Below are positions 1 to 27,439 of a stretch of DNA of 27,439 nucleotides, one piece after another; the first letter of the stretch is position 1, and each line of letters begins with the position of its first letter. The notes below the pieces were generated by a model. It had not been told where the DNA came from and did not search any database. It worked only from the letters and a program-made list of their open reading frames with translations. The stretch covers positions 1-27,439 of IMG/VR virus record IMGVR_UViG_3300025138_000269. One strand, 5' to 3'. The position numbers and the translations under genes are program-made. Source of the DNA: a virus.

Positions 1-27
1 GATAATTCCCCCACCACTTTAGATTTA

Positions 28-981
28 TTATGAAGTAGTTAAATCTGTGATTAAACCACTTGCTTTTTCATTTCTTGACTCAAGAGTGTACTCAGCAACC
101 ATAAATCTCTGATCTGCGTCTGCAGTTTGAGCTGGGTTTTGCAGAGAGAAATCTCTTAAGAAAGAAACTGCCCAGTATTCCATATCAAGAATGTGAGCAT
201 CTTGTCCGATTTTAGCAGCAGTACCATTAGCACCTCTGATAAATCTGTTTGGAGATACTTGCATAGTTCCAAAGTCTGATTCGTATACATCAATAGAAGT
301 AATTAATCTTCTATCTTCTGCAGCATCAAATCTAGTAGAACCACCAGTAAAGCCAGATAGTTTCTGTTTATTAAAAGCATTCACCATAATCATGTTAGGG
401 TTTCCGCCTTGATTATAACATTTAACTAAGATGCCTTTTAACTGATCTTCAGTAAATGCTCTTTGTGCATCACCATCAGTTCTTATAGCACCATTACCAG
501 CACCAGAACCATTAGTACCTGCATCAACATTAGTTTCGTACCAAGTTGGTACTCCACCAAGTTTTCTTGCAGTTGTTGCATTACCAGCAGCTTTTGCGAC
601 ATTAGATAAAAGAGCTGTTTCCATATCTCTTTTTAATTCTTTTGCAGCTTTAGCTACTTGATAAGCCATCTCATTATTTCTTCCAGCAGAAGTTACAGCA
701 TCGTTAGTTGCAGTAACTTGAATTCCTTTAGTAGAAATTTGAGTGTGGTTATTTTCCAATGTAGTAGGTGTCATAGTTCCATAAGAAATATCAGCACCTT
801 CAACTGCAGCATTTGCAGCAACATCAGCTAATGCATCTGTTTGCCATTGGTGTAGTGTGTTTGTTGCTTTTGTTTTTGCAACTCCAGACATAAAAGGTGT
901 TTCTGTTGGACTAATTGAATAAATTATGTCCGCTAGATCTTCTCTTATACCTTTAGCTGTATATGTTGTATATTTAGCCAT
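28..981 (-). CDS. Major capsid protein, SU10/HK97-fold family
   Basis: A 317-residue protein that matches my recollection of the SU10-type major head proteins. It starts MAKYTTYTAKGIREDLADII, continues with an N-arm motif ISPTETPFMSG at about residues 23-33, has a long central domain with NPNMIMVNAFNKQKLSGF at about 194-211, and ends with a conserved region around MEYWAVSFLRDF. Family proteins form the icosahedral shell with an HK97-like fold. A good Shine-Dalgarno (GGAG, 7 nt before the ATG) supports the start. It lies directly after the scaffold gene and the portal/terminase block, the canonical head-gene order. There is no N-terminal propeptide cleavage signal that I can see. The next gene in transcription order lies outside the window. 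Confidence 0.9.
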   Translation of the reverse strand: MAKYTTYTAKGIREDLADIIYSISPTETPFMSGVAKTKATNTLHQWQTDALADVAANAAVEGADISYGTMTPTTLENNHTQISTKGIQVTATNDAVTSAGRNNEMAYQVAKAAKELKRDMETALLSNVAKAAGNATTARKLGGVPTWYETNVDAGTNGSGAGNGAIRTDGDAQRAFTEDQLKGILVKCYNQGGNPNMIMVNAFNKQKLSGFTGGSTRFDAAEDRRLITSIDVYESDFGTMQVSPNRFIRGANGTAAKIGQDAHILDMEYWAVSFLRDFSLQNPAQTADADQRFMVAEYTLESRNEKASGLITDLTTS

Positions 982-1005
982 TTGTTTTCTCCGTTAGGTT
1001 ATTGT

Positions 1006-1998
1006 TTATAGATAACGCATCAGTAAATCAGTAGCATCTTTTGCACTACCGCTTTTCTTCAACGCATTAATCTTCTTCAACCTAGACTGACTATTTAAAT
1101 CTTCCTTAGTAGTTTTAACACCAGATTTTACAACTGTAGTTGGTTTAACTTTTTTACTTACTAAATTGGGTTTAGTCGCATTAGCTTTCATACCATCCAT
1201 AATCACATCAAAATATCTTGAATCATAAATTCTTGAAACATCATCACTTGAGAAGCCTTTAGAATTTAAGTAACCCATGATATTATTTTTAACTGTAGCA
1301 CCCTTAATAGGATCAGCAATCTCAGGATGTTTTAAATGAAGTTTTTTTTGTTCATTTCTAAGTATATCCTGAAACTGAGTTTCTTGATGTTGTCTCAGTT
1401 TTTGCTGTGCTTGTTGAATTGATTGTTTTCGTTTATTAATTTTACGATCAACTCTAGCAGCTTCAGTCGGATCTTCATCCCAAAGAGCATCAAGCTCCTT
1501 AGAATTCATATCGTTGTTAATCTCAGCATTTAAAGTAACTACTAATGAATTTAAATCATCCATCTTAGTTGAATACTGATTTTTAAGACGATCTTCTTCA
1601 GATTTTAGCTCTCTTTTTTCAATTGCTATCTCCTCAGTTTTTCGTCTGTAGTCAGCATCTTTTTGATAACCTGCTTTTAATTCTTCAAGGTCAACATCAA
1701 TCTTTTCACCATTAACAATTACTTGGTGTAGATCGGTTGTTTGTTCTTCAATTGCATTTTCATCTTGTGATGCTTGTTCTTCATCTGCAACTTCTAAAGT
1801 TTCCTCTAGTTGAGTTTCAGGTTGTTGTTGTTCTTCTGTTTCAGTTTCTACTTTCGCTTCAACTTCTTCTTTTGGTTCAACTGGTGCTGCTTCTTCTTGA
1901 GGTTTTTTGATAACACCTTTAGTGTCCATTAAACCTTCAATAGATTTTGCTGCACCTTGTACTGAAGCATTGTTCAGTAAAGGGTTTTCGTTAGACAT
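1006..1998 (-). CDS. Capsid scaffold protein
   Basis: A 330-residue, highly charged protein. Residues of about 35-90 are very rich in Glu and Gln, followed by a long predicted coiled coil (about 105-215, many KREL/EEDRLK/QQAQQKLRQ-type heptads) and a basic Lys/Thr-rich C-terminus. This architecture, the size and the position between portal and capsid genes are those of phage scaffold (capsid assembly) proteins, which interact with the capsid through a basic C-terminal tail. An earlier ATG four codons upstream overlaps the GGAGG ribosome site, so the ATG that follows GGAGG by 5 nt (protein start MSNENPLLNN) is the better start. Sequence similarity to a named family was not recognised; the call rests on composition and location. 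Confidence 0.75.
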   Translation of the reverse strand: MSNENPLLNNASVQGAAKSIEGLMDTKGVIKKPQEEAAPVEPKEEVEAKVETETEEQQQPETQLEETLEVADEEQASQDENAIEEQTTDLHQVIVNGEKIDVDLEELKAGYQKDADYRRKTEEIAIEKRELKSEEDRLKNQYSTKMDDLNSLVVTLNAEINNDMNSKELDALWDEDPTEAARVDRKINKRKQSIQQAQQKLRQHQETQFQDILRNEQKKLHLKHPEIADPIKGATVKNNIMGYLNSKGFSSDDVSRIYDSRYFDVIMDGMKANATKPNLVSKKVKPTTVVKSGVKTTKEDLNSQSRLKKINALKKSGSAKDATDLLMRYL

Positions 1999-2036
1999 TA
2001 AGTCCTCCATTGTTAAGCTGTCTTTCGACTTGGCTT

Positions 2037-2059
2037 ATTTTAACCTTTATGGTTAAAAT
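2037..2059. terminator. 9-bp perfect hairpin between the portal block and the scaffold gene
   Basis: ATTTTAACC, a 5-nt loop, then GGTTAAAAT. It covers the stop codon of the 98-residue gene and lies about 40 nt before the scaffold start. No clear U-run follows the stem on the minus strand, so it may be a weak terminator, an RNA-processing or stabilising hairpin that raises scaffold and capsid mRNA over terminase and portal mRNA, or none of these. Confidence 0.4.
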
Positions 2060-2349
2060 TTTGTATTATTCTGTTGTTTTCTAAAATCTTCCAACTGTTT
2101 AGCTGCAAGTTTTCCTGTTTCGATAACAGTTTGTAGATGTTGCTCTACTTTTCCAACAACATTGTAAGCAATCCAAAGTTTTTCTCTGGTATCACTCTCT
2201 TTAGCACCTGTTTTTTCTAAAAGTGCCTCAGAATAAATTTTTTTAAGAGTTTCTATACTCTCTTGAAAAAGTTTACTCTCTAATATCTGCTTGGCTTCGT
2301 TGGATCGGTTGATCTCCACCGACCTGTCCGCCTGGTCTTTCGCTTCCAT
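2053..2349 (-). CDS. Small helical protein between portal and scaffold
   Basis: 98 residues, charged and mostly helical (heptad-like stretches at about 20-45 and 65-93), no cysteines and no membrane segment. The start has a good ribosome site (AAGGA, 4 nt before ATG) and lies 77 nt inside the end of the portal gene in another reading frame, so the two genes share DNA. Small helical proteins at this place in podovirus-like genomes are often annotated as head-assembly or structural accessories, but I do not recognise the family. Role in head assembly is inferred from its neighbours only. Confidence 0.7.
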   Translation of the reverse strand: MEAKDQADRSVEINRSNEAKQILESKLFQESIETLKKIYSEALLEKTGAKESDTREKLWIAYNVVGKVEQHLQTVIETGKLAAKQLEDFRKQQNNTKF

Positions 2350-4504
2350 TTATTCCTTGTAGTTGTTTGCCAAACATATTAGTAGATTTTGCCGCTTCTT
2401 CAAGTATTTTGTTATCTCCAGCGACCATCATCTTATCTAAGTCTGCATCTGCTTTAATTTTTGCAGTATCAAGTTGTGTATTATATTTCAAAGCCATTTC
2501 TTTTATCTTAGCTTCAAAGTCTAATTGCATTTCTTGAGTTTTTTGTTGTAATTCTTGAGCTTGTAATTCTAGGTCTGCAAGTTTTCGCTTATTCTCAGCA
2601 TCTATTCTAGTAAATTCTATCTTCTCAATAGGAGTTAGTGGTGGTGGTTGAGGTGGTGGCATCATTTGTTTACCAACATCAGGATCTACAAAGTAAGTTT
2701 CTACATTTTTTAGACCTGCATTCTCTACCATCTTAGTCAAAGTGTTATACATATTTTTAAGATTAACCATTGGCATCTCTTTTCCACCCTGTAATTGGAA
2801 TGCTTGTAGTTGTCTTTCTAAAATACTATTTAGCATAATTGTTTGTTGTTCTTTAGAACCAGTTCCAAGACCAACAACTATTGAAATATTAAATCTATCT
2901 TTCCATTCAGTAGGTCTTACAGGAACATACTGATTACTCATCATAATAATTTTTTCTTTGTCTTGGTATTTAACCATTAGTTCAAATATTTTTTTAAATA
3001 AATCTTTAACTCCAGTTTCTGCAAAGACTCTAGCAATCAATTCTGATCTCATTTGAGTTTGTTGCATCAAAGCATTTACACCAGTTGCTGTTTTAGCATT
3101 TAATGTATCAGGACTTAAACCTTGAGCTTCTTTTGAAACACCAGTTCTACCTTCTCTAACTGAATCTAAATAAGATAATAATGGAAAGGCTTGTTGTGAA
3201 ATTGGTTGAGCTTGTAATGGTTGCATCACTTGGTTCGGTGGTTGTTTAGTTCTTACAATTCCACCAGGTCTAGTCGTCAGTAAATCATCCATATTTACCA
3301 TACCATCCATTACTGCAACTCTATTATTATTTGTTAAATACATATTATCTAATAGCTGTCGCATAACAGTAGATTTCATTAACTGAACATCTTCTACTAA
3401 TTCTGCAATTGATCTTCCATAAAATCTATGAGGCATTGGAATAGGAGTGATCGTTACGAAGGGTACACTATCGCAAGGCATATTTGATAATATGTGATTA
3501 CCATCTGAACCAGCTGAAACTATTTTTCTAAGTTCTGCAATACCATCTTCATCGTAATCGTATTTTACATAAGACTCATAAACTAAAACTTTTTCTGTTG
3601 AGGTATCTGTTGCAGATGAAATATTATAATCATCCACATCGGTTAATCTTACATTCTGCTCATCGTTATAAATATCTAAATCTGATTTTGGTAGTTCGTC
3701 AATCTCATCTTGAGGATAACCCATTGCAACTAAATCTGATCTTGTCATTAAAACTTTATGAGAAACAAAATCTGCATCCTCAATTGTTTTAGCACTTCTA
3801 TCAATTAAAAATTCTTCTGGTGGAATACTTTCTATTTTAACTCTACCTGTTTTTTTAATTCTTTTAATTTTGCAATTATATAAATTAAAATCAGGAACTT
3901 GAACTTGGGATATATCCACCCCTTGCATTTCGTATTGTTTTAAAACTTCTTCAAACTTTTCTTTGGCAGACTCATCTTCAAATACTTCTTCTTCAACAGT
4001 TTCTATTTCATCCTTAGTATCTTGCAAAGCCTCTTTCTCAACTATGGATAAATTTTCATAAGTTTCGTAATCTACTTTTTCAGAGTCATCCCAATAAATT
4101 TTTAAGAAACCATTTTTCTCAATCAAAGCATCTTTGAAAAAATTATATAATAATTGAAAGCCATCATTCTCTTTATAAAAAACATGATTTAAATAAGCTG
4201 TCGCTTGTGCTGCCATTGGAACATCTTCTGCTGTCATTGGTTCGCAATGAACAACTTTATCTGATGCTGTAAAAACTCTTAATAAATTTGGTAACAAACT
4301 TTCAATCGTATCTGCAACATCGGTTGATACTACCTGACTACGACCATCTATTTCTGTTCCTAGTTTATCACCTAAATAATATTCTAACGATTTAGTTCTG
4401 GAGTCTGATAACTGACCACCTAGATAACCTAAAGCATTTTGTATTTGACCTGATAATAAACTTTGTAATTCTAAATTTGATATTTCTTTATTTTTTTTTG
4501 CCAT
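2273..4504 (-). CDS. Portal protein
   Basis: 743 residues, the size of podovirus (P22-like/p19-type) portals, which form the dodecameric DNA channel at one capsid vertex. Recognisable features are an N-terminal Asp/Glu-rich region with SLEYYLGDKLGTEIDGRSQVV, the TDVADTIESLLPNLL motif typical of portals of marine podoviruses (about residues 60-75), a long acidic insert at about 150-195, the VPFVTITPIPMPHRFYGRSI core (about 346-365), and a long C-terminal coiled coil with a proline stretch (PPPQPPPLTP, about 617-626) that would be the barrel or crown. It follows the terminase gene by one base with no ribosome site of its own, which suggests translational coupling. Its last 77 nt are shared with the next gene. 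Confidence 0.92.
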   Translation of the reverse strand: MAKKNKEISNLELQSLLSGQIQNALGYLGGQLSDSRTKSLEYYLGDKLGTEIDGRSQVVSTDVADTIESLLPNLLRVFTASDKVVHCEPMTAEDVPMAAQATAYLNHVFYKENDGFQLLYNFFKDALIEKNGFLKIYWDDSEKVDYETYENLSIVEKEALQDTKDEIETVEEEVFEDESAKEKFEEVLKQYEMQGVDISQVQVPDFNLYNCKIKRIKKTGRVKIESIPPEEFLIDRSAKTIEDADFVSHKVLMTRSDLVAMGYPQDEIDELPKSDLDIYNDEQNVRLTDVDDYNISSATDTSTEKVLVYESYVKYDYDEDGIAELRKIVSAGSDGNHILSNMPCDSVPFVTITPIPMPHRFYGRSIAELVEDVQLMKSTVMRQLLDNMYLTNNNRVAVMDGMVNMDDLLTTRPGGIVRTKQPPNQVMQPLQAQPISQQAFPLLSYLDSVREGRTGVSKEAQGLSPDTLNAKTATGVNALMQQTQMRSELIARVFAETGVKDLFKKIFELMVKYQDKEKIIMMSNQYVPVRPTEWKDRFNISIVVGLGTGSKEQQTIMLNSILERQLQAFQLQGGKEMPMVNLKNMYNTLTKMVENAGLKNVETYFVDPDVGKQMMPPPQPPPLTPIEKIEFTRIDAENKRKLADLELQAQELQQKTQEMQLDFEAKIKEMALKYNTQLDTAKIKADADLDKMMVAGDNKILEEAAKSTNMFGKQLQGINGSERPGGQVGGDQPIQRSQADIRE

Positions 4505-4505
4505 A

Positions 4506-5777
4506 TTAAACTATATAATTTGTATCTACTTCTATTGGCTTATCCCAATTCGATGTTTCAAGTGGTTCTGTAACAGCACCATACCTTACCGAATCGCAAA
4601 AGTGTGATGCCCAATTGTGTAGGGGTTTATTCCTAAAACAATTATTTTTTTCATCCCACCGCTTACAATATGATTTTAATGCTTCTACTAGCTTATTGCA
4701 ATTGTTTTTATGAAAAAAACACTTGGGTAACATTCGTCTTACTTGCTCAATACCATCTTCTACACTAAGTTTGGGTGCTATGTCAAATTCTAACCCTAGT
4801 TCTTTAGCGGTTTCCCATCTTGATTTATTTGTACCTATTTCTCTAACTCTAATATCATGCGGAGCTATGTGCTTTGAATAGTTGTAAGGTTTGCTATCTA
4901 TGACATTTATATAATGCTCTAATCCCTCACCTGAGTTTTCGTAGCAATCAATAATTCTAATTTCACCATTTATTCTTCGTTGAGCAAAGGTGATTACTGT
5001 ACTATCGTTCATTCCTAAATCCCACCAGGTTTCAACATCTAAACTTTCGTCTATATCAAAGTTCTTAACATTGCCAGACTTCTCTAACTCCTCAATTATA
5101 GATCCAAAGTAAGAACCACTTATTCCAGCTTGAAATGAGCATTCAAATTCTTGTTCGTAACTTTCAGGCGACATTGTTTGTTTAGCAGCATCTAATTCGT
5201 CTTGAGCTATGATCTTTGTTTCACTAGCTTTAAATACTTTAGTAAACCAATCTTTATTATTTTTAGCTTTCTCATGTAAATCGTAGAACCAGTTTCTTCC
5301 CATCGGAGTTCCGATAAAAATAGCGAAGCCTTTTCTGTCCGATAAACATGGTCTTAAAATGGTATCAAAAAGGTCTGGCGAAAGGTTCTGTGTTTCGTCA
5401 CAAACTATACCATCAAAATACTGACCTCTGATAGCAGCACTATTCTCACCACCTAATATTTGTATTCTTGAATTGTTTATAGAAAAGTCCACCCTTAGTT
5501 CTGACTCATTAAACTTAACTCCTGGAATTGTGGCAGAAAATTGTTTCATATAATCCCAAGCGGTGCTTTTACCTTGCAACCTGTAAGGCGAAATAAAGGC
5601 ATATCTTGGATAAGGTTTATTAGATGTCAGAGCTGCTTTAATAAGGTGGTTTATAGCAAAGACTGTTTTGCCTCCTCTCCTGTGAACGATGACTACATTA
5701 AATCGGTTCTTATCGCATTTTTTATGCAAAAAATTTTGGATTTCTCTTGGTGCGTAAGGAATAACAATTTGTTTCAT
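4506..5777 (-). CDS. terL: Terminase large subunit (packaging ATPase and nuclease)
   Basis: 423 residues with both enzyme domains. The ATPase has a Walker A-type HRRGGKT at about residues 32-38, a Walker B IVCDE at 124-128 followed by TQ, and a coupling motif FIGTPMG at about 154-160. The RNase H-like nuclease has Asp253 in WWDLGMND, Asp277 in RIIDCYE and Asp395 in HFCDSVRYG, matching the three acidic metal ligands of the family. The protein pumps DNA through the portal and cuts it. The G-run (GGGGGG) 12 nt upstream may serve as ribosome site. It is unusual that the small subunit is not directly upstream: a 61-residue gene and a terminator-like non-coding gap separate them. Confidence 0.95.
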   Translation of the reverse strand: MKQIVIPYAPREIQNFLHKKCDKNRFNVVIVHRRGGKTVFAINHLIKAALTSNKPYPRYAFISPYRLQGKSTAWDYMKQFSATIPGVKFNESELRVDFSINNSRIQILGGENSAAIRGQYFDGIVCDETQNLSPDLFDTILRPCLSDRKGFAIFIGTPMGRNWFYDLHEKAKNNKDWFTKVFKASETKIIAQDELDAAKQTMSPESYEQEFECSFQAGISGSYFGSIIEELEKSGNVKNFDIDESLDVETWWDLGMNDSTVITFAQRRINGEIRIIDCYENSGEGLEHYINVIDSKPYNYSKHIAPHDIRVREIGTNKSRWETAKELGLEFDIAPKLSVEDGIEQVRRMLPKCFFHKNNCNKLVEALKSYCKRWDEKNNCFRNKPLHNWASHFCDSVRYGAVTEPLETSNWDKPIEVDTNYIV

Positions 5778-5795
5778 TTTAAAACAAAACCCCCC

Positions 5796-5981
5796 TTAAT
5801 GAATTGTTTGATTTGAATCTGGATAATCGCTAGGCAAAATGAATTGTGTTCTAAGGAACTCTGAGAAGTCGTTAGCTTCAGCCTCATCTTCAAAACCTTG
5901 AAAGTGTGTAATCACAATTGGTTTTTTTGTTTTCTTATCTTTCATAATGAAGATTATTGTTTTTAGAAAAGTATCATCCAT
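5796..5981 (-). CDS. Small hypothetical protein upstream of terL
   Basis: 61 residues, acidic C-terminal half (FEDEAEANDFSEFLRTQF), a beta-rich start and no metal site or membrane segment. AAGG about 10 nt before the first ATG is a weak ribosome site; an internal Met at residue 13 is the alternative start. Its stop codon lies just ahead of terL's G-rich ribosome site, so the two are probably co-transcribed. I do not recognise the family. Confidence 0.55.
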   Translation of the reverse strand: MDDTFLKTIIFIMKDKKTKKPIVITHFQGFEDEAEANDFSEFLRTQFILPSDYPDSNQTIH

Positions 5982-6022
5982 TTGTTTATGCCTTGTATCA
6001 ATATTATTTTAACAGGTAACCT

Positions 6023-6052
6023 AAAAAATGGGTATAGCCAATTTAGATACCC
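6023..6052 (-). terminator. Rho-independent-type terminator between terS and terL
   Basis: On the minus strand GGGTAT, an 11-nt loop and ATACCC form a 6-bp stem followed by ATTTTTT (the run of A at 6023-6028 read in complement). Stem plus U-run is the standard intrinsic terminator pattern, although the stem is short. If active it would end the transcript carrying the winged-helix, small and terS genes before terL. Confidence 0.5.
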
Positions 6053-6105
6053 CCATGTTCGCTATTTGTTCTTCATAATTCAGTTATTACAACCACAACA
6101 TTTAA

Positions 6106-6122
6106 AACGATAATTTATCGTT
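6106..6122. repeat. Perfect 17-bp palindrome AACGATAA-T-TTATCGTT
   Basis: Two 8-bp arms around a single T, inside the terS-terL gap. Perfect symmetry with a one-base centre suits binding of a dimeric protein better than an RNA hairpin, as a one-base loop cannot close without opening pairs. It could be an operator or a terminase recognition site; a chance occurrence in AT-rich DNA cannot be excluded. Confidence 0.45.
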
Positions 6123-6303
6123 ACTGATATAAAACTTCCGATAATACTGCGTTATCACCAGTTTAGAACCTTTCTAAGTAATTGTGTGATATTTTTGCAA
6201 CACTCATGTATAATATATAGATTTTATGTGTGTAGTTTTTACCACACTATCAATTAAATCAATACTTCTAGAAGGTTTAGCAAAAGAAATAATCATAATA
6301 AAT

Positions 6304-6732
6304 CTAAGGTTTAGTCCAAGATATTGACAATGGTTGGTTGTTATCACCTTTTATCTGCAATGTTTCAGCTGCTTTGCCATAAGTTTTAGACGATAATTTA
6401 CTTGCACTCCATTGATTATGTGCAGTAATAATTTTATAAAGGTTCACCATAGATTGAGCTGCTTTGGGATCTAAATCACCAGACTCAATCTTTAATTCTA
6501 ATTCTTTCCTTTTATCCTCTAAATCGCTAAGTTTTAAATCAATTGCCAATTCTTTTGAACGAACATAATTAGACATTAATTCATTATCTTTTATTAAATA
6601 AGCTCTGAATGATTGCCAAGTAATAGGAACATCATCTCTAGAGAATAATTCTCTAATTGTTAAGCCATCTGCAATTAAAGATAATATATGTGCTTTTAAT
6701 TTATCAGTAAGTTTTCTGGGTCGACCTGCCAT
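6304..6732 (-). CDS. terS: Terminase small subunit
   Basis: 142 residues. The N-terminus (MAGRPRKLTDKLKAHILSLI) and following DGLTIRELFSRDDVPITWQS form a helix-turn-helix of the terminase small-subunit type (about residues 8-48), followed by a charged coiled coil (about 60-110) that would drive ring formation, and a short C-terminal tail. TerS rings recognise the packaging site and hand DNA to TerL. It has no clear Shine-Dalgarno. It is separated from terL by a 322-bp non-coding gap and a 61-residue gene, and flanked upstream by two inverted repeats that could be its binding site. Confidence 0.82.
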   Translation of the reverse strand: MAGRPRKLTDKLKAHILSLIADGLTIRELFSRDDVPITWQSFRAYLIKDNELMSNYVRSKELAIDLKLSDLEDKRKELELKIESGDLDPKAAQSMVNLYKIITAHNQWSASKLSSKTYGKAAETLQIKGDNNQPLSISWTKP

Positions 6733-6750
6733 AATTTTTATTTATTAAGC

Positions 6751-6797
6751 GACCTGGCAAGGCAAGAAAGAAAGGAATAGAAAGCACTTACCAGGTC
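6751..6797. repeat. Inverted repeat GACCTGG ... CCAGGTC upstream of terS
   Basis: Two 7-bp arms, 33 nt apart, in the 139-bp gap between the 95-residue gene and terS. The arms are GC-rich in an AT-rich genome, which makes chance less likely. The same GACCTG word recurs (in the same orientation) at 6723-6728, inside the terS start. Candidate terminase recognition site or leader hairpin. Confidence 0.45.
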
Positions 6798-6814
6798 TAG
6801 TTAATTAACTTATT

Positions 6815-6843
6815 TAGACTAACGCAAGGGAGCTAGTAGTCTA
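6815..6843. repeat. Inverted repeat TAGACTA ... TAGTCTA upstream of terS
   Basis: Two 7-bp arms around a 15-nt loop that contains a GC-richer ACGCAAGGGAGC. As minus-strand RNA it would be the first hairpin after the end of the 95-residue gene. No U-run follows, so it is not a standard terminator. Confidence 0.4.
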
Positions 6844-6871
6844 TAATTTCTTTAACACAATATATAGTATA

Positions 6872-7159
6872 TTACAAATCAAATGGTGTAGGTTTCTTTT
6901 TAAATGTTCTATTATCAAGGGTAATAGGATTAATTTTAATCTTATTATTAAACATCATTTTATCTATAATATTTTGGACAGTCCAAGCTCCAAACTTAAG
7001 ATTGTTTACTATCCAACGCATCTGATTAGCAGAGAGCATTCCACTCTTGAAATCGTTCTCAATCTGTAAAACTATTTCAATTTTCTGATCGGCGGTGTAG
7101 GTGTTTCTATAGCTTAATTGTAAAGGTTCACCATTATAGTGATATTCTTCTTCACTCAT
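6872..7159 (-). CDS. Small hypothetical protein downstream of the winged-helix gene
   Basis: 95 residues, no cysteines, no membrane segment, mixed charge; the middle (about residues 24-70) looks helical and the Lys-rich C-terminus ends in PTPFDL. The start overlaps the upstream stop by 4 nt (ATGA), so translation is coupled to the winged-helix protein and the pair probably works together, possibly in replication or packaging. Family not recognised. Confidence 0.6.
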   Translation of the reverse strand: MSEEEYHYNGEPLQLSYRNTYTADQKIEIVLQIENDFKSGMLSANQMRWIVNNLKFGAWTVQNIIDKMMFNNKIKINPITLDNRTFKKKPTPFDL

Positions 7160-7542
7160 TTCTTAAAACCCTTAAACCCTTTCTTCTGAAGTATAGTGTT
7201 ATGAGATATATTATTGTTCTTCTTAATATTAAGTGTTTGGTACTTACCCATATAAGTATTAGATACTCTATCAGGTACTTGTTTAACAGGTAGTCTTAAC
7301 TCATATTTATTGGCTGAGGTTTTTCTGTGGATAACTAAATATCCATCTTTTATAAGCTCATTTTTAGCCTTTTGAAGTGTGGATAAGCACATATCCAATT
7401 TTTTCAATAATGTGGCATTTCTTAATATTCTAAAACTTGGCGATAAATACCTTAAATAGATAAATAATGCTTTTGCTTCCTTGCTAAGACCCTCATCAAT
7501 AATCAATTGATTTGGGATCATTGTAAACCCTTTTTTACTCAT
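7156..7542 (-). CDS. Winged-helix DNA-binding protein, replication-initiator-like
   Basis: 128 residues. The start GFTMIPNQLIIDEGLSKEAK followed by ALFIYLRYLSP is the beginning of the helix-turn-helix_36/RepA-N-like winged-helix domains found in phage and plasmid replication proteins; LDMCLSTLQKAKNEL (about residues 69-83) would be the recognition helix region and DGYLVIHRK the wing. The C-terminus is Lys/Asn-rich. GGAAGG stands 8 nt before the start codon. It is the first gene of the minus-strand block, divergent from the early genes. It could be a replication initiator or a regulator of late transcription; no polymerase or helicase gene is seen in the window, so a host-replisome recruiter is conceivable. 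Confidence 0.6.
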   Translation of the reverse strand: MSKKGFTMIPNQLIIDEGLSKEAKALFIYLRYLSPSFRILRNATLLKKLDMCLSTLQKAKNELIKDGYLVIHRKTSANKYELRLPVKQVPDRVSNTYMGKYQTLNIKKNNNISHNTILQKKGFKGFKK

Positions 7543-7644
7543 ATTATACCTTCCTTTCAGGGTGTTGTTTAATACTTAATCATTTTATAATCAATAAGAA
7601 CATTTAGCGAACATAAATATTTATACAATCTTAGCTTATATAGT

Positions 7645-7672
7645 TTGACATATTATACAAAAGTTGTATAAG
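7645..7672 (+). promoter_or_regulatory. Strong sigma70-type early promoter
   Basis: TTGACA (perfect -35, 7645-7650), a 16-bp spacer and TATAAG (7667-7672, five of six consensus bases). It stands 38 nt before the first early gene, which has its own ribosome site. The arrangement indicates transcription by the host RNA polymerase soon after entry. Confidence 0.75.
7653..7671. promoter_or_regulatory. Operator-like inverted repeat inside the early promoter
   Basis: TTATACAA-AAG-TTGTATAA, two perfect 8-bp arms, lies exactly between the -35 and -10 boxes and overlaps the -10. A repressor dimer bound here would block the promoter. The same half-site occurs at 7621-7628 and 11641-11648, and AAGTTGCATAAG at 14261-14272 differs by one base from AAGTTGTATAAG at 7661-7672. 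The XRE-type protein at 14315-14689 is the obvious candidate to bind it; that link is inference. Confidence 0.6.
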
Positions 7673-7710
7673 TTTAGTATGAAAACAAATCAACAAAGGA
7701 AAGAAACAAA

Positions 7711-7887
7711 ATGAATAATTGTTATGAATGTGGATCAGATATAATTTATCCTAATGATGCTTTTGATGTTATTTCAAAATGCTCTAATAAAGATTGTGAA
7801 ACCAATCAAATTAAAAAAGATCAAATTGATCAAATTAGTCATTTAGAAAATCAAAAAGTTCTAAATGATCAAATGGATAACTCATAA
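7711..7887 (+). CDS. Small zinc-ribbon-like protein, first early gene
   Basis: 58 residues. Cysteines C4-x2-C7 and C24-x4-C29 (CYEC and CSNKDC) can bind one zinc, as in small zinc ribbons; the C-terminal half is helical with a repeated DQIDQI-like pattern. Start: first ATG, preceded by AAAGGA 11 nt upstream, 38 nt after the promoter. Tiny metal-binding proteins expressed first by phages are often host-takeover factors, but no specific function can be read from the sequence. Confidence 0.65.
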   Translation: MNNCYECGSDIIYPNDAFDVISKCSNKDCETNQIKKDQIDQISHLENQKVLNDQMDNS

Positions 7888-7912
7888 ATAAACCAAGAAA
7901 GGAAAACTAAAC

Positions 7913-8485
7913 ATGACTAAAAACTATGCTAATGAAAGATATATACCTAAACATCTTAATACTAAAATAAAAGAAAACGATCATTTTGATTTTTATTATA
8001 ATAATAATGATGAAAAACCAGAATGTATTGCGTTTGCTAAAAAAGCTAAAAACAAATTGTTTTGGTATAGATTTAAAAATGTAGAGCAAATGAATAAGCA
8101 TATTAATAATGCTTTAGAAAATGCTAAGACAAGAGAAGAAGAAAAAGCTAAATATAAAGCTGAAAGACTAAAACCTCACACATTAAAAGTTGGAGATGTT
8201 TTGTATACTTCTTGGGGTTATGACCAAACAAATATTGATTTTTATAAAGTTGTAAAATTAGTTGGCAAAACTTCAGTTAAACTTTGTAAAATGACTAATC
8301 AATATTATGAATCAGATTGTAGAGCAAGTGATAAAGTTGTTCCAGGTGATGTTAAGGAAAATGCAGAACCTTTTTTAAAAAGAGTTAACGGCAAAGATAA
8401 CCATGTTAATATCTCATCTTTTGAATTTGCTAGAGTTTGGGATGGTAAAGCTAAATATCAGACCGCAGCTGGTTTTGGACACTAG
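7913..8485 (+). CDS. Hypothetical early protein with SWGYDQTNIDFY motif
   Basis: 190 residues. The N-terminal half is very basic and helical (a Lys/Glu coiled stretch at about 70-86). The C-terminal half starts with HTLKVGDVLYTSWGYDQTNI at about 88-107, continuing DFYKVVKLVGKTSVKL. I recall this SWGYDQTN(I/V)DFYQV motif in hypothetical proteins of phages and plasmids, with a small beta-barrel-like look; no function is known to me. AAAGGA 10 nt upstream supports the start. Its stop codon supplies the first base of the hammerhead ribozyme that follows, so its mRNA 3' end is probably made by self-cleavage. Confidence 0.8.
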   Translation: MTKNYANERYIPKHLNTKIKENDHFDFYYNNNDEKPECIAFAKKAKNKLFWYRFKNVEQMNKHINNALENAKTREEEKAKYKAERLKPHTLKVGDVLYTSWGYDQTNIDFYKVVKLVGKTSVKLCKMTNQYYESDCRASDKVVPGDVKENAEPFLKRVNGKDNHVNISSFEFARVWDGKAKYQTAAGFGH

Positions 8486-8539
8486 ACCGAAACACCCCCA
8501 CAAGGGGTGTCTTAGGGTTAATCCCTAACTGATGAGGTC
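8485..8539 (+). ncRNA. Type II hammerhead self-cleaving ribozyme
   Basis: All parts of the hammerhead can be read in type II order (open end at stem II). Stem II 5' part GACC (8485-8488); core GAA (8489-8491); stem III ACACCCC (8492-8498), loop CACAA, GGGGUGU (8504-8510), a perfect 7-bp helix starting with the required A15.1-U16.1 pair; cleavage-site C17 (8511); stem I UUAGGG (8512-8517), loop UUAAU, CCCUAA (8523-8528); core CUGAUGA (8529-8535); stem II GGUC (8536-8539) pairing with GACC. Every conserved core base is present. Predicted cut is between 8511 and 8512. It lies between two co-directional early genes and so should cut their shared mRNA, leaving a hairpin at each new end. Stem II has only 4 bp; loop-loop contacts cannot be judged by eye. 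Confidence 0.93.
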
Positions 8540-8561
8540 AGAAACTAAAATAGGGAGTATT

Positions 8562-8738
8562 ATGAAAGCTAAAGACTATAAATCAATAACAAACATCTTA
8601 GAGTCTAAAAACAAAGATAAGCAATTTTTTACCTTTATGGACTTTGAAGATACTGAGATTAGGAAAAAGAAAGTAATTTTGCCTTTACCTAAACAATACT
8701 TTAATAATATAGTTAAACTAATAAAGGGGGAGAAATGA
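8562..8738 (+). CDS. Small hypothetical early protein after the ribozyme
   Basis: 58 residues, basic, no cysteines; contains FFTFMDFEDTEIRKKKVILP at about 23-42. An ATG ten codons upstream (8532) lies inside the ribozyme core CUGAUGA and has no ribosome site. The ATG at 8562 follows GGGAG by 5 nt and is the better start. After ribozyme cleavage this would be the first gene of the downstream mRNA, with a leader of about 50 nt that begins with the stem I hairpin. Function unknown. Confidence 0.65.
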   Translation: MKAKDYKSITNILESKNKDKQFFTFMDFEDTEIRKKKVILPLPKQYFNNIVKLIKGEK

Positions 8739-8968
8739 AACCAAAAGTACCTAATGAAGAATTTAGAAAGTTTTTAAAAAAACTCATAATTGCATATAAA
8801 AGTTTTGATGATGCAAGACAATTTTTAAATGATTTAGAACTTGAATATGAATTTGATAGTTTTATAAATTCTGAGCAAATAGATGAATGCCAAACTTTAA
8901 TTGAAAAAGGTTTAGGTTGGGAAATATTATTAACACCAGAAAGAGTAAATTTAAATGACAAGAAATAA
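8735..8968 (+). CDS. Small hypothetical early protein
   Basis: 77 residues, overlapping the previous stop by 4 nt and preceded by a strong GGGGGAG ribosome site. Basic helical N-terminus (EEFRKFLKKLIIAYKSFDDA) and acidic middle (LNDLELEYEFDSFINSEQID), giving a strongly two-sided charge pattern. No known motif. Part of the run of small coupled early genes. Confidence 0.65.
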   Translation: MKPKVPNEEFRKFLKKLIIAYKSFDDARQFLNDLELEYEFDSFINSEQIDECQTLIEKGLGWEILLTPERVNLNDKK

Positions 8969-9143
8969 ATTTGGATTGCCTTTAGTCTATGATTTTAATA
9001 TAGCTTTAAGGGATAAAAGGAGATTAAGGAACTTAGAATATATGAAATGGAACTGTCCTAAAGGTTGGAAAGAGCTTTGGAGCAAGAAACTAGACCAATT
9101 AAAAAAGAATATAAGTGAAAGAAAAAGACAAACCCTTAACTAA
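8955..9143 (+). CDS. Small basic hypothetical early protein
   Basis: 62 residues, many Arg and Lys, with WNCPKGWKELWSKKLDQLKK at about 32-51. The start overlaps the end of the previous gene by 14 nt, and there is no strong ribosome site, so coupling is likely. Its tail overlaps a GTG-started 56-codon frame. Family not recognised. Confidence 0.55.
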   Translation: MTRNKFGLPLVYDFNIALRDKRRLRNLEYMKWNCPKGWKELWSKKLDQLKKNISERKRQTLN

Positions 9144-9285
9144 GCTAAATATAGAAAAGTTAGCTATACAAACTTTCAAGAACATCATTGAGGGATCTAG
9201 GTCTATCAATGGTGTTACTTGGAATAAAATTAAAAACCTAAAAAGAAAGGAACAAATAGAATGCCTGGAAGTCATAAAAAACTAA
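9115..9285 (+). CDS. Possible small gene with GTG start
   Basis: 56 codons from GTG, filling the otherwise empty 117-nt stretch between its neighbours and overlapping both ends by about 25 nt. The product looks protein-like: LNIEKLAIQTFKNIIEGS then SINGVTWNKIKNLKRKEQIE, an amphipathic helical pattern, and not the Phe/Tyr/Lys noise usual for random AT-rich frames. Against it: no ribosome site and a non-ATG start. If it is not a gene, this stretch holds nothing else I can identify. Confidence 0.45.
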   Translation: MKEKDKPLTKLNIEKLAIQTFKNIIEGSRSINGVTWNKIKNLKRKEQIECLEVIKN

Positions 9286-9449
9286 AGAAATATCAATATT
9301 TATATTTAGAGAATAAAATTTGGTACAATTGGACTGAAGCCGATTATGAATGTGAAATTTATAAAACATCAAAATTTAATATTGATGACAGATCTCAACA
9401 TTTATTAAATTGGTTAAAAAAAATAAACAAAAGATATAATTATGCTTGA
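9261..9449 (+). CDS. Small hypothetical early protein
   Basis: 62 residues, rich in Tyr, Trp and Lys (KKYQYLYLENKIWYNWTEAD), C-terminus LLNWLKKINKRYNYA. AAAGGAAC about 10 nt before ATG is a fair ribosome site. No recognised family; it sits in the chain of coupled small early genes before the Zn-finger and nuclease genes. Confidence 0.55.
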   Translation: MPGSHKKLKKYQYLYLENKIWYNWTEADYECEIYKTSKFNIDDRSQHLLNWLKKINKRYNYA

Positions 9450-9504
9450 AACAATTATCGCAGTAGAGTTAGCTCTATGGATTTTTTATTTATCAACTAA
9501 TTAA
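9442..9504 (+). CDS. Possible 20-residue membrane micropeptide
   Basis: ATG overlaps the end of the previous gene by 8 nt and the stop TAA shares a base with the ATG of the next gene (TAATG). The product, MLETIIAVELALWIFYLSTN, would be one short hydrophobic helix. It fills the only gap between two genes exactly, which is how this genome packs genes, but it has no ribosome site and could be a chance frame. Confidence 0.4.
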   Translation: MLETIIAVELALWIFYLSTN

Positions 9505-9692
9505 TGAATATGTATGGTGATGTAAGGCAATGTATTAAATGTGATATGAATGCCGATATAGTAGAAAAAGGTAAAAATTACTGTGCAAATTGCTGGTTTA
9601 AATATTTCTCAGGTGAAAGCATTGAAGAATATGAAAAAAGGGTTAAACAATTAGATCAAGTTAGAAATGATAAAAATAAAACTAGAACCTAA
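9504..9692 (+). CDS. Small zinc-finger protein
   Basis: 62 residues. C10-x2-C13 (CIKC) and C27-x2-C30 (CANC) form a four-cysteine zinc site about 14 residues apart, followed by an acidic and then basic helix (ESIEEYEKRVKQLDQVRNDK). The fold should be a zinc ribbon or treble clef. It overlaps the nuclease-like gene that follows by 26 nt. DNA or RNA binding is a guess from fold. Confidence 0.65.
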   Translation: MNMYGDVRQCIKCDMNADIVEKGKNYCANCWFKYFSGESIEEYEKRVKQLDQVRNDKNKTRT

Positions 9693-10167
9693 CGAAGTAG
9701 AACTAGCCTTAAATATTGCTGCCAAAAGATATATTGGCAATTTAAAAATGGGTAAAACCTTTTCTTATGGTTACACCAAAGGAATTAAATCACAACTAAC
9801 AGATGGCATCTTAGGAGCTTTAGGAGAGGTTGCTTATGCAAAGGCAACTAATAGCTTTTATAATGGTTCTTATAGTGATGATAACCAATTCTATTCAGAC
9901 TCAGACTTTCAAAACAATATAGAGATAAGAACCCAAGAAAAGAAATCATATAATTTTTTATTAATAAGACCTGGAGAAAAGAAAGGTACTTATATATTAA
10001 TCATTAAAGACAACAACGAAGATTTTAAATTTACTATTATGGGTTCATTTATTTATAATGATGATCTACCACCAGAAAAGCTATCAAATTTTGGCTACCA
10101 AGATAGACCAGCTGCATATAAAATTGAATTAAAAGAACTTAAACCAATGGAGGAAGATGATAGATAA
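9667..10167 (+). CDS. Probable PD-(D/E)XK-type nuclease
   Basis: 166 residues. GILGALGEVAYAKATNSFY (about 47-65) gives the helix with a conserved Glu, DSDFQNN (about 77-83) an Asp, and IEIRTQEKKSYNFLLIRPGE (about 84-103) the following strand with an E-x-R/K-like site. This 'GxxGExAfAk ... D ... iEVRt' pattern is that of small phage and host proteins annotated as endonuclease or nuclease-like. The order agrees with a restriction-endonuclease fold, but the catalytic lysine is replaced by Arg (EIR), so activity is uncertain. It overlaps the PP-loop gene by 11 nt, indicating one functional cassette. Confidence 0.55.
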   Translation: MIKIKLEPNEVELALNIAAKRYIGNLKMGKTFSYGYTKGIKSQLTDGILGALGEVAYAKATNSFYNGSYSDDNQFYSDSDFQNNIEIRTQEKKSYNFLLIRPGEKKGTYILIIKDNNEDFKFTIMGSFIYNDDLPPEKLSNFGYQDRPAAYKIELKELKPMEEDDR

Positions 10168-10975
10168 AAATAGATCAAGACAAATGGTTGTTTTAAGTTT
10201 AGGTGTTGGTGTTCAATCAACAACTATGGCTATAATGGCTGCTAAAGGTGATTTGCCACCAGTTGATTGTGCAATATTTGCTGATCCTGGTTATGAAAGC
10301 AAAGCTACTATGACTTATTTAAATTACTTAACAACTATTTTACCTTATCCAGTATTTAGAGTTCAAAAAGGAAATATTAAAGATGATATGTTAGCTGCAA
10401 AAGGTACTACTAATTTCGTAGTAGCTCCTTTTTATAATCAACATACTATCACAGGTAAAAAGGGTATGATTCGTAGGCAATGTACTTCAGAATATAAAAT
10501 TTTAGTAATTAAAAAAAAAATAAGAGAATTATGTGGTGTTAAACCAGGTAAACATTTTCCAAAAGATAAATATGTTGAGCAATGGATAGGCATTTCTAAA
10601 GATGAAATACAAAGAATGAAACCTGCTAGAGATCCTTACATTTTAAATAGACATCCTTTAATTGAAGCTAATATGTCAAGGCAAGATTGTATTAATTATC
10701 TTAAAAAAAATAACATAATACCACCAGAGAAATCAGCTTGTCTTTGTTGTCCATTCCATGACGATAAATATTGGCATGATTTAAAAACAAATAAACCAGA
10801 TGAATTTAAAGATGTAGTTGAGTTTGATAAAAAAATTAGAGATATAAGTAAAGATCCCAATATGAAAAATTATACACATAGATCATGTAAACCTTTAGAT
10901 GAGGTAGAATTTAATAAAGAAGATAATCAATTAGATATGTTCAATAATGAATGTGACGGAATTTGTGGGATTTAA
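10157..10975 (+). CDS. PP-loop ATP pyrophosphatase, PAPS-reductase-like
   Basis: 272 residues. SLGVGVQST at 14-22 is the PP-loop that binds ATP's diphosphate, followed by DCAIFADPGYESKATMTYLN (about 37-56), a hallmark of phage PAPS-reductase-family proteins. Further conserved parts are RRQCTSEYKI (about 109-118), ACLCCPFH (about 194-201) and a C-terminal CDGICG. Cys113, the CLCC cluster and the C-terminal pair could bind a metal or carry sulfur. True PAPS reductase works in sulfate assimilation; phage relatives may adenylate other substrates, including nucleic acids. GGAGGA directly precedes the start. The oxygenase gene follows at once. Confidence 0.85.
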   Translation: MIDKNRSRQMVVLSLGVGVQSTTMAIMAAKGDLPPVDCAIFADPGYESKATMTYLNYLTTILPYPVFRVQKGNIKDDMLAAKGTTNFVVAPFYNQHTITGKKGMIRRQCTSEYKILVIKKKIRELCGVKPGKHFPKDKYVEQWIGISKDEIQRMKPARDPYILNRHPLIEANMSRQDCINYLKKNNIIPPEKSACLCCPFHDDKYWHDLKTNKPDEFKDVVEFDKKIRDISKDPNMKNYTHRSCKPLDEVEFNKEDNQLDMFNNECDGICGI

Positions 10976-10976
10976 T

Positions 10977-11633
10977 ATGAGTGATAAAATAAATTTTAAA
11001 TTATTTAAACCTTTTGGTTCAACAGTTGCTAAAGCAGTTATGCCATTAGGATTAATGAAAGATTTTCAAGATGATTTAAAACAAATAAGACAAGATAAAG
11101 AAAAACAAAAGAACCATGATTGGTCTAAAAAATTGGTCGGTCATGTAGATTCAGAGTATCTAATTTCACCAGAGATTATGCTTAAATGGAAACAAAAATT
11201 CTTTGATCCTATTATTAATACTTATGTCAAAAATCACATAGAACATAAAATTAAATCTATTTTAATTAATTCTGCTTGGTATGTAATATCAAAACCTGGA
11301 GATTATAACCCTTGCCATACCCATACTGAATATGTTCATGGTAATTATCATTTAAGCTGCGTTGGTTATTTGCAAATACCTAAAATGATTTCAACAGATA
11401 ATGCTAAAGAACATAATGATTTTTCAGGTCAGACAGAATTTATAGAAGGATCTGAAAGTATGTTTAATAATAATTCTTATAGAGTTATGCCAGAGGTTAG
11501 GGATTGGATATTGTTCCCAAATTCACTATCTCATGTAGTCTATCCATTTAATACAGATGATAAAGATAACGAAAGAATCTCATTTAGTTTTAATGCAACT
11601 ATAATATTTGATAATGATAAACTCTCAAATTGA
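10977..11633 (+). CDS. 2-oxoglutarate/Fe(II)-dependent oxygenase-like protein
   Basis: 218 residues from the ATG just after the previous stop (an ATG 30 nt earlier would overlap that gene). PGDYNPCHTHTEYVHGNYHL, with His114 and His116, followed by SCVGYLQIP; then WILFPNSLSHVVYPF with His186, and NERISFSFN with Arg200, match the double-stranded beta-helix of 2OG-Fe(II) oxygenases: a His pair, a distal His and the Arg that holds 2-oxoglutarate. Such phage proteins may hydroxylate proteins or modify nucleic acids. The likely target is unknown. It closes the nuclease/PP-loop/oxygenase cassette and is followed by a new control region. Confidence 0.8.
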   Translation: MSDKINFKLFKPFGSTVAKAVMPLGLMKDFQDDLKQIRQDKEKQKNHDWSKKLVGHVDSEYLISPEIMLKWKQKFFDPIINTYVKNHIEHKIKSILINSAWYVISKPGDYNPCHTHTEYVHGNYHLSCVGYLQIPKMISTDNAKEHNDFSGQTEFIEGSESMFNNNSYRVMPEVRDWILFPNSLSHVVYPFNTDDKDNERISFSFNATIIFDNDKLSN

Positions 11634-11640
11634 ATATAAT

Positions 11641-11687
11641 TTGTATAATTTATTGACACTTTTTGTATTACTTAATAAATAGAATCT
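11641..11687 (+). promoter_or_regulatory. Second early control region with operator half-sites
   Basis: TTGTATAA (11641-11648, the same half-site as in the first early promoter) includes a perfect TATAAT at 11644-11649. A perfect TTGACA follows at 11653-11658 with only a poor -10 (TAAATA, 17-bp spacing), and a one-mismatch half-site TTGTATTA at 11663-11670. The gene at 11688 has no ribosome site. A regulated promoter is likely; which boxes are used is unclear. Confidence 0.5.
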
Positions 11688-11939
11688 ATGAAAACAATTG
11701 GAAAAGAATGGACAAAAAAAGAAGAAGGTGGAACATTTACAGCAGATCATTTATCACCTTCACAGCTCAATAAAAGTTTAGATATTTGGTTTAACGATTA
11801 CATAATCTTAACTGCTAAACAAAGAAAAGATTTATTGGGTAACTTAAATATGGATATAGGAGCAATAGTAGGTCAGGCAGTACAGGATATTATTGTTCAT
11901 AAATTAACACTTGAAGAAGTAATGAAAGGTAAAAAATGA
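11688..11939 (+). CDS. Small protein resembling the N-terminal part of a phage exonuclease
   Basis: 83 residues. FTADHLSPSQLNKSLDIWFN (about 17-36) and LNMDIGAIVGQAVQDII (about 53-69) look like the start of marine-phage PD-(D/E)XK (RecB/Cas4-like) exonucleases, which open with 'lSpSsLn.f...p..W' and an 'A.GrG.AVe' helix. The catalytic part is absent here, but the gene at 14689-15327 begins where this one would end. The two may be a split exonuclease working as a complex. Alternatively it is an independent small protein. No ribosome site was seen; the ATG is close to possible promoter boxes. Confidence 0.5.
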   Translation: MKTIGKEWTKKEEGGTFTADHLSPSQLNKSLDIWFNDYIILTAKQRKDLLGNLNMDIGAIVGQAVQDIIVHKLTLEEVMKGKK

Positions 11940-12223
11940 CAGATACTGTAATGATGGAACTTGCAAAGATGCAAACTAAAATTAGAACTTATGAGAATAA
12001 TGAAAAGAAACATATTGAGCAATTACATTTAAGGGATGATGAAATATCAAGACTTAACAAAGAGTTAGATTTATTAAAGTTAAAAGATCAAATGATTGCT
12101 AAGAACCAAAGCTATTTAGAAGCTAAAGCACAGAAAGATGTAGATCAAATTAAAGAAAACCAAAAGATACAAATGAAAGGAAAAAATGAAACTAAAGCCA
12201 CAGACGACAGAAGAAAAAAGTAA
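11936..12223 (+). CDS. Coiled-coil protein
   Basis: 95 residues, almost entirely charged heptads (about 5-80: NEKKHIEQLHLRDDEISRLN and following LLKLKDQ), with a Lys-rich tail. The start overlaps the previous stop by 4 nt (ATGA) and its end overlaps the annealing-protein gene by 38 nt, so it belongs to the recombination operon. Its role is unknown; such proteins often mediate oligomer contacts. Confidence 0.6.
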   Translation: MTDTVMMELAKMQTKIRTYENNEKKHIEQLHLRDDEISRLNKELDLLKLKDQMIAKNQSYLEAKAQKDVDQIKENQKIQMKGKNETKATDDRRKK

Positions 12224-12779
12224 GGGAGGGTTTAAAGAAAGACGAAAGGAGTGTTTAACAAGTGCTAAGAATATTCCAACTGTTGATATTAAAGGTAAAA
12301 AATATTCTACAGTTAATGAAAGACACAGACACCTTTTGCAATACTTTCCTGAAGCTAGATTTAATGAAGAAATACTATTCCATGATAATGACAGAGTTGT
12401 CGTTAAAACCGAACTATATATTTCTGATACTATTTATGCTGTTGGTCATGCAGAAGAACATAGAAATGCTAACTTTATAAATAAAACAAGTGCTATGGAG
12501 AACTGTAGTTCTAGTTCTTTAGGAAGATGTTTAGCAGCCTTTGGTCTATCAGGAACTGAATATGCTAGTGCAGAAGAATTAGTAAATGCCTTAAACAATC
12601 AAAAGGGATCTACTCAACAAGTTTCAATTAAAGATACAATTAAAAAGCAAACAACAGAAACCAAGTTGACAGCTTTGTATTCCGATTGGAAGAAACAAAA
12701 TGATTCAATAGAAAAAGACTTTGAATCACAACAACAATCTATCAAACAAAATGGAGGACAAAATGTCAGACAATGGTAG
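12186..12779 (+). CDS. Single-strand annealing protein, ERF/Rad52-like
   Basis: 197 residues. The core has PTVDIKGKKYSTVNERHRHL at about 31-50, FHDNDRVVVKTELYISDTIY at about 65-84, a GHAEEHR motif at about 87-93 and TSAMENCSSSSLGRCLAAFG at about 101-120, followed by LSGTEYASAEEL. This beta-sheet plus 'T.A.ENCeTSAiGRALAafG' helix pattern is typical of phage ERF-type annealing proteins, which coat single-stranded DNA and promote strand annealing. The C-terminal third is Gln/Lys-rich and looks disordered. It is followed by the SSB-like gene, and an exonuclease is further on, a standard exonuclease/annealase/SSB trio. An AAAGGA stands 7 nt before ATG. Confidence 0.75.
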   Translation: MKLKPQTTEEKSKGGFKERRKECLTSAKNIPTVDIKGKKYSTVNERHRHLLQYFPEARFNEEILFHDNDRVVVKTELYISDTIYAVGHAEEHRNANFINKTSAMENCSSSSLGRCLAAFGLSGTEYASAEELVNALNNQKGSTQQVSIKDTIKKQTTETKLTALYSDWKKQNDSIEKDFESQQQSIKQNGGQNVRQW

Positions 12780-13128
12780 TGGTAAGCAAAAGGATTGGGT
12801 ATTATTTCCTTATGATGCCAACAATGAAAAAGCCATCAAAATTGATTTCTCAGGAAATGTAAATTTAGATAATGGCAACAAGGGTACAATACTTGGTGTC
12901 AAAGGTGCATCAAAAAATGGTAATACTAAGTTTGTTAAAGTGTTTGCTCAAGTAGGAGTTCTATTCAAAGGTGATGATAAATTTACTGGCGAAATGAACT
13001 ACGCAGAAGCTGGTGGACACAAAGGTTTAATCGGTTGGATTAATGAATCAGGTAATATTTTATCTGGTTACAAGAACGAACCTAGACCTAAACAAGCCAA
13101 ACCTCAAAGCAAAGAAATTCCTTTCTAG
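12763..13128 (+). CDS. Single-stranded-DNA-binding-like protein
   Basis: 121 residues from the ATG that follows GGAGG by 5 nt; earlier in-frame starts (TTG at 12721, ATG at 12751) lack or overlap the ribosome site. A beta-rich, Gly/Asn/Lys-rich body is followed by a disordered PRPKQAKPQSK linker and the C-terminal tip KEIPF. SSB proteins end in an acidic tip with Pro-Phe that recruits partner enzymes, so the IPF end together with the annealing protein upstream suggests an SSB. The overall sequence was not recognised as a classic OB-fold. It overlaps the previous gene by 17 nt. Confidence 0.55.
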   Translation: MSDNGSGKQKDWVLFPYDANNEKAIKIDFSGNVNLDNGNKGTILGVKGASKNGNTKFVKVFAQVGVLFKGDDKFTGEMNYAEAGGHKGLIGWINESGNILSGYKNEPRPKQAKPQSKEIPF

Positions 13129-13374
13129 TTGAAAGTAGTTTTTTTAATTTTAGTTATATACACAGGTGATGGTAATTTAAAATATGAGAAGATACCTTTT
13201 GCATATTCTTTATTACCTATCACTTGTGATGAAATGTATGAAAAAAATGTCAAGTATGTTGAGAACCCAAATTACAAAGAAGGCAATGGAGAGGTTTGGG
13301 TGCTAACTAAATATAAAAATCAAAATGTAATGGCTCATTACTGCAAAGACGAAAAAGGAAATTATGTCAGATAA
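13129..13374 (+). CDS. Small exported or membrane-anchored protein
   Basis: 81 residues from a TTG that shares its position with the end of the previous stop (TAG-TTG); no ATG is available before residue 36. The N-terminus (KVVFLILVIYTGDG) is a short hydrophobic segment, perhaps a signal peptide or a beta-hairpin. Two Cys (CDEMYE and HYCKDEKG) could form a disulfide. Small phage proteins of this build, with a hydrophobic start, 'PF' and two Cys, are common in marine phages but have no known role. Confidence 0.5.
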   Translation: MKVVFLILVIYTGDGNLKYEKIPFAYSLLPITCDEMYEKNVKYVENPNYKEGNGEVWVLTKYKNQNVMAHYCKDEKGNYVR

Positions 13375-13663
13375 TGTAAAGTTTATAAGTGAGATAGAAA
13401 GATTATTAAAACAAAAGCAAGATGACTATGGAAAGTTTGACCATACCTCTTATGTTATGTCAGGAATTTTAGAAAAATATTTATCAGTTTATAATAATTG
13501 TGAGGTCAAAGTACCTTTAAAATTGTTTGGTATCTTTATGATTTTTTTAAAACTTTGGAGAGTTATGCAATCAGATAGTTATAAAAAAGATAGCTTTGAT
13601 GACATCAATGGCTACGCAGAATTATTAAGGAGGTTAGTAATAAATGAACAAGAAAAGAGGTAA
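13364..13663 (+). CDS. DUF6378-like, possible MazG-type all-alpha protein
   Basis: 99 residues, all-helical. LLKQKQDDYGKFDHTSYVM at about 13-31, a basic/hydrophobic LKLFGIFMIFLKLWRVMQSD at about 52-71 and DSFDDINGYAELLRRL at about 77-92 match the phage family that I know as DUF6378, whose helices and DxxDxxGY end resemble MazG-like nucleotide pyrophosphohydrolases. Acidic residues in the last helix could bind Mg. Role could be clearing modified or signalling nucleotides; this is inference from fold. It overlaps both neighbours by about 10-20 nt. Confidence 0.6.
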   Translation: MSDNVKFISEIERLLKQKQDDYGKFDHTSYVMSGILEKYLSVYNNCEVKVPLKLFGIFMIFLKLWRVMQSDSYKKDSFDDINGYAELLRRLVINEQEKR

Positions 13664-13877
13664 AAGACCGATGACTCCTAAAATGCTCAGACTATTGCAA
13701 TATCTTAAAAATTATAGTACAAAACATGGATATATGCCAACATTTTTAGAAATGGCTAATGAAATGGGTTACAAAAGTAAAAATTCAATCAGTTCGCTAA
13801 TTGAAAAGCTAGAACAGAGGAACGAAATTAAAAGAGAATACTCAGGTTATAGCAGAAATATAGTTTTAAATGGTTAA
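13644..13877 (+). CDS. LexA-type winged-helix DNA-binding protein
   Basis: 77 residues that correspond to the N-terminal DNA-binding domain of LexA repressors alone: MTPKMLRLLQYLKNYSTKHG (about 10-29), YMPTFLEMANEMGYKSKNSI (about 30-49) as helix-turn-helix and SSLIEKLEQRNEI with a short wing. The LexA protease domain is absent, so it cannot be self-cleaved like LexA. It may regulate phage genes or compete with host LexA sites. The ATG overlaps the previous gene by 20 nt; AGGAGG 8 nt upstream is a strong ribosome site. Confidence 0.75.
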   Translation: MNKKRGKRPMTPKMLRLLQYLKNYSTKHGYMPTFLEMANEMGYKSKNSISSLIEKLEQRNEIKREYSGYSRNIVLNG

Positions 13878-14076
13878 AGTTTTAAAAAGATCAAGTTTAG
13901 AATTAGCAGTAGATTTTGAAGAAATTTTTGATGGTGCTAGTGTAGAAGAAGCTGCACAAAAAGCACATAGTCAGAAAATGCCTAGTGAGTTTGCAAAAGC
14001 AAATATCACCGATAACAAACTTATTAGTGCAAATATTAAAATTATTGGTGAGGAGAATGATGAGCTTAAAAAATAG
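13870..14076 (+). CDS. Small hypothetical protein
   Basis: 68 residues; helical N-terminal half with FEEIFDGASVEEAAQKAHSQ at about 16-35, acidic end. Coupled to the LexA-like gene by an 8-nt overlap and to the next by 17 nt. No known motif. The short size and pairing with a DNA-binding gene leave room for a partner or anti-repressor role, but nothing shows it. Confidence 0.5.
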   Translation: MVKVLKRSSLELAVDFEEIFDGASVEEAAQKAHSQKMPSEFAKANITDNKLISANIKIIGEENDELKK

Positions 14077-14245
14077 CAATACTAGATTGTACAATAAGCT
14101 AGATAAGGCACATAAAAAGGTTTATGCTGCTAAAGATAAGGGAAGGCAATGTGTACATACTCTGAAAGCATTTAAGGAATACAATCAATTATTCCGAAGA
14201 ATTGTTGAAGCAGAGAACAAAGATGCTAGATTTTTATATACTTAA
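14060..14245 (+). CDS. Small basic hypothetical protein
   Basis: 61 residues, mostly basic helices (YNKLDKAHKKVYAAKDKGRQ, then LFRRIVEAENKDARF). AGGAG stands 4 nt before the second of two adjacent ATGs, which decides this start; the frame is open further upstream but without a ribosome site. Last gene before the XRE promoter region. Family not recognised. Confidence 0.55.
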   Translation: MSLKNSNTRLYNKLDKAHKKVYAAKDKGRQCVHTLKAFKEYNQLFRRIVEAENKDARFLYT

Positions 14246-14260
14246 TTAAGTATATATAAA

Positions 14261-14292
14261 AAGTTGCATAAGCACTTAAGGGATTCTATACT
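14261..14292 (+). promoter_or_regulatory. Promoter of the XRE-regulator gene with operator-like sequence
   Basis: TTGCAT (14264-14269), exactly 17 bp, TATACT (14287-14292), then a 22-nt leader to a gene with a GGAAGG ribosome site. AAGTTGCATAAG at 14261-14272 overlaps the -35 and differs by one base from the operator arm at 7661-7672, so the regulator may control its own promoter. Confidence 0.65.
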
Positions 14293-14314
14293 CTAAATTA
14301 AAGGAAGGAACACA

Positions 14315-14689
14315 ATGAAACTATCACATAAAGCTAAAAAAAACTTTGAAGAAGATAATGAGTTTTATATTAAGTTAGGTAAAAGATTAAGACTAGCAAG
14401 AAGAACTAAGGTCAATGAGTTTACTGGTAAAGAAACTATTGTTCCATTAACTAAAGTTGCTAAAGCTCTAAAAAATACATATCAACAAATAGGTAAATAC
14501 GAAAAAGGTGAAAACCGAATACCATTAATTAATTTGGTAAAGATAAGTAAGTTCTTAAAAAAACCAATGAGTTATTTCTTAGATGACTATGAAGAACTAG
14601 ATGTAGTTGCAGAAGAATTTAATATAGCTTACGAAAAAGAAAGAGATAACTTTTACAAAGAGCATCAAAAAACATTAGGTGCTAAATAA
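14315..14689 (+). CDS. XRE-family helix-turn-helix regulator
   Basis: 124 residues. LGKRLRLARR (21-30) is helix 1 of the domain; an insertion of about 15 residues follows; LTKVAKALKNTYQQIGKYEK (45-64) gives helices 2-3 with the recognition helix, and GENRIPLINLVKISKFLKKP (65-84) completes the Cro/C1-type fold. The acidic C-terminal tail could mediate dimerisation. It has its own promoter and a GGAAGG ribosome site, unlike nearly all neighbours. It is the best candidate to bind the TTGTATAA sites in the early promoters. No integrase is seen, so it may time gene expression in a lytic cycle rather than keep lysogeny. Confidence 0.8.
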   Translation: MKLSHKAKKNFEEDNEFYIKLGKRLRLARRTKVNEFTGKETIVPLTKVAKALKNTYQQIGKYEKGENRIPLINLVKISKFLKKPMSYFLDDYEELDVVAEEFNIAYEKERDNFYKEHQKTLGAK

Positions 14690-15327
14690 TGTTTGTTTCT
14701 GTACAAGAAAAATTAGATAAGCTAGTTGCACTTACACCTGATGACCAAGAAAAGTTAAGTCATTATAAAAGTATAGTACCAGCTATGATTGCTAATTGTC
14801 ATAAGGCTCATCAATCAATACCAGGTTGGGAGTCTTGTAAGCCAGAGATAGAAGCCTTTAAATGGTTTGATGGTATCAATATTCCTGTTCATGGTTACAT
14901 AGATTTAAAAGGGGATAATCTTATCATTGAAGATAAATGTAAGATGCCAAGAAGGGGTATGGTTAAGAAAGATGGCACTAGGTCTTGGTTTCCAGGTAAG
15001 TTACCTGATAAACCTTCACCCTATAATTTATTACAAGTAGATTTTTATTGGTCGGTATTTGAAGTTCCTGTTTATCTTTGTTATGTGAATGAGAAAGAAT
15101 TTAGAGTTTATCATGCAGATAATTGTGATGAACTTAAACCAGAGAATATTAAAAAAAGAATACCTAGAATAATACAAAGAGCTAAAGTAAGACAGAACTT
15201 AATGAAGATCAGTAATGATCCAAATATTCTTAAAGATTATATCCAACCAGACTTTACACATATGTTTTGGAATAATGATGCTAACGAAGATTATTTAAAT
15301 AATGCTAAGAAATTTTGGGGATATTGA
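14689..15327 (+). CDS. RecB/Cas4-like PD-(D/E)XK exonuclease (catalytic part)
   Basis: 212 residues. HGYIDLKGDNLIIEDKCKMP at about 68-87 carries the catalytic Asp72 and Glu81-Asp-Lys83 of the PD-(D/E)XK nuclease motif, and LLQVDFYWSVF (114-124) holds Gln116 of motif IV, both as in phage lambda-exonuclease-like and Cas4/RecB nucleases. Such enzymes resect DNA ends for the annealing protein encoded upstream. The N-terminal helical region seen in marine-phage relatives is short, and a matching N-terminal piece is encoded at 11688-11939. The ATG shares a base with the XRE stop (TAATG). The gene ends the XRE transcript, so nuclease and regulator are co-expressed. Confidence 0.75.
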   Translation: MFVSVQEKLDKLVALTPDDQEKLSHYKSIVPAMIANCHKAHQSIPGWESCKPEIEAFKWFDGINIPVHGYIDLKGDNLIIEDKCKMPRRGMVKKDGTRSWFPGKLPDKPSPYNLLQVDFYWSVFEVPVYLCYVNEKEFRVYHADNCDELKPENIKKRIPRIIQRAKVRQNLMKISNDPNILKDYIQPDFTHMFWNNDANEDYLNNAKKFWGY

Positions 15328-15447
15328 AAAATACCTAAAAAGCCAAAAACAACTAACATTGTCGCACCTAAAATAAACCACCCTAAAAGTTCATTCGTCT
15401 ATTCTTCAATAAAAGTTTTTTTTCTAAAAATTTTGCAAAACTCAATA
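15328..15447. other. Short non-coding spacer after the exonuclease gene
   Basis: The spacer to the next gene totals 171 nt and ends with a promoter. The reading frame of the exonuclease stays open for 46 codons after its TGA stop, which may be chance or decay of a longer C-terminus. No stable hairpin is visible. Confidence 0.3.
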
Positions 15448-15456
15448 TGATATACT
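15448..15456 (+). promoter_or_regulatory. Extended -10 promoter before the last early gene
   Basis: TGA-TATACT (15448-15456) is an extended -10 box; the -35 region at 17-bp spacing (AAATTT) is poor, as is usual for extended -10 promoters. The TATACTCT word is shared with the XRE promoter at 14287. The gene with a GAGAGG ribosome site starts 42 nt downstream. Confidence 0.5.
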
Positions 15457-15498
15457 CTCTAAATAAATAAAAATAAAAAAAAAAGAGAGGAAAAAAAT

Positions 15499-15741
15499 AT
15501 GAAAACAAAAATAAAAAAAACAAATAAATTTGGTAAAGTTACTAGTGTTGATATTACATTTGGTAATGAAAAGTTTAGTGCGAATATGTCTGAACATTAT
15601 CCAAAGTTAGGTAACTGGAATCTTTGTAGGTATAGACCAGATTTGTCTTTAGACTTTATGAGATTCTTTGCACCTGTGGGTGGTGATTTCAAATCATTAA
15701 TTGAAATAAAAAAGTTTATTAGAGATAGAAAGTATCTTTAA
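15499..15741 (+). CDS. Small hypothetical protein, last early gene
   Basis: 80 residues, basic: KIKKTNKFGKVTSVDITFGN, then NWNLCRYRPDLSLDFMRFF in the middle and a Lys/Arg-rich end. Looks like a small beta-rich fold. It has its own extended -10 promoter, a long leader (A-rich) and a GAGAGG ribosome site, and a hairpin just after the stop; such stand-alone expression suggests a separately timed product. Family not recognised. Confidence 0.6.
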   Translation: MKTKIKKTNKFGKVTSVDITFGNEKFSANMSEHYPKLGNWNLCRYRPDLSLDFMRFFAPVGGDFKSLIEIKKFIRDRKYL

Positions 15742-15748
15742 TTAATAT

Positions 15749-15776
15749 TGAGGCAGTCTGAAATATGGCTGCCTCA
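15749..15776. terminator. 8-bp hairpin between converging early and late genes
   Basis: TGAGGCAG, a 12-nt loop, CTGCCTCA. GC-rich for this genome and placed 7 nt after the last early stop and overlapping the last late stop, where a two-way terminator is expected. No T-run follows on either strand, so it may act as an RNA 3'-end stabiliser or with Rho rather than as a classic intrinsic terminator. Confidence 0.55.
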
Positions 15777-15968
15777 CCAATCAAACTTAGACTCATTCTC
15801 ATAAGTCTTATCTTCATCTGCTTTCTTCATGCAAGTATAATGAGCTTTACCTTTAGGATAAAAGGCTACAAAACTTTCTTGGTTCGTCATCTCCTGATGA
15901 CAATACTTACACTTTCCTATATCAATGATTATTACTTTAGGTTTAATCCAAGCCTTATGTTTTGGCAT
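15774..15968 (-). CDS. Small zinc-finger protein
   Basis: 64 residues. C20-x2-C23 followed by a His (CKYCHQEM) and C46 in HYTCMKKADE gives a Cys/His cluster of treble-clef or HNH-like size, with an acidic tail. The C-x2-C ... H-x2-C spacing is typical of small zinc fingers in phages. The opposite strand is also open here, but the zinc-site pattern, the ATG overlap with the next gene upstream and the late-gene direction favour this one. Last gene of the late block. Confidence 0.65.
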   Translation of the reverse strand: MPKHKAWIKPKVIIIDIGKCKYCHQEMTNQESFVAFYPKGKAHYTCMKKADEDKTYENESKFDW

Positions 15969-16194
15969 AGTTAGGTTTCTTACCTTTTCTGGATTTTCTT
16001 TCTGCTGTTTTCTTTCTTGAAACTGCTGCTCTCCTCTGACTTGCAGTCATGGATCTAGCTTTAGATGACTTAACGCACTTAGGATAGTTCTTTCTTTTCT
16101 CACCTTTTGATCTTCCACATGGTGGAAAACCTCCACCTCTTTTGGGATTAGCAATGTCCACCCATTTCTCTGATGTCCATTTTCTTAAACTCAT
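15955..16194 (-). CDS. Small basic protein, KWVDI..PK family
   Basis: 79 residues, strongly basic. KWTSEKWVDIANPKRGGGFP then PCGRSKGEKRKNYPKC (about 15-40) and MTASQRRAAVSRKK (about 49-62) form a motif I know from many marine and other phages ('kWvdi.apK.gGkf.pCGRskge.r.gYPKCvp...a..mt...r.aav.rkr'). Two conserved Cys may bind zinc. Function unknown; nucleic-acid binding in the virion is plausible from the charge. The start overlaps the upstream stop by ATGA. Confidence 0.75.
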   Translation of the reverse strand: MSLRKWTSEKWVDIANPKRGGGFPPCGRSKGEKRKNYPKCVKSSKARSMTASQRRAAVSRKKTAERKSRKGKKPNYAKT

Positions 16195-16328
16195 TTCTTT
16201 TTCTTTTTCTTCTTAGGTTTTATTCTACCTGAACATACACCACTAGCATACATATTAGCATAAGCCGAAGGATATACTTTAAACTTTCTTTTAGCGGCAG
16301 CCTTACCTTTTGCACAAAGTTTAGCCAT
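16191..16328 (-). CDS. 45-residue basic protein with KFKVYPSAYANMYASGVC motif
   Basis: MAKLCAKGKAAAKRKFKVYP then SAYANMYASGVCSGRIKP, ending in seven consecutive lysines. This 'AAkrKF.VYPSAYANmYAs.vC.G' motif recurs in marine phages, usually beside the K-rich proteins found here. Two Cys. No ribosome site is needed if translation is coupled: its stop overlaps the next start (ATGA) and it starts 3 nt after the upstream gene. Function unknown; charge suits DNA binding. Confidence 0.75.
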   Translation of the reverse strand: MAKLCAKGKAAAKRKFKVYPSAYANMYASGVCSGRIKPKKKKKKK

Positions 16329-16330
16329 TG

Positions 16331-16483
16331 TTATCTTCCAACTTTTTTCATAGCAATTTTATGAGCTTGTCCAAAAGTTTTACCATTTTTCATAGATTTT
16401 TTCATCATAGCCATGTGTTTATTAGTATGATGTTTTTTATGTCTTTTTAAAGTATCTTTTTGTCTTTTTGTTAGTTCCTTCAT
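16331..16483 (-). CDS. 50-residue basic His/Met-rich protein
   Basis: MKELTKRQKDTLKRHKKHHT then NKHMAMMKKSMKNGKTFGQA and HKIAMKKVGR. The 'LtkrQ..tLkrH.kHHt.kHm..M..sM..GksF..AHk.AmkkVG' pattern is one of the most frequent small protein families of marine phages. All-helical, strongly basic, with a His cluster that could bind a metal. Role not known. It overlaps the upstream stop by ATGA. Confidence 0.75.
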   Translation of the reverse strand: MKELTKRQKDTLKRHKKHHTNKHMAMMKKSMKNGKTFGQAHKIAMKKVGR

Positions 16484-16605
16484 TTTTTTCTCTTTTTCTT
16501 TTTAAGTTTAGCAAAATCAGCACCAGTTATTCTATCAAATGGTGCAGCCATTCTAGCTATCTTCATTTGTTTTTTACTATACTTTTTGTTTTTACCTTTA
16601 GGCAT
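16480..16605 (-). CDS. 41-residue basic protein, AP.D.ITGADFA family
   Basis: MPKGKNKKYSKKQMKIARMA then APFDRITGADFAKLKKKKRK. I recall the 'YSkkQ..lA.mApP.d.ITgaDFa.Lr' motif from small proteins of cyanophages and pelagiphages. A GGAGG site about 12 nt upstream supports the start; the stop overlaps the next start by ATGA. Function unknown. Confidence 0.75.
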   Translation of the reverse strand: MPKGKNKKYSKKQMKIARMAAPFDRITGADFAKLKKKKRKK

Positions 16606-16656
16606 AATTTTTTAACCCTCCAACATTCCCAGCTGACAAGCAGCTACTCCTAATTA

Positions 16657-16725
16657 TTAATACTTTTTCTTTTTACTTTTCTTCTTACTTTTTTTCTTTT
16701 TATCTTTTTTTTTCTTCATATACAT
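16657..16725 (-). CDS. 22-residue, lysine-only-type micropeptide
   Basis: Fourteen Lys of 22 residues, with two Tyr, two Ser and an Asp (starts MYMKKKKDKKKK). A clear ribosome site (AGGAG, 7 nt before ATG) marks it as likely translated despite its size. It sits within the chain of basic small genes and resembles a free lysine tail such as those at the ends of its neighbours, so it may be a DNA-neutralising peptide or a remnant of a longer gene. Confidence 0.5.
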   Translation of the reverse strand: MYMKKKKDKKKKSKKKSKKKKY

Positions 16726-16740
16726 AGTTTTCTCCTGTTG

Positions 16741-16980
16741 TTACCATTTTTTGCAAGACCAATATCTAGCAGAAAATACATCTTTAGCACTAGCACATTT
16801 ATGTCTAGCTCTGAAACTCTTTCGTCTAGCAGGGTTAGACTTTTTAATAGTCATGTTTGCATCCCCATATCTAATTATCTTTTCTTTGCCACCTTTACAA
16901 GCCTTGACTACAAACTTTTTGCCACCCTGAACTTGTCGTTTAGGTTTGTTGCATTTCATTTTAGACTTGTTTATTGCCAT
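16741..16980 (-). CDS. Small basic protein, CNKPKR ... ARHKC family
   Basis: 79 residues, very basic, with KMKCNKPKRQVQGGKKFVVK (about 7-26), ACKGGKEKIIRYGDAN and SNPARRKSFRARHKCASAKD (about 48-67), ending in ARYWSCKKW. The 'CnKPkr....kkhvVKaCegGKEKiIRFG ... rrkSFkaRH.C....d..sArYW.ckvkW' pattern is widespread in marine phages. Four Cys could form a zinc site. It follows the endolysin gene with a 10-nt overlap. No established function known to me; virion DNA-associated or structural role is inference. Confidence 0.8.
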   Translation of the reverse strand: MAINKSKMKCNKPKRQVQGGKKFVVKACKGGKEKIIRYGDANMTIKKSNPARRKSFRARHKCASAKDVFSARYWSCKKW

Positions 16981-17426
16981 GTCTTATAGCCTTCTTTATC
17001 CTTAGTAAGAGCTTGACCTCTAGGATTTGGCGACCAAGACACATGAATCCATCCACTATTAATATCTGAATCGTCATAATACTCTAAGATGATTTGGTCA
17101 AAAGGTAAGTTCTCAATGATATGTTTAAATACTTTTTTATTATCTACACCAGGTATTTCAAAGTCAGCTGCTGCACATTCATTAGCACAATGTTGTGAGG
17201 TAGATTTTGATCCTATAATTTCACATAATTCAGGTGATCTAAATCCTGAGGTAATCTTAATTGGTAGTTGAAAGTCCTCTCTAATAGGTTGTAAGATCGT
17301 CTGGCAAAGTTGTTTAAGGTTTTCTATTTGCTCTGCATTAGGCTCATTATCTATATTGTTTTTAAGAGCTGTTTGAGATTGTGTCATCTCTTTTAAGCTA
17401 AAGTTGTCAGTTAATTTCATCTTCAT
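16971..17426 (-). CDS. Peptidase M15-type endolysin (D-Ala-D-Ala carboxypeptidase fold)
   Basis: 151 residues. ITSGFRSPELCEIIGSKSTS (about 58-77) with SQHCANECAAADFE (77-90) and GWIHVSW (125-131) give the zinc ligands His79, Asp88 and His128 of the Peptidase_M15 (VanY/phage endolysin) family. NFSLKEMTQSQTA at the start is the usual opening of the family member that cuts peptide cross-links in peptidoglycan. No signal peptide, so a holin is needed to release it; a holin-like gene lies 600 nt upstream in the same operon. Two in-frame ATGs at the start cannot be separated. Confidence 0.85.
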   Translation of the reverse strand: MKMKLTDNFSLKEMTQSQTALKNNIDNEPNAEQIENLKQLCQTILQPIREDFQLPIKITSGFRSPELCEIIGSKSTSQHCANECAAADFEIPGVDNKKVFKHIIENLPFDQIILEYYDDSDINSGWIHVSWSPNPRGQALTKDKEGYKTWQ

Positions 17427-17619
17427 TTACCCCATTAAAATATTTATATTCATATTTAACTGCTCTGCAATCATGTCTTTTTCTCATAGACTTTTGTTTA
17501 TCTTTAAATTCTATAGCTTTTTTCTCAGACTCAAAAAGAACATTACAAAACATACTATAGATATTACTATCATTTTTCCAGATAACACACCACATTAAGT
17601 TTGTGTCTGTTCTTTGCAA
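17407..17619 (-). CDS. Small hypothetical protein upstream of the endolysin
   Basis: 70 residues, mixed charge with WCVIWKNDSNIYSMFC (about 10-25) and a Lys/Arg-rich helix (FESEKKAIEFKDKQKSMRKR). Three Cys, no membrane segment. Overlaps the endolysin start by 20 nt and the next upstream gene by 25 nt. Function unknown. Confidence 0.5.
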   Translation of the reverse strand: MQRTDTNLMWCVIWKNDSNIYSMFCNVLFESEKKAIEFKDKQKSMRKRHDCRAVKYEYKYFNGVNEDEIN

Positions 17620-17810
17620 GAAAATATAAGATATGTTTTATATTCATCAATAAATTCTTTGCTAAAATTTTGCATTAATTCAGATGAATAACTATAACCA
17701 TATCTAGCACACTCATGGAAGTGATTAAAAGTAGTATATTCTGGCTCAAAAGGTTTACAAGAATTACCAGAAACATTGCTACATAACAACATTACTAATA
17801 CAAATTTCAT
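17595..17810 (-). CDS. Small exported protein
   Basis: 71 residues. The N-terminus KFVLVMLLCSNVSGNSC (2-18) is a signal-peptide-like hydrophobic stretch; the rest contains further Cys at about 34 and 64 (FHECARYGY and FSCKEQ), which could pair with Cys18 or Cys10 in the periplasm. I know similar small marine-phage proteins with 'LC......C.pP ... y.....C...Gy' but no function. It lies in the lysis block, so an envelope role is plausible. Confidence 0.6.
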   Translation of the reverse strand: MKFVLVMLLCSNVSGNSCKPFEPEYTTFNHFHECARYGYSYSSELMQNFSKEFIDEYKTYLIFSCKEQTQT

Positions 17811-18025
17811 TATGGGTGTTCCAACATCATCTTGTTTGTTTCCTTTAAATCCTCAATAGTTTTGTTAGCATCCTCTAAATCTTTAGATAGATGTTCAAGT
17901 TTTTGTAAGCACCTTTTATTAGCACTATCTTTGGACTTGGAAGAATCTTGAAGCTCTGCGACCTCTTGCTTTAATATTCTAACCTGTTCCTTATATTCGT
18001 TTATTATTTCTAAACTGTCTGACAT
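17810..18025 (-). CDS. Coiled-coil protein in lysis block
   Basis: 71 residues, uninterrupted heptads (EIINEYKEQVRILKQEVAEL at about 5-24 and LQKLEHLSKDLEDANKTIED at about 40-59) and a short MMLEHP end. No membrane segment. Start and stop each share one base with neighbours (TAATG-type coupling). A soluble partner of the membrane proteins around it is possible; not recognised. Confidence 0.6.
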   Translation of the reverse strand: MSDSLEIINEYKEQVRILKQEVAELQDSSKSKDSANKRCLQKLEHLSKDLEDANKTIEDLKETNKMMLEHP

Positions 18026-18414
18026 TATTTCTTTTTAAATGTAGAAACACCTTTAATACCTAAAACTGTAGAATAACCTCCCACAATTAATCCCTGCAAC
18101 CAAAGGGGAAAATTATTTATTTGCTCAAAAAAAGTATCTAGCTTTGCAATAATCTGTTCGTCTTCTGAAAAGACTCCCCATCCTGCGATCAAGAGGGGGA
18201 TTGAGATTAAAATCAAAACGAATTCATCTTTTAAGTCATTTTTCTGAGCAGAAATTTGTTGTTGTTTCCATTCAATTTCTCCAGAAGCCATCTTCTCTGC
18301 ATGACGCATTTCTGCAACTGATTGTAATTCTTTTACTTTTCTTCTATTGGATGCAATAGACATTCCAGTCTTAATCATACCTGGAACTAATTTAGCTGCT
18401 ATATTTAACCACAT
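18025..18414 (-). CDS. Holin-like membrane protein
   Basis: 129 residues. A basic N-terminal helix and charged stretch (about 24-62) precede two hydrophobic segments, EFVLILISIPLLIAGWGVFS at about 64-83 and PLWLQGLIVGGYSTVLGIKG at about 102-121, with a Lys-rich end. The pattern fits the 3TM/GTA-holin-like proteins of alphaproteobacterial phages, which make holes in the inner membrane to release endolysin. The endolysin gene is in the same operon. Assignment is by topology and context, not by catalytic residues. Confidence 0.6.
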   Translation of the reverse strand: MWLNIAAKLVPGMIKTGMSIASNRRKVKELQSVAEMRHAEKMASGEIEWKQQQISAQKNDLKDEFVLILISIPLLIAGWGVFSEDEQIIAKLDTFFEQINNFPLWLQGLIVGGYSTVLGIKGVSTFKKK

Positions 18415-18422
18415 AATAAATC

Positions 18423-18614
18423 CTATTTACTTGTTAGCCTATCCATATGATTATAGATTCTTCCAATCTGTTTATCAATAGACAAGATTTCTTCACTAAG
18501 CATACCTAAATGTACTTGTAATTCAACGATTGTCATTAGTACATAACTTGATAATCCTAGTAAAATAGTTCCCAATAATGGTAATATCCATGTATTAATT
18601 TTTTTATTTTTCAT
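18423..18614 (-). CDS. Small single-span membrane protein of the lysis block
   Basis: 63 residues. A Lys-rich start, one membrane helix (WILPLLGTILLGLSSYVLMT at about 9-28) and a helical charged tail (VHLGMLSEEILSIDKQIGRI). Could be a holin partner, antiholin or inner-membrane spanin-like component. It overlaps the upstream gene by 11 nt. Confidence 0.5.
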   Translation of the reverse strand: MKNKKINTWILPLLGTILLGLSSYVLMTIVELQVHLGMLSEEILSIDKQIGRIYNHMDRLTSK

Positions 18615-19131
18615 TAGTTGGCATTAAAATTTTATCACCCATAAGTGTTATGTCTGGGTTTTCTTTTTTGTAATCGTCTTTAATTGAATCCCAATAGCTA
18701 CCAGAATTTTCTGGTCTATTATCAATACTTGTTGGACTAACACCTCTACATTTAGAAACTAATAATTTAAAATTTGGATTGTGTGCTAAACTAGGATTAC
18801 TATTAACTCTACCACACATTTTCATTAGCTCTAATTGTTGTTTGATTGATACATTTTCTTTAGTGGTCTTGCAGTCTGTTCCTAAATATTTTCTGTAAGT
18901 AAAGCTAAGTCTATAATTATCATCATCATTACGATAATTATTATTGTCATTGTAATGATTGTATTTACCATTTCTATCTTCAGCTTCTATTCTAGTTTCA
19001 AATTCTCCACATCTTACACCATACTCATTAAGATATTCGTTTCTAGGATATGCAGGTTCTATCAATGTAAGTAATAACATTAAGACAATTAATATACCTG
19101 TAAAATAATAATTCATCCTGAAAATCTCCAT
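18604..19131 (-). CDS. Exported Asn-rich protein
   Basis: 175 residues. One hydrophobic segment at about 9-28 (YFTGILIVLMLLLTLIEPAY) acts as signal peptide or anchor. The following exported part has an Asn/Asp/Tyr-rich low-complexity stretch (about 55-72) and four Cys (VRCGEF, TDCKTT, KMCGRV, SKCRGV), which suit two disulfide bonds in the periplasm. Function unknown; it sits among lysis-associated membrane genes. Confidence 0.6.
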   Translation of the reverse strand: MEIFRMNYYFTGILIVLMLLLTLIEPAYPRNEYLNEYGVRCGEFETRIEAEDRNGKYNHYNDNNNYRNDDDNYRLSFTYRKYLGTDCKTTKENVSIKQQLELMKMCGRVNSNPSLAHNPNFKLLVSKCRGVSPTSIDNRPENSGSYWDSIKDDYKKENPDITLMGDKILMPTNEK

Positions 19132-19134
19132 ACA

Positions 19135-19434
19135 TTACCTGTTTAAATCTTTAATATCGTAAGAGTGTTCTCTGACTTGATCGGCAAGAGTTCTATATAA
19201 ATTTTCTGCCATCTGCCAAGTAGCTTCTGCTGATGATAGTCTTGTATTCATTTCTGTAATTTTATCTTCGGCAACCTTTAAATCTCTTTCAAGATTAACA
19301 ATTTGTACTTCTGATTGATTAATTGTTGTTGTTAAATTTAATACATATTTTACAGAGGTAAAACCCCCAACCACTATAGATGCTACTACTGGTATGAATA
19401 TAAAGTTCTTTTTAAATAATTCTGCAAAATTCAT
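19135..19434 (-). CDS. Membrane-anchored coiled-coil protein, i-spanin-like
   Basis: 99 residues: a short basic N-terminus, one membrane helix (NFIFIPVVASIVVGGFTSVK at about 10-29) and a long coiled coil (IVNLERDLKVAEDKITEMNT at about 45-64, continuing to residue 95). N-in anchor plus periplasmic coiled coil is the topology of inner-membrane spanins such as Rz. No outer-membrane lipoprotein partner is evident nearby, so the role remains a guess. Confidence 0.5.
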   Translation of the reverse strand: MNFAELFKKNFIFIPVVASIVVGGFTSVKYVLNLTTTINQSEVQIVNLERDLKVAEDKITEMNTRLSSAEATWQMAENLYRTLADQVREHSYDIKDLNR

Positions 19435-19595
19435 TTAGCTATCTTACCTTTGTTAATACCTTTTTTAATTACATATTCTTTAGTGCCATTTGCACCATGA
19501 TTTACTTCTTTTTTAAGATTTATAAACAGTTGCATTTCTTTCCATTTCTTTTGGCTATCTTCAGAAAACTTACTTAATATTTTAGTATCTCTCAT
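19431..19595 (-). CDS. 54-residue hypothetical protein
   Basis: MRDTKILSKFSEDSQKKWKE, then QLFINLKKEVNHGANG and TKEYVIKKGINKGKIAK. Basic, no membrane segment. It is linked to both neighbours by ATGA overlaps, which supports translation despite its size. Not recognised. Confidence 0.55.
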   Translation of the reverse strand: MRDTKILSKFSEDSQKKWKEMQLFINLKKEVNHGANGTKEYVIKKGINKGKIAK

Positions 19596-19717
19596 TTTTT
19601 ATCCTTACAAGTACAGATAGAACACTTACATTTTTTGTTAGGTTTAAAAGTTTTATGTATCCATTCAAAGACACAATCTATTGCACCAAACAAACTAAAA
19701 AAAAACTTATCAATCAT
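19592..19717 (-). CDS. 41-residue Cys-rich membrane-associating protein
   Basis: MIDKFFFSLFGAIDCVFEWI forms an amphipathic/hydrophobic start and the tail carries CKCSICTCKDKK, four Cys within eight residues, which could bind a metal or become lipidated. The start overlaps the end of the resolvase-like gene by 8 nt, and the stop overlaps the next start by ATGA. Function unknown. Confidence 0.55.
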   Translation of the reverse strand: MIDKFFFSLFGAIDCVFEWIHKTFKPNKKCKCSICTCKDKK

Positions 19718-20036
19718 AATCTACCATCATTAACTTTATGCCTAACCTTTTTTGTTCTTTTGTAGGACTTCTGTGAATTTTATATGAGCCTTTAGGCTTA
19801 TGTTTAAGACTTTTACCTTTTTTGTTTTTTCTAAAGGTATTTGTTTTTATGTCTATGAGTTGTATTTTACCATTTCTATCTACGATTACAATATCAAATG
19901 GACAAGCTGGATCTACTGCTTTTGCTACAAAATAACCTTGCTTTGTTAGTTTTGCGATTGCTTCGTATTCGCCTACTGTTCCTTTAATTGATGTTTTCTT
20001 TTGTCTATCAGAGATTATTTGTTTATCTGATTTCAA
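19710..20036 (-). CDS. Holliday-junction-resolvase-like PD-(D/E)XK nuclease
   Basis: 108 residues. KGTVGEYEAIAKLTKQGYFV (18-37) contains the conserved Glu23 of the family; CPFDIVIVDRNGKIQLIDIK (45-64) contains Asp48 and the Asp62-Ile-Lys64 catalytic triad of PD-(D/E)XK enzymes of the archaeal-Hjc/RecU-like and group I-intron endonuclease-like class. In a phage, such an enzyme would resolve branched DNA before or during packaging. It is encoded among late lysis genes, not with the early recombination genes. Basic C-terminal half (KKGKSLKHKPKGSYKIHRSP). Confidence 0.75.
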   Translation of the reverse strand: MKSDKQIISDRQKKTSIKGTVGEYEAIAKLTKQGYFVAKAVDPACPFDIVIVDRNGKIQLIDIKTNTFRKNKKGKSLKHKPKGSYKIHRSPTKEQKRLGIKLMMVDYD

Positions 20037-20041
20037 AATAA

Positions 20042-20215
20042 TTATTTAAAATAATTATAACCGCTTGATATTATTGCTGATATGACTAATAGAATCCATA
20101 TAGCACCCTTTCCCTTGTTTATTTCTGCTCTAAGTGATTTAGTTTCATGCCTTAGTTCCCTTATTTCTTTAACTAAAAAATCAATCTTTACTTCTGTTGC
20201 AGATTTTCTTGGCAT
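20042..20215 (-). CDS. 57-residue coiled-coil plus membrane-helix protein
   Basis: A charged helix at about 8-33 (KIDFLVKEIRELRHETKSLR) precedes one membrane segment (AIWILLVISAIISSGYNYF, about 38-56). This order is that of hemolysin XhlA-type phage proteins that help lysis, though length and sequence alone cannot prove it. It fills the gap between the resolvase-like gene and the large ejection-type gene. Confidence 0.55.
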   Translation of the reverse strand: MPRKSATEVKIDFLVKEIRELRHETKSLRAEINKGKGAIWILLVISAIISSGYNYFK

Positions 20216-20217
20216 GA

Positions 20218-22200
20218 TTAATCTTTCTTTTCTTGACCTAATATCATTTGTAGATATTCATTAATAAATTGTCTTGTTTCAGAATCTGCATTACCCATTA
20301 TAACACCTAGTCTACCTAAATGTTCTAAAACACCATCAACACCTTTATTTTGACCAATTTTAATTCCTTGTGCTAACCATTTTATAAAAGATGGATTAGT
20401 CATTAAACTAGCAGTAGCTCTTGCACCACCTATAATTAATGGTAATCCAATAAGAGCAAAAGCAGGATTAGCAACAAATGCTCCAGCACCTCCTCCTAAT
20501 AAAATACCTTGTCCTATAACTCTATCTGCTGTTCCAGATGGATTTCTAAAAGTTTTACCACTTTGTCTTATAAAGTTAGATATATTTAAAATTTGATCAA
20601 AATCTTTTTCCATTCCTTTAGTCCAACCTTTACCAGAAAATAATGATTCTTTAGCAGTTTTGCTTAATTTGTTATAATTAGTTAAAAATGTTTCTGAAGA
20701 AAATTTACCAACACCTTCAACAAAATCCCCTGCTAATGCTTGACTTGCTTGTAATCTTCCCATTCTATCAATTACATTAGATAGAAAAACATTATATTGA
20801 TCTGTGGTTAAACTTTTTTTAATAGCATTTAATCTTGAAGAACCTTCTTTACCTGTATTAATTAATAATGATGCAATACGATCTGGATCTGCTGTTTTAG
20901 CTATTGGTAATAAATAATCATCTACTCTTTTTAAACCTGATTGGTAATATTTATTTGCTCTTGTTAATGCGTTTAATCCTTTTGTATTTCCTTTTAATGC
21001 TAATTTAATATCTTCACTTAAAACTCCATAGATAGTTTTTAACTGAGCTTTATCTACAGGATTAATTAAATCAAAACTAGATATTTTATTTCCAATTTTA
21101 CCTTTAATACTTTTTACAGCTTGGTAAGGTAAAGAACCTCCACCTTTAGCTAAATCTTTTTCTAAACCTTTTAAAATATCATCTAAAAATTGATTTTTAA
21201 AAACAACAGATGTTCCTTCTGCACCTTTTACAGGAGCAACTATATCTCTTAATTTAGTTACTGTATTATCTAATTTTATTCCTTGTTTAGGTTTTAAATA
21301 TTTATCAAGTTCTCCAAACAATGAACCTGATTTAGCTTGGAAACGACCAACAAAACCATCTGAAGCATTGACTCCATTTTTTATACCTTGATTAATAATT
21401 CTACCAACAGCAACTTCGTCAGCAGGAATTACTTTACCAATATTTTTTGTTGCAATATTTAATGCTTTTTTTGCTAAATCATCTTGAGCTTTTTGTGCTA
21501 CTGCTGCTATCTTGCCTGATGCACCAGGAACATTACCTAAAACTAATTCAACAGTTTGTATTCCTTGTTTTTGAGTAACTTGTCCTAAAGAAGGTGTAAC
21601 ACCTGCATCTACATAATTTGCAAGTCTTTCAGATGTTGCTTTTCCTGTTTTACCAAATCCAGTAATTGCACCTTTAAAACCTTTGACAATTAAAGGAGCT
21701 ACTACTTGACCTACAGAACCAAATGCAAAATCAGTTGCTCTTTGTGCTGCATGTTCTTTATTAGTTCTTAACATCTCAGCTCCATATTGTGCTGCTACTC
21801 TTTCAAATAATTCAGCACCAGCAGCCATACCAACTCCTGCACCAGCTACTGTTCCTACACCAGGTGCTATTGCTGTACCACCTGCTGCTCCTCCGATAGA
21901 ACCAACAATTTCAGTTATTTCTTTACCAATGTCTATAAAGTCTGCAAAATTAGTTTTTTTTTTATTGTCTAATTGAAATTTATTTCCTTTGTCATCTGTA
22001 ACTAAAAAATTGTTTGATTGTGTTGTATCAATTTCAACTTGAGGATAAAATTTTTTTAAAGTTGCAATTTTAGATTCCATATTAGGTGAACCTTCAACAA
22101 GAAATCTAATTTTATTAGGTATCTCAGGTAATTCATCTAATATTTCTTGAGTTGGTTTATATTCTTCAAATAATTCTACTGTTGGAATATAATCTGCCAT
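20218..22200 (-). CDS. Large internal virion/ejection-type protein
   Basis: 660 residues. The N-terminal region is acidic (to about 95); then a Gly/Ala-rich membrane-type stretch, IVGSIGGAAGGTAIAPGVGT at about 98-117 followed by VAGAGVGMAAGAELF, has the glycine-zipper look of phage DNA-ejection proteins that insert in the host envelope. The middle is helical and basic, and a second hydrophobic pair lies at about 574-610 (ILLGGGAGAFVANPAFALIG). It ends with a charged tail. The position among Gly-rich late proteins after tail fibres agrees with an internal or ejection protein; family not identified. Confidence 0.55.
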   Translation of the reverse strand: MADYIPTVELFEEYKPTQEILDELPEIPNKIRFLVEGSPNMESKIATLKKFYPQVEIDTTQSNNFLVTDDKGNKFQLDNKKKTNFADFIDIGKEITEIVGSIGGAAGGTAIAPGVGTVAGAGVGMAAGAELFERVAAQYGAEMLRTNKEHAAQRATDFAFGSVGQVVAPLIVKGFKGAITGFGKTGKATSERLANYVDAGVTPSLGQVTQKQGIQTVELVLGNVPGASGKIAAVAQKAQDDLAKKALNIATKNIGKVIPADEVAVGRIINQGIKNGVNASDGFVGRFQAKSGSLFGELDKYLKPKQGIKLDNTVTKLRDIVAPVKGAEGTSVVFKNQFLDDILKGLEKDLAKGGGSLPYQAVKSIKGKIGNKISSFDLINPVDKAQLKTIYGVLSEDIKLALKGNTKGLNALTRANKYYQSGLKRVDDYLLPIAKTADPDRIASLLINTGKEGSSRLNAIKKSLTTDQYNVFLSNVIDRMGRLQASQALAGDFVEGVGKFSSETFLTNYNKLSKTAKESLFSGKGWTKGMEKDFDQILNISNFIRQSGKTFRNPSGTADRVIGQGILLGGGAGAFVANPAFALIGLPLIIGGARATASLMTNPSFIKWLAQGIKIGQNKGVDGVLEHLGRLGVIMGNADSETRQFINEYLQMILGQEKKD

Positions 22201-22210
22201 AATTAACCTT

Positions 22211-23101
22211 TTACTTTTTTATTCTAAATTTCATACCATCTGGAAGAATATAAATCATTTCTCCAGTAGCCATGTCATAATCTAAAAGTTGAGCTTTACT
22301 TGAATCTATTACTTGACCATCTTTAGTTTTAATTTGTTTAGGTCTTAAATCTCCAGATAAAAACACTTGTGAAGAATCTAATCCATATTCTTGAATTGAA
22401 GAACCAAAAGATCCTTTAAAAGCATCAAATTGTTTTATATTTGAATTATATAATTTACTTGCTGTTCCAACAAAATCTGCTCTTTGTTTTTCTGTTAATT
22501 TTTCTCCTGATACTGCTTTATTATAAGCATTCCAAACTCTATCTGGAACACCACCAGCGGAAGCTGCAGTTGCTTGTTCACCTTCTCTAACAACAGAAGT
22601 TGGATCAAGAATTTTCATATAAGTAAAGATCATAGACATATCTCCAGCTGCACTTTCTTGTTTTGCTGAAGCAGTTAATTTTGAAAATTGAGTAGATGCC
22701 ATATTAAAATCTTTCACAATAGCATTATTAGTAAATAAACCTTGTAAGTTTTTTGTTTGATCTCTTTTAATTTTATTTAAATCTTCAGGTTTTGCAGGTT
22801 TAGCTTTTACATTTGGTAAAACTCTATCTCCTGTGTCAGCATAATAATTAAAACCATCAGCTCCTTTAACCATCTTTCTATCTTTTTGTTTAGGTGTTAA
22901 TAGTTGTTGCATTTGAGCAGTTTGAGCTACAGCAGGAAATAGTGCTGCAAAAGGATCTTTACCTTGAACACCTTGACTATAAATAGCAGAACCTAATAAA
23001 GCACCTTGAGATATATTACCTAATAATCCACCACTTTGATTAGCAGGTGTATTTAATAAACCTTGTAATTGCTCATATCTTTTTCTTAAATTCTCTATCA
23101 T
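22211..23101 (-). CDS. Internal virion/ejection-type protein
   Basis: 296 residues. A short Gly-rich stretch (GGLLGNISQGALLGSAIY at about 24-41) and a Gln-rich region precede a helical domain with IFTYMKILDPTSVVREGEQA at about 158-177, followed by a basic C-terminal domain ending in DYDMATGEMIYILPDGMKFR. The 'Y..kvlDPtSVVREgE.a' motif is familiar from podovirus and siphovirus structural proteins that sit in the virion interior or tail. The gene starts at the TAATG junction with the next one upstream. Confidence 0.6.
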   Translation of the reverse strand: MIENLRKRYEQLQGLLNTPANQSGGLLGNISQGALLGSAIYSQGVQGKDPFAALFPAVAQTAQMQQLLTPKQKDRKMVKGADGFNYYADTGDRVLPNVKAKPAKPEDLNKIKRDQTKNLQGLFTNNAIVKDFNMASTQFSKLTASAKQESAAGDMSMIFTYMKILDPTSVVREGEQATAASAGGVPDRVWNAYNKAVSGEKLTEKQRADFVGTASKLYNSNIKQFDAFKGSFGSSIQEYGLDSSQVFLSGDLRPKQIKTKDGQVIDSSKAQLLDYDMATGEMIYILPDGMKFRIKK

Positions 23102-24336
23102 TATATTAATCCTCTTTGTTTTAAATAATCTATATTGTAAGGGTTGTCTGCCATATTTGTACTACTTAATAAGCCATATGGCTGTGCTGAGTAGCCAAAC
23201 TGTTGACTTGGGGGTGTTATACCCAAAATATTATTAACACTATTTTTAGCATTATTATAGTCTGTTTGCAAATCAGAACTTAATGATGAACCTTGAGTCA
23301 TATTCATATTATTAAAATACTGATTTACCATTGATGATTGTGGTGTTTGTCCAGATACTGAATAAGCTAACTCTGGTGTAAATAAATTTTGTAAATCTTG
23401 TTGTTCACCTCTTGTTAAACTATTTGGATCAAATGATGCGTCTAAAGGATTTGTTGTATCTCCACTTCCATATTTTGCAGTAAAATCTGATTGTTTAAAA
23501 GTACCATCTCTAACACCTTGTAAGTCTGATTCTAAATCTTGAACTTTAGAACCTATTTCACCTGGTATTTCACTAACACTTTCATAATCTTCAAAATCTG
23601 GATTATCTTTATAAATATTTGATAATCTTTTATTTAAAGAAAATGTCATAGCTTTTTGTTGTAAGGCTTCTGACATAGGTGAAAATCCTCTTAATAAAGA
23701 ACCTAATATTCCACCATCTTTAAAAAAATCTAAAGTATTATCAAAACCTCTTTGAAAAGGTGATCTTTCATCAATTACTTGAGATTGTAAAGTAGCAGGT
23801 GCTTCTAATTGATCTTTTGTAATTCTTCCTTGTCTATATGCTTCTTCTTTAGATAAACCAAAAGGCTGTTCATCTTGTGGTCTAAATCCTGGTTCTACAC
23901 CAGTTGATATTCTTTGAATTCTGTCTTGATAATTATCATTATTCTCTGGAACAGTAGGAGAACCAGCACCATAAGTAAATCCAGTTTCTCTACCAGAAAC
24001 ATTTTTTGAAGAATCATAACCTCCACCTGTGTACTGAGAATCTCTATCTTCTCTTCCACCACTTCCTCCACCGCCAGAGTATCCACTACCTCCTCCAGCT
24101 CCACTTGTAGATGAAGTTCTTCCAGATTGGTTTGATGAAGAATCATAACCACCTTGTCCACCATCGTTATCTCCAGAAGATTCTGGAGGATATGCAAAAA
24201 TACCAGATGGTGTAGGAGTTTTAACTCCACCAGCATCTACTAACATATCTCTTTCTTGTGGAGTTATATAAGCAAGTAAATGATTTTTAGGTGCTAAATC
24301 ATTTAGAAGTCCTGCGTATTTTTTAAGGTCATTCAT
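23101..24336 (-). CDS. Gly/Ser-rich virion protein
   Basis: 411 residues. A low-complexity Gly/Ser region at about 52-130 (GGQGGYDSSSNQSGRTSS, GGGSGYSGGGGSGGREDRDS) is followed by a predicted folded part with many Asp/Ser/Gln. The unusual linker would be flexible and protease-accessible, as in ejection or internal proteins. Overlaps by one base the gene that follows. I do not know the family; structural role is inferred from context. Confidence 0.6.
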   Translation of the reverse strand: MNDLKKYAGLLNDLAPKNHLLAYITPQERDMLVDAGGVKTPTPSGIFAYPPESSGDNDGGQGGYDSSSNQSGRTSSTSGAGGGSGYSGGGGSGGREDRDSQYTGGGYDSSKNVSGRETGFTYGAGSPTVPENNDNYQDRIQRISTGVEPGFRPQDEQPFGLSKEEAYRQGRITKDQLEAPATLQSQVIDERSPFQRGFDNTLDFFKDGGILGSLLRGFSPMSEALQQKAMTFSLNKRLSNIYKDNPDFEDYESVSEIPGEIGSKVQDLESDLQGVRDGTFKQSDFTAKYGSGDTTNPLDASFDPNSLTRGEQQDLQNLFTPELAYSVSGQTPQSSMVNQYFNNMNMTQGSSLSSDLQTDYNNAKNSVNNILGITPPSQQFGYSAQPYGLLSSTNMADNPYNIDYLKQRGLI

Positions 24337-24351
24337 TAAGAATTAATCCTT

Positions 24352-24462
24352 TTATGAAATTATTGAAATTACAAATAGTACACCAAGAATAATAATATAT
24401 TTAGATGTATTATTATCTATGTCTGTTTTAACATCGTAAATTAATTTTTTTATTTTATCCAT
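24352..24462 (-). CDS. 36-residue single-span membrane micropeptide
   Basis: MDKIKKLIYDVKTDIDNNTS followed by KYIIILGVLFVISIIS: a charged start and one C-terminal membrane helix. GGAGG 9 nt upstream and a TAATG junction with the preceding gene support translation. In size and topology it resembles small holins or other membrane micropeptides. It lies between two Gly-rich virion genes, so an ejection-related role is as possible as a lysis role. Confidence 0.55.
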   Translation of the reverse strand: MDKIKKLIYDVKTDIDNNTSKYIIILGVLFVISIIS

Positions 24463-25163
24463 TATAATAGTCCTCCTAATAATCCTAAACCACCACCTAC
24501 TAATGCACCTACACCACCGAATTGTGATCCAAGCATAGCACCACCCATAGCAGTTGAGAATGGATTAGCTTGTACTGATGATGATCCTACTGTTGTAGGT
24601 AATCCAGTTGCAATAGGATTAACAAAGTTAGCATATTGTTGTAATGCTTGTGTGGGAGCTAGTTGTCTTTGTCTTTGAATGTTTTCTAATTGAGATCCTG
24701 TTTGAACTAAACTAGGAGCTTGAGATGCAATACCTAATTGTCTGCCTCTTTCAGTTTCATACTGACCAAAGGCTAAAGGTAAAGCAGCTTGTGCTACTTG
24801 TGAAACTATTTGTTGTTGTGACATTGGAGAACCTGGTGTTCTTCCTGCTGCACTAAATTGTGATTGAACTCCTGTTGCTATATCTGAAGCTGTCTTTTGC
24901 ATTAAAGGAGATAAAAAAGGATTTAAATAATTTCCAGATAAAGTATCTGCTAACTGTTGTTGTGATGCAGTACCTAATGCTTCTTGTTGAGCAAGACCTG
25001 TTAAAGTTTGTTGAGTGGGAGCTACATATCCTGTTGCACCTACACCTTGATTATATAATTGACCAGACTCAGAAAGTATCTGAGCTAATGCTGGTTCTGC
25101 TGGTGCATAAGGTGTTATTTCTGATGTAGTAGTTCCTCCTGATGATCCTCCGCCAAAACTCAT
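24462..25163 (-). CDS. Gly/Gln-rich ejection-type virion protein
   Basis: 233 residues. A Gly/Ser/Thr-rich start (SFGGGSSGGTTTSEITPYAP) is followed by a Gln/Ala-rich helical body (SQVAQAALPLAFGQYETERG at about 123-142) and a C-terminal glycine zipper (AMGGAMLGSQFGGVGALVGG at about 205-224) that ends in GLGLLGGLL. This C-terminal membrane-like glycine repeat is frequent in small marine-podovirus virion proteins that likely help DNA pass the host envelope. Its end overlaps the 36-residue membrane gene by one base. Confidence 0.6.
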   Translation of the reverse strand: MSFGGGSSGGTTTSEITPYAPAEPALAQILSESGQLYNQGVGATGYVAPTQQTLTGLAQQEALGTASQQQLADTLSGNYLNPFLSPLMQKTASDIATGVQSQFSAAGRTPGSPMSQQQIVSQVAQAALPLAFGQYETERGRQLGIASQAPSLVQTGSQLENIQRQRQLAPTQALQQYANFVNPIATGLPTTVGSSSVQANPFSTAMGGAMLGSQFGGVGALVGGGLGLLGGLL

Positions 25164-25603
25164 ATTTTCTCCTCTTGTTTAATTTGTTTTTCTAAAACAA
25201 CATGGGTTCTTTTGTAGCCATGATTATTATAGACTTTTTGCCAACCTGGTCTAGCAATTAGTTCCATCCTCTTGCAATCTTTATCTTCAGCAAATTTTTC
25301 AATTTCACTTATTAAGTGTTGCCACTTAGACATTTGCCTTCCAGTTACAATATAAACATGACAGACCTTACCATGTTTTCTTTTTATAATTTCAGTAACA
25401 ACAACACCATAATATTTATTGGTTGTTATTTTTTCGTTTTTATCCCATATAACCCAAACTTGAAATTTACCTTGTTTGGCGGTTTCATAAACGAAATCTG
25501 AATCAGTAAGTTGACCTGAATATGCTAGAGCAGACTTAATATCTTTTTCAACCATGCTCCAAACTTTATCAAGTTCTTCAATTGGTATTGAAACTAATCT
25601 CAT
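25160..25603 (-). CDS. GNAT-like protein in the virion gene block
   Basis: 147 residues. VWVIWDKNEKITTNKYYGVV at about 49-68, a middle strand/helix with TGRQMSKWQHLISEIEKFAE and a C-terminal MELIARPGWQKVYNNHGYKR are the order found in phage GNAT-like proteins ('gvvvtei ... ieli.RpGW.kv...~Gy....v.leK'). The usual acetyl-CoA loop (Q/RxxGxG/A) is not clearly present, so catalytic activity is doubtful. Located between the ejection proteins and the small virion protein, a place often held by such genes; may be a structural or modifying factor. Overlaps the next gene by 4 nt. Confidence 0.65.
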   Translation of the reverse strand: MRLVSIPIEELDKVWSMVEKDIKSALAYSGQLTDSDFVYETAKQGKFQVWVIWDKNEKITTNKYYGVVVTEIIKRKHGKVCHVYIVTGRQMSKWQHLISEIEKFAEDKDCKRMELIARPGWQKVYNNHGYKRTHVVLEKQIKQEEKI

Positions 25604-25638
25604 AAATACATTAAAAAATACTTAATAACAATATATTA

Positions 25639-25980
25639 TTACGCACTCTTTTCGTCAAATATTTCTACATAGCTAACAATACCTGCTATGTTATTAGCAG
25701 AGGCAGCTTTTACTTTTAAAGCATCCCCAGATTCTAAAACCATAGTACCTTTGACAAGATTATCTACTGTTTTAGATGATAAATTTATATGTGCTACTTC
25801 ATGTTCTGCGTTAGATGCTGAACTATCTGTAGTAAAGGCTTCAACCTCAACTGCACCAGAATGAATATTAGTTATTTGAATAGATTTTACTAAAGCTGTT
25901 CTGTCAGTTGGACAGGTATATACAGTTGTTTTATCTGTAGTTGTCAGATCAAACATAGCATTTTTATATATATTAGCCAT
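25639..25980 (-). CDS. Small beta-rich virion protein
   Basis: 113 residues, Thr/Ser/Val-rich, alternating strands: FDLTTTDKTTVYTCPTDRTA at about 10-29, SIQITNIHSGAVEVEAFTTD at about 33-52 and a final YVEIFDEKSA. The pattern of strands after a 'P.g..alv.si.itN' motif is familiar from phage head or tail decoration proteins. No catalytic motif. Virion location is likely from context and composition. Confidence 0.65.
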   Translation of the reverse strand: MANIYKNAMFDLTTTDKTTVYTCPTDRTALVKSIQITNIHSGAVEVEAFTTDSSASNAEHEVAHINLSSKTVDNLVKGTMVLESGDALKVKAASANNIAGIVSYVEIFDEKSA

Positions 25981-26290
25981 TCTTAGGATGCTTTACTTTA
26001 ACTGCTTTGATAGCTTCATAGAACTCAAAGTATTCAGATTTTAATTTAGGATTTTGATCTATTGAGTGCCATAGCATATCTAGTTGATCTCCAATGCTAG
26101 GATAAATTCTATCTCTTTGATATTGTTTAGCATCATACTCTGCTTGTACCTCTACCATTTTAGCTTCTATGTCAGCTTTAGGTATTGGTGTTGTTCCATT
26201 GTGCCATTCTATTTCACAAGTGTTAATATCTTCTCCACTTACAGATACTTCTGCATTTGGATTTATTTTAAGTATTGCTTCTATAATCAT
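25973..26290 (-). CDS. XkdW-like tail-fibre assembly protein
   Basis: 105 residues. A beta-type N-terminal half (PNAEVSVSGEDINTCEIEWH) is followed by an acidic/basic helix and YPSIGDQLDMLWHSIDQNP at about 65-83. 'RIYPSIGDQLDMLWH' is a well-known signature in XkdW-like and other small proteins next to tail fibres. It lies directly after two fibre genes and overlaps one by 4 nt, so it probably helps fibre assembly as a chaperone. No enzyme motif. Confidence 0.7.
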   Translation of the reverse strand: MIIEAILKINPNAEVSVSGEDINTCEIEWHNGTTPIPKADIEAKMVEVQAEYDAKQYQRDRIYPSIGDQLDMLWHSIDQNPKLKSEYFEFYEAIKAVKVKHPKNG

Positions 26291-26838
26291 CCTGCTATCT
26301 CCATTAAAGTTATAAATCCTTTACTACTACTTTTGTTAGCAATTACTTGTACTCCTGATTCTTTAGCAAATTGTGTTTTATATGTTGTAGCAGAAGTTGT
26401 ACTAGGAGTATCTAAAACATCAAAAGAAACTCTATTTCCAAATCTTAATTCATTATTTGATGCAGCTTCTGCTGTTATTCTTAAATCAGAACTGCTTGGT
26501 GTTGTAAAAATAGCTGTGCTTCCTCTTAAAATTTTTAACAAACCATAATTTTCATCTGCACCATCATTATTGTCATGATATATAAGTTGATTGACTAATA
26601 CTAAAATTTTATTACTTGAAGAAGATGGTGTTATACTTGCTGATAAATTTGTATCAGCATAAGAAGAAGATGTTGAGGAAACTGATGATGTTGTACTTCC
26701 TTGAACAACTTGCAAAACCTTACCAGTAGGAATAGCTGCTGGTAAAGCAGTTACTGCACCCAAAGATGTGTTAGCAATATTACCTTGTGGTATAGTGCCT
26801 GTTATTGCTGTTGCTCCGCCTAATCTAGTTATCGCCAT
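26287..26838 (-). CDS. Tail fibre-type protein
   Basis: 183 residues. MAITRLGGATAITGTIPQGN gives an N-terminal repeat-like motif that is usual for attachment of phage tail fibres; after a Ser/Thr-rich linker (about 47-75, many SSS) comes a predicted beta-sandwich receptor-binding domain with LVLVNQLIYHDN and LLKILRGSTAIF. No enzyme motif. GGAG 5 nt upstream of ATG is a good ribosome site. Its start overlaps the end of the next fibre gene. Confidence 0.65.
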   Translation of the reverse strand: MAITRLGGATAITGTIPQGNIANTSLGAVTALPAAIPTGKVLQVVQGSTTSSVSSTSSSYADTNLSASITPSSSSNKILVLVNQLIYHDNNDGADENYGLLKILRGSTAIFTTPSSSDLRITAEAASNNELRFGNRVSFDVLDTPSTTSATTYKTQFAKESGVQVIANKSSSKGFITLMEIAG

Positions 26839-27437
26839 TATACTCCTATTAATTTGTATGCACCTATTGATGTTGCATTAGCTAAAACTCTTGCATCATT
26901 TCCACTATTGTCAAGTGATTGACAATATAATTCTATTGTATCTCCAGCAGATAAAGTAAACATTACTGAAGCACTTAAACTTACATAACGTAAGTATCTT
27001 TCTCCACTAGCACCATTTCTAAATTTAGAAACTTTTATTTCACTTCCATTTCTATAAATATTTATTTCAGCTTGCCAACCATCATCGCCTGCAACTTCAA
27101 AATCCCAAAGAACACTTCCAAAAATATAATATTTTCCACCTTCCCCACTAGGAACTGTAAAAGTCGTTCCATTAAAAGCAGTATCGCTATCAATTTCATC
27201 ATTTGTCATTCCTGTAACTTTAACTTGTGTATTTCTTGCAATAGTTTGAGTTGAAGCTAACTCTCCATAAAAAGCTGGAGTATTAGCTACAGCAACAGCA
27301 GCGCCATTATTTTGTAATGTCCCAACAATATTAGTAGTATCCCCACTAGCTCCAATAGTAATAGTATTAGAACTCTCGTTGATAATGTTATTACCCGCTG
27401 TATCTTGTATTGTGTCTACTTTTAAAATTGCTGTCAT
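26838..27437 (-). CDS. Tail fibre-type protein with C1q/TNF-like domain
   Basis: 199 residues, complete, with the ATG 2 nt from the window end. AILKVDTIQDTAGNNIINES (3-22) then TITIGASGDTTNI is the N-terminal motif that marine phages use for many tail-fibre or appendage proteins. From about 57 on there is a jelly-roll-like domain (FYGELASTQTIARNTQVKVT, then GKYYIFGSVLWDFEVAGDDG, then LSAGDTIELYCQSL) like C1q/TNF-type domains, probably for receptor binding. Structural role is a confident guess from these motifs. Confidence 0.8.
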   Translation of the reverse strand: MTAILKVDTIQDTAGNNIINESSNTITIGASGDTTNIVGTLQNNGAAVAVANTPAFYGELASTQTIARNTQVKVTGMTNDEIDSDTAFNGTTFTVPSGEGGKYYIFGSVLWDFEVAGDDGWQAEINIYRNGSEIKVSKFRNGASGERYLRYVSLSASVMFTLSAGDTIELYCQSLDNSGNDARVLANATSIGAYKLIGV

Positions 27438-27439
27438 TA

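Follow-up and report, generated by a model that had tools for sequence, protein, structure and literature searches.

A type II hammerhead ribozyme motif starting on a stop codon in a pelagiphage-like genome: a likely mRNA processing site and a probable seam of gene exchange

Between two co-directional genes of a pelagiphage-like genome, a complete type II hammerhead ribozyme motif starts on the last base of the upstream stop codon, and its helices covary among related viral contigs. The window, meaning the whole stretch of 27,439 nucleotides that was analysed, is the entire virus record IMGVR_UViG_3300025138_000269 (positions 1–27,439), and the motif lies on the plus strand at 8485–8539, as found by sequence, cmscan, folding, covariation and shuffled controls. 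We consider it likely that the element acts as an intergenic processing site for mRNA while also providing a short stretch of homology for the exchange of early genes.

Read 5′ to 3′, the motif opens with one strand of stem II (GACC, 8485–8488), which pairs with GGTC at 8536–8539 and is followed by the GAA core segment (8489–8491). Stem-loop III (8492–8510) is built from seven base pairs between ACACCCC (8492–8498) and GGGGTGT (8504–8510) with the loop CACAA, and leads to C17 (8511) and stem-loop I (8512–8528), in which TTAGGG (8512–8517) and CCCTAA (8523–8528) form six base pairs around the loop UUAAU. The catalytic core strand CUGAUGA occupies 8529–8535. An earlier, sequence-only reading of this DNA had described all core bases as correct, with stems II, III and I of 4, 7 and 6 bp, and had placed the cut between 8511 and 8512; both descriptions stand, the predicted cleavage site following C17 by the hammerhead consensus, 26 nt 3′ of the stop codon. 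The features expected of the type are present, namely the CUGANGA core, GAA, A15.1–U16.1 and an H17 other than G, with loops capping stems I and III and stem II left open. The end at 8539 was set too early, as a conserved 3′ tail, AGAAACTAAAA (8540–8550), extends the unit to about 8550. Self-cleavage of this RNA is predicted from its sequence.

When the window was compared with all 4227 Rfam families, Hammerhead_II (RF02276) was matched at 8485–8550 with 33.0 bits and an E-value of 0.0033. The match that had been proposed as a check was thus obtained, at a score below the curated gathering cut-off of 37 bits, and the motif is best described, by its sequence, as a hammerhead that has the type II architecture but falls outside the curated limits of RF02276. 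A mir-9 match at 19627–19701 was set aside as chance. A descriptor demanding stems of at least 4, 6 and 5 bp matched a single site in the window and had no match on either strand of 400 dinucleotide-shuffled windows, which agrees with the earlier view that a chance origin is unlikely; a looser descriptor (2, 4 and 3 bp) gave 5 sites across all 400 shuffled windows. No second hammerhead occurs in the 27.4-kb record. The minimum free energy fold of the 66-nt unit reproduces the hammerhead exactly (−23.1 kcal/mol, z −2.63); in a 201-nt context stems I and III are kept, while stem II is lost to an alternative hairpin and an upstream pairing, both considered below.

The structure is conserved beyond this genome. 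Related viral contigs were collected by a search with the upstream protein, and in L003–L010 the ribozyme is kept directly after the TAG, at the same place and with altered stems; L003 was not caught by the first descriptor, its hammerhead being evident in the sequence. Every clade member starts on a TAG. In an alignment of 19 distinct units scored on the hammerhead structure, 98.8% of cells are paired, a value that drops to 33–56% when the structure is slid along the alignment. Changes on both sides affect 10 of 17 pairs, and 40 double-change cells were counted against 10.4 ± 2.8 in shuffled alignments, none of 500 shuffles reaching 40. Both-side changes are found in 5 of the 7 pairs of stem III and in 4 of the 6 pairs of stem I, where every cell is paired, and stem II is paired throughout the 19 sequences with a compensatory change in one of its four pairs. 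Since all three helices are compensated, the objection foreseen in the sequence-only reading, that the stems might fail to covary in related phages, falls away. The core strand is invariant in the alignment, as is AGAAAC in the tail, while the downstream gene varies. Relatives of the upstream gene (L011–L017, 44–77% identity), in which the neighbour is a convergent open reading frame (ORF) ending at the same place, are without the ribozyme; the hairpin-like DNA found 3′ of the gene there is the end of that convergent ORF and not a decayed hammerhead. None of nine cultured related phages tested, Pelagibacter phage HTVC106P and eight others, carries the ribozyme, and nothing matched when the unit was compared by BLAST with 50,697 annotated phages.

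The terminase TerL of the window is 88% identical to that of HTVC106P, and the DNA from 8719 onward matches that phage at about 80% over one third of the query, which identifies a pelagiphage-like genome and bears out the claim of a small marine phage. The "early operon" in which the ribozyme had been placed is seen as a co-directional gene cluster, "early" being deduced from gene content. The upstream gene (7913–8485, phrog_37844) ends with the TAG at 8483–8485, whose G is the first ribozyme base, and encodes a 190-aa protein with an invariant WGYDQTNI and a C-terminal GxGH. Its AlphaFold model has a pLDDT of 91; a PDB fold search gave no match at E ≤ 0.001, nor did Pfam and NCBIfam searches. 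Together with its relatives (L003–L082) it forms a widespread phage family, with an invariant GH immediately before the stop. The downstream gene (8562–8738), preceded by a Shine-Dalgarno-like AGGGAG (8552–8557), encodes 58 aa and has no assigned function. The same early cluster holds a PAPS-reductase-like gene (10157–10975) and a 2OG-Fe(II) oxygenase gene (10947–11633). No intrinsic terminator, sought as a GC hairpin followed by a T run, is found in 7500–9000. HTVC106P, which is syntenic just downstream, encodes a 41-aa ArfA ribosome-rescue factor (1427–1552; Pfam 29.5 against a cut-off of 25.5), and a link with ribosome rescue would have suited mRNA cutting; this was rejected, because neither the window nor the other loci examined hold an ArfA homologue and the cut is located 3′ of the stop.

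The surroundings of the ribozyme differ far more than the ribozyme itself. Across 36 near-identical units of the AGAAAC-tail family, the upstream genes fall into 12 protein families and the downstream genes into 18. The 65-nt unit of the window recurs identically in L186, with a related downstream gene and an unrelated upstream one, and in L005–L007, with a related upstream gene and a different downstream one; where a contig has no ribozyme at this position, other genes stand immediately before the 58-aa gene. Near-identical units joining unrelated gene pairs indicate a recombination seam, and the ribozyme probably marks seams of phage gene swapping. The same cluster encodes, at 12186–12779 (phrog_11717, listed without a function and unnamed by Pfam and NCBIfam), a product whose model, with a mean pLDDT of only 65 and about 85 in its core, matches the folds of yeast Mgm101 (E 9e-5), human RAD52 (1e-3) and phage Sak (8e-3) in the PDB fold search. 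The product thus appears to be a Rad52/Mgm101-like single-strand annealing protein, of a kind suited to short-homology recombination, and is a candidate recombinase at the ribozyme seams. These observations could also be taken to mean that the seam is primary, the element being a shared sequence of about 65 nt or a travelling cassette in which cutting matters little or nothing. We regard this as unlikely, although both roles may coexist: a seam needs a conserved sequence only, whereas here stems I and III are compensated while the core is fixed, so that pairing is what has been conserved, which points to catalysis.

Placement at a stop codon extends well beyond the window. Hammerheads were collected by descriptor scans of IMG/VR (types II, I and III) and of GTDB genomes (type II), with stems rebuilt in Python and copies with a similar upstream 150 nt removed. 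Gene calls relied on ORF length and homology in place of a gene caller, with a greedy longest-ORF map; the descriptors fixed several bases and related contigs are not independent of one another, so the frequencies apply to the sample listed. Among the matches listed, a stop codon ends between −20 and +6 nt from the ribozyme 5′ terminus in 79% of the type II hammerheads (n = 242), in 84% of those of type I (n = 153) and in only 1 of 16 of type III; for the −4 to +6 bin, the value at random positions on the same strand is about 4%. Where the upstream ORF is backed by diverged homologues with aligned C-termini, the stop lies 2–10 nt before G12 in 66 of 78 type II cases among those listed, and a distance of 0–10 nt from G12 is seen in 82% of bacterial genome contigs and 88% of viral contigs, again among the matches listed. 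On the 3′ side, the listed matches show a median of 24 nt from the ribozyme end to the ATG, with the next gene co-directional in 270 of 305. A start at the stop codon is therefore a general rule for types I and II. Genome compaction alone could press an element against a stop; that type III differs speaks against this, its sample of 16 being small. Type I arrays were observed in the phage contigs L201, L202, L205, L210, L211, L221 and L225, and across the type I set the upstream stop frequently borders the catalytic core or falls within it (C-UGA-UGA).

A second recurrent feature concerns the RNA left after cutting. The 3′ cleavage product is predicted to pair its core strand with its tail (CUGAU-GAG-GUCAG, 8529–8541) beside the stem I hairpin, a pairing that excludes the active core and is likewise predicted for the 3′ products of L003 and L010. 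Among the type II matches listed, the base opposite core position 7 is A with U7 in 37, G with U7 (a wobble) in 13, G with C7 in 10 and A with C7 in none (Fisher p 1.5e-5, uncorrected for kinship). Of the short-loop class tails among matches listed, 20% form hairpins of at least 5 bp, against 4% when tails are shuffled and 10% when they are exchanged between ribozymes. The anti-core hairpin, predicted and covarying in a subset, thus belongs to a minority of type II hammerheads, and type I tails give no signal of it. After the cut the two pieces would be held by the 4-bp stem II only, and as the new hairpin would break stem II, it may represent a product-release step. The upstream pairing that would complete an off state in the 201-nt fold is absent from the sequences of relatives and was set aside.

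A regulated switch gated by termination would combine these two features. The ribosome completing the upstream gene would cover stem II and GAA, so that cutting would depend on translation of that gene, the anti-core hairpin would be the off state, and the ratio of joined to cut mRNA would be controlled. The geometry is suggestive, as the stop overlaps stem II in the window and lies 2–6 nt before G12 in 71% of the 134-member type II set among matches listed, and the anti-core hairpin is enriched and covaries with core base 7. In type I, 34 of 181 listed matches have a TAA directly before C3, a count inflated by a pattern that fixed AA before the core, and in 37 of 181 the stop is the UGA of the core itself. 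Such a switch nevertheless seems quite improbable: adjacency to the stop may be compaction, the hairpin is confined to the type II minority just described, and the pairing that completes the off state is missing in relatives. A wider proposal is advanced only tentatively and as a whole is rather unlikely. In it, type I and type II phage hammerheads would owe their position on the stop codon to control by the ribosome, a tail covarying with the core would, in a subset, capture the core strand and eject the upstream mRNA, and the units would be shuffling seams; under ribosome control no core would form while the ribosome stands at the stop, and cutting would come after its release.

The processing role that we favour would proceed as follows. 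The early genes would be transcribed as one RNA, in which the segment immediately 3′ of the 190-aa gene's stop would fold as a hammerhead after the ribosome has left that stop, and would undergo self-cleavage between 8511 and 8512. This would give the upstream mRNA an end 26 nt past the stop, in the stem III hairpin, with a 2′,3′-cyclic phosphate, and the downstream mRNA would begin with a 5′-OH and the stem I hairpin, 50 nt ahead of the ATG. Pairing of the core strand with the tail would break stem II and separate the products, and the same ribozyme sequence would serve as a short homology for exchanging early genes. In this route we infer cutting in vivo, the wait for the ribosome, protection of the ends by the hairpins and product release.

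In phage T7, host RNase III cuts double-stranded hairpins between early genes. The proposed outcome is shared, in that an early polycistronic phage mRNA yields hairpin-ended pieces, but the likeness is one of functional analogy only, and here the RNA would cut itself, leaving a 5′-OH and a 2′,3′-cyclic phosphate. Closer relatives were described by Perreault et al. (2011), who reported hammerhead arrays between prophage genes, with cutting in E. coli as well as in vitro, and who suggested that phage hammerheads split long transcripts into single-gene mRNAs (PMC3088659); the idea of intergenic processing in general is thus not new. The same work reported that natural type II hammerheads match types I and III in frequency among bacteria, so the order is not rare, contrary to what had been stated for this motif (PMC3088659). 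The window shares with RF02276 and the prophage arrays the core, A15.1–U16.1, the cut after H17 and an open stem II, and with the arrays the position between co-directional phage genes, array copies being present in contigs related to the window; it differs in a 5-nt loop I (UNANK), a 4-bp stem II and the lack of a pseudoknot. The hammerhead of haloviruses HF1 and HF2 also belongs to an early region and closely precedes a gene start, with the 5′ end of the early transcript in vivo within 3 nt of the cut, but it has a variant core and stands 13 nt ahead of the transcript's first gene, not between genes at a stop (PMC3088659). Theta ribozymes are likewise self-cutting phage RNAs placed exactly at a gene end, proposed to replace host RNases, but they have an HDV-like fold and act at tRNA 3′ ends in gut phages (PMC10879173).

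The differences from the published family define a compact class. With a pseudoknot scored as at least 4 bp joining loop I to the tail that follows stem II, the type II matches listed divide by loop I: 79–95% of those with loops of at least 7 nt can form one, against 15% of those with 3–6 nt. In the short-loop set of 150 listed matches, stem-loop I consists of 6 bp, 5 nt and 6 bp, the loop follows the consensus UNANK (U-N-A-N-G/U), and stem II is exactly 4 bp in 142. The window ribozyme, with its loop UUAAU, belongs to this class; its loop and the tail AGAAACUAAAA can form at most 3 bp by inspection. Membership of the pseudoknot class of type II hammerheads (PMC3088659) was considered and rejected for this sub-family, in which the contact between loop I and tail is absent, and the speed of cutting at low Mg is therefore uncertain. 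On 26 contigs with a match to the window sub-family, the Rfam model gave scores of 26–33 bits, all below 37, which leaves this phage sub-family unannotated.

That the motif is a chance or decayed and inactive one is very improbable, since its low Rfam score and absent pseudoknot stand against none of 400 shuffles, covariation and the same position in L003–L010. In viroids and retrozymes, hammerhead cutting followed by ligation gives circular RNA, and a comparable circular or spliced product is equally hard to credit here, as a single ribozyme in the 27.4-kb record leaves no unit between two. Such products were sought from phage arrays by Perreault et al., who found none (PMC3088659).

A 2017 review treated the role of prokaryotic and phage hammerheads as an open question (PMC6155905). 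The literature searched, mostly open-access main texts, contained no mention of the stop-codon rule, of the three-way evidence for seams, of the covariation of the anti-core hairpin or of the compact class below the Rfam threshold, and stop-codon placement ("stop codon" occurs 0 times), gene-shuffling seams and an anti-core tail are absent from the main text of PMC3088659. A positional rule for types I and II, which does not appear in the small sample of type III, together with the anti-core tail and the seam brings the role of the hammerhead within reach of specific experiments. The related HTVC106P-like phages infect Candidatus Pelagibacter, an ecologically important host group. Outside this group, pairs of type II descriptor matches about 350–370 nt apart recur in contigs of Gastranaerophilales and related gut bacteria (L491, L492, L495, L501, L505, L512, L513, L524 and L557), possibly a conserved two-ribozyme cassette around one gene, and the viral contig L177 holds a tRNA cluster and type II hammerheads in one locus (4315–5339 and 8770–8833).
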